Of a stretch of 47,267 nucleotides of DNA, positions 1-47,267 are shown one piece after another. Every line of letters starts with the position of its first letter. Positions within the stretch are counted from its first letter, which is position 1. The DNA is from a virus. A program made the position numbers and the translations under genes. The notes below the pieces were generated by a model. The model had not been told where the DNA came from, made no database searches, and was given only the letters and a program-made list of their open reading frames with translations. Location: positions 1 through 47,267 of the IMG/VR virus record IMGVR_UViG_3300049893_002755, one strand, 5' to 3'.

Positions 1-153
1 CGCGATACCGGAGCCGCGCACTTTCGCATAGTCAACGTCGCCGAGGGCCTGCTGATTGCCTTGGCGGCCTCGGTAGGCAAGCGCGAACGCATTGTAACCA
101 AGGTAAAACGTACAAAAACGGTGATGGAGGGAGGGGACGAGTCACCGTTTTAG
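1..153 (+). CDS. RuvC-like nuclease, C-terminal end (redundant copy)
   Basis: This is the last 50 codons of the gene that is complete at 46571-47221, repeated because the contig ends overlap. It is in frame from base 1 and ends at TAG 151-153. It contains the C-terminal helix around VNVAEGLLIALAA. It is not a separate gene. Confidence 0.9.
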   Translation, partial: RDTGAAHFRIVNVAEGLLIALAASVGKRERIVTKVKRTKTVMEGGDESPF

Positions 154-156
154 GGG

Positions 157-185
157 TTGACACTCGCGGGATGGGTGGCTATATT
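157..185 (+). promoter_or_regulatory. Sigma70-type promoter after the RuvC-like gene
   Basis: TTGACA (157-162), a 17-bp spacer and TATATT (180-185), preceded by GGGG. Repeated at 47225-47253. The match is close to consensus and starts 3 bases after the nuclease stop. No plausible plus-strand protein gene follows; transcription would start near 192 and meet a hairpin at 225-244. Confidence 0.75.
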
Positions 186-191
186 GAACAG

Positions 192-254
192 ATACGACCC
201 TCACGAGTCGGATGGATGGCGGAAGGCCCTGTTGGCGCGGGGCCGTATTCTTTT
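192..254 (+). ncRNA. Candidate short RNA with terminator hairpin
   Basis: Transcription from the strong promoter at 157-185 would start near 192. A 5-bp GC stem, GGCCC (225-229) with GGGCC (240-244), is followed by GTATTCTTTT, a weak intrinsic terminator. The product would be about 60 nt. A convergent minus-strand gene ends at 253, so the RNA could also just block read-through or be antisense to that gene's 3' end. Inference from promoter plus hairpin only. Confidence 0.35.
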
Positions 255-621
255 AAAACGGCAGCTTCTTCTTACCGTTTGCCGCTACGTACGCGGCGTA
301 AGCACGGAAACCATCGGCTGAACTCGGATACGCCTTCTCCAAAGCAGCTAAATGTGACTCTGGAAGGCGAAACGTTGTTTGTACCGTATCCTTCGGTGGA
401 TGCCACCGAGGGCGGGCGCGGTAAACAACCCCGCTGAACTCACGTTTACATGTTTGTGACGCCTGTGCTGCCCATTTGAGCAGCACATCATCGGAAACAT
501 CCGATGGAAACGATGTTTCTGCTAATAGATGGCCCTTGGCTGGGCCTTTGGTCGTTTGAAGCTGCACAACGCAGCTTTCCCCGTGGGGATACTGCACATG
601 CAGGTGGGAAAAACCTGGCAT
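253..621 (-). CDS. Hypothetical protein, 122 aa
   Basis: Start ATG follows AAGGAGG with a short spacer on the minus strand, a strong ribosome site. The product is soluble, with no recognisable domain, and ends in a lysine-rich tail (GKKKLPF). It is the second gene of a two-gene minus operon with 667-1104, separated by 45 bases that hold a UUCG hairpin. I do not recognise the family. Confidence 0.75.
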   Translation of the reverse strand: MPGFSHLHVQYPHGESCVVQLQTTKGPAKGHLLAETSFPSDVSDDVLLKWAAQASQTCKREFSGVVYRARPRWHPPKDTVQTTFRLPESHLAALEKAYPSSADGFRAYAAYVAANGKKKLPF

Positions 622-646
622 TATACCTCCTTGTCTGCGGCTTCTA

Positions 647-662
647 ACGCCCCGAAGGGCGT
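647..662 (-). other. UUCG tetraloop hairpin between two minus genes
   Basis: On the minus strand ACGCCC-TTCG-GGGCGT forms a perfect 6-bp stem closed by the stable C(UUCG)G tetraloop. It lies just after the stop of the 667 gene and before the ribosome site of the 253 gene. There is no T-run, so mRNA protection or processing is likelier than termination. Confidence 0.6.
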
Positions 663-666
663 GTGA

Positions 667-1104
667 TCAGGCTTGTTTCAGCCGAGTAACCGCCTTTACC
701 TGTCCATTCTCACGAATTGTTCCATCCTTGGGGCCGGTCCCCAAGACGAAAGTTCGCGCTAAAGCCGGATGGTTCAGTTGACGCATAGCAGCGCTAACTA
801 CGCTGGAAACAACCAGCAATTCGTCTCCATCGGGGATTCCTGTAATTGTTTCGGGTACCTCCGCCCCGAATAAGGGAATTACGGGAAGGGGTTGCCCGAA
901 CCTATGCCGTTCGTTGGTAGGGACAATCCCACCAATGCGATGGCACTCACCATAATGAACCTCTGCCCTCCCGGAGGAGGGAATGATCACGTCCTCATCG
1001 CCACAACGTAATGTGATGGGATGGGGAGTGAGGTTCCTCAGCCCCCATCCCTCAAATTGGTTGTCAGTGGATTTGATGTTCGTGGTGATGGTAGTGGTAG
1101 ACAT
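667..1104 (-). CDS. Hypothetical protein, 145 aa
   Basis: The chosen start (MSTTTITT...) follows GAAGGAG with a 6-base spacer; an in-frame ATG 21 codons upstream lacks a ribosome site. The body contains GWGLRNLTPHPITL, IPSSGRAEVHY and VSSVVSAAMRQL, a compact beta-rich pattern seen in small uncharacterised phage proteins. First gene of the minus operon driven by the promoter at 1153-1181. Function unknown. Confidence 0.75.
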   Translation of the reverse strand: MSTTTITTNIKSTDNQFEGWGLRNLTPHPITLRCGDEDVIIPSSGRAEVHYGECHRIGGIVPTNERHRFGQPLPVIPLFGAEVPETITGIPDGDELLVVSSVVSAAMRQLNHPALARTFVLGTGPKDGTIRENGQVKAVTRLKQA

Positions 1105-1152
1105 TTTATTCTCCTTCAAGAGCTGCTTGATTGCGTCGCTCTTGATGTTCTG

Positions 1153-1181
1153 AATATACGGCACCAATCGAATACAGTCAA
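1153..1181 (-). promoter_or_regulatory. Minus-strand dyad-class early promoter
   Basis: Read on the minus strand: TTGACT (1181-1176), 17 bp, TATATT (1158-1153). It drives 667-1104 and 253-621. An upstream dyad at 1196-1221 (TATTTTTATC-N6-GATAAATAC on the plus strand) matches the one at other early promoters but sits 11 bp, about one helical turn, further from the -35 box. Confidence 0.75.
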
Positions 1182-1195
1182 CCGATTTCTCAAAC

Positions 1196-1221
1196 TATTT
1201 TTATCTTTCTTGATAAATACG
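1196..1221. promoter_or_regulatory. Dyad regulatory site TTTTTATC-N6-GATAAATA
   Basis: Half-sites at 1196-1205 and 1212-1220 are separated by 6 bp. The site lies between the divergent promoters at 1153-1181 (minus) and 1247-1275 (plus), so one protein could control both. Related sites lie at 6988-7013, 37747-37772, 38195-38220 and 41459-41484. Confidence 0.6.
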
Positions 1222-1246
1222 TTCCAACCTCGGTAAAAAAATATCA

Positions 1247-1275
1247 TTGACGGTAAACGAGAAACCGTATAGAAT
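1247..1275 (+). promoter_or_regulatory. Promoter of the primase-polymerase gene (leaderless)
   Basis: TTGACG (1247-1252), 17 bp, TAGAAT (1270-1275). The start codon at 1282 follows the -10 box by 6 bases, so transcription should begin at or next to the ATG. The upstream bases GTAAAAAAATATCA resemble one arm of the shared dyad. Confidence 0.7.
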
Positions 1276-1281
1276 AGAGGT

Positions 1282-2127
1282 ATGTCGAGCGGTAGAAACC
1301 GAGATTGGGCGCTTTGGTACGCGGGAAATGGGTTCCGTGTGCTGCCATGCTCATTGGATAAAAGCCCGTTATTGACGAATGGGTGTACGGGGGCATCTGC
1401 CGACCCCAGGGCGATCCGGGGGTGGTGGCGGAAGTGGCCGTCAGCGTCTATCGGTCTGGCTACGGGATCTGCAAATGGGTTTTCCTGGTTCGTGGTGGAT
1501 TTTGACACCGAATCAAAGAAGCCCGTTGACCTCGTGGGGATGGATGCGGTCAAGCAATTTGCACGGTACATCGTACCAACCTGGGGAACACGCACCGGTT
1601 CAGGAGGTACGCACCTGTGGTACCTCGCACCTGCGGATAGGTGCCCACGAAACAAGCAATATCTAAAAGTGGACGGTAAATCCTGCTCGATTGACGTACG
1701 CGGCGAAGGTGGCTATATCGTAGCACCCCCTTCGGATCACGAGTCGGGTACCCCGTACCGGTGGGCACGAGAATCGCGCTATACGTGCCCTACAATGGCA
1801 ATGGCGAGTGATGACATGCTAAACCTCGTATGCTGGGTAGAACCCGTGCTGGTGAGCCAACCAGGGCCGCTACCAGCGATTTATGGCGATGGGGATCGCG
1901 TTGCACGCGCGGCGGAGTATTGGGCGCGCGAGCTGGCGATGGCTGGAAAGGGCAACCGCCACAATACGCTGTTTAGAGCGTGTTTATTTTTCGGTAACCG
2001 AAAGCATGAGTTTTCCATGGCCCAGGTCAGATCCCTGCTGCTTCCCATGTGGGCATCAGTAGCGCCCGATGATCCTGGCTATTTTGAGCGCGCCCTGCGG
2101 GATGGCTGGGCAAAGGCGAGAGGATAA
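1282..2127 (+). CDS. PrimPol-type bifunctional primase-polymerase, N-terminal domain family
   Basis: 281 aa. It carries the archaeo-eukaryotic primase (AEP/PrimPol) signatures: the acidic metal-binding motif in FSWFVVDFDTES (about residues 68-79), GGTHLWY (about 108-114) in place of the sxH motif, and SIDVRGEGGYIVAPPS (about 136-151). It probably primes, and may extend, phage DNA. No helicase domain is fused; ATPases are encoded at 5493 and 7895. The gene appears leaderless and overlaps no upstream gene. Family known; role in this phage inferred. Confidence 0.9.
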   Translation: MSSGRNRDWALWYAGNGFRVLPCSLDKSPLLTNGCTGASADPRAIRGWWRKWPSASIGLATGSANGFSWFVVDFDTESKKPVDLVGMDAVKQFARYIVPTWGTRTGSGGTHLWYLAPADRCPRNKQYLKVDGKSCSIDVRGEGGYIVAPPSDHESGTPYRWARESRYTCPTMAMASDDMLNLVCWVEPVLVSQPGPLPAIYGDGDRVARAAEYWARELAMAGKGNRHNTLFRACLFFGNRKHEFSMAQVRSLLLPMWASVAPDDPGYFERALRDGWAKARG

Positions 2128-2128
2128 A

Positions 2129-2479
2129 ATGAACTTAGAAAGGAGATCGTTAGATGAGTTGGCACTTTTTGCAGGAGCAGGCGGGTCAGGCGAATCGCAA
2201 ATCTCCAAGATTGAGGACCGTAGCGAAATACCCAACTCCGAAAAAGGGCCACATGTGCGGGGGAAGTGGGAATTTTGCGCAGATAAAAAGATTGGAGAGC
2301 GACGGAGAGATCACGAATCAAGAGGCGATTGCAATGGGCAGTGGTGGGGATCTGAATCCGGATTGGGTCGAGTGGCTGATGGGGTGGCCCATAGGTTGGA
2401 CCGACTTGCAGCAATTGGAAATGGACAGGTTCCAAGCGTGGTTAGACTCGCATGGGAAGAGTTGATGAGGATTCAATGA
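2129..2479 (+). pseudogene. C5-cytosine methyltransferase remnant, frame A
   Basis: ATG at 2129 sits 1 base after the primase stop. Reading frame A begins with motif I of C5-methyltransferases (LDELALFAGAGG) and ends with a canonical motif X region (GRVADGVAHRLDRL then AAIGNGQVP). The catalytic PCQ loop, the ENV motif and the target-recognition region are all missing, and the middle is out of register. At 116 aa against about 300-450 for the family it cannot be an active enzyme. It overlaps the frame-B gene at 2154-2465 along nearly its whole length. Confidence 0.6.
2154..2465 (+). CDS. Stand-alone C-terminal region of phage C5-methyltransferase, frame B
   Basis: 103 aa, start ATG after AAAGGAG with an 8-base spacer. 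Residues about 29-103 resemble the C-terminal part common in phage C5-methyltransferases: YPTPKKGHMCGGSGNF, then LNPDWVEWLMGWPIGWTDL and MDRFQAWLDSHGK. It lacks every catalytic motif. Either it is translated as a small leftover domain or the locus is decaying. The same DNA in frame A also encodes methyltransferase motifs; see findings. Confidence 0.6.
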   Translation: MSWHFLQEQAGQANRKSPRLRTVAKYPTPKKGHMCGGSGNFAQIKRLESDGEITNQEAIAMGSGGDLNPDWVEWLMGWPIGWTDLQQLEMDRFQAWLDSHGKS

Positions 2480-2664
2480 AATATAAAGATTATCCAGTGG
2501 GAACCACGCTTTATCGCGACGGCCAGGCAATGGTTCGCCGCTACTCGGAGGGCTGGCGGTACCTGTTTTCAGATGGTACGCCGGGAAGAACGCTTGGTTC
2601 AACCGAGGTTTATTCGTTGGATAGCCATCCGTACACGGTGGTTTATCCGAAGGATGGTAAATAA
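2476..2664 (+). CDS. Hypothetical protein, 62 aa
   Basis: Start at MKYKDYPVG follows GATGAGG with a short spacer and lies inside the last codons of the methyltransferase remnant. The product is small, aromatic and basic (RRYSEGWRYLF), perhaps beta-rich. Its stop overlaps the next start (TAATG at 2662-2666), indicating translational coupling. Family not recognised. Confidence 0.7.
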   Translation: MKYKDYPVGTTLYRDGQAMVRRYSEGWRYLFSDGTPGRTLGSTEVYSLDSHPYTVVYPKDGK

Positions 2665-3041
2665 TGGACGTTGTAGTTACCGTACCCAAAAATCTGTGGT
2701 TCGACTGGATCGACGAGGGCGATGCCGCAGGAACGCCTGAAACAGGCGAAGAATGGGGCTTCTACCTCTCGAACTATGGCCCAAGGCCCAACATAAAGCC
2801 GGGTGATCGTGTTTATATCGTCGCTTTTGGCCGTTTGCGTGGATATGCGCCGTTGACCCGGCTCAATCTCGATCCGCTTTGTCTGTGTCGTCGTGGTGGT
2901 GCCGTAGCTGTGACGATTGACGAGGAAATACGCGGGTTTCAGGGCTGGCGGTATCGGTGGTGGGATCGGGGGTTAGAGGTGCCTTTCCCTGATTGGCGGC
3001 AGGTGAAACGGAAAGTAAAGGAACAAGGGAGGCTATTTTGA
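2664..3041 (+). CDS. Hypothetical PUA/ASCH-like protein, 125 aa
   Basis: The core GDRVYIVAFGRLRGYAPLTRL (about residues 48-68) looks like the strand-rich part of PUA/ASCH-type folds, but no diagnostic motif confirms this. Conserved tryptophans occur near both ends. The protein ends in KEQGRLF, whose codons also form the GGGAGG ribosome site and TTGA start/stop overlap for the downstream methyltransferase. It belongs to the 2476-3916 coupled cluster, so a link to DNA modification is plausible but unproven. Confidence 0.7.
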   Translation: MDVVVTVPKNLWFDWIDEGDAAGTPETGEEWGFYLSNYGPRPNIKPGDRVYIVAFGRLRGYAPLTRLNLDPLCLCRRGGAVAVTIDEEIRGFQGWRYRWWDRGLEVPFPDWRQVKRKVKEQGRLF

Positions 3042-3916
3042 TAACAGGCGAAAACTGGACGTTGTACCAAGCAGACTACCGGGAAACCCTGCGCATCGTA
3101 GCCGAGCAAGGTGGGTGCGATTTGGTTGCAACATCTCCACCCTATTGCGATTGCCGGACATATGGTGCCGGTGTGTCGTGGGGTGACGCCGACTATGCAG
3201 CTCTCGGAGACGCCGTATTCTCAGCATTGAAGCCCGGTGGTCATGCGCTGATCAACGTCGATGCACCGGTACGCGAGTGGCGCAAAGGGTTTGGTACGGA
3301 AAGGGGATTCCACCCATGGAAAATGATGATTGATTGGGCGGAAAGGGTAGGATTCAGGGTACCGGATAGGTTGGCGTTTGGGCGCCAAGGACTACCCGGT
3401 GCGTATGGTGGGCGGTTCCGCAATGATTGGGAGCCGCTGCTATGGTTTCAAAAGCCGGGTGAAGGCGGATATTTTGATGCAAGCTCTTTGGCTATACCTG
3501 CCAAGTGGGGGCGTGCGGTGGGCACAAAAACCATTCATGGCGTTAATGCCGACGGCTCCAGACCAACTAAGGGCTATTCAGGGTATAATGCTGAAAATAA
3601 CCTGAAGGCTCGTGGAACGCTTTGGGAGTATGGAGCGACGGGTGGGAGCCACTCAGGAGCCGACGACATAGAAGCAACCGACCATCCCGCACGATGGCCA
3701 TTCAAATTAGCCGAAGACATCATCCTCTGCTTTTGCCCCAAAGGCGGCCTTGTATGCGATCCATTCTGCGGAGCGGGAACAACGGGCGCGGCGGCTATTG
3801 CGCATGATCGTCGGTTCGTGGGTGGCGACTTGTACGCCAGGAACGACGGCAAAACCTGGGCAGAGATAGCAGCGGGGATATTGACGGAACGACAAAGGCA
3901 ATTGAGGTTATTCTAA
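3038..3916 (+). CDS. DNA amino-methyltransferase (N6-adenine or N4-cytosine), beta-type order
   Basis: 292 aa from a TTG start at 3038 that overlaps the preceding stop and follows GGGAGG. Motif IV TSPPY is at about residues 33-37 and the AdoMet-binding motif I DPFCGAGTTGAAA is near the C-terminus (about 246-258), the permuted beta-class order. The central region varies, as expected for target recognition. It probably methylates phage DNA against host restriction. It ends in QLRLF. A truncated, diverged copy of its first 95 residues occurs at 5200-5496. Confidence 0.9.
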   Translation: MITGENWTLYQADYRETLRIVAEQGGCDLVATSPPYCDCRTYGAGVSWGDADYAALGDAVFSALKPGGHALINVDAPVREWRKGFGTERGFHPWKMMIDWAERVGFRVPDRLAFGRQGLPGAYGGRFRNDWEPLLWFQKPGEGGYFDASSLAIPAKWGRAVGTKTIHGVNADGSRPTKGYSGYNAENNLKARGTLWEYGATGGSHSGADDIEATDHPARWPFKLAEDIILCFCPKGGLVCDPFCGAGTTGAAAIAHDRRFVGGDLYARNDGKTWAEIAAGILTERQRQLRLF

Positions 3917-3937
3917 TGATTCCACAGATAGCGTTCC

Positions 3938-3965
3938 CTTGAACACAACCTCAACCGCGTTCAAG
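3938..3965 (+). terminator. Possible weak terminator after the methyltransferase
   Basis: CTTGAAC (3938-3944) and GTTCAAG (3959-3965) form a 7-bp stem with a 14-base loop, followed by TGATTTTG. It lies between the methyltransferase stop and the repressor promoter at 3983. The stem is AT-rich and the T-run short, so termination would be partial. Confidence 0.35.
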
Positions 3966-3982
3966 TGATTTTGCGGAAGGGG

Positions 3983-4013
3983 TTGACAGGTATACCTAAC
4001 GCGAGGTATACCT
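3983..4013 (+). promoter_or_regulatory. Autoregulated promoter with two AGGTATACCT operators
   Basis: TTGACA (3983-3988) is followed 18 bp later by TATACC (4007-4012). Two identical 10-bp palindromes AGGTATACCT lie at 3988-3997 and 4004-4013, 16 bp apart, covering the spacer and -10 box. This is the expected layout for a dimeric ribbon-helix-helix repressor shutting off its own gene, which begins at 4019. Confidence 0.8.
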
Positions 4014-4018
4014 ACACC

Positions 4019-4168
4019 ATGGAACCAAGGACAACCAGATTGACCATTGTGCTGCCTGCTGAGGAAAGGCGGGCCATTCGTGCCGCAGCAAAGGGGTCTG
4101 GAAAAACAGTCTCGACATATTTGCTGGAACTGATCCGTCAGGCACGGGCGATTGAATGTACCCGGTAG
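4019..4168 (+). CDS. Arc-type ribbon-helix-helix repressor, 49 aa
   Basis: The short beta strand RLTIVLPAEE, then two helices (ERRAIRAAAKGSG and TVSTYLLELIRQA), is the classic Arc/MetJ fold. ATG 4019 lies 6 bases after the -10 box with no ribosome site, so the mRNA is probably leaderless; an earlier in-frame start would lie upstream of the promoter. The twin palindromes in its promoter make autorepression very likely. Other targets were not seen in this window. Confidence 0.85.
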   Translation: MEPRTTRLTIVLPAEERRAIRAAAKGSGKTVSTYLLELIRQARAIECTR

Positions 4169-4761
4169 GGTGGCTCCCCATGGATGCGGCATGGTGGTCA
4201 ACCATATCCGCCAGCCTGTCACAACCGTGGCCAAGGGAGGCGGTTTTGATGGATTTGCGTTGGTGGTCAGATCAGGAACGAACCACCAATGGGCAGATTA
4301 GGAGGCCGGGGAGGCCGTCTCTGGCTATTAGATGGGGTTGGACCGATAGGCAGGCCCGTTCCATCATGGCGGATACTGCGGCGTGGTCTGATCCAAAACT
4401 CTTGACACGTCAGAGCGAGCGTCCAGCCGATGTCCAGCGAGCGTCCAGCGAGCGTCCAGCCGATGTCCAGCGAGCGTCCAACGAGCGTCCAGCCACGTCT
4501 ACAACGAACGCCGAAAATATCAAAGAAATGTCCAGCGAGCGTCCAGCGAGCGTCCAGCGAGCGTCCAGCGACTCTCTGACAGATGGCATTGAAGGCAGCG
4601 AAAAAAGCCCCTCACATACACATACACATACACAGATCACAGACACCTTTAATGCTCCCCCTACCCCCTCACTGGGGGAGAAAGAGCTTGACTTTGCTAC
4701 GCTCTTCTTTTCAATCCCCACTCACGCAGACCTGATCCGACGGATGTCAACATCTGCTTGA
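4156..4761 (+). CDS. HTH replication-initiator-like protein with internal DNA repeats
   Basis: Up to 201 aa; an in-frame ATG at 4180 is an alternative start, and neither has a good ribosome site. The N-terminal half (LRWWSDQER, GRPSLAIRWGWTDRQARSIM) resembles the winged-helix part of phage replication or primosomal proteins. Residues about 87-140 are low complexity with recurring SERPADVQRAS units, encoded by tandem GTCCAGC repeats. A Thr/His stretch (HTHTHTQ) follows. By analogy to lambda O, the gene may encode an initiator and hold an origin. Function inferred. Confidence 0.65.
   Translation: MYPVGWLPMDAAWWSTISASLSQPWPREAVLMDLRWWSDQERTTNGQIRRPGRPSLAIRWGWTDRQARSIMADTAAWSDPKLLTRQSERPADVQRASSERPADVQRASNERPATSTTNAENIKEMSSERPASVQRASSDSLTDGIEGSEKSPSHTHTHTQITDTFNAPPTPSLGEKELDFATLFFSIPTHADLIRRMSTSA
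4421..4569 (+). repeat. GTCCAGC repeat array inside the HTH gene
   Basis: Ten exact GTCCAGC heptamers plus one variant (GTCCAAC), mostly spaced 9 or 13 bp apart (GCGTCCAGCGA units), in two blocks around a unique 30-40 bp stretch. They encode the ERPAxVQRAS repeats. Iteron-like spacing suggests protein binding, or alternatively recombinational expansion. Confidence 0.75.
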
Positions 4762-4819
4762 CACCGAGGCGATTCACATGATGCGCGCGTATATCCGGCA
4801 TTTTCACGAGAATATTCTA

Positions 4820-5203
4820 ATGCACCCAATTTATAAAGAAATAGGCGGAAAAATCCGCACAATGCGGAAAAAGCGAAGGTTGACGCAAACCCACCTTGCA
4901 GAAAAGCTTGGTATTGCAAGGGTAAGCCTGACCAACTGGGAAGCTGGAAGATCGGGAATTCCGCTGTCAGCCGTTGTAGACATCGCCGAAATCCTGGATG
5001 TGCAGGATTATCGCGTGTTTCTACCTGGTGAGCCAATGCGTGAAGGATTGAGCGAGGTTGAATCTCTGAAACTCACGATAGCCGAGGCGATCCAGCATTT
5101 GAGTGGGTCAGAGTCGCTACAGAAAACCGACCGTACAATCAGGCTATTGCAAGAGGCTGTGCCGGATTGGAGGGAGATACTGAATGGGAAGACATTATGC
5201 TAA
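4820..5203 (+). CDS. XRE-family HTH regulator, 127 aa
   Basis: The start at MHPIYKEIG is preferred because the domain begins directly afterwards; a longer form from 4778 is possible, and neither start has a strong ribosome site. The HTH_3 domain spans IRTMRKKRRLTQTHLAEKLG and ARVSLTNWEAGRSGIP (about residues 12-50). The C-terminal half is helical (SLKLTIAEAIQHL). It probably binds DNA as a dimer. It overlaps the truncated methyltransferase by 4 bases. Target unknown; it is a candidate for one of the operators noted here. Confidence 0.8.
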   Translation: MHPIYKEIGGKIRTMRKKRRLTQTHLAEKLGIARVSLTNWEAGRSGIPLSAVVDIAEILDVQDYRVFLPGEPMREGLSEVESLKLTIAEAIQHLSGSESLQKTDRTIRLLQEAVPDWREILNGKTLC

Positions 5204-5496
5204 CCGGCGAAAACTGGACGTTGTACCAAGCAGACTACCGGGAAACCCTGCGCTTGGTATCGGAGCAGGGCGGGTGTGATTTGGTTGCAACATCTCCGCC
5301 CTATTGTGATTGCCGGACATACGGGGCAGGTGTAAACTGGGATATGGCGGATTATTCAGCGTTGGGCGATGCGATATTTGCCGCGTTGAAGCCGGGTGGC
5401 CATGCGCTGATCAACGTTGATGCGCCGGTGCGTGAATGGCGCAAGGGGTTTGGAACGGAAAGAGGCTTTCATCCTTGGAGGATGAAATTGCCATGA
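5200..5496 (+). pseudogene. Truncated duplicate of the DNA methyltransferase N-terminus, 98 aa
   Basis: Nearly collinear with residues 1-95 of the 3038-3916 enzyme, including TSPPY and APVREWRKGFGTERGF, but it stops after HPW and lacks motif I, so it cannot bind AdoMet in the normal way. The first ~48 bases match the intact copy exactly and the rest is clearly diverged, which points to a related gene brought in by recombination rather than a recent duplication. The ATGA at its end couples it to the helicase, so it may survive only as a translational leader. Confidence 0.8.
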
Positions 5497-7004
5497 CCTG
5501 GACCCTTCGCCGTTGGCAGGCGGAAGCACTACCTATTGTAATTGCCGCTGTAAGAAAGGGGATAAAGGCGGTTATCTCTGCGTTTATGGGCAGTGGCAAA
5601 TCTGTTTTCATAGCCGCACTGATAGCAGCTTGCCTGGTAATGCAAGATAGAACCATCATTGTTGCCGCGCCACGGGCAACCCTCGTTCGTCAGCTATCGG
5701 CCACGATGGTGCAGGGGTTGGGTGAGGAAAACGTAGGTGTATTCTACGCAAGTAAGAAACAGTTTGACAGAAGGGTAGTCGTTACCACGTACCAATCGAT
5801 GGCTAAACTTGCTACCAAACTGCAAGAGATTGGGCGCAAGTGTCAGCTTCTCATCTGTGACGAGTGCCATGGTACCGAGGCGCGCAGCATCAAAGACTCG
5901 ATAGAAGCACTGGAAAAGCTGAATGGGGGCTTTCTGTTTCGGATTGGGCTGACGGCTACGCCGTTCAGGTCGGTATCGAATGAAACCCTGTCGCTATGGG
6001 ATGAAGTGGTTTACCGGTACGGATGGAAGGAGGGGCTGAAAGATGGGGTCATCGTGCCTTGGAAAACGATCCGGTGGGATGGGCAAGATTTCGATGATAC
6101 CGAGGTTGATCGTATCTGTTTGGAGATGTTACAGCGGGAACAGGTGTGGCCGACGTTGGCTAATGCGGATAATATCGAGGATGCGGAGAAATTCGCGGCG
6201 TTCTTATCAGAGAACGGCATACCTGCCAAGGCGATTCACAACGAGCTGCGCGTAAAAGAGCAAGATAGACGATTAGCGGATCTGAAATCAGGACAGATCC
6301 TCTGTCTTGTTCATGTCGATATGCTATCGGTCGGGGCCGATTTCCCGTGGTTGCGTGGGCTTTTGCTTCGCCGTAAGGTCGGTGCAAAGGTCCGGTTTGT
6401 TCAGGAGGTGGGCCGTGTCCTGCGTGCTCACCCTGGCAAAACGCATGGGACGATATTCGACCCATACGGCCTATTGGATTTGTATGGCCTTGACCATGAC
6501 GATGCCATCGGCGAGGTGCTTGAGGACGTATACACCGAGGTTACAGAGGAGGGGGCTGAACGTGCCAATGGCGAGGGCAAGCCGAAACACGCCGTAGCGT
6601 TTATGCCCGTTGGAACGTGGTTACAAGTGGTTTGTGACAGGTTACAGCCGCATGGGTTGGATATAAGTTGGAAATGGATCATGTTGCCTAATTTGCCTGC
6701 CCAGGATCACGCCGTCAAGCTCATCCGCAAGATGATCTACTTTATACGCTGGTTACCCGACGAGAAGGCAAGGAAGCGGTTCAGGGGTTGGTGTGACGAT
6801 GGGCGCATATCACGGCTTACCCAGCTTGAATCGCAGCAATTGATAGCTCTCCTTCGTTTTCTTGCTGCAAAATCGGAGAAAGCCAGGGAGTATAAGAAGA
6901 ATCGTGAGTTTTGGAAGGTAAGCGCGGCGTTTGAGTGGCCGCGTGGTGTAGAATTGCCGGTTGAAACACCGGGAATGGAGGATGTGATTATTTTATCAGA
7001 GTAG
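5493..7004 (+). CDS. Superfamily 2 DEAD/DEAH-box helicase, 503 aa
   Basis: The start at MTWTLRRWQAEALP overlaps the upstream stop as ATGA. Motifs in order: Q-like RRWQAEAL (about 5-12), Walker A MGSGKS (about 33-38), DECH in motif II (ICDECHG, about 128-134), TATPF in motif III (about 159-163) and motif VI QEVGRVLRAHPGK (about 298-310). It resembles phage UvsW/RadD-like helicases that unwind or remodel branched DNA. C-terminal residues about 370-503 are not assigned. It probably acts with the primase and recombination proteins. Confidence 0.9.
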   Translation: MTWTLRRWQAEALPIVIAAVRKGIKAVISAFMGSGKSVFIAALIAACLVMQDRTIIVAAPRATLVRQLSATMVQGLGEENVGVFYASKKQFDRRVVVTTYQSMAKLATKLQEIGRKCQLLICDECHGTEARSIKDSIEALEKLNGGFLFRIGLTATPFRSVSNETLSLWDEVVYRYGWKEGLKDGVIVPWKTIRWDGQDFDDTEVDRICLEMLQREQVWPTLANADNIEDAEKFAAFLSENGIPAKAIHNELRVKEQDRRLADLKSGQILCLVHVDMLSVGADFPWLRGLLLRRKVGAKVRFVQEVGRVLRAHPGKTHGTIFDPYGLLDLYGLDHDDAIGEVLEDVYTEVTEEGAERANGEGKPKHAVAFMPVGTWLQVVCDRLQPHGLDISWKWIMLPNLPAQDHAVKLIRKMIYFIRWLPDEKARKRFRGWCDDGRISRLTQLESQQLIALLRFLAAKSEKAREYKKNREFWKVSAAFEWPRGVELPVETPGMEDVIILSE

Positions 7005-7045
7005 ATAAGAAATCGGTTGACGTTATCCGATAGAGTGGATAGAGT
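6988..7045 (+). promoter_or_regulatory. Dyad-class promoter of the DUF488 gene
   Basis: Dyad TTATTTTATC-N6-GATAAGAAAT at 6988-7013 overlaps the helicase stop; then TTGACG (7017-7022), 17 bp, TAGAGT (7040-7045). The dyad centre is 16.5 bp upstream of the -35 box, as in the minus-strand promoters at 37.7, 38.2 and 41.4 kb. Confidence 0.75.
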
Positions 7046-7085
7046 ATTGAAACAAGGAGAGAACATGATCGCCAAAATCAACGAC
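7044..7085 (+). repeat. 42-bp direct repeat, copy 1 (leader plus MIAKIND start)
   Basis: Identical over 42 bp to 7611-7652. It covers an mRNA leader, the ribosome site CAAGGAGAG and the first seven codons (MIAKIND) of two unrelated proteins. This suggests recombinational swapping of genes behind a shared translation start. Confidence 0.9.
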
Positions 7086-7526
7086 TTTTCCCCTGCTACA
7101 ACCACAACACTGATTTGGACGATTGGCTATCAAGGCCGAACAATCTCAGACTTCATTCATACCCTTCAAAAACACCAGATTGATGTGTTGGTAGATGTAC
7201 GGATCTTGCCATTTAGTCGAAAACGCGGCTTCAGCAAAACCCCTTTGACGACACATCTTGAAACACATCATATTTCCTATCTGCACTGCCGAGAGTTAGG
7301 CAACCCGAAAGAGAATAGGTCTAACGATGTAGTAGAATGTTTGAGACGTTTCGAAGAGTATATGGTTCCTCGATGGACAGCCGCTTTGGCCTGTCCCTTG
7401 GCATTGGCGCGCTCGAAACGAATCTGTTTGATGTGTATGGAGGCAAATCCGGCCGAATGCCACCGAACCTCTGTAGCTAATGCGTTAGCTCAACGGTTAG
7501 ACGGTTGCAAAATCGTGGCGTTATAA
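7065..7526 (+). CDS. DUF488 family protein, 153 aa
   Basis: The start at MIAKINDFSP follows CAAGGAGAG. The DUF488 hallmarks are clear: TIGYQGRTISDF (about residues 19-30), VDVRILPFSRKRGF (about 42-55), HCRELGNPK and LMCMEANPAECHR (about 126-138) with its cysteines and histidine. The family is common in prophages and mobile elements but its biochemical role is not settled; a link to nucleic-acid or nucleotide chemistry has been suggested. It has its own dyad-class promoter. Confidence 0.88.
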   Translation: MIAKINDFSPATTTTLIWTIGYQGRTISDFIHTLQKHQIDVLVDVRILPFSRKRGFSKTPLTTHLETHHISYLHCRELGNPKENRSNDVVECLRRFEEYMVPRWTAALACPLALARSKRICLMCMEANPAECHRTSVANALAQRLDGCKIVAL

Positions 7527-7610
7527 ATCATCCAAACAGCGACATTTGACGGCGTTTGGGTGGATACAGAATGGCTACTACGACAAAAACATGTGGATGG
7601 GTCCGTATGT

Positions 7611-7652
7611 GTATTGAAACAAGGAGAGAACATGATCGCCAAAATCAACGAC
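7611..7652 (+). repeat. 42-bp direct repeat, copy 2
   Basis: Exact match to 7044-7085. It supplies the ribosome site and MIAKIND codons of the small gene at 7632. The upstream dyad of copy 1 is not duplicated, and no comparably good promoter is evident for copy 2 (a TTGACG at about 7547 lacks a good -10). Confidence 0.9.
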
Positions 7653-7787
7653 GCCGCCACCAACACCACCGTTGCTACCATCGAGGAGATCCAATTTCAT
7701 CTCGGCTTGGAGTACCTTGTGGATGGGCAGACCACCCTATCCCATTGGTTCGGGGAGGAACCGGGGTTGACATCTGACGAGAGGTAG
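7632..7787 (+). CDS. Hypothetical small protein, 51 aa
   Basis: Begins with the duplicated MIAKIND and ribosome site CAAGGAGAG. The remainder (EEIQFHLGLEYLVDGQ...) is acidic and unrelated to DUF488. No family recognised. The promoter at 7767-7795 for the next gene lies inside its last codons. Confidence 0.65.
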   Translation: MIAKINDAATNTTVATIEEIQFHLGLEYLVDGQTTLSHWFGEEPGLTSDER

Positions 7788-7795
7788 GCTACAAT
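7767..7795 (+). promoter_or_regulatory. Strong promoter of the DUF927-type gene
   Basis: GGGG-TTGACA (7767-7772), 17 bp, TACAAT (7790-7795), the same GGGGTTGACA class as at 157 and 3983. It yields a ~93-nt leader before 7895 holding a stable hairpin at 7823-7858. Confidence 0.78.
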
Positions 7796-7822
7796 ATGGA
7801 TGCGTTATCATCGCGTGTCCTT

Positions 7823-7858
7823 GGTGGTTGCGGAGGACTGATCCCCCGAGCAGCCACC
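7823..7858 (+). promoter_or_regulatory. Structured mRNA leader hairpin
   Basis: GGTGGTTGC (7823-7831) pairs with GCAGCCACC (7850-7858), 9 bp with one G-U. The stem continues inside as GG-A-GG against CC-C-CC. There is no T-run, so it is not a terminator. It is a candidate translational regulator or protein-binding site in the leader of the ATPase gene. Confidence 0.5.
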
Positions 7859-7894
7859 TAAACTTTCAGGCACGGGTGGTAAGAAGGACAAATA

Positions 7895-9814
7895 ATGATT
7901 GAAACGGCAGAATCCACTTCTGATCGGTTACGTACGCTTATAGCCGAGGCAGGAGCAAAGGGCGATAAAGTCGCTATCTTCCGGCGTTTAGCCGAACTGG
8001 AACCCGATATGATCGGGATACCCGACATCGAAAACCTGCTGTCAGAGCTATCGCTTGTCAGGGGGTGGGCAAAGACCGCCAATGATATCCTGAAGCGCGT
8101 AAAGGTCAGGATAAAGGCGCAAGAATCGCTCTTGCGCATAGCCGATCCGGACGAGAGGCGACCCATCGAACGACCGGCAAAACTGCCGGAAGGATGGGAA
8201 GATCCGGCGGGTTGGGAGGTGCGGGATTCGGGGATCTGGCTTTATCGCTTGAATAACGAGGGCGAAACCAAAGAAATCCATGTAGCACTTGATCCATTGT
8301 GGATTCGTGCGAGGTGGCGAGACGTGGACACGGGCAACCACCTGTTAGAGTTGGAATGGCCAACCGGAAAACTCCTGATTAATCGCGGGACAGCACGTTC
8401 CTCCAGAGAGCTTCCTCCACTTGCAACGACTGGCGCGCCGTTCAGTAGCCGGAATTGTGCCGATATGTCCAGCTTTATTGAACATGCCGAGAAGTGCAAT
8501 GAGGATATTATCCCGCTGCAAACGTCCATTTCCAGGCTTGGGTGGACCATGGTGGAAGGCGAGCGCGCTTTCCAAGTGGCAGTGGGACCACACATGCTAA
8601 AAGCAGAGGAAGGACATGCACAAACCACGCGGGCGTTAGCCAGGGTGGGAACGCTGCAAAAGTGGATGGATGCGGCAAAAATCGTAAATAAACACCCGAT
8701 TCCTGCTCTATTGCTTGCGGCTTCGGTTAGCTCCATCCTACTCGAACCAACAGGCGGCGCGCCGTTTGTCGTGGATCTATATGGTCATTCAAGCCGAGGT
8801 AAAACCACGGCGCTACGGTGGGCCGCGTCCGCGTGGGCAGATCCCACTGACCAGGGGGCATATATCCTACCATGGTCTGCAACGATTGCGGCGGTAGAAG
8901 GCCGGGCTTCGTTCCTCCAACACCTCCCCCTATTGATCGACGACACCAAGAAGATTCCTCCAAAAGACAGAGACAAGCTTGGAAACCTCGTGTTTTCGTG
9001 GGGGTCTGGCCAGGGGAAAGCACGCGCACGCCCGGATGGAGTTCGCTGCATCCAAACATGGAAATCTGTCATGATTAGCACGGGCGAGGCACCGCTTACC
9101 AAGCTGGCGGGCGAGCATATCGGTGTACGACTGCGCGTGCTTCCTATTTCTGGTCAGCCGATACCGAGTGGTGACATGGCTGTAAGCGTGATTGAATCTC
9201 TGGAATCATGGGGGCACGTCGGGCCATTGGTGGCCGCGTGGGCGGTGGAAAACTGGGATGGCTTGCGGGAAAGATGGCTAAAAATCAAGGAAGCAGCGGA
9301 AAGACGCTTAGATGCTGGGCCGTCCGCTGGACGTATCGCAGGATACCTCGCATCTATCCGGCTGGCAGTAGATGCCCTGCGTACCCTCGGAGTGCCGATG
9401 CCCGTTCAGGAGATTGATACAATCCTGATTCAATCGGCAAAAAGAGCGCTTGAGAGTGCCGATACCGCCAGCGAGGCATGGAGTCGGGTCACCGTGTGGC
9501 TGGTTACCCAGAGTGATAGAATTCAATACCTACATGGTTCAGATCCCAAGGCTAAGGCACCGAACGGCGGATGGATAGGGAAGGTTTTACAGAACGGGTC
9601 GCTCGCTCTTTCGCCCGTGGCCATCGATGCCGAGCTACGGCGCATGGGCTTCGAGCCTGAAGAGATCCTTCCCCTATGGGCGAACGAGGCAAGAATCAGC
9701 CGAGAAGATACACTATTCACGAAAGTCGTGAAGTGGATGGGCAAGTCCACAAGGATGTATGTTCTCATTGGTTTGGAAGGTTGGACGCCTATAAATAACG
9801 TAGAAGAGGATTGA
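7895..9814 (+). CDS. DUF927-type ATPase / replicative helicase-like protein, 639 aa
   Basis: ATG follows AAGAAGGA. The DUF927 core occupies about residues 100-420: GWTMVEGERAFQVAVG, Walker A YGHSSRGKTTAL (about 295-306), Walker B LPLLIDDTKK (about 340-349), then a sensor/arginine region (GVRLRVLPI). DUF927 proteins pair with PrimPol primases in phages and plasmids and are thought to act as replicative helicases. The C-terminal ~200 residues are helical with a winged-helix-like end. Directly downstream lies the repeat cluster proposed as origin, which fits an origin-loading role. Confidence 0.85.
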   Translation: MIETAESTSDRLRTLIAEAGAKGDKVAIFRRLAELEPDMIGIPDIENLLSELSLVRGWAKTANDILKRVKVRIKAQESLLRIADPDERRPIERPAKLPEGWEDPAGWEVRDSGIWLYRLNNEGETKEIHVALDPLWIRARWRDVDTGNHLLELEWPTGKLLINRGTARSSRELPPLATTGAPFSSRNCADMSSFIEHAEKCNEDIIPLQTSISRLGWTMVEGERAFQVAVGPHMLKAEEGHAQTTRALARVGTLQKWMDAAKIVNKHPIPALLLAASVSSILLEPTGGAPFVVDLYGHSSRGKTTALRWAASAWADPTDQGAYILPWSATIAAVEGRASFLQHLPLLIDDTKKIPPKDRDKLGNLVFSWGSGQGKARARPDGVRCIQTWKSVMISTGEAPLTKLAGEHIGVRLRVLPISGQPIPSGDMAVSVIESLESWGHVGPLVAAWAVENWDGLRERWLKIKEAAERRLDAGPSAGRIAGYLASIRLAVDALRTLGVPMPVQEIDTILIQSAKRALESADTASEAWSRVTVWLVTQSDRIQYLHGSDPKAKAPNGGWIGKVLQNGSLALSPVAIDAELRRMGFEPEEILPLWANEARISREDTLFTKVVKWMGKSTRMYVLIGLEGWTPINNVEED

Positions 9815-9820
9815 TTAGAG

Positions 9821-10092
9821 CGGTTACAATCTGTAACCGTCGTGTAACCGATATAATATAGATAGAAGGTATATTATTTATGAAAGTTACAAGTTACAAG
9901 AAAAAAGGGTACGTGAGGAAAAACCCTTTTCATTTATTATTTCAGACAGTAGTTCACCTGAACACCTATCTGAAAATAAATATGCAGAGGAGTCTCTGTG
10001 AGTATGCGATTTTTTCTGTAACTTGTAACTCTTGGGCTTATCGCTGTTTGTACATCACGAATGTCGGTTACAGAGCGGTTACAGATTGTAAC
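9821..10092. other. Candidate replication origin: mirrored GTTACA/TGTAAC cluster
   Basis: AT-rich non-coding stretch right after the DUF927-type gene. It holds a perfect palindrome CGGTTACA-ATC-TGTAACCG (9821-9839), TGTAACCG (9843-9850), tandem AGTTACAAGTTACA (9885-9898), its inverted copy TGTAACTTGTAACT (10017-10030), and CGGTTACA at 10065 and 10076 running into GATTGTAAC. Bases 9823-9839 are the exact reverse complement of 10076-10092. Nested inverted iterons around an AT-rich core are typical of an origin or multi-operator control region. Confidence 0.6.
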
Positions 10093-10106
10093 TTTTTACG
10101 ATAAAA

Positions 10107-10136
10107 GGCAGGTAGAACCGTTTTGGGGAACCTGCC
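10107..10136 (+). other. Hairpin after the repeat cluster
   Basis: GGCAGGT (10107-10113) pairs with ACCTGCC (10130-10136), 16-base loop, followed by GTCCGTC without a T-run. It closes the non-coding region before the gene at 10173. Function unclear. Confidence 0.4.
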
Positions 10137-10172
10137 GTCCGTCAACCACCAGAACAAGAGGATCTGAAAACA

Positions 10173-10364
10173 ATGCACTCATACGATAAAACTCTCCTTT
10201 CCGCCTTGGGTTTCAACGACCCTAACGCTACCTGCGAAAGCCTACCCGAAGGCGTTATCTGCCAGACTTTAGGATATACACCTTCGCTCCTCATCTTCTC
10301 AAAGCGGTGCGTGTACTGGAAGGGGGAGTGTCATGAATCGTCTACACCGGTAAAAGGAGGTTGA
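10173..10364 (+). CDS. Hypothetical protein, 63 aa
   Basis: The start follows AGAGGATC at a long spacing (about 11 bases), so initiation may be weak. It contains three cysteines and a C-terminal GECHESS segment. No family recognised. Its stop lies three bases before the next gene's start, indicating an operon with 10368 and 10694. Confidence 0.6.
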   Translation: MHSYDKTLLSALGFNDPNATCESLPEGVICQTLGYTPSLLIFSKRCVYWKGECHESSTPVKGG

Positions 10365-10367
10365 ACA

Positions 10368-10706
10368 ATGATAAAGCAAGTATGTTTCGTGTATGGTTAT
10401 GCCGAAAATCAGAGATTCACCACGTTGAACGTCTCGCATCGAGAAGGATTCCCATCGCTATCGCGGTTCTTGGATGCGTTTCTTGAGATTATCCAAGAGG
10501 GGAAGCTTGAATCGATAGCCGATTTCTGGGACTACAACCAGGATGGTTTTTCATCGTTGGCGGATGGCGAACCATCCATTTTCGACATCGCCGTGGAACG
10601 GGGGTGGTCGTTTGACAATCTCGGCGGAGAGTGGATAACAATCTACCACGCCGAGAATATAGCCGACAAATGCGGCTTTTACGGGGAGTGGACATGGGCA
10701 CGATAG
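10368..10706 (+). CDS. Hypothetical protein, 112 aa
   Basis: Strong ribosome site AAAGGAGG before ATG. The protein is acidic and aromatic (IADFWDYNQDGFSSLADGEP, FYGEWTW), likely a compact soluble fold. No known domain recognised. It overlaps the start of the coiled-coil gene at 10694. Confidence 0.7.
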   Translation: MIKQVCFVYGYAENQRFTTLNVSHREGFPSLSRFLDAFLEIIQEGKLESIADFWDYNQDGFSSLADGEPSIFDIAVERGWSFDNLGGEWITIYHAENIADKCGFYGEWTWAR

Positions 10707-10993
10707 GAAACCTCAATCTCCAGATCGCCAACCTGAAGGCGAAGAAGGAGAAAATAGAGAGCGATATCCGGCAATTGCGCGAAACACGGGAACGGCTACG
10801 GCTCAAATCGTTGCCTGCTGACGTGCGCGCGCTTTGCCGTTGGAACGACCCATCGGAGGATAAGCTGCCTGCAAAGCAGATATTGATGCTGATCCGCTGG
10901 AAGGTCTGGGCATACAAGGATGGGATTATCGTAAGGACTAAACTGGGCGAATCGGTAGTCGCTACCTATGGCGGTGGTAAGGGATCTGATTAG
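10694..10993 (+). CDS. Hypothetical coiled-coil protein, 99 aa
   Basis: ATG follows GGGGAG and overlaps the previous gene by 13 bases. Residues 5-40 (LNLQIANLKAKKEKIESDIR...) form a strong basic/acidic coiled coil, followed by WNDPSEDKLPAKQILMLIRW. It converges with the minus gene ending at 10990 (4-base overlap). Unknown function; it may bind DNA or bridge replication proteins. Confidence 0.7.
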   Translation: MGTIGNLNLQIANLKAKKEKIESDIRQLRETRERLRLKSLPADVRALCRWNDPSEDKLPAKQILMLIRWKVWAYKDGIIVRTKLGESVVATYGGGKGSD

Positions 10994-11421
10994 CCACCGT
11001 TCCGAATGGCCTTCAAGTCCTGTCTAACCGCCAGCTTCTCCAGCTTATCCCGAATCTCCGCGTTTTCAGCGCGTAGTTTCGCCAGTTCATCCTGGTCCAC
11101 CTGCACCAGCTTGAGCAGTTGTATAGCCGCGTGGACACGTTCGCCCGTTGGAGTCATGGGGCCTTCAATAACAGCGCGAAGGTATTCAATAGCTACCAAT
11201 GCCGATTCTTTTATCTTTCGGTCTACCGCAGCTATCTGCCCTACAAGATGATCATGGAGAATGTCTTGTACTACCTTGCTTTTCTTCCAACGACACACGG
11301 TCGCCGGGTCTACGTGCAATTCTTTTGCAATCTGTTTTCCGCTCCATCCAGAAAGCATTAGTTCAATCGCTCTAAGCCTTTCTGGCGTTAGTCCCTTCTT
11401 ATCGTCATACAGGCGAATCAT
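10990..11421 (-). CDS. HTH protein resembling a terminase small subunit, 143 aa
   Basis: An HTH for DNA binding lies at LSGWSGKQIAKELHVDPATVCRWKKSK (about residues 22-48), followed by helices with AIEYLRAVIEGP and HAAIQLLKLV and a C-terminal coiled coil. This is the layout of TerS proteins and is echoed by the true TerS at 18468. It stands alone on the minus strand, far from TerL, so a regulatory role is likelier. ATG 11421 is 7 bases after a -10 box: a leaderless start. An upstream in-frame ATG (11475) would lie beyond the promoter. Confidence 0.75.
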   Translation of the reverse strand: MIRLYDDKKGLTPERLRAIELMLSGWSGKQIAKELHVDPATVCRWKKSKVVQDILHDHLVGQIAAVDRKIKESALVAIEYLRAVIEGPMTPTGERVHAAIQLLKLVQVDQDELAKLRAENAEIRDKLEKLAVRQDLKAIRNGG

Positions 11422-11428
11422 AATTCTT

Positions 11429-11457
11429 ATTGTAGCTCTGTCGTCAACCCATTGCAA
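11429..11457 (-). promoter_or_regulatory. Minus-strand leaderless promoter of the TerS-like gene
   Basis: Minus strand: TTGCAA (11457-11452), 17 bp, TACAAT (11434-11429), then 7 bases to ATG 11421. It is divergent from the plus promoter at 11509, so the 11430-11510 interval is a two-way control region. Confidence 0.6.
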
Positions 11458-11484
11458 CACTGAACAAACGCTCACATACTATCA

Positions 11485-11537
11485 GATAAAGTTGGTTGAT
11501 AAATATCATTGACGCCTTGTGGCTGGCGAACTACAAT
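11485..11537 (+). promoter_or_regulatory. Promoter of the small-gene cluster
   Basis: TTGACG (11509-11514), 17 bp, TACAAT (11532-11537). Upstream are two direct copies of GATAAA (11485-11490 and 11498-11503), the second as GATAAATATC abutting the -35 box. This is related to, but not identical with, the inverted dyad at other early promoters. It drives genes from 11554 onward. Confidence 0.7.
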
Positions 11538-11553
11538 AGGTACAGAGGTTGAG

Positions 11554-11799
11554 ATGACCCCGTCTAAAATCATATTATTGGAAGTCCCACCAACGCCCGA
11601 TGTGGAGGCACAGATTCAAGCGTGTCTTCAAGAATTCAAGTTGAACCCAAAAGACTTCTTGATTGTCCTATCCGAAGTGGTTCGGGTGTTGACACGCGTG
11701 GACATGTTGACTGTAATCAGCATTACAACAATGCTATCCAGCCACTTTGGCTGTAACGCTATGTGTTTTTTAGAGGTTCAAAGCATCAAACGTAAGTGA
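11554..11799 (+). CDS. Hypothetical protein, 81 aa
   Basis: The start at MTPSKIILLEV follows CAGAGGTTGAG, the same ribosome-site cassette as the next gene. The product is helical and moderately hydrophobic, with no clear transmembrane segment. First gene of the long small-gene cluster. No family recognised. Confidence 0.65.
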   Translation: MTPSKIILLEVPPTPDVEAQIQACLQEFKLNPKDFLIVLSEVVRVLTRVDMLTVISITTMLSSHFGCNAMCFLEVQSIKRK

Positions 11800-11806
11800 G
11801 GTTGAG

Positions 11807-11971
11807 ATGACCCAAACCCAAACCCTAAATCTACAGCTTGAAAGCTTGGCTAACATGCTGAACGTTAGCACAGGTGACTTCGAGTTGACGATTGACCCGG
11901 AAGGCGAAGATCAAGAGGGTAAAATGTCAGAGATTTCGGCCTATTTCACCAAATGGGTCAAGATTTTATAA
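11807..11971 (+). CDS. Hypothetical small protein, 54 aa
   Basis: Start ATGACC after GAGGTTGAG, identical to the start cassette of the preceding gene, which suggests duplication of the initiation region. Acidic (DPEGEDQEG) with an aromatic C-terminus (YFTKWVKIL). It fits exactly between neighbours in the same direction. No family recognised. Confidence 0.6.
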   Translation: MTQTQTLNLQLESLANMLNVSTGDFELTIDPEGEDQEGKMSEISAYFTKWVKIL

Positions 11972-11980
11972 GGAGGCACC

Positions 11981-12349
11981 ATGCCCATTGTTACACATGC
12001 ACCCAAATCTGTATTTCCCTGTTGGGGCAAAATCTCTTTGATGGGACATTCTGATATCTATGGATACTTTGAGGAATATATTCCTGGTATTCTCAAATGT
12101 ACCATCCCAGCATTGGAAGAAAGCGAGGGAATTGCAGAATACCCGGATCGCACGTGCAAACTGCATGCACCGGCACAACCTGAACAAATAGAGCTTCCAC
12201 CACTTGGTGGACCAGCTTACTATAATTTCAAGGTTCTAACAGAAGAACACGTCATGAGCCATCTGCGGGCGTGGCGGCCTACGCGAGAAATAGAGGTAAC
12301 ATACAAAGAACGTCCAGAAGATGAGGATGATGAGGATTTACCCATATGA
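11981..12349 (+). CDS. Hypothetical protein, 122 aa
   Basis: Strong ribosome site ATAAGGAGG before ATG. It has two central cysteines, proline-rich segments and a very acidic tail (ERPEDEDDEDLPI), which can mimic DNA or contact basic proteins. No family recognised. Stop and next start overlap as ATGA. Confidence 0.7.
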   Translation: MPIVTHAPKSVFPCWGKISLMGHSDIYGYFEEYIPGILKCTIPALEESEGIAEYPDRTCKLHAPAQPEQIELPPLGGPAYYNFKVLTEEHVMSHLRAWRPTREIEVTYKERPEDEDDEDLPI

Positions 12350-12585
12350 ACCATACCTTACACCTGCACACACATTCTATACCTGACATCGCTGTTCAGG
12401 TAGCCTCGGCATTGGAGCCGATAGACGTGGCCGATGTGGAGGTAACCTACGGAAACCCGGTTCAGGTCAAGCTGACCTGTGACCGGTTTACCTTGGAAGA
12501 AGCTATCCATCTGCTTCGTAAACACTTCAATTGTAGCGTCCACATTGCCCGGCCACGCCGGAAGATCGGGACGGTGGCATTATGA
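12346..12585 (+). CDS. Hypothetical protein, 79 aa
   Basis: A His-rich N-terminus (HTLHLHTHS) leads to a likely alpha/beta domain ending RPRRKIGTVAL. The histidines could bind metal but no complete site is visible. It overlaps both neighbours by 4 bases (ATGA), so it is translationally coupled. Confidence 0.65.
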   Translation: MNHTLHLHTHSIPDIAVQVASALEPIDVADVEVTYGNPVQVKLTCDRFTLEEAIHLLRKHFNCSVHIARPRRKIGTVAL

Positions 12586-12839
12586 AACTTTATCTTTTAG
12601 CACTTCGTCATACCATGCTTACAATCCCGGCTTATGCGTTCATGGCATTCGGGCCGTTTGCATTTATTTCTGGTGTTGTGAGCATTGTGCTGACACCCTA
12701 TTCAGGGGATGTCTATTCAACAGTTCAGGCAATCCTCAAGGATGCCCTGGTATGGGGTGCATTGTGTTCGGCAGCTTTCGCATTGTGTTTCTGGGTATGG
12801 GTAGCTGTAACTGAAGTCAATAAGTGGAGAAAACCATGA
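12582..12839 (+). CDS. Small membrane protein with two transmembrane segments, 85 aa
   Basis: Two hydrophobic spans, about residues 12-39 (MLTIPAYAFMAFGPFAFISG) and 55-76 (VWGALCSAAFALCFWVWVAV), joined by a polar loop and ending in basic KWRKP, so both ends are probably cytoplasmic. The position in the early small-gene cluster suggests a host-takeover or exclusion role rather than a lysis role. Inference only. Confidence 0.7.
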   Translation: MKLYLLALRHTMLTIPAYAFMAFGPFAFISGVVSIVLTPYSGDVYSTVQAILKDALVWGALCSAAFALCFWVWVAVTEVNKWRKP

Positions 12840-13072
12840 ACAAATATACAGTCTACGATAAAGACGGAGATACCGTCGCAACCGTAGAGTCTGAATCGCA
12901 CACCGAGGCAGCCAAAAAATATGTCTGTAACGAGCTTGAGGATATCCTTGGCAGTGAAGAAATCATCACGCTCTATGTTGGTCTGAAGGACGATTGGAAG
13001 CGGGTAACCGTTCGAGAGGTCAAAACGCTCCAGGTCGCCGCTTCCCCTTGCAATGCGCCGGAGGGGATATGA
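12836..13072 (+). CDS. Hypothetical protein, 78 aa
   Basis: ATGA overlap with the membrane protein gene. The body YTVYDKDGDTVATVESESHTEAAKKYV suggests a small beta-alpha domain; the end is low complexity. No family recognised. Confidence 0.6.
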   Translation: MNKYTVYDKDGDTVATVESESHTEAAKKYVCNELEDILGSEEIITLYVGLKDDWKRVTVREVKTLQVAASPCNAPEGI

Positions 13073-13293
13073 GCACCTACACCCATCGTTTGTACCAGAT
13101 CCAAGATGACAGAACCGTAGTTCTTGGCTATGAACCGGTAGAAAGCGACATCCGATTCGGGGCGCACTATCGGCTCTGGCCATCTGACCGAGGCAACCCG
13201 TTCTATTTTGAGCCAGGGACCGGCATTGTTGCGAATCCATCGGCGTCGCCATTGTTTTACTTAACGGGTACTGTATTGGCGAGTGGAACATGA
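13069..13293 (+). CDS. Hypothetical protein, 74 aa
   Basis: ATG after CGGAGGGG, overlapping the previous stop. Likely beta-rich (YTHRLYQIQDDRTVVLGYEPV). No family recognised. Part of the overlapping chain. Confidence 0.6.
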   Translation: MSTYTHRLYQIQDDRTVVLGYEPVESDIRFGAHYRLWPSDRGNPFYFEPGTGIVANPSASPLFYLTGTVLASGT

Positions 13294-13571
13294 GCAAACA
13301 AGAGATTATCGAGGCATTAGTACAGATACGCAAAGGCATATTGACCTCTCCTGCACATGCAGGCCCAGACCTGAAAGCCATCATCAACGCCATTGAAGCC
13401 AACCTTGTCGATAAAACCGAGGTTGAACAACTGCAAGCCAACTACGATAGGGCAACGGAGGATCTGCAAAGACAGGTACTCGCCAAGAATGCCCTACAAC
13501 TACAAAACCAGCGCAACGAGGAGCTTGCAAGCGCGCTTCTCCATGCGCTCAATCTATCGGTGAACAAATGA
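13290..13571 (+). CDS. Hypothetical coiled-coil protein, 93 aa
   Basis: Helical throughout; residues about 45-85 (EVEQLQANYDRATEDLQRQV...) form a coiled coil. Overlaps both neighbours by 4 bases. Possibly a dimeric adaptor. No family recognised. Confidence 0.65.
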   Translation: MSKQEIIEALVQIRKGILTSPAHAGPDLKAIINAIEANLVDKTEVEQLQANYDRATEDLQRQVLAKNALQLQNQRNEELASALLHALNLSVNK

Positions 13572-13816
13572 AACCATTACTGAAAATCATGGATGCAAAG
13601 GACGGTTACCCCATCCGCATACCTCAAGAACTCGTGGAACGAGCGGCAAAACTCTTGCCTCTATGGCTTGCCAAGCATGGGTTTGCCGGTGGCCGTATTG
13701 GCTTAGCTAACCTGTTCAAACATGCAGTTATGTTGGGGTTAGATGCGTTGGAAGCAGAGCTTCTACCGAAGCAAATCCAAACACAAGCGCCGTGGCCGGG
13801 GGAGGAAGGAAAATGA
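13568..13816 (+). CDS. Hypothetical ribbon-helix-helix-like protein, 82 aa
   Basis: The strand YPIRIPQELVERAAKLL, followed by a helix with FKHAVMLGLDALEAEL, resembles an RHH DNA-binding fold with a long insert. It could be a regulator of the cluster, but no matching operator was found. ATGA coupling on both sides. Confidence 0.6.
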   Translation: MKPLLKIMDAKDGYPIRIPQELVERAAKLLPLWLAKHGFAGGRIGLANLFKHAVMLGLDALEAELLPKQIQTQAPWPGEEGK

Positions 13817-14142
13817 ACCCCCACGCATGGTTATTTATTCAACAACAGATCCCTATCCTCCAAGGCTACCAACCCCCATCCAAGATCGAGACATTGCACA
13901 ACGATACATTCGACATCTACCAGCTTGAATGGAAGCTCAATAACCATGGTTATATCAATATAGACCTGCGCATTTGCCACCCAGACGATGGTGCGCCGCC
14001 CGTGGTGACCTTCACCGGAACATGTGAACCGGTGAGTGAAACGATCTTCCGCAAGGTAGAACTAACTCAACATGCAGAGACGATAGCTAAAGCCATGAAC
14101 ATCCCGGAGTTCTGGATGTTCATGGCAGAGTATAAAACATGA
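13813..14142 (+). CDS. Hypothetical protein, 109 aa
   Basis: Starts at MNPHAWLFIQQQIP after GGAGGAAGG. A mixed alpha/beta pattern (YQLEWKLNNHGYINIDLRIC) with a C-terminal helix (AETIAKAMNIPEFWMFM). It shares the general layout of short query strand plus FxEFW-type end with 15231, hinting at related folds. Function unknown. Confidence 0.65.
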   Translation: MNPHAWLFIQQQIPILQGYQPPSKIETLHNDTFDIYQLEWKLNNHGYINIDLRICHPDDGAPPVVTFTGTCEPVSETIFRKVELTQHAETIAKAMNIPEFWMFMAEYKT

Positions 14143-14330
14143 AACTCGCATATATCATCATCAAACGCCCACTATACAAGGGAATCGAAAACCATTTTAT
14201 CAATGCTGCCCACGCTGCGAGGTCAAAAACAGGCTACAAGCTGACCTTTACCTATAGCCGTGACGTTGGGGTTGCGACCCTCAACAAACCGCCGGTGAAC
14301 ACCATCGGCAAACAAGGGAGGTTATTTTGA
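14139..14330 (+). CDS. Hypothetical small protein ending in QGRLF, 63 aa
   Basis: Basic alpha/beta protein (YKLTFTYSRDVGVATL). The last residues GKQGRLF are encoded by codons that also form the GGGAGG ribosome site and overlapping TTGA start of the next gene, as at 3027-3041. The tail fits a QxxLF sliding-clamp-type peptide. Function unknown. Confidence 0.65.
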   Translation: MKLAYIIIKRPLYKGIENHFINAAHAARSKTGYKLTFTYSRDVGVATLNKPPVNTIGKQGRLF

Positions 14331-14779
14331 ACTGGGAAAGAAGAGACAAAGAAACGCTTATACTGTGGTTCAATACACACATTATAGCAACTGTAAACGA
14401 TCAAGGCGATGTTTTCAGGTTTGTTTATACCCCTAATGATCCGAGAGAACCCCTCAACTCAATCACGATTGAACGGGCTTGCGATGCCGGGGATTTCATA
14501 GAAGCTCTTAGAAGCGTTAGTATTGAATTGCCATACCCGCCAGCCATGCCTTTTTTGGACGATGCACCTGAACTTTTTGACCCCCACATAGAGATAAACC
14601 AGGGGCAAACGAACCCACGGGAATATACCTTTAATTGCTGGCAAAATCGAAACGTGCTCTTGCGCGTATCTGGAGAAAAAGACCATATGCGGTTATTTCT
14701 CGGTTTATTGACGTTCTTCCATGTTTCTTTCCCGCCAAACATCCAAGTTCCACAGAGCAAACAAAGGAGGTTGTTTTGA
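14327..14779 (+). CDS. Hypothetical protein ending in QRRLF, 150 aa
   Basis: TTG start at 14327, preceded by GGGAGG inside the upstream gene. It contains LILWFNTHIIATVNDQGDVF and ERACDAGDFIEALRSV, a beta-alpha pattern similar in kind to 13813 and 15231. It ends KQRRLF over an AGGAGG ribosome site for the next gene. Function unknown. Confidence 0.68.
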   Translation: MNWERRDKETLILWFNTHIIATVNDQGDVFRFVYTPNDPREPLNSITIERACDAGDFIEALRSVSIELPYPPAMPFLDDAPELFDPHIEINQGQTNPREYTFNCWQNRNVLLRVSGEKDHMRLFLGLLTFFHVSFPPNIQVPQSKQRRLF

Positions 14780-15234
14780 GTTCAGTTACCGTACAGCAGG
14801 GTCTTGATAGGCTGATTGGCCGGATTCACGAGCTTGAACAAACCCTATTCGGTAAGTTCACGAAATCCGATCACCTCTCGAAAGAGGTTGCAGATGTGCT
14901 AAAACCTGAAGAAATCGCTTTCTACCATTATTCTATCGGTAGCAGTGACAAATTCAGCATCATCGTAAGGCCACTGATTGCGCGTATCGGGGAAGCGAAG
15001 ATTGATAAAGCAGAGCTTGAACAAACGTTATTGAATGAGCAGGGAAAGGGGGAACCACCATCACCCGATTGGGAGTGGGCTGGCGCTTATTGGAGCCACA
15101 AGCACAGGAATATCATTGTATCGCTCTATAGACAAGGCGATGTTGTTTCCTGGGAAACCATTATAAACGGCGTAGCTATTGATGATTTATCTGATACGGC
15201 CCGCGCCGCCATGCGGGCAGCGGAGGGAAAATGA
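14776..15234 (+). CDS. Hypothetical protein, 152 aa
   Basis: TTG start at 14776 overlapping the previous stop, with AGGAGG upstream. N-terminal coiled coil (VQQGLDRLIGRIHELEQTLFGK), a middle YHYSIGSSDKFSIIVRP, then a beta segment (SHKHRNIIVSLYRQGDVVSWET). Part of the cluster; unknown function. Confidence 0.65.
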   Translation: MSSVTVQQGLDRLIGRIHELEQTLFGKFTKSDHLSKEVADVLKPEEIAFYHYSIGSSDKFSIIVRPLIARIGEAKIDKAELEQTLLNEQGKGEPPSPDWEWAGAYWSHKHRNIIVSLYRQGDVVSWETIINGVAIDDLSDTARAAMRAAEGK

Positions 15235-15734
15235 CATCTATCCCCATAAATATGAACCTGCCTCGTCCATTGGGGGCGCTTATCAGCCGTATAGCAGACG
15301 TATGTATTCCTCCCGCCAAGATCGAGGTGAACATTTCAGACAGTGTGATCGTACTCTGGTGGTCATGGCATCCGCTGGGAGATGATGGGTACACCCTCTA
15401 TATCCGTTGCTTCAAACGCAGCTATATAGTGTATTATGCCATATACCATGTAGATCCCAACAAAAGGACGCCGGACCATTGGAGGCAAGAGGTTACCATA
15501 GACAACCTGTGGAAAGCGCTGGACCTGTTCCCAGAGTTTTGGGCTGCAATCCGGCGCAATCCGACCGAATACCGGTCGATCCCCGGATCGGCTGAACATT
15601 TGAACCCGGATGAAAAGGCCATCTTTGACGCCCTTTGTGGGGGCATGTCGGCATTGGACCGGGATTATGCCCTTGCGTTGTTTCGGAAACTGTTAGAGGC
15701 GAGGGTCGCGATGCAAGCACTGGAGGAGGAATAA
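15231..15734 (+). CDS. Hypothetical protein, 167 aa
   Basis: ATGA overlap upstream. It contains KIEVNISDSVIVLWWSWHP, KRSYIVYYAIYHV and a helix ending FPEFWAAIRRNP, then a C-terminal helical region (DRDYALALFRKLLEARVAM). It looks like a larger relative in layout of 13813 and 14327. Stop TAA overlaps the next ATG. Confidence 0.65.
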   Translation: MTSIPINMNLPRPLGALISRIADVCIPPAKIEVNISDSVIVLWWSWHPLGDDGYTLYIRCFKRSYIVYYAIYHVDPNKRTPDHWRQEVTIDNLWKALDLFPEFWAAIRRNPTEYRSIPGSAEHLNPDEKAIFDALCGGMSALDRDYALALFRKLLEARVAMQALEEE

Positions 15735-15928
15735 TGCCTATTTTCAGCCATTCCGCTATGCCTCAACCCTTAGCAGGCTTGTACCAGCAAGTTTTACAGG
15801 GTTGGACCAATCATCTCTATGCACTCGCAAAAGAGTTGTACAACCTACAAGAAAAGGATTGTAAGCGTTACTTTGATGGAAGGTGCAAAATCCAGAAAGG
15901 TGGGAACAAAGAAGGAAATACGTGGTGA
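15734..15928 (+). CDS. Hypothetical small protein, 64 aa
   Basis: TAATG overlap with the previous gene and a strong GGAGGA site. Helical N-terminus, then a basic, cysteine-containing end (CKRYFDGRCKIQKGG). It may bind nucleic acid; no family recognised. Confidence 0.6.
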   Translation: MPIFSHSAMPQPLAGLYQQVLQGWTNHLYALAKELYNLQEKDCKRYFDGRCKIQKGGNKEGNTW

Positions 15929-15931
15929 AAT

Positions 15932-15976
15932 CATGAATGCCGAACAAGCACCAATTAAATGGAAGACGATTTATTA
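15932..15976 (+). other. 14-codon mini-ORF, possible broken gene start
   Basis: ATG 15932 opens MNAEQAPIKWKTIY then stop. It ends just before the possible starts of the next gene in another frame. It could be the frameshifted N-terminus of that gene, a translational leader, or chance. No good ribosome site. Confidence 0.3.
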
Positions 15977-15991
15977 GAAATGGAGGGATGG

Positions 15992-16234
15992 ATGCGACAA
16001 AAATGGAATCACGATGGGCAAAAAAAAGCCGTCTTATGGCTGTCTCCGGTACTGCACATCGATGTTTTGGGGCCTCCGCACTCAATTTATGGCTATGTTG
16101 TTTTTGCATATTTACACTACCGAGGAAAAAAGCATACCGTCTTTGAGTTTAATGGCCCAAAAACCATGGAAGACGCAAAGAAACAAGCATGTCAGATGAT
16201 GTTGGATTTTATTCTTTCAGTCGTAAACGCATAG
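15992..16234 (+). CDS. Hypothetical protein, 80 aa
   Basis: The start at MRQKWNHDG is chosen for its GGAGG site five bases upstream; longer starts at 15959 or 15980 lack one. A beta-rich core (KAVLWLSPVLHIDV, YGYVVFAYLHYRGKKHTVFEF) is followed by a helix. It may have lost its first residues (see the mini-ORF at 15932). Confidence 0.6.
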   Translation: MRQKWNHDGQKKAVLWLSPVLHIDVLGPPHSIYGYVVFAYLHYRGKKHTVFEFNGPKTMEDAKKQACQMMLDFILSVVNA

Positions 16235-16242
16235 GGTGACTA

Positions 16243-16992
16243 ATGACGCTTGCTCAACTATTCCCCAACCTGAAACCACGTTACGCACCCGTACCCGAAG
16301 CCATTGATTTACGTTGTTGCAACGTGGAAGATTTGCTGAACGAGGTACGGGGGGCAAGGTTGGTCATTGCAGATCCGCCGGGGCAGTATGCGAACAATCC
16401 GGGCGGAGCCAACCCCGAAGAAAACGGCATCTACCATGGTTTACCGGATTCCGATATCGTTTCCCACTTGGACCGCAGCTACGATTGTGCTGCGCAAAAT
16501 AGCAGGTTGGCCGTCTGGTACACATGGCCGAAAGAGGCAGAATGGGCCGATGCAAGCTTGGTTTACGGTGGGTATAAGTCCGCTTCCCAATGGGCAGGCC
16601 CGAGGTGGGGAAGTGTGAAAAGTGGCGGCGCGTGGCTAAAAACAGGCATGGTCAGCGTTGGCTACCATTGGAGAGGGCAAACGGAACCGGTTGCTTTGTT
16701 CACCAAGGGCGCAACCGGCAGATGCAACGAGGTTGTGCTGAACGGATACTCCTCGGTACCCGATGAACACAGCTTCAAGCCCGTTGAATGGATGCGCGGT
16801 TGGATACGTGCATGGACAGAACCAGGGGATCTGATATTTGACCCATACGCCGGCCTTGGCTCCGTCGCTATCTCCGTAGCCATGGAAAACCAGGCAAATC
16901 CTGACAAACTACCGCGCCGGTACATCGGTGCGGAGATTGACCCCGAACGCCATCGTAAAGCGTTGGTGAAGATAAACGAGGTGCTACAATGA
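16243..16992 (+). CDS. DNA amino-methyltransferase, 249 aa
   Basis: Motif IV appears as ADPPGQY (about residues 43-49) and motif I as FDPYAGLGSVAI near the C-terminus (about 202-213), again the permuted beta-type order. The central LAVWYTWPKEAEW region and GWIRAWTEPGD are typical of phage N4/N6 methyltransferases. It is a different lineage from 3038-3916. It lies inside the small-gene cluster with an overlap to the next gene (TACAATGAC), so it is probably expressed early to modify phage DNA. Confidence 0.85.
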   Translation: MTLAQLFPNLKPRYAPVPEAIDLRCCNVEDLLNEVRGARLVIADPPGQYANNPGGANPEENGIYHGLPDSDIVSHLDRSYDCAAQNSRLAVWYTWPKEAEWADASLVYGGYKSASQWAGPRWGSVKSGGAWLKTGMVSVGYHWRGQTEPVALFTKGATGRCNEVVLNGYSSVPDEHSFKPVEWMRGWIRAWTEPGDLIFDPYAGLGSVAISVAMENQANPDKLPRRYIGAEIDPERHRKALVKINEVLQ

Positions 16993-17396
16993 CAAGAAAC
17001 GAATTCAATGCTCTTTTCAAATTATACCTGATTGCAATGGCGGATTTATCATTATTGACACAGGATAGGCACGATACGATAGATTGCATCATCAAAAACG
17101 AGAATATTTTGCATTGTCGTTTACCGACACCATGGGGTCAAGACAGAATCATGCTTGAAAGGTACATCCAAAGCCTAAAAAACCATTTATCTAAACTAAT
17201 CACAGAGATAGCGGATAAACAAACCCGTATATCTTCCATGAAAAGAACACTGTTCGAGTTTGCATTTTCCGAGCAGGGGAAAATGGAAGATATAAACACA
17301 CTAAATAATTATTTTTGCGAAGATGGCTCGATAATGAGGATTGATCCACTTAGGCCGCTCGATTCACCAAAGCAAGTAATAAACGAGGTGCTATAA
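16989..17396 (+). CDS. Hypothetical protein, 135 aa
   Basis: Largely helical, with YIQSLKNHLSKLITEIADKQTRI (about 57-79) likely a coiled coil. No motif recognised. It overlaps the methyltransferase stop by 4 bases. Confidence 0.65.
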   Translation: MTRNEFNALFKLYLIAMADLSLLTQDRHDTIDCIIKNENILHCRLPTPWGQDRIMLERYIQSLKNHLSKLITEIADKQTRISSMKRTLFEFAFSEQGKMEDINTLNNYFCEDGSIMRIDPLRPLDSPKQVINEVL

Positions 17397-17415
17397 TGAA
17401 AACCATGGAGGGATC

Positions 17416-17775
17416 ATGAAAACCATGGACGACGTTGTTCGGGAAATGTTGGCAGACATGAACAGACCATACCACACGGGAACATACCAACATAGGATCG
17501 AATACCCACTATCCGCAGATGATTTTATGAGGTTACAACCTAAACAACGCCTTGAATACTGGAAAGGACTCGTCAAAGGCGCACGAATGCTAACCCTATG
17601 CAACGTGAGAGACGCGTGCGCCGAAAGCGTTCGTTCTATCCGCCGAAATCTAAATGATAGGATGGAGTTTGAGCTTCCCGGCGTTGAAGATATTTTGTTG
17701 GGTGAGAATAGCATTTATGCGCTTAGAACCATGTATATCAACCTGTGTAAAGATTTCATCGGAGTACAACAATGA
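17416..17775 (+). CDS. Hypothetical protein, 119 aa
   Basis: ATG follows GGAGGG. A 14-bp repeat (ATGAAAACCATGGA) occurs at 17395 and 17416, so an initiation site was duplicated; the first copy reads only seven codons. The product is helical with a DDFMRLQPKQRLEYW segment. No family recognised. Confidence 0.65.
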   Translation: MKTMDDVVREMLADMNRPYHTGTYQHRIEYPLSADDFMRLQPKQRLEYWKGLVKGARMLTLCNVRDACAESVRSIRRNLNDRMEFELPGVEDILLGENSIYALRTMYINLCKDFIGVQQ

Positions 17776-17957
17776 CTTTACAGCAAGCCGCCGACTACCT
17801 GAACGTTCAGCGCGATTACGTATTGATGCTGATAGAACAAGGTGTTTTACCATGTTTCATCGATGAAGAGGCATTGAAGGCGTACAAAGCCGAAGATGAT
17901 GCAGAACGCAAATTGATAGCAGACGAGCTAACACAGATGGGGCAAGAACTACGATGA
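17772..17957 (+). CDS. Excisionase-like HTH protein, 61 aa
   Basis: TLQQAADYLNVQRDYVLMLIEQGVLP is a winged-helix MerR/HTH_17 motif as in excisionases and small antitoxin-like proteins. Without an integrase in the window, a regulatory role fits better than excision. Overlaps both neighbours by 4 bases. Confidence 0.75.
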   Translation: MTLQQAADYLNVQRDYVLMLIEQGVLPCFIDEEALKAYKAEDDAERKLIADELTQMGQELR

Positions 17958-18169
17958 AAACCAAATACACCGCTAACTACCTGCATAATCAGGTAACCTA
18001 CCGCAAAGACTACGTAACCGATAACATTGTTTCAGCCGCGTTGAACCTTGCTGCCGACCTGCGCAGTCAAGATATCAACGTTCAAGGCGAGGTTATCGTT
18101 ACATGGGTAGAGGGTTCTGCGATTGTTAGCGTTCAAGGTGAGATAACGAAGGTTGGGAGGTTGAAATGA
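17954..18169 (+). CDS. Hypothetical protein, 71 aa
   Basis: A helix (VSAALNLAADLRSQ) is followed by strands VQGEVIVTWVEG and AIVSVQGEITKV, a compact alpha/beta fold. No family recognised. Coupled to both neighbours. Confidence 0.6.
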   Translation: MKTKYTANYLHNQVTYRKDYVTDNIVSAALNLAADLRSQDINVQGEVIVTWVEGSAIVSVQGEITKVGRLK

Positions 18170-18441
18170 GTGATAAACACAGTGTAACCATGCATATTTA
18201 TGTAGTCGATGTTTCGGGTGTCAGCGAAGATGCAATTCAAGGGACGATACGTGAGCTTGAAATGACGTTTTGTTGTGAGATGCTCAAGAAAGAGGTCGAT
18301 CCCAACTCATGCGATGGCTTCGCCCAAAACGAAGATGGTACATGGACAATCTGGTTTGAGGGGATGGATGTTTATCCTGGTGTACGTTTTTGCCCCTTCT
18401 GTGGAGCGAAACTTGATACACCCTTGCCAACCCCTGAATAA
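18166..18441 (+). CDS. Small zinc-ribbon-like protein, 91 aa
   Basis: A C-terminal CPFCGAKL (about residues 76-83) plus upstream cysteines (FCCEM) suggest zinc binding. The N-terminal HIYVVDVSGVSEDAIQ looks alpha/beta. Last gene of the cluster, ending 27 bases before the terminase gene. Confidence 0.65.
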   Translation: MSDKHSVTMHIYVVDVSGVSEDAIQGTIRELEMTFCCEMLKKEVDPNSCDGFAQNEDGTWTIWFEGMDVYPGVRFCPFCGAKLDTPLPTPE

Positions 18442-18452
18442 GCGTATATGCT
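18424..18452 (+). promoter_or_regulatory. Candidate late promoter before the terminase genes
   Basis: TTGCCA (18424-18429), 17 bp, TATGCT (18447-18452), lacking the early dyad. It overlaps the end of the zinc-ribbon gene and could start late transcription near 18459, just before TerS. Confidence 0.5.
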
Positions 18453-18467
18453 AAGAATGGGTGATTG

Positions 18468-18950
18468 ATGGCGGGTAAAGAGCGAGACGAAGAAAAGGAG
18501 CTTACAAGTCAGCAGATCCATGCTCTTACCATGTATCTTGGTGGTACAGCTATACAGGATATCAGTGAAGGCTTAGGGGTTGACCGTAAAACCCTTGTAC
18601 AATGGACCAAAACGCCCGAATGGAAAGCAGAATGCGAAAGGCGTCGTCAAGAGGTGCTTGAACATACGCGGGAATTGACGAAGAACGCCGGGCATGTCGC
18701 GCTTACGAAACTTATGGAGCTTGCACAAGGCATTGGCAATCCCGTACTCGATCCACAGGGCAATATCGTAAAAGATAGGCATGGAAAGCCGCTAAGAGAG
18801 CGGGTAGGCTACAAGATTCAGGTAAACGCTGCTATCGGCCTGGCGAAGGTGTTAGAGCCGAAGGAAGAAAAGCAGGTTGAACGAAAAGACTTGCGTACCT
18901 TGACCGATGAGCAGCTTGAGGCTGAAATTGAGCGGTTGAAACGTGTCTAA
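18468..18950 (+). CDS. Terminase small subunit (TerS)
   Basis: 160 aa. HTH at TAIQDISEGLGVDRKTLVQWTKTPEW (about residues 25-50), a helical oligomerisation region (NAGHVALTKLMELAQG, NAAIGLAKVLEP) and an acidic/basic C-terminal helix (LTDEQLEAEIERLKRV) likely contacting TerL. ATG 18468 follows GGGTG; a TTG one codon earlier is possible. It recognises phage DNA for packaging. Overlaps TerL by 8 bases. Confidence 0.88.
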   Translation: MAGKERDEEKELTSQQIHALTMYLGGTAIQDISEGLGVDRKTLVQWTKTPEWKAECERRRQEVLEHTRELTKNAGHVALTKLMELAQGIGNPVLDPQGNIVKDRHGKPLRERVGYKIQVNAAIGLAKVLEPKEEKQVERKDLRTLTDEQLEAEIERLKRV

Positions 18951-20442
18951 GCAAGAGCTATTCGATGCCTTGAAAGAAAGACAGATTCGACGTGCGCTTA
19001 CCTCGATGCGTGCTTTCGTTTCTGTCGTTTGGAACGAGGTGGAACCGGGAAGGCCCCTGCTATGGGGCAAGCACTGTGACGCGATTTGTACGTTTCTACA
19101 TCGGTTTATGGATGCTCCGCAAGGTACGACCGGCGTTATCTGTGTGCCACCACGGCACATGAAAAGCTACCTTGTCAACGTGTTTTTTCCTGCGTTCCTA
19201 TGGTTACGCAACCCAGGGGCACAGTTTTTGAGCATCACCAATTCTGATACCCTCGGAGGTCGGGATAGCCTGCGTATGCGGCAGGTCATCCAGTCAGAAC
19301 CCTACAAAGAGCTTGTAGAACGCGCACATATGGCATTTCAGATCCCTACTTTCGGACTATCGAAGGAGATGGCGAGTAGGGAAAACTTTCAGAATACCCA
19401 GCATGGAAGCCGTCAATGTCTATCCGTTGGTGCGCGCATTACTGGCCAGGGTTGTGACTACATGCTGATTGACGACCCATACGACGCAAAAGAGGCCGTT
19501 CAAGGCTCGGTTGACTCCATAGCCGAGCGTATGCGCGATGTGGTGTCGATCCACGATATCGCGTGGTCATCCAGGTTCAACGCCGGAGGCCCAAAGAAAA
19601 AGCTCGTCATTATGCAACGGCTTCATGACCTGGACATTGCTGCGGAGCTGATAAAGCGAGGTGCAAACAGCCTTGTATTGCCTATGCACTTCGATCCAAG
19701 AAGGGCCGATCCGTTGGATTGGCGCATAGAACAAGGTGAATTGCTGTCTACTCCAGATTGGCACCCCATCCCGGTTGAACATTGGGTCAACGCATTAGGT
19801 GATCAGGCCGGTGCTCAACTTGAGCAGGCACCGGTGCCTGCGAGCGGGGGCATCTTCAACGCCGTTTACTGGACGTGGCAGGATCGAACGGCATTCCCCG
19901 CCAGCTACGATAGGGAGGGCGCAGGCTGGGATCTGGCCTTCGGAAAGAACGAGAATGGAGCCTTCCACGCTGGTGTATTCGGAGGCTTGCATAAGGGCAT
20001 TCTGTATCTTCAGGGCGTTGTCAGGGGGCGCATGGATACACCCGAACTGATGGCCCAAATGACAGCCGCTCGTTCCAGATGGCCCAGGGCCTACGGGTGG
20101 TGGATGGAAAATCGGGCATCCGCCAAAGCTGTTTACGAGCTGCTTCGCTCCAAAATACCAGGCATTGTACTGGTAGAACCGAAGGGAGACAAAGAAACCC
20201 GCGCGCGTGCGTGGCAACCCTACGTAAGGTCGTCAAACATCGTTTTGCCTTGTCGATGCGGCAATTCCGAGTTTCACCACCACGCCGACCTGCACAGTCT
20301 ACCCGGCGAAGATTGGGCGTGTGAGCTGGTACGTGAACACGCGAGCTTTCCCAAGGGCGCGATCAAAGATCAGGTAGATGCAATGGGGTATTTAGCGATT
20401 GAGATGCTTGGTAGGAAACCGCCATCCGCTACGACGGCTTAG
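18943..20442 (+). CDS. Terminase large subunit (TerL)
   Basis: 499 aa from a GTG start inside TerS. The N-terminal ATPase has Walker A VPPRHMKSYL (about residues 66-75) and Walker B MLIDDPYD (about 173-180). The C-terminal RNase H-like nuclease has GWDLAFGKN (about 328-336), with further acidic residues in MENRASAKAVYELL and DQVDAMGYLA. It drives DNA packaging and cuts concatemers. The adjacent portal and TerS complete the motor. Confidence 0.95.
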   Translation: MSKQELFDALKERQIRRALTSMRAFVSVVWNEVEPGRPLLWGKHCDAICTFLHRFMDAPQGTTGVICVPPRHMKSYLVNVFFPAFLWLRNPGAQFLSITNSDTLGGRDSLRMRQVIQSEPYKELVERAHMAFQIPTFGLSKEMASRENFQNTQHGSRQCLSVGARITGQGCDYMLIDDPYDAKEAVQGSVDSIAERMRDVVSIHDIAWSSRFNAGGPKKKLVIMQRLHDLDIAAELIKRGANSLVLPMHFDPRRADPLDWRIEQGELLSTPDWHPIPVEHWVNALGDQAGAQLEQAPVPASGGIFNAVYWTWQDRTAFPASYDREGAGWDLAFGKNENGAFHAGVFGGLHKGILYLQGVVRGRMDTPELMAQMTAARSRWPRAYGWWMENRASAKAVYELLRSKIPGIVLVEPKGDKETRARAWQPYVRSSNIVLPCRCGNSEFHHHADLHSLPGEDWACELVREHASFPKGAIKDQVDAMGYLAIEMLGRKPPSATTA

Positions 20443-20561
20443 CCTTCCTTGGGGTATTTGGGGGCAGTGGAGGAGGCGCATACTTGCTTTTCCCTCCGTC
20501 GGTCCCGTGCAGATTGGTCGATCTTGGCGTTGGCATGAGGATAAGGATCAAAGCAAGCATT
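20443..20561. other. Intergenic gap after TerL
   Basis: About 120 bases between TerL and the convergent minus gene at 20562. It contains a G-rich stretch and no clear hairpin terminator. I see no gene here. Confidence 0.5.
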
Positions 20562-20786
20562 TTACACCGTGGGCATAAGGTAATCTTTCAAAATGCTCAT
20601 GACGGTTGAAAAATCCTCATGTACATCCTTGCCTATTTCGTTTCCTGTCTCGTCATAATAGGTACAACATGATTCAGATTTCGTTTCAACCGTGATAACC
20701 TTGCTAACAACCAGCTTTTCTATAGAGTATTTGACGCTGGCTTGGGATTCCGATTGAACCCTGTAGACCTCTTGACCGAGTTTCAT
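20562..20786 (-). CDS. Hypothetical protein, 74 aa, partner of an RHH gene
   Basis: Minus strand inside the plus-strand late operon, overlapping the upstream RHH gene by ATGA. Beta-rich N-terminus (EVYRVQSESQASVKYSIEKLVV), then ESCCTYYDETGNEIG, resembling small phage YD-type beta proteins. With the RHH gene it forms a self-contained moron. A toxin role is possible but has no sequence support. Confidence 0.65.
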   Translation of the reverse strand: MKLGQEVYRVQSESQASVKYSIEKLVVSKVITVETKSESCCTYYDETGNEIGKDVHEDFSTVMSILKDYLMPTV

Positions 20787-20932
20787 TTGTCGCTCCTATC
20801 GTTTTTCAGCCCTAACCGAATCAAGCGGCGAGTTTCGGCAGAGAGATTGGTTTCCCTTTTTGATGCTTTTGCCTGTATTGCTACAAGCATACTATGGTCT
20901 AACCTGACTTTTACGGTGTTGTCTTTCGCCAT
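20783..20932 (-). CDS. Ribbon-helix-helix (Arc/CopG-like) protein, 49 aa
   Basis: The start at MAKDNTVKVRL follows CAGGAG with an 8-base spacer. Strand TVKVRLDHSMLVAIQ, then helix KRETNLSAETRRLIRLGL, is an RHH fold. It is opposite in direction to the late genes around it. A 17-bp palindrome at 20947-20963 just upstream is its likely operator. Confidence 0.78.
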   Translation of the reverse strand: MAKDNTVKVRLDHSMLVAIQAKASKRETNLSAETRRLIRLGLKNDRSDK

Positions 20933-20946
20933 ACGAATAATCTCCT

Positions 20947-20963
20947 GTGGTACAATGTACCAC
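20947..20963. promoter_or_regulatory. 17-bp palindrome GTGGTACA-A-TGTACCAC, likely RHH operator
   Basis: Perfect 8-bp arms around a central A. It overlaps TACATT, the best -10-like element for the minus RHH gene (no strong -35), and precedes the portal gene by about 54 bp. Autoregulation is inferred by analogy to other RHH systems. Confidence 0.7.
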
Positions 20964-21016
20964 GTTATTCGGCTTGTCGCATTGCCTCTATTCAAAATAG
21001 CACGTATCGGTAGGGT

Positions 21017-23074
21017 GTGGCACTTCCCGCGCAAACATCCTGGTGGTCACGCACTGTCCAGTGGTTCAGGACCATTGGAACGCCAGAGGAGCAATTTGAC
21101 GCTGGTGCCTCCTATGCCTATCCTTCGCCACAATCGCCTGAATACGATGTAGAAACGGCGTTATCGGCATTTGCAGGCTTCCCATGGGTGCGTGCGTGTG
21201 TTGACGCTATCACATCCGATTTAGCAGGCTTGAACCTGATAGCCAAGCAAGGCACAGGCAAGAATGCTGAACGAATGGATAGACACCCGGCGCTTGACCT
21301 CCTGAACAGGCCGACAAGCTGGCAGTCAAGGTGTGAGTGGGAAAAGCAGGTCATTCTTTACCTTTTGCTTAGTGGCAATGCCTACTATTTGATGATCGGT
21401 GGCAAGAAACCCCAATCGCTACCTCTGCTCCATCCGAACGTAACAACGGTTGAACCTGGGAAGTTTGGCGGACCGATTGCCTACGGGTACGATGGGACCG
21501 ACCGTTATCTTGCTGAAGATGTCGTACATATCCGGCTTACAAGCTGGCAAGATGGCCCACAGGGGCTACTTGGCGAGGGGCTTATCCGGGCACTTCACCA
21601 TGACCTGAACGCCGATAGAGCCGCTTCTAAGCTCGTTGCTACGCAAGCCAAGCAGGGCCGCCCTCCCGCCGTTATCTCCCCAAAGAACGGCGCGCAATGG
21701 GGCGATCCAGATTCAAGAAAGGGAATCGCTCAAGCTTATGCTCGGCTACTGAACGAAGGAGCACCTGCTATCGTGCTATCCGATGAGGCAAATATCGAGT
21801 TTCCTACGTACAACGCACGAGATATGGAGTTTCAAGAAGCAAGGCTGTTTACGCGGGAATCGATTTTAGCAGCGTTCGGAGTACCACCTACACGGGTAGG
21901 GCTTCCAACCGCCAATTATGCTACGTCGCAACAGCAAGACCTCATCTATTGGCGAAATCTCCAGAGTTTAGCAGCACTTATTGACTATGGCTACACGCGG
22001 GTTGCAGAGCGTTTTGAGCGTAACATCGGTATCTACCACGATTTTAGCGAAGTGCCTGCATTGCAGGAGAGTCGTACATCGCGTTTAGATCGAGTTGCTA
22101 CATGGGTTATGTTGGGATCGGGCGCTGCATCGGCAGCTTCCTATGAGGGCTTCCATGATGCGCCGGTTGAGGATGAAGAGGAAGTAACAGAGGAAACACC
22201 GAAGGAAACGCCTGACGAGTCGATGAGTCTGGAGTCGTTCTTTCGGTCCGCTCCCCCAGTCGAGTCCGACGAGCGCGCACGACTCTGGAAAGACTGGCAG
22301 GAACGCGTTCACGCGCCACAGGAGCGCAAGCTTCAGCGTGCCATGGCCCAATACCTCGCCAGCCAAGCCGGGCGCATTGTAGGGCGGTTTACAGAGGATT
22401 TGCTGAATGGCCGGGCCGTCGGTGAGCTTGTGCAGCGCCAATTTGTTCAGCGAGACTGGTTAGGGGATCTGATTCAGATCCTGCTTCCCGCTGAAGAAGA
22501 TGCCGCGCTAAAGGCTGCTCTTGAGGATGTGATTCGTGGCACGTTACAGGCCGGTTTTACGGATACCCGCCGTCAGATGGGCTTGTCCTTCGCCTACGAA
22601 CCTGTTCGTCGTAACACATCGGCTGAAATGCTGATTGGTAGCCTGATAACCGCTGTTCAGCAGACTACCAAGGACGCCGTAAAGGCTACGATCCAGACTG
22701 GCCTTGACGAAGGTGCTACCATTGCGCAATTACAGGCGAAGATCATGGCGATGCCTCAATTTGGGGCATCGAGGGCGTTAGCCGTTGCGCGTACCGAGAC
22801 CACCCGCGCATTGTCAGCCGGCACAAGTGACGCCTACCAACAAGCCTTGAATACTGGTGTAACATTCAAACAACAGTGGCTTTCATCGCGGGATTCTCAC
22901 GTTCGCGACGCTCATCTTGCGCTTGACGGGCAAGAAAGGGCCATCGGTGAAGCGTTTGTGGTCCCATTCGGCAAATACGCCGGTCAATCCGCTCTTTATC
23001 CGGGTGGCTTTACCAAAGCCGCCCTTGTCGTGAATTGCCGTTGCACAACTATCCCCGTGTTGCCAGAGGAATAA
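21017..23074 (+). CDS. Portal protein fused to MuF-like head morphogenesis domain, 685 aa
   Basis: GTG start. Residues about 40-380 match the HK97-type portal (ALSAFAGFPWVRACVDAITSDL, DVVHIRL, ESILAAFGVPPTRVGLP). After an acidic linker (about 375-415) the C-terminal region contains ALAVARTETTRALSAGTSDAY, HVRDAHLALDGQ and VVNCRCTTIP, the SPP1 gp7/Mu gpF domain. These are usually separate proteins; here they are one chain, so 12 MuF copies would enter each head via the portal. MuF proteins are minor head proteins, sometimes ejected with DNA. Confidence 0.92.
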   Translation: MALPAQTSWWSRTVQWFRTIGTPEEQFDAGASYAYPSPQSPEYDVETALSAFAGFPWVRACVDAITSDLAGLNLIAKQGTGKNAERMDRHPALDLLNRPTSWQSRCEWEKQVILYLLLSGNAYYLMIGGKKPQSLPLLHPNVTTVEPGKFGGPIAYGYDGTDRYLAEDVVHIRLTSWQDGPQGLLGEGLIRALHHDLNADRAASKLVATQAKQGRPPAVISPKNGAQWGDPDSRKGIAQAYARLLNEGAPAIVLSDEANIEFPTYNARDMEFQEARLFTRESILAAFGVPPTRVGLPTANYATSQQQDLIYWRNLQSLAALIDYGYTRVAERFERNIGIYHDFSEVPALQESRTSRLDRVATWVMLGSGAASAASYEGFHDAPVEDEEEVTEETPKETPDESMSLESFFRSAPPVESDERARLWKDWQERVHAPQERKLQRAMAQYLASQAGRIVGRFTEDLLNGRAVGELVQRQFVQRDWLGDLIQILLPAEEDAALKAALEDVIRGTLQAGFTDTRRQMGLSFAYEPVRRNTSAEMLIGSLITAVQQTTKDAVKATIQTGLDEGATIAQLQAKIMAMPQFGASRALAVARTETTRALSAGTSDAYQQALNTGVTFKQQWLSSRDSHVRDAHLALDGQERAIGEAFVVPFGKYAGQSALYPGGFTKAALVVNCRCTTIPVLPEE

Positions 23075-23075
23075 G

Positions 23076-23753
23076 ATGGAACTAATCCAAAAAATCTGCT
23101 ATCGAGCGAAAGGAAACGACGAGGACGATCCTAAAAAGCCCATGCGCTTTATTGCCTCGACACCCAAAGAGGACAGCTACGGGGATATTATCATTCAGAA
23201 CTGGGATTTATCCGACTTTGAGACGAACCCGGTGATCCCGTGGGGGCATGACTATTTTAGCCCGCCCATTGGCAAGGCCGTGAAAGTAGCCGTAGAACCT
23301 GCGGAAGGCTTTAGCCAGCCCGTGCTTCAGGTCTGGATTCAGTTCGACATGGACGACCCAAAAGCGGCAGATATCGCTGGAAAATATCGCCGTGGGTTCC
23401 TGAATGCCGTATCGGTTGGGTTTTCCCCGCTGGACTGGCAACGCCGGTATCAACTGGACAAAGCCGACCCTCTTTACTCGGAGCGAGGTACAATCTTCCG
23501 CAAGTCCAAACTGAAAGAGATTTCCGCTGTAACCATTCCAGCCAATCCAGAAGCCCTTGGACAACGGAGTGCAGCGAGTTTTGACGCTGCGACCATTGCT
23601 AAACAAATTGTGTCTAATCCAACCTTTCTCGATGAGTTGAGAGCGCATTTAGCCCTAAACGGCATTGAAACAGACGAAAAGCCTGTTGATGTAGAAAAGG
23701 GTTTTTGGGACTCTCCCTCTGAACAACAAACCCCTGATTTTTGGGAGAAGTAA
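23076..23753 (+). CDS. Prohead protease (HK97-type, S78 family)
   Basis: 225 aa. The fold signature includes RFIASTPKEDSYGDII, the His site PVIPWGHDYFSPPIGKA (about residues 49-65) and the Ser site FLNAVSVGFSP (about 108-118), followed by LKEISAVTIPANPEA. It matures the capsid by cleaving the scaffold part of the capsid protein. The C-terminal ~50 residues may act as scaffold. Stop TAATG overlaps the next gene. Confidence 0.9.
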   Translation: MELIQKICYRAKGNDEDDPKKPMRFIASTPKEDSYGDIIIQNWDLSDFETNPVIPWGHDYFSPPIGKAVKVAVEPAEGFSQPVLQVWIQFDMDDPKAADIAGKYRRGFLNAVSVGFSPLDWQRRYQLDKADPLYSERGTIFRKSKLKEISAVTIPANPEALGQRSAASFDAATIAKQIVSNPTFLDELRAHLALNGIETDEKPVDVEKGFWDSPSEQQTPDFWEK

Positions 23754-24256
23754 TGCCTGTCAATCGTACCTATCAACCACCAAAACCTCTCTACGTCCAG
23801 ACAGCCGCCGGAACAGCGCTAACCAATAGCGTTGCCGAGACTGCCCTGATCTCGTATACAATGCCAGCAGATACGCTCAATACCGCTGAGGACGTGCTAT
23901 CAATTACGGCACAGGGTATCTGTACCTCAACAAATGCAAACGACACACTGACCGTCAAGCTTTACATTGGTTCAACCGCCATTGTATCCAGTGCTGCGGT
24001 TGACGTAGCAAACAACGATATCTGGCACATTACCGCAAAAGTTACACTCCGCACTTCCGGTGCAAGTGGAACCTATGTTGTGACTGGAACGGTCGGTCTC
24101 GGTGCAAGCGGAACCGCTACACCAGCTATCGTTTATCTCGGTTCAACCTCCATCGATACCACTGCTTCCAATGTAATTTCCGTCAAGGGTACGTGGAGCG
24201 CCGCAAGCGCCTCAGATTCTTGCCGCAACGATCTCTTTATCGTCAACAAAGAATAA
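23753..24256 (+). CDS. Probable head decoration or fibre protein, 167 aa
   Basis: Starts at MPVNRTYQPPKP on a TAATG overlap. Residues 20-165 are Thr/Ala/Ser/Val-rich beta strands (TVKLYIGSTAIV, GASGTYVVTGTVGLG), as in phage head-fibre and decoration proteins. The place between protease and capsid gene supports this role. It has no sequence hallmark beyond composition and context. Confidence 0.65.
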   Translation: MPVNRTYQPPKPLYVQTAAGTALTNSVAETALISYTMPADTLNTAEDVLSITAQGICTSTNANDTLTVKLYIGSTAIVSSAAVDVANNDIWHITAKVTLRTSGASGTYVVTGTVGLGASGTATPAIVYLGSTSIDTTASNVISVKGTWSAASASDSCRNDLFIVNKE

Positions 24257-24265
24257 GGAGCTACT

Positions 24266-25783
24266 ATGCCTTTCAATGAAGAAATCGATTTAGAAGTGAA
24301 GGAGGCCGATCTCCAGACAAAGGACGGCGCAATCAAGGCTATCCGTCAAATTGTTGATGCGGCCAAAGACCTCCGTAAGCGCAACGGGGCGCTTGAGTCG
24401 AAAATCAGTGAGCTTTCTTCCGATTTGACGAAAGCGCAGCAAGCCCTTAGCGAATTGCAACGGGCACCCCTGGATTCTCACGATTCCGATAGTTTGGCCC
24501 TGAAACAATTTGTCCATGGTAACCAAATCCAGTTTGTTGGAAAATACGACGAAGCAAACGGATGGATGCCCGGCTTGTTCGATATGCCTGAAAAGGCAGA
24601 TGGAACAGTAGGAAATCCTTATAACGAATGGCACGCAGACGTTTTACGTGCTGTCAATGACTATTCGCTTTTGACGCAGATCATGAGCCGTCCCGGTGTT
24701 CGCGTTGTTCCTAAGCGCGCCCGCGCTCGTCTCTTGCATCTGCTCAAAACCGGCCCTTCCTTTGTTCAACGTGTGTTTTCTGACGTTTCAACCTCCGGTG
24801 CAGAGTGGATTCCCGATATCACCCTGCCGATGTTTGAGAAGCAACTTCGCCAAGAATTGCGCGTTGAAAGCCTGTTTCAACATATCCCGGTATCTACCCA
24901 AACCGTGAAGCTTCCCTATCTCTCTGGTGGTGCGCGCCCCTATATCAGTGGCGTAATTACTACAGATGATCCGGCCATGTTCACCGCTTCGTCTATCAGT
25001 ACGACCGACCGCACCATTGATCAAGTGACAATGGCCGTTCGGACCATTATCTCGGATGAAGCACAGGAAGATGCGTTATTTGACATGTTGCCTCTCTTGT
25101 CTCAAGAGTTGGTAATGAGCATGCTGGACGGATCTGAAGATGCCTTGATCAATGGCGATACCACAGCAACGCATCAAGATACTATTGCAAGCTGGAATAC
25201 TCGTAGTTTGTGGGGTGCCTCTGGATTGGGTGGTTCATCGGACCATCGGCGTTCACAGATGGGACTTCGCGCCCACGCGGTAGATATCAGCAACGCTACG
25301 GATCGAAGTGCCACCCAAACCTATGCAGGCTTCCTTGCAGGTCGGGCCACTTTGAAGGCTCCATGCTCCAATATGCAGCAATTGGCGTGTATCGTATCTC
25401 CAGAACACTTCCTGGCCAAGATCGTGCAATATGATCAGGTTGCAACGGTAGATAAGATGGGTGACTTGGCTGCGGTGATTGCGCCTCCTGGCCGTATGCA
25501 ACCGATTGCATTTATCGCAGGTGAGCCAATCTACTTGAGCGAGTTTATGACTCCTGACCTCAATGCCTCTGGTCTTTTCGATAATGTGACCCTGGATTAT
25601 ACCGGGATGTTACACGTCCAAACCAGCCGCTTCAAGGTGTTTGAGCGCCGGGGTAACCGTACCGAGATTGTTCGTGATGGAACGCGGGGAATCAACCACG
25701 TTGTGGTGACCCGCCGGTTCTGTTTCAAGGCGATTGGCGGAACGGAAAAAGCTGTGGAATACAGCTACAAGCTTGCGAAGTAA
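24266..25783 (+). CDS. Major capsid protein, HK97 fold
   Basis: 505 aa after AAGGAGC. The N-terminal ~75 residues form a charged coiled coil (VDAAKDLRKRNGALESKISEL), the delta/scaffold region expected to be cut off by the protease. The capsid domain includes WIPDITLPMFEKQ, RTIISDEAQEDALFDMLPLL, a DGSEDALINGD loop and the P-domain end HVVVTRRFCFKAIGGTEKAVEYSYKLAK. A hairpin follows the gene. Confidence 0.9.
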   Translation: MPFNEEIDLEVKEADLQTKDGAIKAIRQIVDAAKDLRKRNGALESKISELSSDLTKAQQALSELQRAPLDSHDSDSLALKQFVHGNQIQFVGKYDEANGWMPGLFDMPEKADGTVGNPYNEWHADVLRAVNDYSLLTQIMSRPGVRVVPKRARARLLHLLKTGPSFVQRVFSDVSTSGAEWIPDITLPMFEKQLRQELRVESLFQHIPVSTQTVKLPYLSGGARPYISGVITTDDPAMFTASSISTTDRTIDQVTMAVRTIISDEAQEDALFDMLPLLSQELVMSMLDGSEDALINGDTTATHQDTIASWNTRSLWGASGLGGSSDHRRSQMGLRAHAVDISNATDRSATQTYAGFLAGRATLKAPCSNMQQLACIVSPEHFLAKIVQYDQVATVDKMGDLAAVIAPPGRMQPIAFIAGEPIYLSEFMTPDLNASGLFDNVTLDYTGMLHVQTSRFKVFERRGNRTEIVRDGTRGINHVVVTRRFCFKAIGGTEKAVEYSYKLAK

Positions 25784-25789
25784 CGATAA

Positions 25790-25811
25790 GGGGGAGTGTA
25801 ACCATTCCCCC
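25790..25811 (+). terminator. Hairpin after the capsid gene (possible attenuator)
   Basis: GGGGGA (25790-25795) pairs with TCCCCC (25806-25811) with a 10-base loop. No T-run follows, so it could stabilise the capsid mRNA 3' end or weakly attenuate downstream connector genes. The next gene starts 55 bases later. Confidence 0.5.
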
Positions 25812-25866
25812 ATCTGCATTCAGATCCCTACCTACTCTAACCGTGCAATCCTAAATCCGGTGCTTT

Positions 25867-26478
25867 GTGGCTCTAATAACTGCGAGTGAAGCGAAGAAAT
25901 ACCTGCCAGACCTAACGGGGACGACCATGGACACCGACCTGGGCACCCTGATAGGTCAGGTAGAGGGTGTGATTGCGGCGTACTGCGGCTACCCGGTAGC
26001 GAGTGCGGGAACAGTTGCGTCCATGGGTGCAACGGCGTACACCCGTTACTACACCGGTGGCGGAGATAGGGATCTGTTTCTGGATGTTTGGCCTGCTACA
26101 ACGATTACCAGTGTTTACGACGATCCTACACTGGACTTCACCAGTAGCAGTTACCTTGTTTCAAGCAATGATTACAGCCTCATCAAAGAGGGCCGTGTCC
26201 TTCGCCTGAAGTCAACGGCTACTCATGGGGCTTGGTCAACCACCGAAGATGCAATCCGGGTGGTATTTACCGCAGGCTACAGTACCGCACCTGCAAGCCT
26301 GAAAGTTGCCATTATCGAGATGGTCAAGGAGCTTTGGGATGCTCCACAAACCAACGGTAGAACCTCTATAAATGAGGGCGGTGTCAATATCGGACTGATT
26401 GACGAGCGTAACCTCTCCCCCCGTGTCAAAACCATGCTGGATAGCTTTGTGCTACCTCGGAAATACCTTGGATCTTAA
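25867..26478 (+). CDS. Head-tail connector / adaptor protein
   Basis: 203 aa from GTG. The N-terminal helix ALITASEAKKYLPDLTGTTMDTD..., the central TRYYTGGGDRDLFLDVWPATTITSVY and VVFTAGYSTAPASLKVAIIEMVKELW are characteristic of gp6/gp15-type connector proteins that bind under the portal. The ribosome site is weak. Confidence 0.82.
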   Translation: MALITASEAKKYLPDLTGTTMDTDLGTLIGQVEGVIAAYCGYPVASAGTVASMGATAYTRYYTGGGDRDLFLDVWPATTITSVYDDPTLDFTSSSYLVSSNDYSLIKEGRVLRLKSTATHGAWSTTEDAIRVVFTAGYSTAPASLKVAIIEMVKELWDAPQTNGRTSINEGGVNIGLIDERNLSPRVKTMLDSFVLPRKYLGS

Positions 26479-27025
26479 GGGCTTTGCCAAGCGGTTAGAT
26501 GAACTCGGTTCAGGCGGGCTTGAACGGATCATAAAGCCTGTGCTTGTCCGTTCAGCACTTGACACCGAAGCCAAGGCGAAAGTCAATGCTACAACGGTTT
26601 TGCACGTTCGTACCGGGCGTTTACGCAATAGCATTGCCGGTTTTGTACGAGATACGCAAGGCGGGTTCGAGGTTGTAGCAAGTGCAGGTGGTAGCGGTGG
26701 GCTTGGTGAGGTTCCGTATGCCGGCGTTCATGAGTATGGTGCGACGATAACGCCGAAGAAAGGCCAGTATTTGACGATTCCTCACGGGCCAGCACTTACA
26801 CCTGCGGGCGTTTCGAGATACCCTTCTGCCCGAAACGTCCCAGGTTTATCCTTCCGAAGAACCAAAAACGGAAATGGGATTCTGGTCAAAGATGGCCAAG
26901 TTTGGTATTTCCTTGTTCGGCGCGTGGTTATTCCAAAGCGCCCCTATCTACGACCGGCCTTGAACGAGGCAACGAAGAACCTATCTGAACAGATTGGAGC
27001 CGCATTGCTCAAGGAGATCGGATAA
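26468..27025 (+). CDS. HK97 gp10-like tail-joining protein
   Basis: 185 aa from a TTG start overlapping the connector gene. Hallmarks: an N-terminal helix FAKRLDELGSGGLERIIKPV, RTGRLRNSIAGFV, then YAGVHEYGATITPKKGQYLTIP. The family plugs the head-tail junction. A region with VPGLSFRRTKNGNGILVKDGQ is typical of longer members. Confidence 0.85.
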   Translation: MDLKGFAKRLDELGSGGLERIIKPVLVRSALDTEAKAKVNATTVLHVRTGRLRNSIAGFVRDTQGGFEVVASAGGSGGLGEVPYAGVHEYGATITPKKGQYLTIPHGPALTPAGVSRYPSARNVPGLSFRRTKNGNGILVKDGQVWYFLVRRVVIPKRPYLRPALNEATKNLSEQIGAALLKEIG

Positions 27026-27501
27026 TGCCTACTCCAACGACCGAACCTCTGAAGTGGCGCGTTCTATCGGTGTTACAGACAACGATAGCGGCGATTGCCC
27101 AGAATACCAGCTATTGGAACACCTTGACAGGCACCGATCAAGTCAAAATCGGCGGAACGAAAGATCCGCACGTTTTTCCTGCGGTTCGTATCCATGGCGG
27201 CGCTCTACAAAGCACCTATGCGCAGTCACCACCCCTGAACAGTTATGGCCGTCCGATGTTGTTTACCATCTGGATTTATGCACAGGTAACCGACGATAGG
27301 GATGAATCTACAAGGCTAAAAGAGCTTTTTCGGTTGGCTGCGGATGTCCAAAAATCCTTAGAGGCCATCCGTGGACAATCCGTAGACTATCTGGATATTC
27401 AGGTTGAACAGATGGACGAGTTTATTAATCTTGCGGCGAGCATGGCATCTATGCCATTATCTGTTAGCGTGTACACACGTACACAGGCCGGTGTTGCATG
27501 A
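27025..27501 (+). CDS. Tail completion / terminator protein
   Basis: 158 aa; TAATG overlap upstream. Position and strand/helix pattern (FPAVRIHGGALQ, PMLFTIWIYAQVTDDRDES, LDIQVEQMDEFINLAASMASMPLSVSVYTR) fit the gpU/gp17-type tail terminator that caps the tail tube. Assignment rests mainly on context. Confidence 0.7.
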   Translation: MPTPTTEPLKWRVLSVLQTTIAAIAQNTSYWNTLTGTDQVKIGGTKDPHVFPAVRIHGGALQSTYAQSPPLNSYGRPMLFTIWIYAQVTDDRDESTRLKELFRLAADVQKSLEAIRGQSVDYLDIQVEQMDEFINLAASMASMPLSVSVYTRTQAGVA

Positions 27502-28256
27502 GCTGGTATGATTCGAGTTGGAATGAACGAATAGCCATCACGGTGAACAACACGACCGCGACCGGTAGCTATGACGTGACCATTGACCTTGCAAACTACA
27601 AGCATTTATCTAACTTTTGGACGAATACGCTTGCAAGCGGGAACGACATTCGGGTAACCAGTGCAGACGGAAGAACCCTTGTTGTTTACGATGTAACCAG
27701 TTTCAACCGCACGAATAAGACGGGTACGCTCAAAATGCAGGCTGTTAGCCTGACGACGGGCGTTTTGAATGTGTTTTGGTTATATTGGAACAATTCTGGA
27801 GCATCGGCAGCAAATACGCCCTTTGGAGCAGCCTCACCGAAGACGGGGGTGATCTGGCCAGGAAGGCCGGTAGGGCCGTGGACCGTCGTGGCGCGCATGC
27901 CTCAACCCGGCGATACCGTTGCAAGGCCCAAAATCGCGAAGGCGCCGAATGATGCAGGTTGGCTAATGCTGAATGTGGGTGAATTCCTTGTTCAAGCTGG
28001 AAATACATCGAATGGCTCTAAGCGGTTTGACGAGGTAGCAACCGTAACTGCAACGATGTACACCGGGGTAACCAACTATACAGCAACCGGGATTGACCTC
28101 ACCAAATCGAAGGTTACAGAGGATTGGGTTCTTATTTGGGTCCAAGCCGGTGTAACAGCAACAGATTACACAGTTTATACAACCATTACCACAGCCGAGG
28201 GATTGACATGGCAAATTGCTACGTTCTTCTCGGTCAAATTGACAGCGGAGGCATAA
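27498..28256 (+). CDS. DUF2341-like beta protein in the tail region
   Basis: 252 aa; ATGA overlap upstream. The N-terminal SWYDSSWNERIAITVNN and later RVTSADGRTLVVYDV and GVLNVFWLYWNNS match DUF2341, a beta domain of surface and fibre proteins. Between tail terminator and tail tube, it may decorate the tail. No enzyme motif. Confidence 0.72.
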   Translation: MSWYDSSWNERIAITVNNTTATGSYDVTIDLANYKHLSNFWTNTLASGNDIRVTSADGRTLVVYDVTSFNRTNKTGTLKMQAVSLTTGVLNVFWLYWNNSGASAANTPFGAASPKTGVIWPGRPVGPWTVVARMPQPGDTVARPKIAKAPNDAGWLMLNVGEFLVQAGNTSNGSKRFDEVATVTATMYTGVTNYTATGIDLTKSKVTEDWVLIWVQAGVTATDYTVYTTITTAEGLTWQIATFFSVKLTAEA

Positions 28257-28257
28257 A

Positions 28258-29220
28258 ATGGCACTTCCTTATACTGGGATCAATAGCTGGATCGCTTTCG
28301 GAGAAGAAAGCACCTATGGAACAGCAGTAACACTCACCAATGCGTTACCACTGATTGACTATTCAGGCGATGGGCGCAAGGTTGAAAAGGTGCCACGTCC
28401 AACGTTGTATCAAGCGGGCGGTGGCGTCCACAAAGCCAATGTAGAGGGATCTGAATTGGTCAGCTTCACCGCTACGGTTGAGCTGCAATATGAGTCGTTC
28501 GGGTTGCTGCTCAAACATGCACTTGGTACGCTGTCAACGACCGGGGCAGGCCCTTATGCTCATACGTATAAGATGGCTTCAACCGCGCTTTTACCAACGG
28601 GGCTAACCGTTGAGGTCGTACGTGCGGGTACCCGTGGCGAGAAATTCAACGGGTGCAAAATCAACAAAATGACCATAACCTTCAAGCCGGGAGACAAGGT
28701 TTGTCGTGCGCAAATTGAGTTTATAGGGCGTACTGCGGACGCACGGACTACGGCAGCGTCCAGCGCGCCGACATTAGGCGCATATCCTGTGCTTTTCTTC
28801 CAGGGTGGCGATTTCACTTGGAATAGCGGTACATATGCGAGCATTGTTCAAGAACTGACGTTGGTTGTAGACAATAAGCTTGCACGCCGGCCAACGGTTC
28901 AAAGCCAGTATACACTTGAACCCGTAGCCGTTGACTTCAAGGAGGTTTCCTTGACCGTCAAGATGGAATACCAAGCAGATACCTTGAATATCGCTTATCA
29001 TGCTTCATCTGAGTCGGATGCTGCAATTACGTTCACATCTGGAACGAGAAGCATCCTTTTTACCGTGCATAATTCGTACATCGAGGATCATGATGGGGTG
29101 CCGATTGGAGGCACGGGCGTACTATCCGAGACAATCAAATTCCGTGGTCAGGATGATGGCACCGATTATGGAATTGCGATTGTCGTAACCAATAGCCAAT
29201 CCAGTGGGATAGCAGCATGA
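28258..29220 (+). CDS. Major tail tube protein
   Basis: 320 aa. INSWIAFGEESTYGTAVTLTNALPL at the start and ELVSFTATVELQYESFGLLLKHALG are typical of siphovirus tail tube proteins with a substrate-adaptation N-terminus. The order (terminator, tube, chaperone, tape measure) agrees. The C-terminal part (ITFTSGTRSILFTVHNSYI) is beta-rich. Confidence 0.85.
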   Translation: MALPYTGINSWIAFGEESTYGTAVTLTNALPLIDYSGDGRKVEKVPRPTLYQAGGGVHKANVEGSELVSFTATVELQYESFGLLLKHALGTLSTTGAGPYAHTYKMASTALLPTGLTVEVVRAGTRGEKFNGCKINKMTITFKPGDKVCRAQIEFIGRTADARTTAASSAPTLGAYPVLFFQGGDFTWNSGTYASIVQELTLVVDNKLARRPTVQSQYTLEPVAVDFKEVSLTVKMEYQADTLNIAYHASSESDAAITFTSGTRSILFTVHNSYIEDHDGVPIGGTGVLSETIKFRGQDDGTDYGIAIVVTNSQSSGIAA

Positions 29221-29726
29221 ACCTCCTAAAAGCGATAGAAGAATCCGCAAAGTCTACCGTTGAAATCAACGGGGTTACATGGCATTTGCGCGCTGTTGAT
29301 TCGTTGTTGGTGGCACAATCGAAAGTCGAGGGTGCCGGGCTACTGATCGCGATATCGCCTGACAGCCCCGAAGCCCTGCGTGCGCAACGGGCGATTGAGG
29401 GAATTCCAGATCCCGAAGAACGCGAACTGATGCGCCTACAGATGATGAGTTCGAGGTTACAGGCTGCATCGACACCAGCGCGCCTTGCAAGCCGCATCAA
29501 GCACACCCAGGCGATTGTATGCGCCGGGGTGGTGGCCGTTGAAGCGAGCGGCGAGAAGCAGGCCGTCAAGATGGTAGCTGAACAGACGGACCACAATCCA
29601 GACGAGGGCTGTCTCTGGATCGGCTATCTATCCACCGATACGCAAGAGCTTTTGCAGGCGAAAATCCTTGAATTGTCGCAAAAGGGAGGTCTAAGTGCAG
29701 ATGCACTAACCCGATTTCGCGAATGA
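29217..29726 (+). CDS. Tail assembly chaperone
   Basis: 169 aa; ATGA overlap with the tail tube gene. Helical, with VEINGVTWHLRAVDSLLVAQSKV at the N-terminus. In lambda-like phages this position encodes a chaperone extended by frameshift; here the next small ORF is in another frame but begins 10 bases after this stop with its own ATG, and no slippery heptamer is visible. Confidence 0.72.
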   Translation: MNLLKAIEESAKSTVEINGVTWHLRAVDSLLVAQSKVEGAGLLIAISPDSPEALRAQRAIEGIPDPEERELMRLQMMSSRLQAASTPARLASRIKHTQAIVCAGVVAVEASGEKQAVKMVAEQTDHNPDEGCLWIGYLSTDTQELLQAKILELSQKGGLSADALTRFRE

Positions 29727-29736
29727 TGGAGATACG

Positions 29737-29907
29737 ATGCTGCTTTACTACCGACTCGCTAAGACATTCAAGGTTCTACCTCATGAACTATTGACCTTGC
29801 CACCGTGGGCAATCGGTTTTGATATTGCAGTGCTTGAAGCTGGCGTTAGAGCTGAATCGGATCATGCAGATGGGGCAATGCCTGTTTACGTCGTAGGGGG
29901 TGCGTGA
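29737..29907 (+). CDS. Small tail chaperone partner, 56 aa
   Basis: ATG after GATGGAG, ending with TGATG overlap into the tape measure gene. YYRLAKTFKVLPHELLTLPPWAIGF resembles the short helical second chaperone (gpT/GTA-type) that follows the first in siphoviruses. It is shorter than usual. Position is the main evidence. Confidence 0.65.
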   Translation: MLLYYRLAKTFKVLPHELLTLPPWAIGFDIAVLEAGVRAESDHADGAMPVYVVGGA

Positions 29908-31763
29908 TGGCAGTGATTGAAGAGGTTGTACGAATCGAGGTAGAAGCTGCTAAAGCAAGCGTAAAAGAGCTTGAAAAAACCGTTCGGGATCTTGAAGAAC
30001 GTTTTAATCGACTCAATAATCAGAGACCAACCATTCCCACTGGCGATGGCCTGAAAGATGCTTCGTTTCAAGCCAGGAATCTTCGCGCCCAGTTAGCAGA
30101 TATCGGTGTCCAGTTGGCGGGCGGACAAAACCCGCTCCTGATCCTGATCCAACAAGGGCCGCAAATTGCAGAATCGTTTGCAGGCGGGGCGAGTGCAATA
30201 AACGTGCTAAAGGCCGCTTTTGGTGGTTTGCTGCCCATTCTTGCACCCATTGGCGCTGCGGTTGTGGCCCTGGGTGGTGCGTGGTACTACTACTCCTCTC
30301 AACTCGATAAAGCCAATGAGAAGGCAGCAAAAGCCGCAGAATTGGCTACCAAGGCACAGGGCGCACATCAAGATATAGCAGATACGCTACAAGAGGTGAG
30401 TGATAATTATCGGCTTGCTACGGGGCAAGCGAACGAATTGACGCTCAAACAAGAGGAGTCGGATCGCATAATTCGAGAGGGGTACGAAAAGCAGCTTACT
30501 TTGAGCCGCGAGCTGGTTTCTGCAAAAAGAACAGAGTTAGATGCTGCACAAAAAACAGCAACCGCCATTCAAGAGAGCCTATCTAAAGCAAAAGCTGATC
30601 CAGCTACGCGGCAAGATCGGGCATATATGGCTCAACTGGCTAATGATGCTGAACAGGCAAGCAGCAAAGTAAACAAGCTTAACAATGAGATGGAAAGCCA
30701 GCAATCGATCCTGGTTCAGCAACAGATGGCCATGGATAACGCGATGGCTACCAATCGGCGTTCATTGGCGATTTTAGACGAGAAAGAGCAACGTGAGCGA
30801 GAAGCTGCGAGCGCATTGAAAGATCGGGCAAAAGCAGAATCTGATGCAGCAAAGGAACTTCGTGAAGCAGAAGCTTTGATGAGGGATACTCTCAAGCGAG
30901 GCATCTTCGAGATGGAGCAACAATTTGCTGAATTCTCACCAAGTTTAGACGCCTTGGTAGCGTGGCAAAATTCAGCCTTGGCTCTAATTGGTGAAACAAA
31001 TGCGAAAATCATAGGGGAAACCCAGCTTGCTATGGATGCTTGGGGGATTGAATTCAACGCGGCTTGGGATCAAATGGTTGCGGATGCACAGGCCAGGGTT
31101 GAACGTTTAGGCAGCATCGCGAACACCATATCCACCTTTAGTAGCGGTTCGGCTGAATCGATGCTTGCCCTTGCCGGTCCGGGTGGTCAGGTAGCCGGTT
31201 CGGTGTTTGGTGCGGTGAGTGGGTTTGCAGATAGGTCGAACTCAACAGCCGATCAACTTAAATCAGGATTGATGGGCTTTGCCAAGGGGTTAGCCAATAT
31301 CGGGAGTGAGTTAGGGGATCTGATTCTTGGGGTTGCGCAAGACTTCGTGCCTACGCTGTTGAAAAATATACCTCTATTGGTCGCTTCTCTGATTGATACA
31401 CTGGCAGATCCCAAGCTCTGGATCGAGGTAGCGAAGGCTCTGGTCAAGGGTGTGTGGGATGCCATTAAGGAGATATTCGACATTGGAAGGGACTTAGGCG
31501 AGGCCATTGGCAATCTGTTCAAGCGCAAGTCTGGCAAAAACCGCGCATCAGGAGGCTGGATCAATGAAGATGGCTGGTACCATCTGGAGAAAGACGAGCG
31601 GATTACCCAACGCGGGCAACCTGAAACGAGTGGACAAAATTCGCGGGTTCATACCGGCGAGGTTGGCGCATCTGTAGCTGGGCGGGTACCCGTCTATATA
31701 GACGTTCAGCAACTCGCACGAGAGATCAACCGTCAATCTGCCCGTGGTGTGAGGGTTTCTTAG
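29907..31763 (+). CDS. Tail tape measure protein
   Basis: 618 aa. Coiled coil about residues 8-40, the conserved N-terminal region LADIGVQLAGGQNPLLILIQQGPQI, a membrane-like segment GGLLPILAPIGAAVVALGGAW, then long coiled coils (about 120-320) with AKAAELATKAQ and EKEQREREAASALKDRAKAESDA. The C-terminal part has a second hydrophobic stretch (FVPTLLKNIPLLVASLIDTL). The size predicts a short tail, roughly 90 nm if 1.5 A per residue applies. Confidence 0.88.
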   Translation: MAVIEEVVRIEVEAAKASVKELEKTVRDLEERFNRLNNQRPTIPTGDGLKDASFQARNLRAQLADIGVQLAGGQNPLLILIQQGPQIAESFAGGASAINVLKAAFGGLLPILAPIGAAVVALGGAWYYYSSQLDKANEKAAKAAELATKAQGAHQDIADTLQEVSDNYRLATGQANELTLKQEESDRIIREGYEKQLTLSRELVSAKRTELDAAQKTATAIQESLSKAKADPATRQDRAYMAQLANDAEQASSKVNKLNNEMESQQSILVQQQMAMDNAMATNRRSLAILDEKEQREREAASALKDRAKAESDAAKELREAEALMRDTLKRGIFEMEQQFAEFSPSLDALVAWQNSALALIGETNAKIIGETQLAMDAWGIEFNAAWDQMVADAQARVERLGSIANTISTFSSGSAESMLALAGPGGQVAGSVFGAVSGFADRSNSTADQLKSGLMGFAKGLANIGSELGDLILGVAQDFVPTLLKNIPLLVASLIDTLADPKLWIEVAKALVKGVWDAIKEIFDIGRDLGEAIGNLFKRKSGKNRASGGWINEDGWYHLEKDERITQRGQPETSGQNSRVHTGEVGASVAGRVPVYIDVQQLAREINRQSARGVRVS

Positions 31764-32642
31764 ATGGCTGCAACCGATTTCACCTTTTACTACTACCCAT
31801 CTTCCACCGGAGGCGTTGAAAAGCTGGTAGGAACCGGCAATACTTCCGAGGGTGTATCGAAGATTGAGACGGGCTACTATCGCAACCGTACCGAGAAGCG
31901 GACGGCTTATAATTCTCCAGTGTTTACGCCGGGTTCTGGTGGGTTGCGTGTCCTGATCAGTATTGAAACATTCAATACAGCCAACAACCTCGATGAGAAA
32001 GTATACAACTTGAACGCGCATTTATCGCGTGGCGGAGCCTTTGGGTTTGCGCTGCAATCGGGGAAAGCTTGGGCGGCCTTCCGAACGGGGCTGACGGCCA
32101 GGGGGGCTACGAGTCTGCCCACCTATGGGAACGAATTTTCAGCATGGGAAGCATCGGCAGTTCTGGCTGCTGCGGATCAAATCGTGATTGAATCGGCTAA
32201 TCCAGAGTTCAACCACGAACGTAACCGAGTTTCTTCGGTATCGGGGAACACCATCACGGCGTCAACCGGGCTAACCTATGCTTATACCAGCGGTTTTGCC
32301 CATTGGGTAAGGCACCGTGACTTTTATCCTGCTCTGTATGTACCTCAAGATATTTTGGATCGTTACAATGGCCAACCATTGCAACTAACCAGCTTCTATC
32401 GGCTACACTATACACTCCAGATTGAAGCAGAGTTGGATATGGCCATTTTATCGGCGGGCCATTCAGATACCGGTTTTGGTTCTGGTGTTGGTGCTAATGT
32501 GCTGAATTTACGAGGTACATCCGAGTCAGTTATGCAAAATACTCTGGATAGTGTATTAGGTCGTGACTTCAAGGTGTGGGATAAGTATAACCTGAACAGG
32601 TACGTAAATAGCCTGAACATCCCACGCGGGACGAGGTTTTAG
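31764..32642 (+). CDS. Distal tail / tail tip protein
   Basis: 292 aa starting one base after the tape measure stop. Mostly beta, with YYRNRTEKRTAYNSPVFTPG and NPEFNHERNRVSSVSGNTITAS. By position it is the Dit-like first tail-tip protein; it shares style with DUF2460-type proteins of gene-transfer-agent-like tails, but no catalytic motif is visible. Confidence 0.65.
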   Translation: MAATDFTFYYYPSSTGGVEKLVGTGNTSEGVSKIETGYYRNRTEKRTAYNSPVFTPGSGGLRVLISIETFNTANNLDEKVYNLNAHLSRGGAFGFALQSGKAWAAFRTGLTARGATSLPTYGNEFSAWEASAVLAAADQIVIESANPEFNHERNRVSSVSGNTITASTGLTYAYTSGFAHWVRHRDFYPALYVPQDILDRYNGQPLQLTSFYRLHYTLQIEAELDMAILSAGHSDTGFGSGVGANVLNLRGTSESVMQNTLDSVLGRDFKVWDKYNLNRYVNSLNIPRGTRF

Positions 32643-34202
32643 ATGGCCTGGGGTTCTGCTTTCTTGGATAGCTTAGAGGCTGGAGGTCAGGTTTATGGCT
32701 GGTTTATCAAGCGTGAAGGCATCGGAACCGCTCCCGGAACTGATTTCACCGCAGGTTCACACCCAAGCCTGAACTGTGAGTATTGCGGCGTTTTAGAGCC
32801 GACTTTCCAAGGTGCAACGCTATCTTTATCCTCTTCTTCGTTGGGTGCATGGTCGGTCGAGGTCGTAGGCGATGCAGCGTTTGCGCTGGTAGCCAAACAT
32901 ATCACCCGTGGAACAATCATCGGTTTGTACATGGGTTTTGTGGGAATGAACCGACATAACTTTGAGCGCGTAGGCTTGGGTCAGATTCAAAACATCTTCA
33001 TTCTTCCTGGTAGAAATGGGATACGCATTGACTTGATCGATATCCTGTCAGCACTGCGCGGGCGTTTTACAACCAGCGCAAGCGTTCAGAAAATCTTCGG
33101 GGTAGGCTACAATACCACCACCACCGTTGCCCATCTTATTGGAGCTGCAAGCTACCAAGTCAACAGCGTAAGCAATTTCGAGAAGGGCAGCGATATCAAT
33201 GGCTGCATTCAGGTTCAAGGGGCAAGCGGCACGTTCTACCGGCTTTATAGCGGTACCAGCGGATCGGCTTTTACGATTTCAGATCCTTCTACTGCGAGTG
33301 TGGGCGGGACGACGGACACTGGGGCCGTTGTTGGTGACGGTGTATACTCTGTTGCATATATCAAGGATCATCCTTTACGAATCGCACAGCGTATGCTCGT
33401 TAGTTCAGGCACCGCAGGCACCAACGGAACATATGACACCCTACCGACCACATGGGGATGGGGTATTCAGAGAGAATACGTAGATAGTGAGGATTTTACT
33501 CGATTTATCAATGCTTCGGGCGGTACGTCAAGCACCTATCATTGGCAGGTATTTCAGAACGAGGCTGTAGATGATGGTTATGGGTTTCTTGAAGATATGC
33601 TGGGTCGTGGCGGCTTTTTCCTTACGATGCGGCAAGGAGCCATCACAGGCCGGTGTTGGCAGTTGCCGAGTACCCTGACCGGGGCAATTAGTGGTATCGG
33701 CATTACCGAGGCAGACATCATGAGCAGCGCAGGCACTTTTCCAGAGTTTGAACATGAACTATTCTGTTCAGATTGGTCTAAGGAGTCGGGATCTGCTCGT
33801 GTGATGTCCTATAGCGGTTCAGATGTTCAGACACTTTACGGATTAGCAACACTTCCAGGTGAATATGAAACGGTTTTTGACCTATCTTCCTTCGTTTTCT
33901 TGAACGAAACGACGATCAAAACCGAGGTTCATAATCGAGTCTCTTCCTTGGTCACGAAGGTGCCTGAACGTTTGACCTTTGATGGGCATATTCGTTTAGC
34001 CCAGCTTGCCCCCGGCGATCTGGTTACGATAGATACAAATTCATTAGGTCTAACCTGGGGTAGGCGAGAAGCATCGTTAGGCACGCTCGGATACAATGGC
34101 CGCCGAGCCGTAGTGAGCGAGGTTTCACCGCAGTTCTTGCAAGGATATTGCAGGATAACCCTGCTCATTTTCCCAACAAGCGATAACATTTTCGAGGTGT
34201 AA
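32643..34202 (+). CDS. Tail hub / baseplate protein (DUF2163-like)
   Basis: 519 aa. The start AWGSAFLDSLEAGGQVYGWFIK and MGFVGMNRHNFERVGLGQIQNI suggest the hub beta-barrels; VTKVPERLTFDGHIRLAQLAPGDLVTID near the C-terminus resembles baseplate hub modules. Context between Dit-like and receptor-binding genes supports the call. No Cys-protease site of a GTA peptidase is evident. Confidence 0.62.
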   Translation: MAWGSAFLDSLEAGGQVYGWFIKREGIGTAPGTDFTAGSHPSLNCEYCGVLEPTFQGATLSLSSSSLGAWSVEVVGDAAFALVAKHITRGTIIGLYMGFVGMNRHNFERVGLGQIQNIFILPGRNGIRIDLIDILSALRGRFTTSASVQKIFGVGYNTTTTVAHLIGAASYQVNSVSNFEKGSDINGCIQVQGASGTFYRLYSGTSGSAFTISDPSTASVGGTTDTGAVVGDGVYSVAYIKDHPLRIAQRMLVSSGTAGTNGTYDTLPTTWGWGIQREYVDSEDFTRFINASGGTSSTYHWQVFQNEAVDDGYGFLEDMLGRGGFFLTMRQGAITGRCWQLPSTLTGAISGIGITEADIMSSAGTFPEFEHELFCSDWSKESGSARVMSYSGSDVQTLYGLATLPGEYETVFDLSSFVFLNETTIKTEVHNRVSSLVTKVPERLTFDGHIRLAQLAPGDLVTIDTNSLGLTWGRREASLGTLGYNGRRAVVSEVSPQFLQGYCRITLLIFPTSDNIFEV

Positions 34203-34204
34203 CC

Positions 34205-35554
34205 ATGGCCGATCTGATTGAACAAGGGCTTTTGCTACCAACGGTTGGTACACCCAAAGACACACACAGAGGCAACAAAGCTTTGGTGTACTTCAATCGG
34301 AATACACGTCATTTGCACTTCGTTTTTGCAGGTGTTGACTACGAAATAACAACCAATGCTTATTTGGAGAGCGTCATGCAGGTGTTACAAACGACGGCCT
34401 TTGGTGAGACGTTGACTGCTCGGTTACGCCCGCGTGCGGGATGGCGTGGCGACTACCCGTTTACTTCCACACCGAATCCAATTTTATACGTTTCTACCGC
34501 AACAGGCAGCGGGACGATTTCTTCAAACGAAAATCGATTCAAACTCTCTACAGGCACCGACGTTAACGGAGCTATGCGCCTGCAAACCAGGAGAGTGCTT
34601 CGTTATATGCCGGGTATTGGTGGGTTAGTCCGGTTTACAGCCGTTTTCGAGACACCGAAGGCAAGCACGCGGCAAATTGTTGGGATTGGTGACAGTAACG
34701 ATGGGTTTTTCTTTGGTTACGATGGTACAACTTTCGGCGTTTTACGTAGGAATAACGGTTCGGATACATGGGTAACCTCTGCAAACTGGAATGGGGAGGC
34801 ACCTTCGTTTACTCCAGATTATACCAAGGGAAACATCTTTCAGATTCGTTACCAATGGCTTGGATATGGGTTTATTCGGTTCTATATCTACGATCCAAAC
34901 GAGGAGGATATGCACCTATTACACGCCATCAAATACCCGAATACGAGCGCAAGCGTGTCGGTCCGTAACCCGACCCTCCCCCTTATGGCCGAGGTGGCCA
35001 ACACAGGGAATAATACGAATATGGTGCTTTATACGCCGTCTGCATTGGGCGCAACGGAAGGGGATACCGATGGGGATTATGATCCGTTCCTGGTTGTGAA
35101 CAGCGTTGCAACGTCACCAACGTTCAATAATACCAATGAAAACCACGTTATAACCATAAGAAACAAGGCGACCGCTTACGCGGGGAGTGTAACCAATCGG
35201 ATCACTGTCTGCATCAAAGAACTCTCGGTTGCACGCGATGGATCGGCCGCATTGACGACGTTCAAAGTTTACCGCAGCGCAAGGGCAACGGTTACTTATG
35301 GGGCGGCTTTGACATTCGTTGACTACTCTGCTGATTATTCACCGGTTGAAACGTCAACAACGACAACAACGGTTACAGGAGGAACGGCTGAACGAACCGT
35401 CATGATGAAAAGCGGCGATTCACCGTTTCAATTCAAGATTGATACTCAAGAAATGGACCTTCGACCCGGTGACTACATTACCATTAGTTGCACCGATTCA
35501 ACCGCAGCAAGTACGCAGGTGGCTGTATCGGTTACGTGGGGAGAGGAGTTCTGA
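34205..35554 (+). CDS. Tail tip / receptor-binding protein, 449 aa
   Basis: The N-terminus (LIEQGLLLPTVGTPKDTHRG...) would attach to the tip. The middle part (VRFTAVFETPKASTRQIVGIGDSNDGFFFGYDG, FRNNG-type segment, KGNIFQIRYQWLGYGFIRFY) is a jelly-roll-like carbohydrate-binding pattern common in phage fibres. The C-terminal Thr-rich region ends in strands. Probably recognises the host surface. Not translationally coupled to downstream genes. Confidence 0.7.
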   Translation: MADLIEQGLLLPTVGTPKDTHRGNKALVYFNRNTRHLHFVFAGVDYEITTNAYLESVMQVLQTTAFGETLTARLRPRAGWRGDYPFTSTPNPILYVSTATGSGTISSNENRFKLSTGTDVNGAMRLQTRRVLRYMPGIGGLVRFTAVFETPKASTRQIVGIGDSNDGFFFGYDGTTFGVLRRNNGSDTWVTSANWNGEAPSFTPDYTKGNIFQIRYQWLGYGFIRFYIYDPNEEDMHLLHAIKYPNTSASVSVRNPTLPLMAEVANTGNNTNMVLYTPSALGATEGDTDGDYDPFLVVNSVATSPTFNNTNENHVITIRNKATAYAGSVTNRITVCIKELSVARDGSAALTTFKVYRSARATVTYGAALTFVDYSADYSPVETSTTTTTVTGGTAERTVMMKSGDSPFQFKIDTQEMDLRPGDYITISCTDSTAASTQVAVSVTWGEEF

Positions 35555-35556
35555 TG

Positions 35557-36036
35557 TTACTCCCCATACCAAGCGATCTCGATTGTTACATTTCCAGCGT
35601 TGGTTTCAATCGTGCATTCTGTAACCGTTGGACTGCCTGGGTCAAGCAGTTCGAGGTACCAGTTTGCAGATCCCTCTATGCTGTCTCCAATGGCCGGGGC
35701 CGTCCACGTTGCCCACCACGCGCCACAGGACAGGCCACAAACAGCCGCGTAGCCGGTGAGGGTGCCACCGTACTGGCCGGGCAGGTCGGTGAGGATTTGG
35801 GTGGCGTCTATCTCGATCCAGTAGCCAGGGGTAGAGCAGGGATCTGTAGGCTGGCTATCAACCTGTTCGCTATCCTGAACGCCTCGACTATCGTGCTGAA
35901 CAGGATCGCCTGTATCCTGAACAGGTTGGCTATCGGGTGTAACGATGGAAAAGCTATCGTGATATTCAGCTTGTTCTATCGCAGTTATTTGAGGAAGGTA
36001 GGAAAAGGAGCTTGTACAGGCCAAGAAAAACAGCAT
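35557..36036 (-). CDS. Lipoprotein-like protein on the minus strand, 159 aa
   Basis: Start ATG after GGAGG on the minus strand. The N-terminus MLFFLACTSS has a lipobox-like FLAC but only six residues before the cysteine and no positive charge, an unusually short signal. Residues about 30-75 are a low-complexity Asp/Gln/Pro/Ser linker (VQDTGDPVQHDSRGVQDSEQ), then a compact cysteine-containing domain (GLSCGAWWATWTAPAIGDS). It sits between tail and lysis genes against their direction, the layout of morons such as superinfection-exclusion lipoproteins. Role inferred. Confidence 0.6.
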   Translation of the reverse strand: MLFFLACTSSFSYLPQITAIEQAEYHDSFSIVTPDSQPVQDTGDPVQHDSRGVQDSEQVDSQPTDPCSTPGYWIEIDATQILTDLPGQYGGTLTGYAAVCGLSCGAWWATWTAPAIGDSIEGSANWYLELLDPGSPTVTECTIETNAGNVTIEIAWYGE

Positions 36037-36071
36037 AATGCCTCCATGCGGAATGTATACACGGTGTTCAG

Positions 36072-36620
36072 ATGATCTTCTACCTCGATCCCGGCCACGG
36101 CTACAAGGGCAAACAGTACGATCCAGGTGCGGTTCATGGAAACCTGACAGAAGCTTTGATTGTACGTGGATATTCAGCCGAGCTGGAAAAAGCTTGTCGA
36201 TTGAACCTTATCCCCACACACACCCTGGGGTCAGGTGAGTACGATTATCGCCACCGTGTCGTCAAGAATATCGCTGGTTCAAAGCCTGGTTTATACGCGC
36301 AACTGCATTGCAATGCAGGGGGCGGGAAGTATAGCCTCGTCATGTACGATAAACGCAGTAGCAAGGGGCGTTTAGCGGCAGAGGCGATAGCAGCGGAGCT
36401 GGAGAAGGTGACCGGGGATGGGCGTGTTCAGGCACTGACCGAGGGAGAACGCGGATTCTCCTATATCGATGGGATCTGGTCTATCCCCGCTGTCTGTGGA
36501 GTCGTGATTGAACCTGGCTTTCTCGACTACGCCGGGCACGAGCTGATGTGGCGCCACTATCCAACGGTAGCAACGCCGATTCTACAAGGATTTTTGAAGT
36601 GGAGGGAACATGCCGCCTAA
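36072..36620 (+). CDS. N-acetylmuramoyl-L-alanine amidase endolysin (Amidase_3)
   Basis: 182 aa. Zinc ligands and catalytic residues are in place: YLDPGHGYKG (His about 8), NLTEALI (Glu about 27), YAQLHCNAGG (His about 75) and VVIEPGFLDY (Glu about 145). It cleaves the amide link between muramic acid and peptide at lysis. No signal peptide or cell-wall-binding domain, so release should depend on the holin-like protein downstream. Confidence 0.92.
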   Translation: MIFYLDPGHGYKGKQYDPGAVHGNLTEALIVRGYSAELEKACRLNLIPTHTLGSGEYDYRHRVVKNIAGSKPGLYAQLHCNAGGGKYSLVMYDKRSSKGRLAAEAIAAELEKVTGDGRVQALTEGERGFSYIDGIWSIPAVCGVVIEPGFLDYAGHELMWRHYPTVATPILQGFLKWREHAA

Positions 36621-36873
36621 TCCTACGAATGGCGAGCTACTCAAGCAATTGGCTGCACAGGTATCTGACCTGACCGAAGAAATCCGCGATCTACAAAGAG
36701 ATATTGCTGTTTTGGCTACCCGAATCGACAAACCCACCCTAATTGAGCGCATTCCAGCCTGGGGGCTGGTGCTATTGGTCGGCATGGGTATTCTCTCGAT
36801 TGTAGCTCTAATCCTACGGGATACCACGATTTTACAAGGTTTTGCGCCTATTTTAGGCAAAGGAACACCATGA
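36610..36873 (+). CDS. Holin-like single-span membrane protein, 87 aa
   Basis: Strong GGAGGG site, overlapping the endolysin end. An N-terminal coiled coil (LLKQLAAQVSDLTEEIRDLQRDIAVLATRI) precedes one membrane span WGLVLLVGMGILSIVALIL (about residues 56-74). Such XhlA-like coiled-coil/one-span proteins occur beside endolysins as holins or holin partners. Confidence 0.75.
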   Translation: MPPNPTNGELLKQLAAQVSDLTEEIRDLQRDIAVLATRIDKPTLIERIPAWGLVLLVGMGILSIVALILRDTTILQGFAPILGKGTP

Positions 36874-37028
36874 AGGAAACTCAACAGGTTCAAACGAAGA
36901 AAAAGGACACCGGACCTGCAAACGTTCAGGCAACAGAACGCGAGCGGAGATGGGAACGCATGAACGAGCGTATCAAATACTTTGACACTGTAGGTTCAAG
37001 GCATGATATTAGCTATGAGGAGGTATAA
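36870..37028 (+). CDS. Hypothetical charged protein, 52 aa
   Basis: ATGA overlap with the holin-like gene, TAATG overlap with the next. Very basic and polar (QVQTKKKDTGPANVQATERE, RRWERMNERIKYF). No family recognised; small soluble late protein. Confidence 0.65.
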   Translation: MKETQQVQTKKKDTGPANVQATERERRWERMNERIKYFDTVGSRHDISYEEV

Positions 37029-37348
37029 TGATACGTAAACCTATGCTTTATCGCAGTGACTACGCGAACGACTACAACGAAGATCGGGATACGCATGTCA
37101 ATAGTGGCGTATTGACTACGGTTTATCGCCTGCGTATCTTAGGGCGGGATGTTCAGATCCAACCTGCACAGCGAGCATCTTTACGCGCGGCCATTCAGCA
37201 GTATCCCGGCAACGAATCGGCACAATGGTCGGCATTGAAGGCCCAATGGGCGCAAGATGTGAACGCCTACGCAGATGCTACGTTAGACCCTGTGCCGGTA
37301 GCTGAACGCAAGTGCGTGTTGGCACTGTTGTCGGCGGCGCCGGTTTAA
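37028..37348 (+). CDS. Hypothetical late protein, 106 aa
   Basis: GAGGAGG site and TAATG overlap. Last gene of the late operon, followed 3 bases later by a terminator. It contains YRLRILGRDVQIQPAQRASLRAAIQQYPGN and a helical C-terminus. No family recognised. Confidence 0.65.
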   Translation: MIRKPMLYRSDYANDYNEDRDTHVNSGVLTTVYRLRILGRDVQIQPAQRASLRAAIQQYPGNESAQWSALKAQWAQDVNAYADATLDPVPVAERKCVLALLSAAPV

Positions 37349-37351
37349 ATG

Positions 37352-37374
37352 AAAAAGCCCGCGTGGGCGGGCTT
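37352..37374. terminator. Bidirectional terminator between late and early operons
   Basis: AAGCCCGC-GTGG-GCGGGCTT (37355-37374), with five A upstream on the plus strand giving a T5 run on the minus strand. It should end the minus gene 37394-37666 and the late operon. A 28-bp stretch including it (37348-37375) is repeated exactly at 37777-37804. Confidence 0.85.
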
Positions 37375-37393
37375 GGGTTGGGTTATTGAACAC

Positions 37394-37666
37394 CTATACG
37401 CGGGTAAACTCGGTTACGTTGTGGGAATTGCCCCATGCCGAAGCAATGGCGCTGACCACGTCGGCGGGAACATCCTGTGCAACCTCAAATTCACCACAGG
37501 CGGTAACCTGTGACCCGTCAATCTTGAACAGTCCGGTAAAAGAATCGCCACACTCTACCTGCACCAAAAAGTCATCTTGCCACGATGGCTTGACGATGGT
37601 TAGGATTTCGGTAGTTTCAACGAGAGAGTTGATATAGTCTACGGTGATACGTTGAAATTTGGTCAT
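37394..37666 (-). CDS. Hypothetical protein, 90 aa
   Basis: Minus-strand gene with its own dyad-class promoter and its own terminator. ATG follows AGGAG. Alpha/beta pattern (FQRITVDYINSLVETTEILTI, DDFLVQVECGDSFTGLFKID). No family recognised. Confidence 0.72.
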   Translation of the reverse strand: MTKFQRITVDYINSLVETTEILTIVKPSWQDDFLVQVECGDSFTGLFKIDGSQVTACGEFEVAQDVPADVVSAIASAWGNSHNVTEFTRV

Positions 37667-37714
37667 TTTGAACTCCTATCGAAGAGCTTCGTTTGTTCTG
37701 CTCTTGATGAAACT

Positions 37715-37772
37715 AATATACAACACCCATCAAATAACGTCAACCGATATTTTATCTATTTCGATAAAATAT
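37715..37772 (-). promoter_or_regulatory. Dyad-class early promoter with perfect 26-bp palindrome
   Basis: Minus strand: TTGACG (37743-37738), 17 bp, TATATT (37720-37715). Just upstream, ATATTTTATC-TATTTC-GATAAAATAT (37747-37772) is a perfect palindrome with 10-bp arms, the best copy of the shared dyad. Its centre is near -52, a position favouring activation over repression. Confidence 0.85.
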
Positions 37773-37780
37773 CCATAATG

Positions 37781-37803
37781 AAAAAGCCCGCGTGGGCGGG
37801 CTT
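37781..37803 (-). terminator. Terminator of the 37814 gene
   Basis: The same hairpin as at 37352 (AAGCCCGC-GTGG-GCGGGCTT) with a T5 run on the minus strand. The 28-bp identity of both terminators points to cassette duplication. Confidence 0.85.
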
Positions 37804-37813
37804 GCATCGACAG

Positions 37814-38116
37814 CTATTCAATCAACTTAATCGCATCCTCCAATGCAATCTTTTTCCATCCGCTTGAAAACTTCCGTATCCACTGATTGCGGTCGTATTG
37901 TGAGCGAATAACGCCCTTGTTCTTCAGAGCTTGTTCCAACGCCGAACGTTGGATCAAGATAGGTTTTTCGGCATCCTGACGAGCTTTTAGTTCGTCAACT
38001 TCTGCCTGAAGTGCGTCCCGCCCCGGACCAGGTAAGGTATAAGAAAGGGCTTCGATTTTCTTGTTTAGGTAGGCTGTATTCAACGCGGAATAGGATAGAA
38101 TTTCGATTGGTGTCAT
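37814..38116 (-). CDS. Hypothetical coiled-coil protein, 100 aa
   Basis: ATG follows CTGGAGATAAA, a leader shared in style with other minus genes. The N-terminal half is helical (NTAYLNKKIEALSYTLPGPGRDALQAEVDELKARQ), followed by a basic end (YDRNQWIRKFSSGWKKI). Single-gene unit with its own promoter and terminator. No family recognised. Confidence 0.72.
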   Translation of the reverse strand: MTPIEILSYSALNTAYLNKKIEALSYTLPGPGRDALQAEVDELKARQDAEKPILIQRSALEQALKNKGVIRSQYDRNQWIRKFSSGWKKIALEDAIKLIE

Positions 38117-38162
38117 TTTATCTCCAGTTCAAGCTCGGCTCCAGTGCCGCTCTCGATACCCT

Positions 38163-38220
38163 AATCTACTACACCAATCACCTAACGTCAACCGATATTT
38201 TATCTACTTCAATAAATATT
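38163..38220 (-). promoter_or_regulatory. Dyad-class early promoter of the 37814 gene
   Basis: Minus strand: TTGACG (38191-38186), 17 bp, TAGATT (38168-38163). Upstream dyad at 38195-38220: left arm ATATTTTATC intact, right arm degenerate (AATAAATATT). It overlaps the 3' end of the upstream minus gene (38204). Confidence 0.72.
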
Positions 38221-38479
38221 TATACAACCGTTTCAACCAGCTTTTATCCTCTCTTACAGCTTCATCCATGCTTATCGCGTTTACCTGCGCGTAAGCTACG
38301 CATTCGAGGGCACGAGCCAGAATCGCCACCGCGCGGGATAGCTCGCGTACCTCGCGGCTGGTAGCCTCGGCGGCAAGCCGTTCAGCGATTCGTGCGGCTT
38401 CATCGGCGTTTTGCGCGCCTTCAAACGCCTTGATATGCGCACGACCACGAGCCAGAGACAGAAGGGCGTTGAGCTGCAT
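38204..38479 (-). CDS. Hypothetical Ala-rich helical protein, 91 aa
   Basis: Strongly helical and alanine-rich (NADEAARIAERLAAEATSREVRELSRAVAILARALE). ATG 38479 has no ribosome site; TACAAT (38491-38486) lies 6 bases upstream, as for other leaderless genes here, although no good -35 is visible. No family recognised. Confidence 0.65.
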   Translation of the reverse strand: MQLNALLSLARGRAHIKAFEGAQNADEAARIAERLAAEATSREVRELSRAVAILARALECVAYAQVNAISMDEAVREDKSWLKRLYKYLLK

Positions 38480-38563
38480 AGGGGTATTGTAGCCGATTTC
38501 ACCGGGTAGAACGGCTACCAGGGTTAGCAGGTGTATTCGGGGTGAATACGGGTGAAAACGAAG

Positions 38564-38588
38564 AAAGCCAGCTTGTTAGGCTGGCTTT
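38564..38588. terminator. Bidirectional terminator
   Basis: AAAGCCAGC (38564-38572) pairs with GCTGGCTTT (38580-38588), 7-base loop, with a T-rich flank on both strands. It ends the minus gene 38612-38776. Confidence 0.8.
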
Positions 38589-38611
38589 TGTACTACTCAT
38601 AGGAGGATGGG

Positions 38612-38776
38612 CTAAGCCATTCGATACACGAGCTTTTCAGCTCGCACCCCTTTGAGGTGTGGTGGGCGATTGCGCCCAAAGTCCGAGAGCCAATCTTTCG
38701 CTGCCTGAACAGCCTCTTTACGAGAAAGGAACCACCCTCTTACCCCATTGCCTTGACCATCTTCAAATGCGTACAT
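38612..38776 (-). CDS. Hypothetical small protein, 54 aa
   Basis: ATG follows GTAGGAGG, and this ribosome site lies inside the 65-bp repeat. Basic, with GWFLSRKEAVQAAKDWLSDFGRNRPPH. No family recognised. Its upstream region was rearranged when the ImmA module arrived. Confidence 0.68.
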   Translation of the reverse strand: MYAFEDGQGNGVRGWFLSRKEAVQAAKDWLSDFGRNRPPHLKGVRAEKLVYRMA

Positions 38777-38975
38777 GATACCTCCTACCTCGAAAAGCCC
38801 GTTCCCTCGCGGGATACGGGCTGAAACGGGTGGTGAAACCAGCTCCACGCGCACGATGAGTAAGAGCTGCCAACAGCTCTGCGCGACTACTATCGGTAGG
38901 ATGAATTGCATCCGCACCAAAAATCGCGCAATTGAGTTGTTGTATTTTTATATGTGAAAGCTGAATATTTTTCAT
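38763..38975 (-). CDS. Hypothetical protein with rearranged C-terminus, 70 aa
   Basis: ATG after GGAGTACG. Residues 1-48 (IKIQQLNCAIFGADAIHPTD, ELLAALTHRARGAGF) look like a genuine helical protein. The last ~22 residues are read through the 65-bp repeat and its hairpin, so the original end was probably lost in the rearrangement. Confidence 0.5.
   Translation of the reverse strand: MKNIQLSHIKIQQLNCAIFGADAIHPTDSSRAELLAALTHRARGAGFTTRFSPYPARERAFRGRRYHVRI
38776..38840. repeat. 65-bp direct repeat, left copy
   Basis: Identical to 41001-41065. It contains a hairpin (38797-38821) with a T-run on the minus strand, that is, a minus-strand terminator, plus a ribosome site. The two copies bracket about 2.2 kb holding the XRE-ImmA regulator. 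Confidence 0.95.
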
Positions 38976-38983
38976 ATTCGTAC

Positions 38984-39055
38984 TCCTATAGGATTGAAAG
39001 AATAGTTGACCCTGTAGGAGCTTGATGGCAGAATGCCCTCACTCCTATTCGGGAG
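38984..39055 (+). promoter_or_regulatory. Control region upstream of the XRE-ImmA gene
   Basis: TTGACC (39006-39011), 17 bp, CAGAAT (39029-39034). Around it: palindrome TCCTATAGGA (38984-38993), half-site TGTAGGAG (39013-39020) and CTCC-TATTCG-GGAG (39042-39055). These related elements suggest a repressor, perhaps the ImmA-linked HTH, binding across the divergent starts. Confidence 0.6.
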
Positions 39056-39059
39056 TCAG

Positions 39060-39102
39060 CACCCCAAAACGGCAGTTTTCTACGACGCACCGTTTTGGGG
39101 TG
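39060..39102 (+). terminator. Strong hairpin terminating the 39006 promoter transcript
   Basis: CACCCCAAAACGG (39060-39072) and CCGTTTTGGGGTG (39090-39102) are perfect 13-bp arms with a 17-base loop, followed by TTCGTTATTTC. A transcript from 39041 would form a ~70-nt RNA or be attenuated before the regulator gene. Confidence 0.7.
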
Positions 39103-39234
39103 TTCGTTATTTCTATAGCAGACTCTTGTGTAGCTGTCTATATCTTTGGCAAAGTTTTTGACTTGATAATGGGGGGATACCCTGTTGCGCTTTATAAAAA
39201 GCCATGCTATGTTATAGATAATTCAGTGATCAAA

Positions 39235-40410
39235 ATGTCTTCCAGTACGTCTTCAAAAGATTCTTCCTCTGGTATCGGAGAGTCCTTCCGGCTTCTTCGA
39301 AAGACAGTCCGCGTTAGCCAGACCTGCATAGCTGAATATGCTGACATTTCGCGGCCATCCATTATCGCAATCGAACGAGGGACACGAGAACCACGTCGGA
39401 ATGAGATTTTGAAATTTTCTTCCCTATTAAGGATTCGTCCTGAGCTTCTAATAACGGGTCAGTATGAGCGAGTTGTTCGTGATCTGCCTAAAGTCAACTA
39501 TCGGGCAGATGGAAAAGAGCAGGACTTTTTAGATCAGGTCGAATTATCGGAAGCTGAGTCCTTACAAAAAGAAGGAAAAATAGTCGCTTTGCCAAGTATC
39601 TTGCAGAAAAAAACGATCCCTTATGCAGTGCAACAGGTATACAACTGGAAGGAGGTATCCTCTGATAAACCCGTGGATATTTTTCGTTGGCTCTATGATA
39701 TAGAAAATTTACATGTCGTTTTTACTGCACTGACATCTCTATGTGGCGCAGTCAGTCTGAATCAAGGGCGTGCAGTTGTCCTGATTAACTCTGATCAACC
39801 AGATGAGCGCCTTCATTGGACGGCTGCCCATGAGTTTGCTCATTTGATTCTTGGCCATGCTGCCGATGAACGTCCCCACCGGGATGTTTATGGAATCCCC
39901 AGACCAGAAGATCAAGACGCGGATCGATTTGCTGCCGAGCTGCTGATGCCCGTAGGAGCTGTCGTAAAAAAGCTTGCTGAAGAATCCGACAAGACAGACC
40001 AGATGGAAGATGTTGTTTATCAGCTTGCTCGCCATTTTCATGTCAGCTATCTGGCTATGTTATATCGCCTTTCAAATTTGCAAGTTATTAATTGGGAAAT
40101 GGCAGAAAGACTACGAGCTATTAAGCCTTCTATCATCGAAAAGCGATTAAAAATTCAAAAGTCTGGAACTCCTTTCGATTCTAAAAAATACTTACCAAAG
40201 CTTGTTAAAAAGCTTGAAATGGAACAACGTTTCCCATCTGGCTGGCAGGTTGATTTTGACAAGACAGCTCCGCATCACCTGCGACTCCTTCAGGCGGAAG
40301 CATATAAGGCGTATGTATGTGAGGTATCTTTAGTAGACCGCTTGACTTCGGTGAACAAGGTTTACGAAGATGTTGCTCAATGGGTTGCAGATACATATTC
40401 ATATATATAA
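39235..40410 (+). CDS. XRE-HTH regulator with ImmA/IrrE (DUF955) metallopeptidase domain
   Basis: 391 aa from MSSSTSSKD; upstream in-frame codons run back to 39022 across the terminator hairpin and are unlikely to be used. HTH at VRVSQTCIAEYADISRPSIIAIERG (about residues 25-49). The peptidase has HEFAH (HExxH, about 201-205) and a downstream acidic ligand region QDADRFAAELLMP. Such proteins cleave repressors in response to stress (as ImmA does to ImmR). More AT-rich than its neighbours and flanked by repeats, so probably acquired. No ribosome site; TTGCGC (39185) and TATGTT (39208) may be its promoter. Confidence 0.85.
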   Translation: MSSSTSSKDSSSGIGESFRLLRKTVRVSQTCIAEYADISRPSIIAIERGTREPRRNEILKFSSLLRIRPELLITGQYERVVRDLPKVNYRADGKEQDFLDQVELSEAESLQKEGKIVALPSILQKKTIPYAVQQVYNWKEVSSDKPVDIFRWLYDIENLHVVFTALTSLCGAVSLNQGRAVVLINSDQPDERLHWTAAHEFAHLILGHAADERPHRDVYGIPRPEDQDADRFAAELLMPVGAVVKKLAEESDKTDQMEDVVYQLARHFHVSYLAMLYRLSNLQVINWEMAERLRAIKPSIIEKRLKIQKSGTPFDSKKYLPKLVKKLEMEQRFPSGWQVDFDKTAPHHLRLLQAEAYKAYVCEVSLVDRLTSVNKVYEDVAQWVADTYSYI

Positions 40411-41000
40411 TGCCTATGGATTCAACATTATATCTGTTATAGTCAGGCTTATTCAAAAATGGCCCAGTTGTGATGGTTTAGATGTCTCCATAGCCAGACA
40501 CATCAACTGAGTGACCCATCAGCGGAGCCATGAAGATTTTCCGGCGTGTTGATGTGATGTGTCTACCGAAGTGTTGAATGCCTTTGGAGAAAATTCGAGA
40601 TGAAGTTCATACCCGCCAATAGGAGCGTTTCGCATTATCCAAATATAAAGGTTCTTTCGTTCAGGGCATCCGCCTGTTAATCAGATGCGCGGAAGGTGGA
40701 CATCGTTTGCCACCTCATGCCCGCGCAAGCAATAGGAAGTACGCCGAAAATGGCACAACCATGCACTTCCAAATTAGCATCTCTTGCCCAATCACCCACT
40801 GACACACCCCCAACTCTCCTCCCTTACCACTTCTTGACATCTTCCCCACCCTATCCTCCCACAGCATGGTGCGCCGTGGTCAACAAGCTGGTCAACAACC
40901 GTTGATAACGGGTGATGAACGGTGAGGATAGCTGATAAAGGTGCATCCAGATTGTAGGCTATCTTTCGTTGAGCATTGAAGCTTCGGGAGCAAGAGGCCG
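40411..41000. other. 590-bp region without a convincing gene
   Basis: Between the XRE-ImmA gene and the right 65-bp repeat. It contains an inverted repeat (AGACACATCA at 40496 against TGATGTGTCT ending near 40564), a C/T-rich stretch (about 40790-40870) and short broken reading frames. It looks like degenerate DNA carried with the regulator. I could not assign it to an insertion sequence. Confidence 0.6.
40427..40456 (-). promoter_or_regulatory. Minus-strand promoter facing into the XRE-ImmA gene
   Basis: Minus strand: TTGAAT (40456-40451), 18 bp, TATAAT (40432-40427), just beyond the regulator's stop. It would yield an RNA antisense to the regulator. Sequence match only. Confidence 0.45.
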
Positions 41001-41065
41001 TGATACCTCCTACCTCGAAAAGCCCGTTCCCTCGCGGGATACGGGCTGAAACGGGTGGTGAAACC
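41001..41065. repeat. 65-bp direct repeat, right copy
   Basis: Identical to 38776-38840. Its right edge is the last base of the stop codon of the minus gene 41065-41379, for which its hairpin (41022-41046 with a T-run) serves as terminator. The ATG present next to the left copy is ACG here. Confidence 0.95.
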
Positions 41066-41379
41066 TATGCAATTTGCATCGTAACGATGGCATCGCCAGG
41101 ATGCACGATAATGCCTTTGTCCGCCCGTAACGCGGTTTCAATGCACACAAAACGCTTTACGGACCCGTCCTTGTTGCGCCAATTCGGGCCCCGCTTGATG
41201 AGTAAAATTGCCGTATATCCATCCTTGGAGGTACCTTGACCGATGACGGTATCGGTGCCATCGACAAAGGTCGATGGGACGATGCCGGTCAATCCTGCAT
41301 AGCGACCCGTCAGCTTGGGTGTGGCGATGTTCAGTTTGGCTTGAAGGTCGGATTGGATAGTTGTAAGGTCGAAGGTCAT
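41065..41379 (-). CDS. Hypothetical protein, 104 aa
   Basis: The start at MTFDLTTIQSDLQAK follows GATGGAGATAAA. Likely alpha/beta (YAGLTGIVPSTFVDGTDTVIG, GYTAILLIKRGPNWRNKDG). Single-gene unit with dyad-class promoter and the repeat-borne terminator. No family recognised. Confidence 0.72.
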   Translation of the reverse strand: MTFDLTTIQSDLQAKLNIATPKLTGRYAGLTGIVPSTFVDGTDTVIGQGTSKDGYTAILLIKRGPNWRNKDGSVKRFVCIETALRADKGIIVHPGDAIVTMQIA

Positions 41380-41426
41380 TTTATCTCCATCAGAGCGGTT
41401 GGTTTGTCTCTGCTCTTGATGCAACT

Positions 41427-41484
41427 AATATATGGCACCAATCGGGTAACTTCAACAGATATTTTATCAGAATCGATAAATAGT
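41427..41484 (-). promoter_or_regulatory. Dyad-class early promoter of the 41065 gene
   Basis: Minus strand: TTGAAG (41455-41450), 17 bp, TATATT (41432-41427). Dyad ATATTTTATC-AGAATC-GATAAATAGT at 41459-41484 with the same offset from -35 as at 37.7 and 7.0 kb. Confidence 0.78.
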
Positions 41485-41495
41485 TTATCTACCCG

Positions 41496-41978
41496 TTACC
41501 TCCTGCGTTTTTCACGAAGCACTGGACGGCGTGCGTGAATTGCCTCGATTTCTGCCCCCAAGGCGTCGTAGTCTACACCAGCGCCCGCTGTGGTCTCCCC
41601 AATCCAAAGTTTCCTTGTCAAAAGGCAGTTTGGGCAAAGGAAACCATGGGGATAGTCTACTTCAGGCGACAGCGCAACGCCGTTACAGCCTCGATCTTCA
41701 GGATTGAGCTTGAATACCGAGCAACGACGGATTAGTTCAGGATGTACGGCGTAAATCTCAAAGCCTCGGTAGATGCGCACCTGACGGATAACTTCAGATC
41801 CCGTTAGTCTATGGCCTTCAACCTCAAGAACCCCATCTACCACGGAGCCAATGGCCCAGCGGTAGGGATCTGCCTCTGATACGTCGTTCAGGTTGCGGTA
41901 GACGCCTATCCAGGTTTTAGCGGGTTGGGGCATAGTTATTCCAGTATTGCCTTTGAATGGGAAAGACTTTGCTTTCAT
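41496..41978 (-). CDS. Hypothetical protein with CPNC motif, 160 aa
   Basis: The start at MKAKSFPFKG follows TTTGGAGATAAT; a longer frame upstream has no ribosome site. Beta-rich middle (WAIGSVVDGVLEVEGHRLTG, VRIYRGFEIYAVHPEL), then GFLCPNCLLTRK, a half zinc-finger. Arginine-rich end. Last gene of the long minus operon. No family recognised. Confidence 0.68.
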   Translation of the reverse strand: MKAKSFPFKGNTGITMPQPAKTWIGVYRNLNDVSEADPYRWAIGSVVDGVLEVEGHRLTGSEVIRQVRIYRGFEIYAVHPELIRRCSVFKLNPEDRGCNGVALSPEVDYPHGFLCPNCLLTRKLWIGETTAGAGVDYDALGAEIEAIHARRPVLREKRRR

Positions 41979-42069
41979 ATTATCTCCAAAGAAAACGCAG
42001 GGTTTAGGCTTGGATTTACTTCCTCTTTCCGTTGGTACCCTGCCAACCAACGAGAAAAGGCATGTCCAC

Positions 42070-42366
42070 TCAAATCAAATTGAAGAACCAGCTAAAGGAA
42101 AACGCAACTGCAAATAAAGCAAATCCGATGAGCAGCGCGAAGATGACGAATTCGTTTGGCGTTGTGTAAAAACGTTCTGTCCCGTGAACACAATCAAGGT
42201 ACTGACCATTTGCCTCTATGGCCCAAACCTTTGGATAGATACCCTGGTTGTTGGCTTCTTGGATCGTCTTGAATCCATGGTACAAGCAACGCTTTCCAAC
42301 GTAGCCATAATAATAGGAACGAAAGAACCCATCCGAGCTGATAACGATAGCCGATTTTAGAGACAT
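42070..42366 (-). CDS. Hypothetical C-tail-anchored membrane protein, 98 aa
   Basis: A soluble N-terminal part (SSDGFFRSYYYGYVGKRCLYH) is followed by one C-terminal span FVIFALLIGFALFAVAFSFSWFF (about residues 73-95). ATG overlaps the previous gene. It may place an early phage protein at the membrane. Unknown function. Confidence 0.7.
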   Translation of the reverse strand: MSLKSAIVISSDGFFRSYYYGYVGKRCLYHGFKTIQEANNQGIYPKVWAIEANGQYLDCVHGTERFYTTPNEFVIFALLIGFALFAVAFSFSWFFNLI

Positions 42367-43085
42367 TGTAGCTCCTGTAGTTGTTGTTTCAATGCCTCAA
42401 TTTCAGCCTTTGCCGCTGCCAGTTCAGCCGCAACGGGGTCAATGGTTGTTTGAACGCCGGTCATTTGATAATAGCGCTCTACACCTGCACTGGTCAAGTG
42501 CCACCGTGCGGGCTTTCCGGTATTGCGTTGAGTCAAGCACGCTATTTCGAGGTTCTTGAGCTGGGTTTGGATCATGCCCCGATGTGGAGGCTTGAGGTAT
42601 CTGAACAGATGCGTAACGGTTGCATTCGGGTACGTGTACAGATGGACTACAATCCGATATGCTAAGGTGTCCACCTTGGGAAAAACCTTCCTTTCAAGGA
42701 TACCTTTTTTACGCTCCTCTTCCTTTTCCCGCTTGAGTGCGCGCGCGGCTTGCCTGGCTTCCCATGCGAGGGCTACGCGCTCGATTTCCTCTTGCGGATC
42801 TCCGGTGTGCAATTGTCCACGAATCACCTTTGGAGTTATGGGGCGGTAGTTCATAACGCTTGCAAACCGATCTACGTGGGTTTGGCAACATCCGCCCTGC
42901 CGAATACGGGCGGATGTACATCCAGGCCACCGGCAAACATCTTTAGGTACATATTCAGGATTTGCCTTGGTTTCATCGTGACAACGTTTACAGAATTCAA
43001 GAACCTTTGCCCCTGGGACAAGAGGATCTGTATGGGTGGCTATTGCGCCGCATTCACACCGGGGCTGGGTTAGATCGTTAGGCAT
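42357..43085 (-). CDS. Zinc-binding / winged-helix protein with coiled coil, 242 aa
   Basis: The N-terminus has paired cysteines (RCECGAIATH, FCKRCH) and VCRWPGCTSARIRQGGCCQTH, likely two zinc sites. Residues about 140-205 (YRIVVHLYTYPNATVTHLFRYL, GKPARWHLTSAGVERYYQ) look like a winged helix. It ends in a coiled coil (AAELAAAKAEIEALKQQLQEL). Probably a DNA-binding regulator or replication accessory. Overlaps neighbours. Confidence 0.68.
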   Translation of the reverse strand: MPNDLTQPRCECGAIATHTDPLVPGAKVLEFCKRCHDETKANPEYVPKDVCRWPGCTSARIRQGGCCQTHVDRFASVMNYRPITPKVIRGQLHTGDPQEEIERVALAWEARQAARALKREKEEERKKGILERKVFPKVDTLAYRIVVHLYTYPNATVTHLFRYLKPPHRGMIQTQLKNLEIACLTQRNTGKPARWHLTSAGVERYYQMTGVQTTIDPVAAELAAAKAEIEALKQQLQELQCL

Positions 43086-43704
43086 TCTTCACCTCCAACC
43101 GATGCAATAGCCGAGCCGCCGATATGGAGTCGTTCAGCGCGCTGTGGTCAGGCATTTTGTAACGCACACCTACCTGAACACATGCAGCACGAAGGGAGAT
43201 TTGTTCTGTGTCCAGATGTTCAGATACCATCCGTTGGATGCAGGGACCGAATGGCCAAAAGGGGCCATCACGATGGATATGCTTCGTCAACATGGCAAGG
43301 AAATACTGGTCAAAGGCCAGATTGAAGGCGTAGATCGCGGGGTTGTATTGGTAGGTATGCTCAAAACCCAGATACCAGGACAGAAATCCATATGCTGCTG
43401 TTTCAGGAGTGAGGCCGTACTGAACGATAAAGGCAGGGTCCATGCCGTTTACCATCAATGCAGGCAGTGCTGCCTCTGAAAAGAGAAACGTTTGCTCTTC
43501 ATCGGTATTGGGCGCTATCAATGCCTCGAATCTTGAGATAATGTTGCCGGTCGGGGCCATGGCTACCGCACCGATTTGGATCGGGCAGGCATGGTCAGAT
43601 CCGTGGACACCAGCATGGGCAAGGTGACGGGGAACGCCGGATGTCTCGAAGTCGATAACGATTTTGATACGTTTATCAAGGGGGGTGGTGGATGCTGGGG
43701 TCAT
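43078..43704 (-). CDS. DnaQ-like 3'-5' exonuclease (DEDDh)
   Basis: 208 aa; the start at MTPASTTPL follows TTGGAG. Exo I KIVIDFETSG (about residues 14-23) with the DxE pair, Exo II-like YAFNLAFDQYFLA, Exo III DHSALNDSISAARLL with the His and Asp. It degrades or proofreads DNA 3' ends. No polymerase is encoded, so recombination or replication support together with the Sak4-like ATPase is likely. Confidence 0.85.
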   Translation of the reverse strand: MTPASTTPLDKRIKIVIDFETSGVPRHLAHAGVHGSDHACPIQIGAVAMAPTGNIISRFEALIAPNTDEEQTFLFSEAALPALMVNGMDPAFIVQYGLTPETAAYGFLSWYLGFEHTYQYNPAIYAFNLAFDQYFLAMLTKHIHRDGPFWPFGPCIQRMVSEHLDTEQISLRAACVQVGVRYKMPDHSALNDSISAARLLHRLEVKNA

Positions 43705-43979
43705 TCTGCTTCTCCAAGTTGTTTCGTTAGCCGATCGCACTCTTCATCGAGCGCCAATAGTTCGGCTTCAAGTTGAGCAATAATGGCACTTTGATGCAGA
43801 GAGATATCGATCTTGCATAGCTCGTCTGTCTCGTCGGTATATACACCGGGCGGGCGGTTTATAACCAGGTTCAGCCTGACATTATCACGCTTCAGATCTT
43901 CCAATGCAACCTGAATCAATGTGTGGCGCTTTGAAAGGCTGAACAGGTTGGAGATGGTGTCTTTCGTTTTAGATATCAT
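43701..43979 (-). CDS. Hypothetical coiled-coil protein, 92 aa
   Basis: Overlaps both neighbours by 4 bases. Helical, with AIIAQLEAELLALDEECDRLTKQ at the C-terminus as coiled coil. It could bridge subunits of the recombination proteins. No family recognised. Confidence 0.68.
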   Translation of the reverse strand: MISKTKDTISNLFSLSKRHTLIQVALEDLKRDNVRLNLVINRPPGVYTDETDELCKIDISLHQSAIIAQLEAELLALDEECDRLTKQLGEAE

Positions 43980-44152
43980 TTGGCCTCCAAAAGTTCTCTT
44001 TTGAAGAAGTAAAAATAAACTGTTTCGTTATGCAGACCCATCGGTATCAATTTGGATACGATTGTAACCAACTCCCACCCATCCAATCCAAGTTTGTCGA
44101 TATCAACCTCATCATTTGCATCATTTTCGACGCGATATTCCCACTTTTTCAT
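43976..44152 (-). CDS. DUF4177-like small protein, 58 aa
   Basis: ATG follows GTGGAGGG, and both ends overlap neighbours (ATGA). The pattern MKKWEYRVEN...KLGLDGWELVTIV...YFYFFKREL matches the short DUF4177 family. That family has no established function. Confidence 0.75.
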   Translation of the reverse strand: MKKWEYRVENDANDEVDIDKLGLDGWELVTIVSKLIPMGLHNETVYFYFFKRELLEAK

Positions 44153-44379
44153 ATCCCCTCCACAATCCGCACGGCGGTCACATCGGTAACGCCACCGGCA
44201 GTTTGCCCGACTTCAACCTCACACAATGCGAAAAACGCATGGATGCCGGGATGGTTTGCTTTCGCTTGTTCAGGTGTATCGCATAGGTGGTGTGTGACCA
44301 CTCGTTCAGGATGGCGACCGCCATCCTTGACCTTGCGGGCGTAGTCAGAGTCTTTGAGGAACAAATGGGCGTATTTCAT
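44149..44379 (-). CDS. Hypothetical protein, 76 aa
   Basis: ATGA overlaps on both sides. It contains YAHLFLKDSDYARKVKDGGR and EVEVGQTAGGVTDVTAVRI. The histidines near residues 28-31 are clustered but form no known metal motif. No family recognised. Confidence 0.65.
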   Translation of the reverse strand: MKYAHLFLKDSDYARKVKDGGRHPERVVTHHLCDTPEQAKANHPGIHAFFALCEVEVGQTAGGVTDVTAVRIVEGI

Positions 44380-45404
44380 TTTGAACCTCCCACAACTTTC
44401 TGTGTTTCACAGAAATCGGCATACGCCTTGGAGAAGGCGGAGTTTTTATCCTTGAGCCAATATGCGCACCATTGGCGCATGTTTGGAAATACAGCGTAGA
44501 TGGGGAGCTTTCCAGCGGAACCCAAGAATAAATTCAGATCCTCTAAACGTACCAGAGAGGCCATCTTTTCAGCTACCTGTGCGGACCATTCGGGGTCCGT
44601 CGCCGGTTCACTTGTTCCGATACGGTCAGGCCAACTGTTCGGCCAGGAGGGGCCTATTGCGGGTGCGGTTGACTGCTTAGGGGGATCTGCTTTGGGCGGT
44701 TCTTCCTTCCCACCCTGCAACCACGCAGAAACAACGGTTGCAACGTCCTTACCGGGTTGGTAGAACCGTTTGTCTGTCAACGCTGGACAGCGAGTTTTAG
44801 AGACGAACATGGTTCCACCGTCCATGTCTGCAATGACATCGAATTCATACTCAAGCCCCTCTCGTTGGATTGGCTGCATGCCGACCTTGCGAATGGAGGT
44901 TTTTCCTTTATCGTCCTTCTCCATGATATATTCCGTTTTCGCACGCATGGTTACAATCACATGTAACTTTGCACCAATGATTGTATCAATCAGTTGGTTA
45001 TGCAGGGGCGTTGCTACCCGCCATGCGTCGAAAGCGTTTCCGTCCTTACCTTTTTTGTTGTCAACGAATTCCAGGATGCCCCCTTGACCCGCCCACGCAT
45101 GAGACAGGCTATCGATGATCAGCGCCTTGTAGCCTGCTTTTACAGCCTCTTGGATGGCTGTAATGTAGTTTTTGACGGCGAACGTAGATAGTTCGTCAAC
45201 ATCAAATGAGAAGCTTCCACCATCGGGATTCTCCTCACCTGCATATTTGTACAGCGATCCACGCTCACTATCAATGGCTGCAACCGGGCCACCATTGGCG
45301 AGTGCCATCGCAAGACGAAGAGCAGTAAACGATTTTCCTGAACCGGGTGGACCGATTAGGGCCATACGCAGATATAAGCCCTTCTTTTCAGCTTTTCTGA
45401 ACAT
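44376..45404 (-). CDS. Sak4/RecA-like ATPase (phage AAA recombination protein)
   Basis: 342 aa after AAGGAG. Walker A LIGPPGSGKSFTALRLA (about residues 17-33), IDSERGS, Walker B KALIIDSLSHAW (about 93-104), VIVTMRAKTEYI, and a RecA-like core of about 230 residues. The C-terminal ~100 residues are linker plus a helical end. Sak4-type proteins promote single-strand annealing or recombination with a SSB; here the DnaQ-like exonuclease lies in the same operon. No SSB was recognised. Confidence 0.85.
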   Translation of the reverse strand: MFRKAEKKGLYLRMALIGPPGSGKSFTALRLAMALANGGPVAAIDSERGSLYKYAGEENPDGGSFSFDVDELSTFAVKNYITAIQEAVKAGYKALIIDSLSHAWAGQGGILEFVDNKKGKDGNAFDAWRVATPLHNQLIDTIIGAKLHVIVTMRAKTEYIMEKDDKGKTSIRKVGMQPIQREGLEYEFDVIADMDGGTMFVSKTRCPALTDKRFYQPGKDVATVVSAWLQGGKEEPPKADPPKQSTAPAIGPSWPNSWPDRIGTSEPATDPEWSAQVAEKMASLVRLEDLNLFLGSAGKLPIYAVFPNMRQWCAYWLKDKNSAFSKAYADFCETQKVVGGSK

Positions 45405-45443
45405 TTGAACTCCTTGTGAGCCTGTTTCTTCGTTCAGGTTGGC

Positions 45444-45746
45444 TCATGCCTGAACGGATAGGGTGAGCCACTTCACAAACCTCTGTTCAGCTTGGCTCAA
45501 ATCTGACCAGATAGGGGGGTGAATTCCATAATCCATGCAGCCATGGATATAGAGGTTTTCTACGTCCATCCGCCCATACTCGGCAACCGCACGAGCAAGG
45601 GCGTTACGTAGGTGAAAAATCGCTACCCCTGCGAACCCAGGAGAACGCGGGCGAGAGGTAGCTGAACAAAGGTGCCGGTTTTGATGCGAGGTATCCGAAT
45701 CATCCATCCTTCTCAAGGTTTCAAAACCAGCATGAAATCTAAACAT
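45444..45746 (-). CDS. Hypothetical protein, 100 aa
   Basis: ATG 45746 is inside the end of the upstream gene after AGAGG. Residues about 45-100 (AIFHLRNALARAVAEYGRMDVENLYIHGC, WSDLSQAEQRFVKWLTLS) are helical. The inverted repeat GTTCAGG/CCTGAAC (45439-45462) spans its stop. No family recognised. Confidence 0.62.
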   Translation of the reverse strand: MFRFHAGFETLRRMDDSDTSHQNRHLCSATSRPRSPGFAGVAIFHLRNALARAVAEYGRMDVENLYIHGCMDYGIHPPIWSDLSQAEQRFVKWLTLSVQA

Positions 45747-45939
45747 TTGAAGCCTCGGCATAGTCAGAGGCTTCAAGCAACCGGATCAGATAATCCGTCA
45801 TGGCCCGGTCGGGGTCAGCATGACTGAACAGATACGCCTCGAACACCGCCGGGTGTTCCACCAACCCGGTCTCCTCGACAATCTGATTGGCCTGGGCTAA
45901 CGAAAGCCCGACTTTGGCCAGGAAAGCTTCGGTAATCAT
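45739..45939 (-). CDS. Hypothetical small protein, 66 aa
   Basis: ATG after GAGG with 7-base spacing, overlapping the upstream stop. Helical, acidic (SLAQANQIVEETGLVEHPAVFEAYL). No family recognised. Confidence 0.65.
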   Translation of the reverse strand: MITEAFLAKVGLSLAQANQIVEETGLVEHPAVFEAYLFSHADPDRAMTDYLIRLLEASDYAEASNV

Positions 45940-46136
45940 AAGCAATCCTCATCTTCATCGGGCGCGCTGCATTTGCGGCCACCGCCGTGGTGGTACTCGC
46001 AAATTGCCTCTTCCTCGTCCAAGGTCTCATCTCCCGAAAAGATTCGGAGGGGAGATGCCATTGCCGTATGAACGTTGTAGCCAACTCGCAAAGAGTCGGG
46101 TACAGCCATGGGGAAATCAAAATCAGGTGAATTCAT
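45936..46136 (-). CDS. Hypothetical small acidic protein, 66 aa
   Basis: First gene of the long minus early operon, ATG after GAGG. The C-terminal half combines acidic residues with ICEYHHGGGRKCSAP and ends in EDEDCL. Cys/His spacing could bind a metal. No family recognised. Confidence 0.65.
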   Translation of the reverse strand: MNSPDFDFPMAVPDSLRVGYNVHTAMASPLRIFSGDETLDEEEAICEYHHGGGRKCSAPDEDEDCL

Positions 46137-46153
46137 CTCAACCTCGCACTGTC

Positions 46154-46194
46154 AATATCGCATGTTTTTTTATCGGAGTCAATAATTTTTTATC
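46154..46194 (-). promoter_or_regulatory. Promoter of the long minus early operon
   Basis: Minus strand: TTGACT (46182-46177), 17 bp, GATATT (46159-46154). Upstream AT-rich bases include TTTTTTATC at 46186-46194, matching a dyad half-site, with a second TTTTTTATC at 46166-46174 in the spacer. A full dyad is not present. Confidence 0.68.
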
Positions 46195-46249
46195 GATTAT
46201 TTTTATATGATGGATAACCCTTGTAGAACCAGCATGTATCATTTTCTAC

Positions 46250-46278
46250 TTGACGAAGTGATAATTTTTTGCTACGTT
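46250..46278 (+). promoter_or_regulatory. Leaderless promoter of the HTH-RuvC operon
   Basis: TTGACG (46250-46255), 17 bp, TACGTT (46273-46278). ATG 46285 follows by 6 bases, without a ribosome site. Confidence 0.65.
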
Positions 46279-46284
46279 TAGAAA

Positions 46285-46578
46285 ATGGAACGATCTTCTA
46301 TTTTTGCTGAAGCATTGCGCGTTGAAATGGCGAAAGAACCAGAGATTCGCCAGGGCGATATCGTGATCATGACGGGCCTAACCCCTGCCCAGGTTTCAAT
46401 CGCCTCTAAAAAACCACATCTACCCACTGTGCCAACCGCACTCAAAATTTGCCTTGCTATTGGGCATTTACGCGGTGATCCACGGATTGCGGACGGGCTG
46501 ATTGATCGATTTATCGCTGCACATGAAGACGAACTCATGCGCAGGTGGAAGCTACAGGTTGGGTATGTGAATGCGTAA
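46285..46578 (+). CDS. Small HTH-like regulator, 97 aa
   Basis: Helical; GDIVIMTGLTPAQVSIASKKPHLPTVPTALKICLAIG (about residues 25-61) reads as an HTH followed by a dimer helix. The leaderless start and divergence from the early operon promoter (46154) make it a candidate switch regulator. Overlaps the RuvC-like gene by 8 bases. Confidence 0.68.
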   Translation: MERSSIFAEALRVEMAKEPEIRQGDIVIMTGLTPAQVSIASKKPHLPTVPTALKICLAIGHLRGDPRIADGLIDRFIAAHEDELMRRWKLQVGYVNA

Positions 46579-47221
46579 AAAGCCTGTACAACCTATCGTT
46601 TATCGCGATGGCATCTATCTCGGTATCGATCCGGGGGGGTGTACCGGTATCGGGTTAGTCCGCGTTCAAGGCGGGATACCGACGGCGTTGGGGGCGTGGA
46701 TGGTTTGGAGCGGATCAAGCCGACCGTGGGCGTGGAACATGGCCTTAGAAACGGCGTTGAACGCCGCTCATCGGCTATGGACGACGAGAACACATTCAGA
46801 CCCCTACTCTCTGTGGGTTGAATCCGCACCTGCGACCTGCTCGCCGGATAAATTTCCTGCCCTGGTTGCCCTGGCACGTAGAGCTGGCGCTATCGAAACT
46901 GCATTGTACAACGCCGGTTTTGCTGTCGAACCTGAACGGGTGCAACATCAGGAGTGGGGATCTGCCCTGCGGTTACCTGGCCGTGGCAAATCTGAAGCAG
47001 GGTTTGAGCGCATTGAACAGGTTCAAACGCTGTTACCCAGTGGTCAAGGATTCCTTGACGGCTTCCCGCGCGATACCGGAGCCGCGCACTTTCGCATAGT
47101 CAACGTCGCCGAGGGCCTGCTGATTGCCTTGGCGGCCTCGGTAGGCAAGCGCGAACGCATTGTAACCAAGGTAAAACGTACAAAAACGGTGATGGGGGGA
47201 GGGGACGAGTCACCGTTTTAG
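46571..47221 (+). CDS. RuvC-like Holliday junction nuclease
   Basis: 216 aa. RNase H-fold acidic sites: YLGIDPGGCTGIGLV (Asp about 18), LWVESAPATC (Glu about 85) and the C-terminal RIVNVAEGLLIALAA helix, where the usual Asp is replaced by Glu. Phage RuvC-like enzymes cut branched replication or packaging intermediates. A lysine-rich tail (KRERIVTKVKRTKT) may bind DNA. The last 51 codons, including the stop, are repeated at 1-153. Confidence 0.82.
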   Translation: MRKKPVQPIVYRDGIYLGIDPGGCTGIGLVRVQGGIPTALGAWMVWSGSSRPWAWNMALETALNAAHRLWTTRTHSDPYSLWVESAPATCSPDKFPALVALARRAGAIETALYNAGFAVEPERVQHQEWGSALRLPGRGKSEAGFERIEQVQTLLPSGQGFLDGFPRDTGAAHFRIVNVAEGLLIALAASVGKRERIVTKVKRTKTVMGGGDESPF

Positions 47222-47267
47222 GGGTTGACACTCGCGGGATGGGTGGCTATATTGAACAGATACGACC
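47069..47267. repeat. Terminal direct repeat, right copy
   Basis: Matches 1-199 except at 47196 (G against A). It includes the end of the nuclease gene, the promoter at 47225-47253 and the first bases after the expected transcription start. Confidence 0.95.

Follow-up and report, generated by a model that had tools for sequence, protein, structure and literature searches.

A probable deletion remnant and its intact relatives suggest that phage C5-methyltransferase genes encode two subunits in overlapping frames

We analyzed a virus record from IMG/VR with a length of 47,267 bases, the whole of which is called the window here. On its plus strand, two reading frames are open over shared bases at 2129-2479. 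Frame A (2129-2479, 116 aa) is the probable remnant of an alpha-type C5-methyltransferase ORF and frame B (2154-2465, 103 aa), in the +1 frame of A, that of a beta-type ORF, both identified via PHROG matches and tblastn. Each frame B codon consists of positions 2 and 3 of a frame A codon and position 1 of the next. Translation of frame A yields only motif I (LALFAGAGG, 2159-2185) and the motif X ending GRVADGVAHRLDRLAAIGNGQVP (2366-2434), with motifs IV, VI and VIII deleted. Frame B retains the N-terminal residues MSWHFLQEQAG, followed by the remaining part of a linker (2190-2351), which based on comparison with relatives is a proposed target-recognition region of the 'CGGSG' type, and by the ending LNPDWVEWLMGWPIGWTDL (2352-2408), which is motif-IX-like by eye only; the last residues of frame B are MDRFQAWLDSHGKS. 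A Shine-Dalgarno-like AAAGGAG (2139-2145) lies 8 nt upstream of the frame B ATG. At the position of the relatives' frame A start codon, the window carries TTA (2150-2152) and frame A would thus need an upstream start, ATG 2129. Further downstream, a 300-nt stretch at 3027-3326, which includes the start of a DNA methyltransferase gene (3041-3916), is repeated at 5186-5485 with 81% identity; this copy, 2159 bp downstream of the first, is truncated and represents a second methyltransferase remnant in the region. Tandem GCGTCCAGC-type repeats at 4430-4570, inside the ORF at 4156-4761, encode repeated SERPADVQRAS.

Based on tblastn coordinates, frame B residue 12 (approximately) joins sequence matching residue 219 (approximately) of full-length B, which means that ca. 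207 codons (ca. 620 bp) are missing, in register for both frames; arithmetic on the same coordinates places the junction at approximately 2186-2200. The proposal of the initial annotation that this locus preserves both endings after an internal deletion is thereby borne out. No PF00145 match was found anywhere in the window record and, with motifs IV, VI and VIII lost as well, methylation by the window copy is very unlikely. Judged by its sequence, the window copy is probably an inactive deletion remnant of a dual-frame C5-methyltransferase gene, and a decaying remnant is the simplest reading. Alternatively, the short ORFs may represent a retained small protein, for example the C-terminal part of B serving other methyltransferases as decoy or partner. 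The near-ideal Shine-Dalgarno sequence before the frame B ATG, the fact that neither frame is closed in the window and the existence of short PHROG families consisting of the B end (phrog_26627, 71 aa; phrog_35493, 68 aa) would fit such a role, but the deleted form has no close relative among the fetched loci and further methyltransferase debris lies close by (5186-5485), making this explanation rather unlikely. A search for sister phages via the neighboring methyltransferase gene returned a single distant match.

The two frames have separate relatives in PHROG: phrog_32758 and phrog_363 for frame A, and phrog_26627, phrog_35493 and phrog_1008 for frame B. Using either frame as the tblastn query led to identical bases in Acinetobacter phage ABMM1, Salmonella phage S9-5 and Stenotrophomonas phage SOVA965. 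In full-length relatives, frame A encodes ca. 225-305 aa with motifs I-VIII and X, whereas the window copy carries I and X alone. The third frame of these genes is rich in stops and, in the closest relatives, frame B is open alongside the entire A gene (ca. 300 codons). While the overlap had initially been put at about 100 bp, it extends over the whole gene in full-length relatives. We collected 80 viral loci picked by A alone, 79 new loci picked by B alone, 80 bacterial or archaeal loci picked by B and a further 80 from a second A family that is more distant (family 2), in each case as the best 80 per scan and not as a random sample. With the exception of 2 of 83 genes, frame B was open over almost the entire length of A, and 160 stops were observed in the +1 frame compared with 535 expected, most of the 160 being the one or two located at the ends of a gene. 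Overall, hundreds of diverged genes keep both frames open and conserved. In family 2, frame B opens at about codon 50 and in some genes at the start. The viral loci are metagenome contigs in which a few frameshifts may be assembly errors; in L019 and L206, indels that are either real or such errors exchange the frames mid-gene and yield chimeric A/B readings. In L203 and L210, A carries an in-frame stop and B is intact.

The co-occurrence of the two endings was determined in both directions. In family 1, comprising phage genes chosen by A only, the B ending was present in the +1 frame of 75 of the 77 A genes with motif X, while synonymous-codon shuffles produced it in 8 of 1540 cases (0.5%). 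Family 2 gave 64 of 68 A genes and 9 of 1360 shuffles. In the reverse direction, motif X was found in frame A for 142 of 152 B endings (76/79 and 66/73), and six of the ten exceptions (L162, L168, L219, L222, L234 and L247) are split layouts with motif X in B itself. Among the sampled phage genes of this type, the two-frame layout is thus near-universal, and coincidence does not account for the overlap. These reciprocal counts (75/77 and 142/152) uphold the initial suggestion that two widespread endings are overprinted frames of one sequence: the other ending appears in the alternative frame far more often than in shuffles and coincidence is not supported. The accompanying idea of frameshift derivatives does not hold in the sense of endings that diverged in different genes, as both coexist in the same genes, at full length and under dual selection.

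To characterize selection, each substitution was assigned to a class according to what it changes in either frame, using our own OLGenie-style implementation, so that all dN/dS values are approximate. For 39 independent pairs, NN/SN was 0.32 for A and NN/NS was 0.34 (0.27-0.41) for B, with a +2 control of 1.53; the rate at sites synonymous in both frames was near saturation (1.40 vs ca. 0.2). This check for dual-frame selection, also raised in the initial annotation, shows that purifying selection on frame B is as strong as on frame A. The +1 frame of neighboring genes, which was open in 0 of 28, gave 0.75 (0.59-0.95), placing the value for B well below background. In pairs 5-20% apart, A position 1, which is the third position of B, was more variable than A position 3; neighboring genes showed the reverse pattern of change (0.086, 0.055 and 0.241 for positions 1 to 3). 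Family 2 provides an internal control, with an A-synonymous rate of 0.885 in codons 1-48, a part in which B is mostly closed, that falls to 0.298 once B opens. Over motifs I-VIII, A is more constrained (0.11-0.24) than B (0.44-0.50). For the family 1 linker between motifs VIII and X, the place expected for target recognition, A is neutral at 0.94 (0.82-1.11) and B constrained at 0.24 (0.16-0.34); the corresponding values in family 2 are 0.87 (0.75-1.01) and 0.50. At the gene end, both frames are constrained. It is extremely improbable that B is an artefact, its +1 frame kept open and similar by the conserved residues of A together with codon bias. Conservation of A does shape B over motifs I-VIII, but this explanation is rejected by the synonymous shuffles, by the +2 control and the neighboring genes, by the control within genes and by the neutrality of the A linker. 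For the family, a spurious frame B is refuted by the shuffles and three controls, while it could still hold for the truncated window copy.

An AlphaFold model of A showed pLDDT values mostly between 70 and 95 for residues 1-180 and mostly below 50 for residues 188-287, which were devoid of secondary structure save two short helices near the end of this segment; the final helix (288-300) was again confident. Via Foldseek, the catalytic domain of A matched M.HhaI and M.HaeIII over ca. 170 residues. PF00145 covers A at profile positions 4-180 of 324 only, the whole domain not being present in one frame, and both comparisons fall mainly within the catalytic half. Frame A is predicted by the model to be without a folded recognition domain, in which it differs from M.HhaI and M.HaeIII. 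The B linker falls into recurring types, and A backbones that are 93-96% identical carry different ones. With the A linker neutral and disordered in the model, the B linker constrained and linker types switching, target recognition would be located in B, and a target-recognition subunit is the best reading of this protein.

Pfam and NCBIfam searches with frame B gave no match, and its AlphaFold model (pLDDT 57, pTM 0.24) contained no confident structure, with Foldseek returning few viral proteins only, at poor superposition. The segment LNPxWVEWLMGWP resembles motif IX by eye, and hhalign of B against a small reference set of 8 ordinary methyltransferases did not recover this motif. Of the initial claim that both frames encode C5-methyltransferase C-termini, it thus stands that both are open and correspond to real protein families at matching positions in other phages, whereas B is not recognized as a C5-methyltransferase C-terminus. 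The lack of detectable methyltransferase homology, together with selection over the full length of B, including over motifs I-VIII, would also be compatible with a real overlapping protein that has a separate job, such as counter-defence, regulation or blocking of host enzymes, and is dispensable for methylation. We regard this as unlikely, since selection on B is strongest exactly where A has no recognition domain and motif X itself moves into B in the six split loci.

In family 1, the two starts are arranged as ATG-A-ATG (consensus ATGAATGAG), with the B ATG following 4 nt after that of A and both usually behind one Shine-Dalgarno sequence. In loci selected by B, the A position is frequently occupied by GTG, TTG or a codon other than a start; where a start codon is missing at this position, an upstream A start is present in nearly all cases. 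In the six split loci, A ends soon after motif VIII and B (314-526 aa) spans both the B ending and motif X. A related arrangement is seen in Mycobacterium phage Roosevelt (L255), where gp77 and gp76 are adjacent 'DNA methylase' genes: gp77 ends just past motif VIII, and a B-like end and motif X lie in gp76, which is read in the +1 frame. These two products are probably one split enzyme. Another conceivable explanation is a ribosomal shift from frame A into frame B past motif VIII, yielding one fused enzyme and leaving the B start incidental. The catalytic part of A followed by the B linker would indeed restore the ordinary domain order, and in Roosevelt A stops right after motif VIII while B continues through a motif X. 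However, B possesses a conserved ATG, in most cases preceded by a Shine-Dalgarno sequence, selection acts on B already before any point at which a shift would be useful, and in the common layout the fusion would be without motif X. Such a shift is accordingly decidedly unlikely.

C5-methyltransferases of the two-polypeptide kind have been known since 1995. In M.EcoHK31I, the gene for beta (176 aa) is nested out of frame inside that for alpha, and both polypeptides are required in vitro. Phage B likewise lies in another frame and is open and selected, with its translation predicted, but it is longer (ca. 300 aa in family 1) and starts 4 nt after A. Further, M.EcoHK31I belongs to a restriction-modification system whereas the phage pairs are orphan enzymes. 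In M.EcoHK31I, motifs I-VIII and X are found in the larger subunit (alpha) and motif IX in the smaller (beta) (PMC3404938). Compared by described motif layout, the larger subunits of M.EcoHK31I and M.EaeI (both YGGCCR) thus resemble phage A. In contrast to the phage pair with its selected recognition region in B, the predicted recognition domain of M.EcoHK31I has been assigned to the larger subunit (PMC3404938), which is contrary to our assignment for the phage genes. M.AquI carries motifs I-VIII in one polypeptide and IX-X in the other (PMC3404938). This split is not seen in the common phage layout, where X is in A, but is approached by the minority of split loci and by the mycobacteriophage pair; the split loci differ in that the overlap of B with A extends as far back as the start of A or its vicinity. 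The ShiLan element (PMC11855218) also represents an out-of-frame protein hidden in a phage methylase gene, but is an inserted HNH homing endonuclease, while B is a putative subunit overprinted on the catalytic part.

Taken together, we consider it likely that the window holds a deletion remnant and that intact genes encode a catalytic A and a recognition protein B that form, as in M.EcoHK31I, an enzyme of two polypeptides. A single mRNA of intact relatives would be translated from two starts 4 nt apart. Frame A would give the catalytic subunit, consisting of motifs I-VIII, a disordered neutral linker and motif X, and frame B, in full +1 overlap, a second protein with the target-recognition region and the motif-IX-like end. 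By analogy with alpha and beta in M.EcoHK31I, A and B would most likely come together as a single enzyme. In this large group, the majority of phage and prophage C5-methyltransferases may well be obligate two-protein enzymes with specificity encoded in the +1 frame, so that recognition would evolve and be exchanged in a frame ignored by annotation. If true, an oddity of one or two restriction-modification enzymes would become the rule for a very common phage gene, and the enzyme is predicted to fail when frame A alone is cloned. A literature search, with subscription papers mostly outside its reach, yielded no description of such an overlap in phage C5-methyltransferases; near-universality in phage orphan enzymes, full-length overlap and recognition in a hidden frame appear to be new. 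To our knowledge, the overlap is among the longest conserved same-strand overlaps in tailed phages.

Existing annotations name either frame or both of them, and the second protein is in most cases absent from databases or wrongly labelled. At L381 (WP_232060884.1), L008, L002, L005 and L006, the public annotation either presents B as the gene or calls both frames 'DNA cytosine methyltransferase'. The two-frame reading would explain why phrog_1008, which corresponds to the B frame, is labelled 'DNA methyltransferase' and RefSeq WP_232060884.1 'hypothetical', as well as the paired 'DNA cytosine methyltransferase' entries in Paenibacillus phages.
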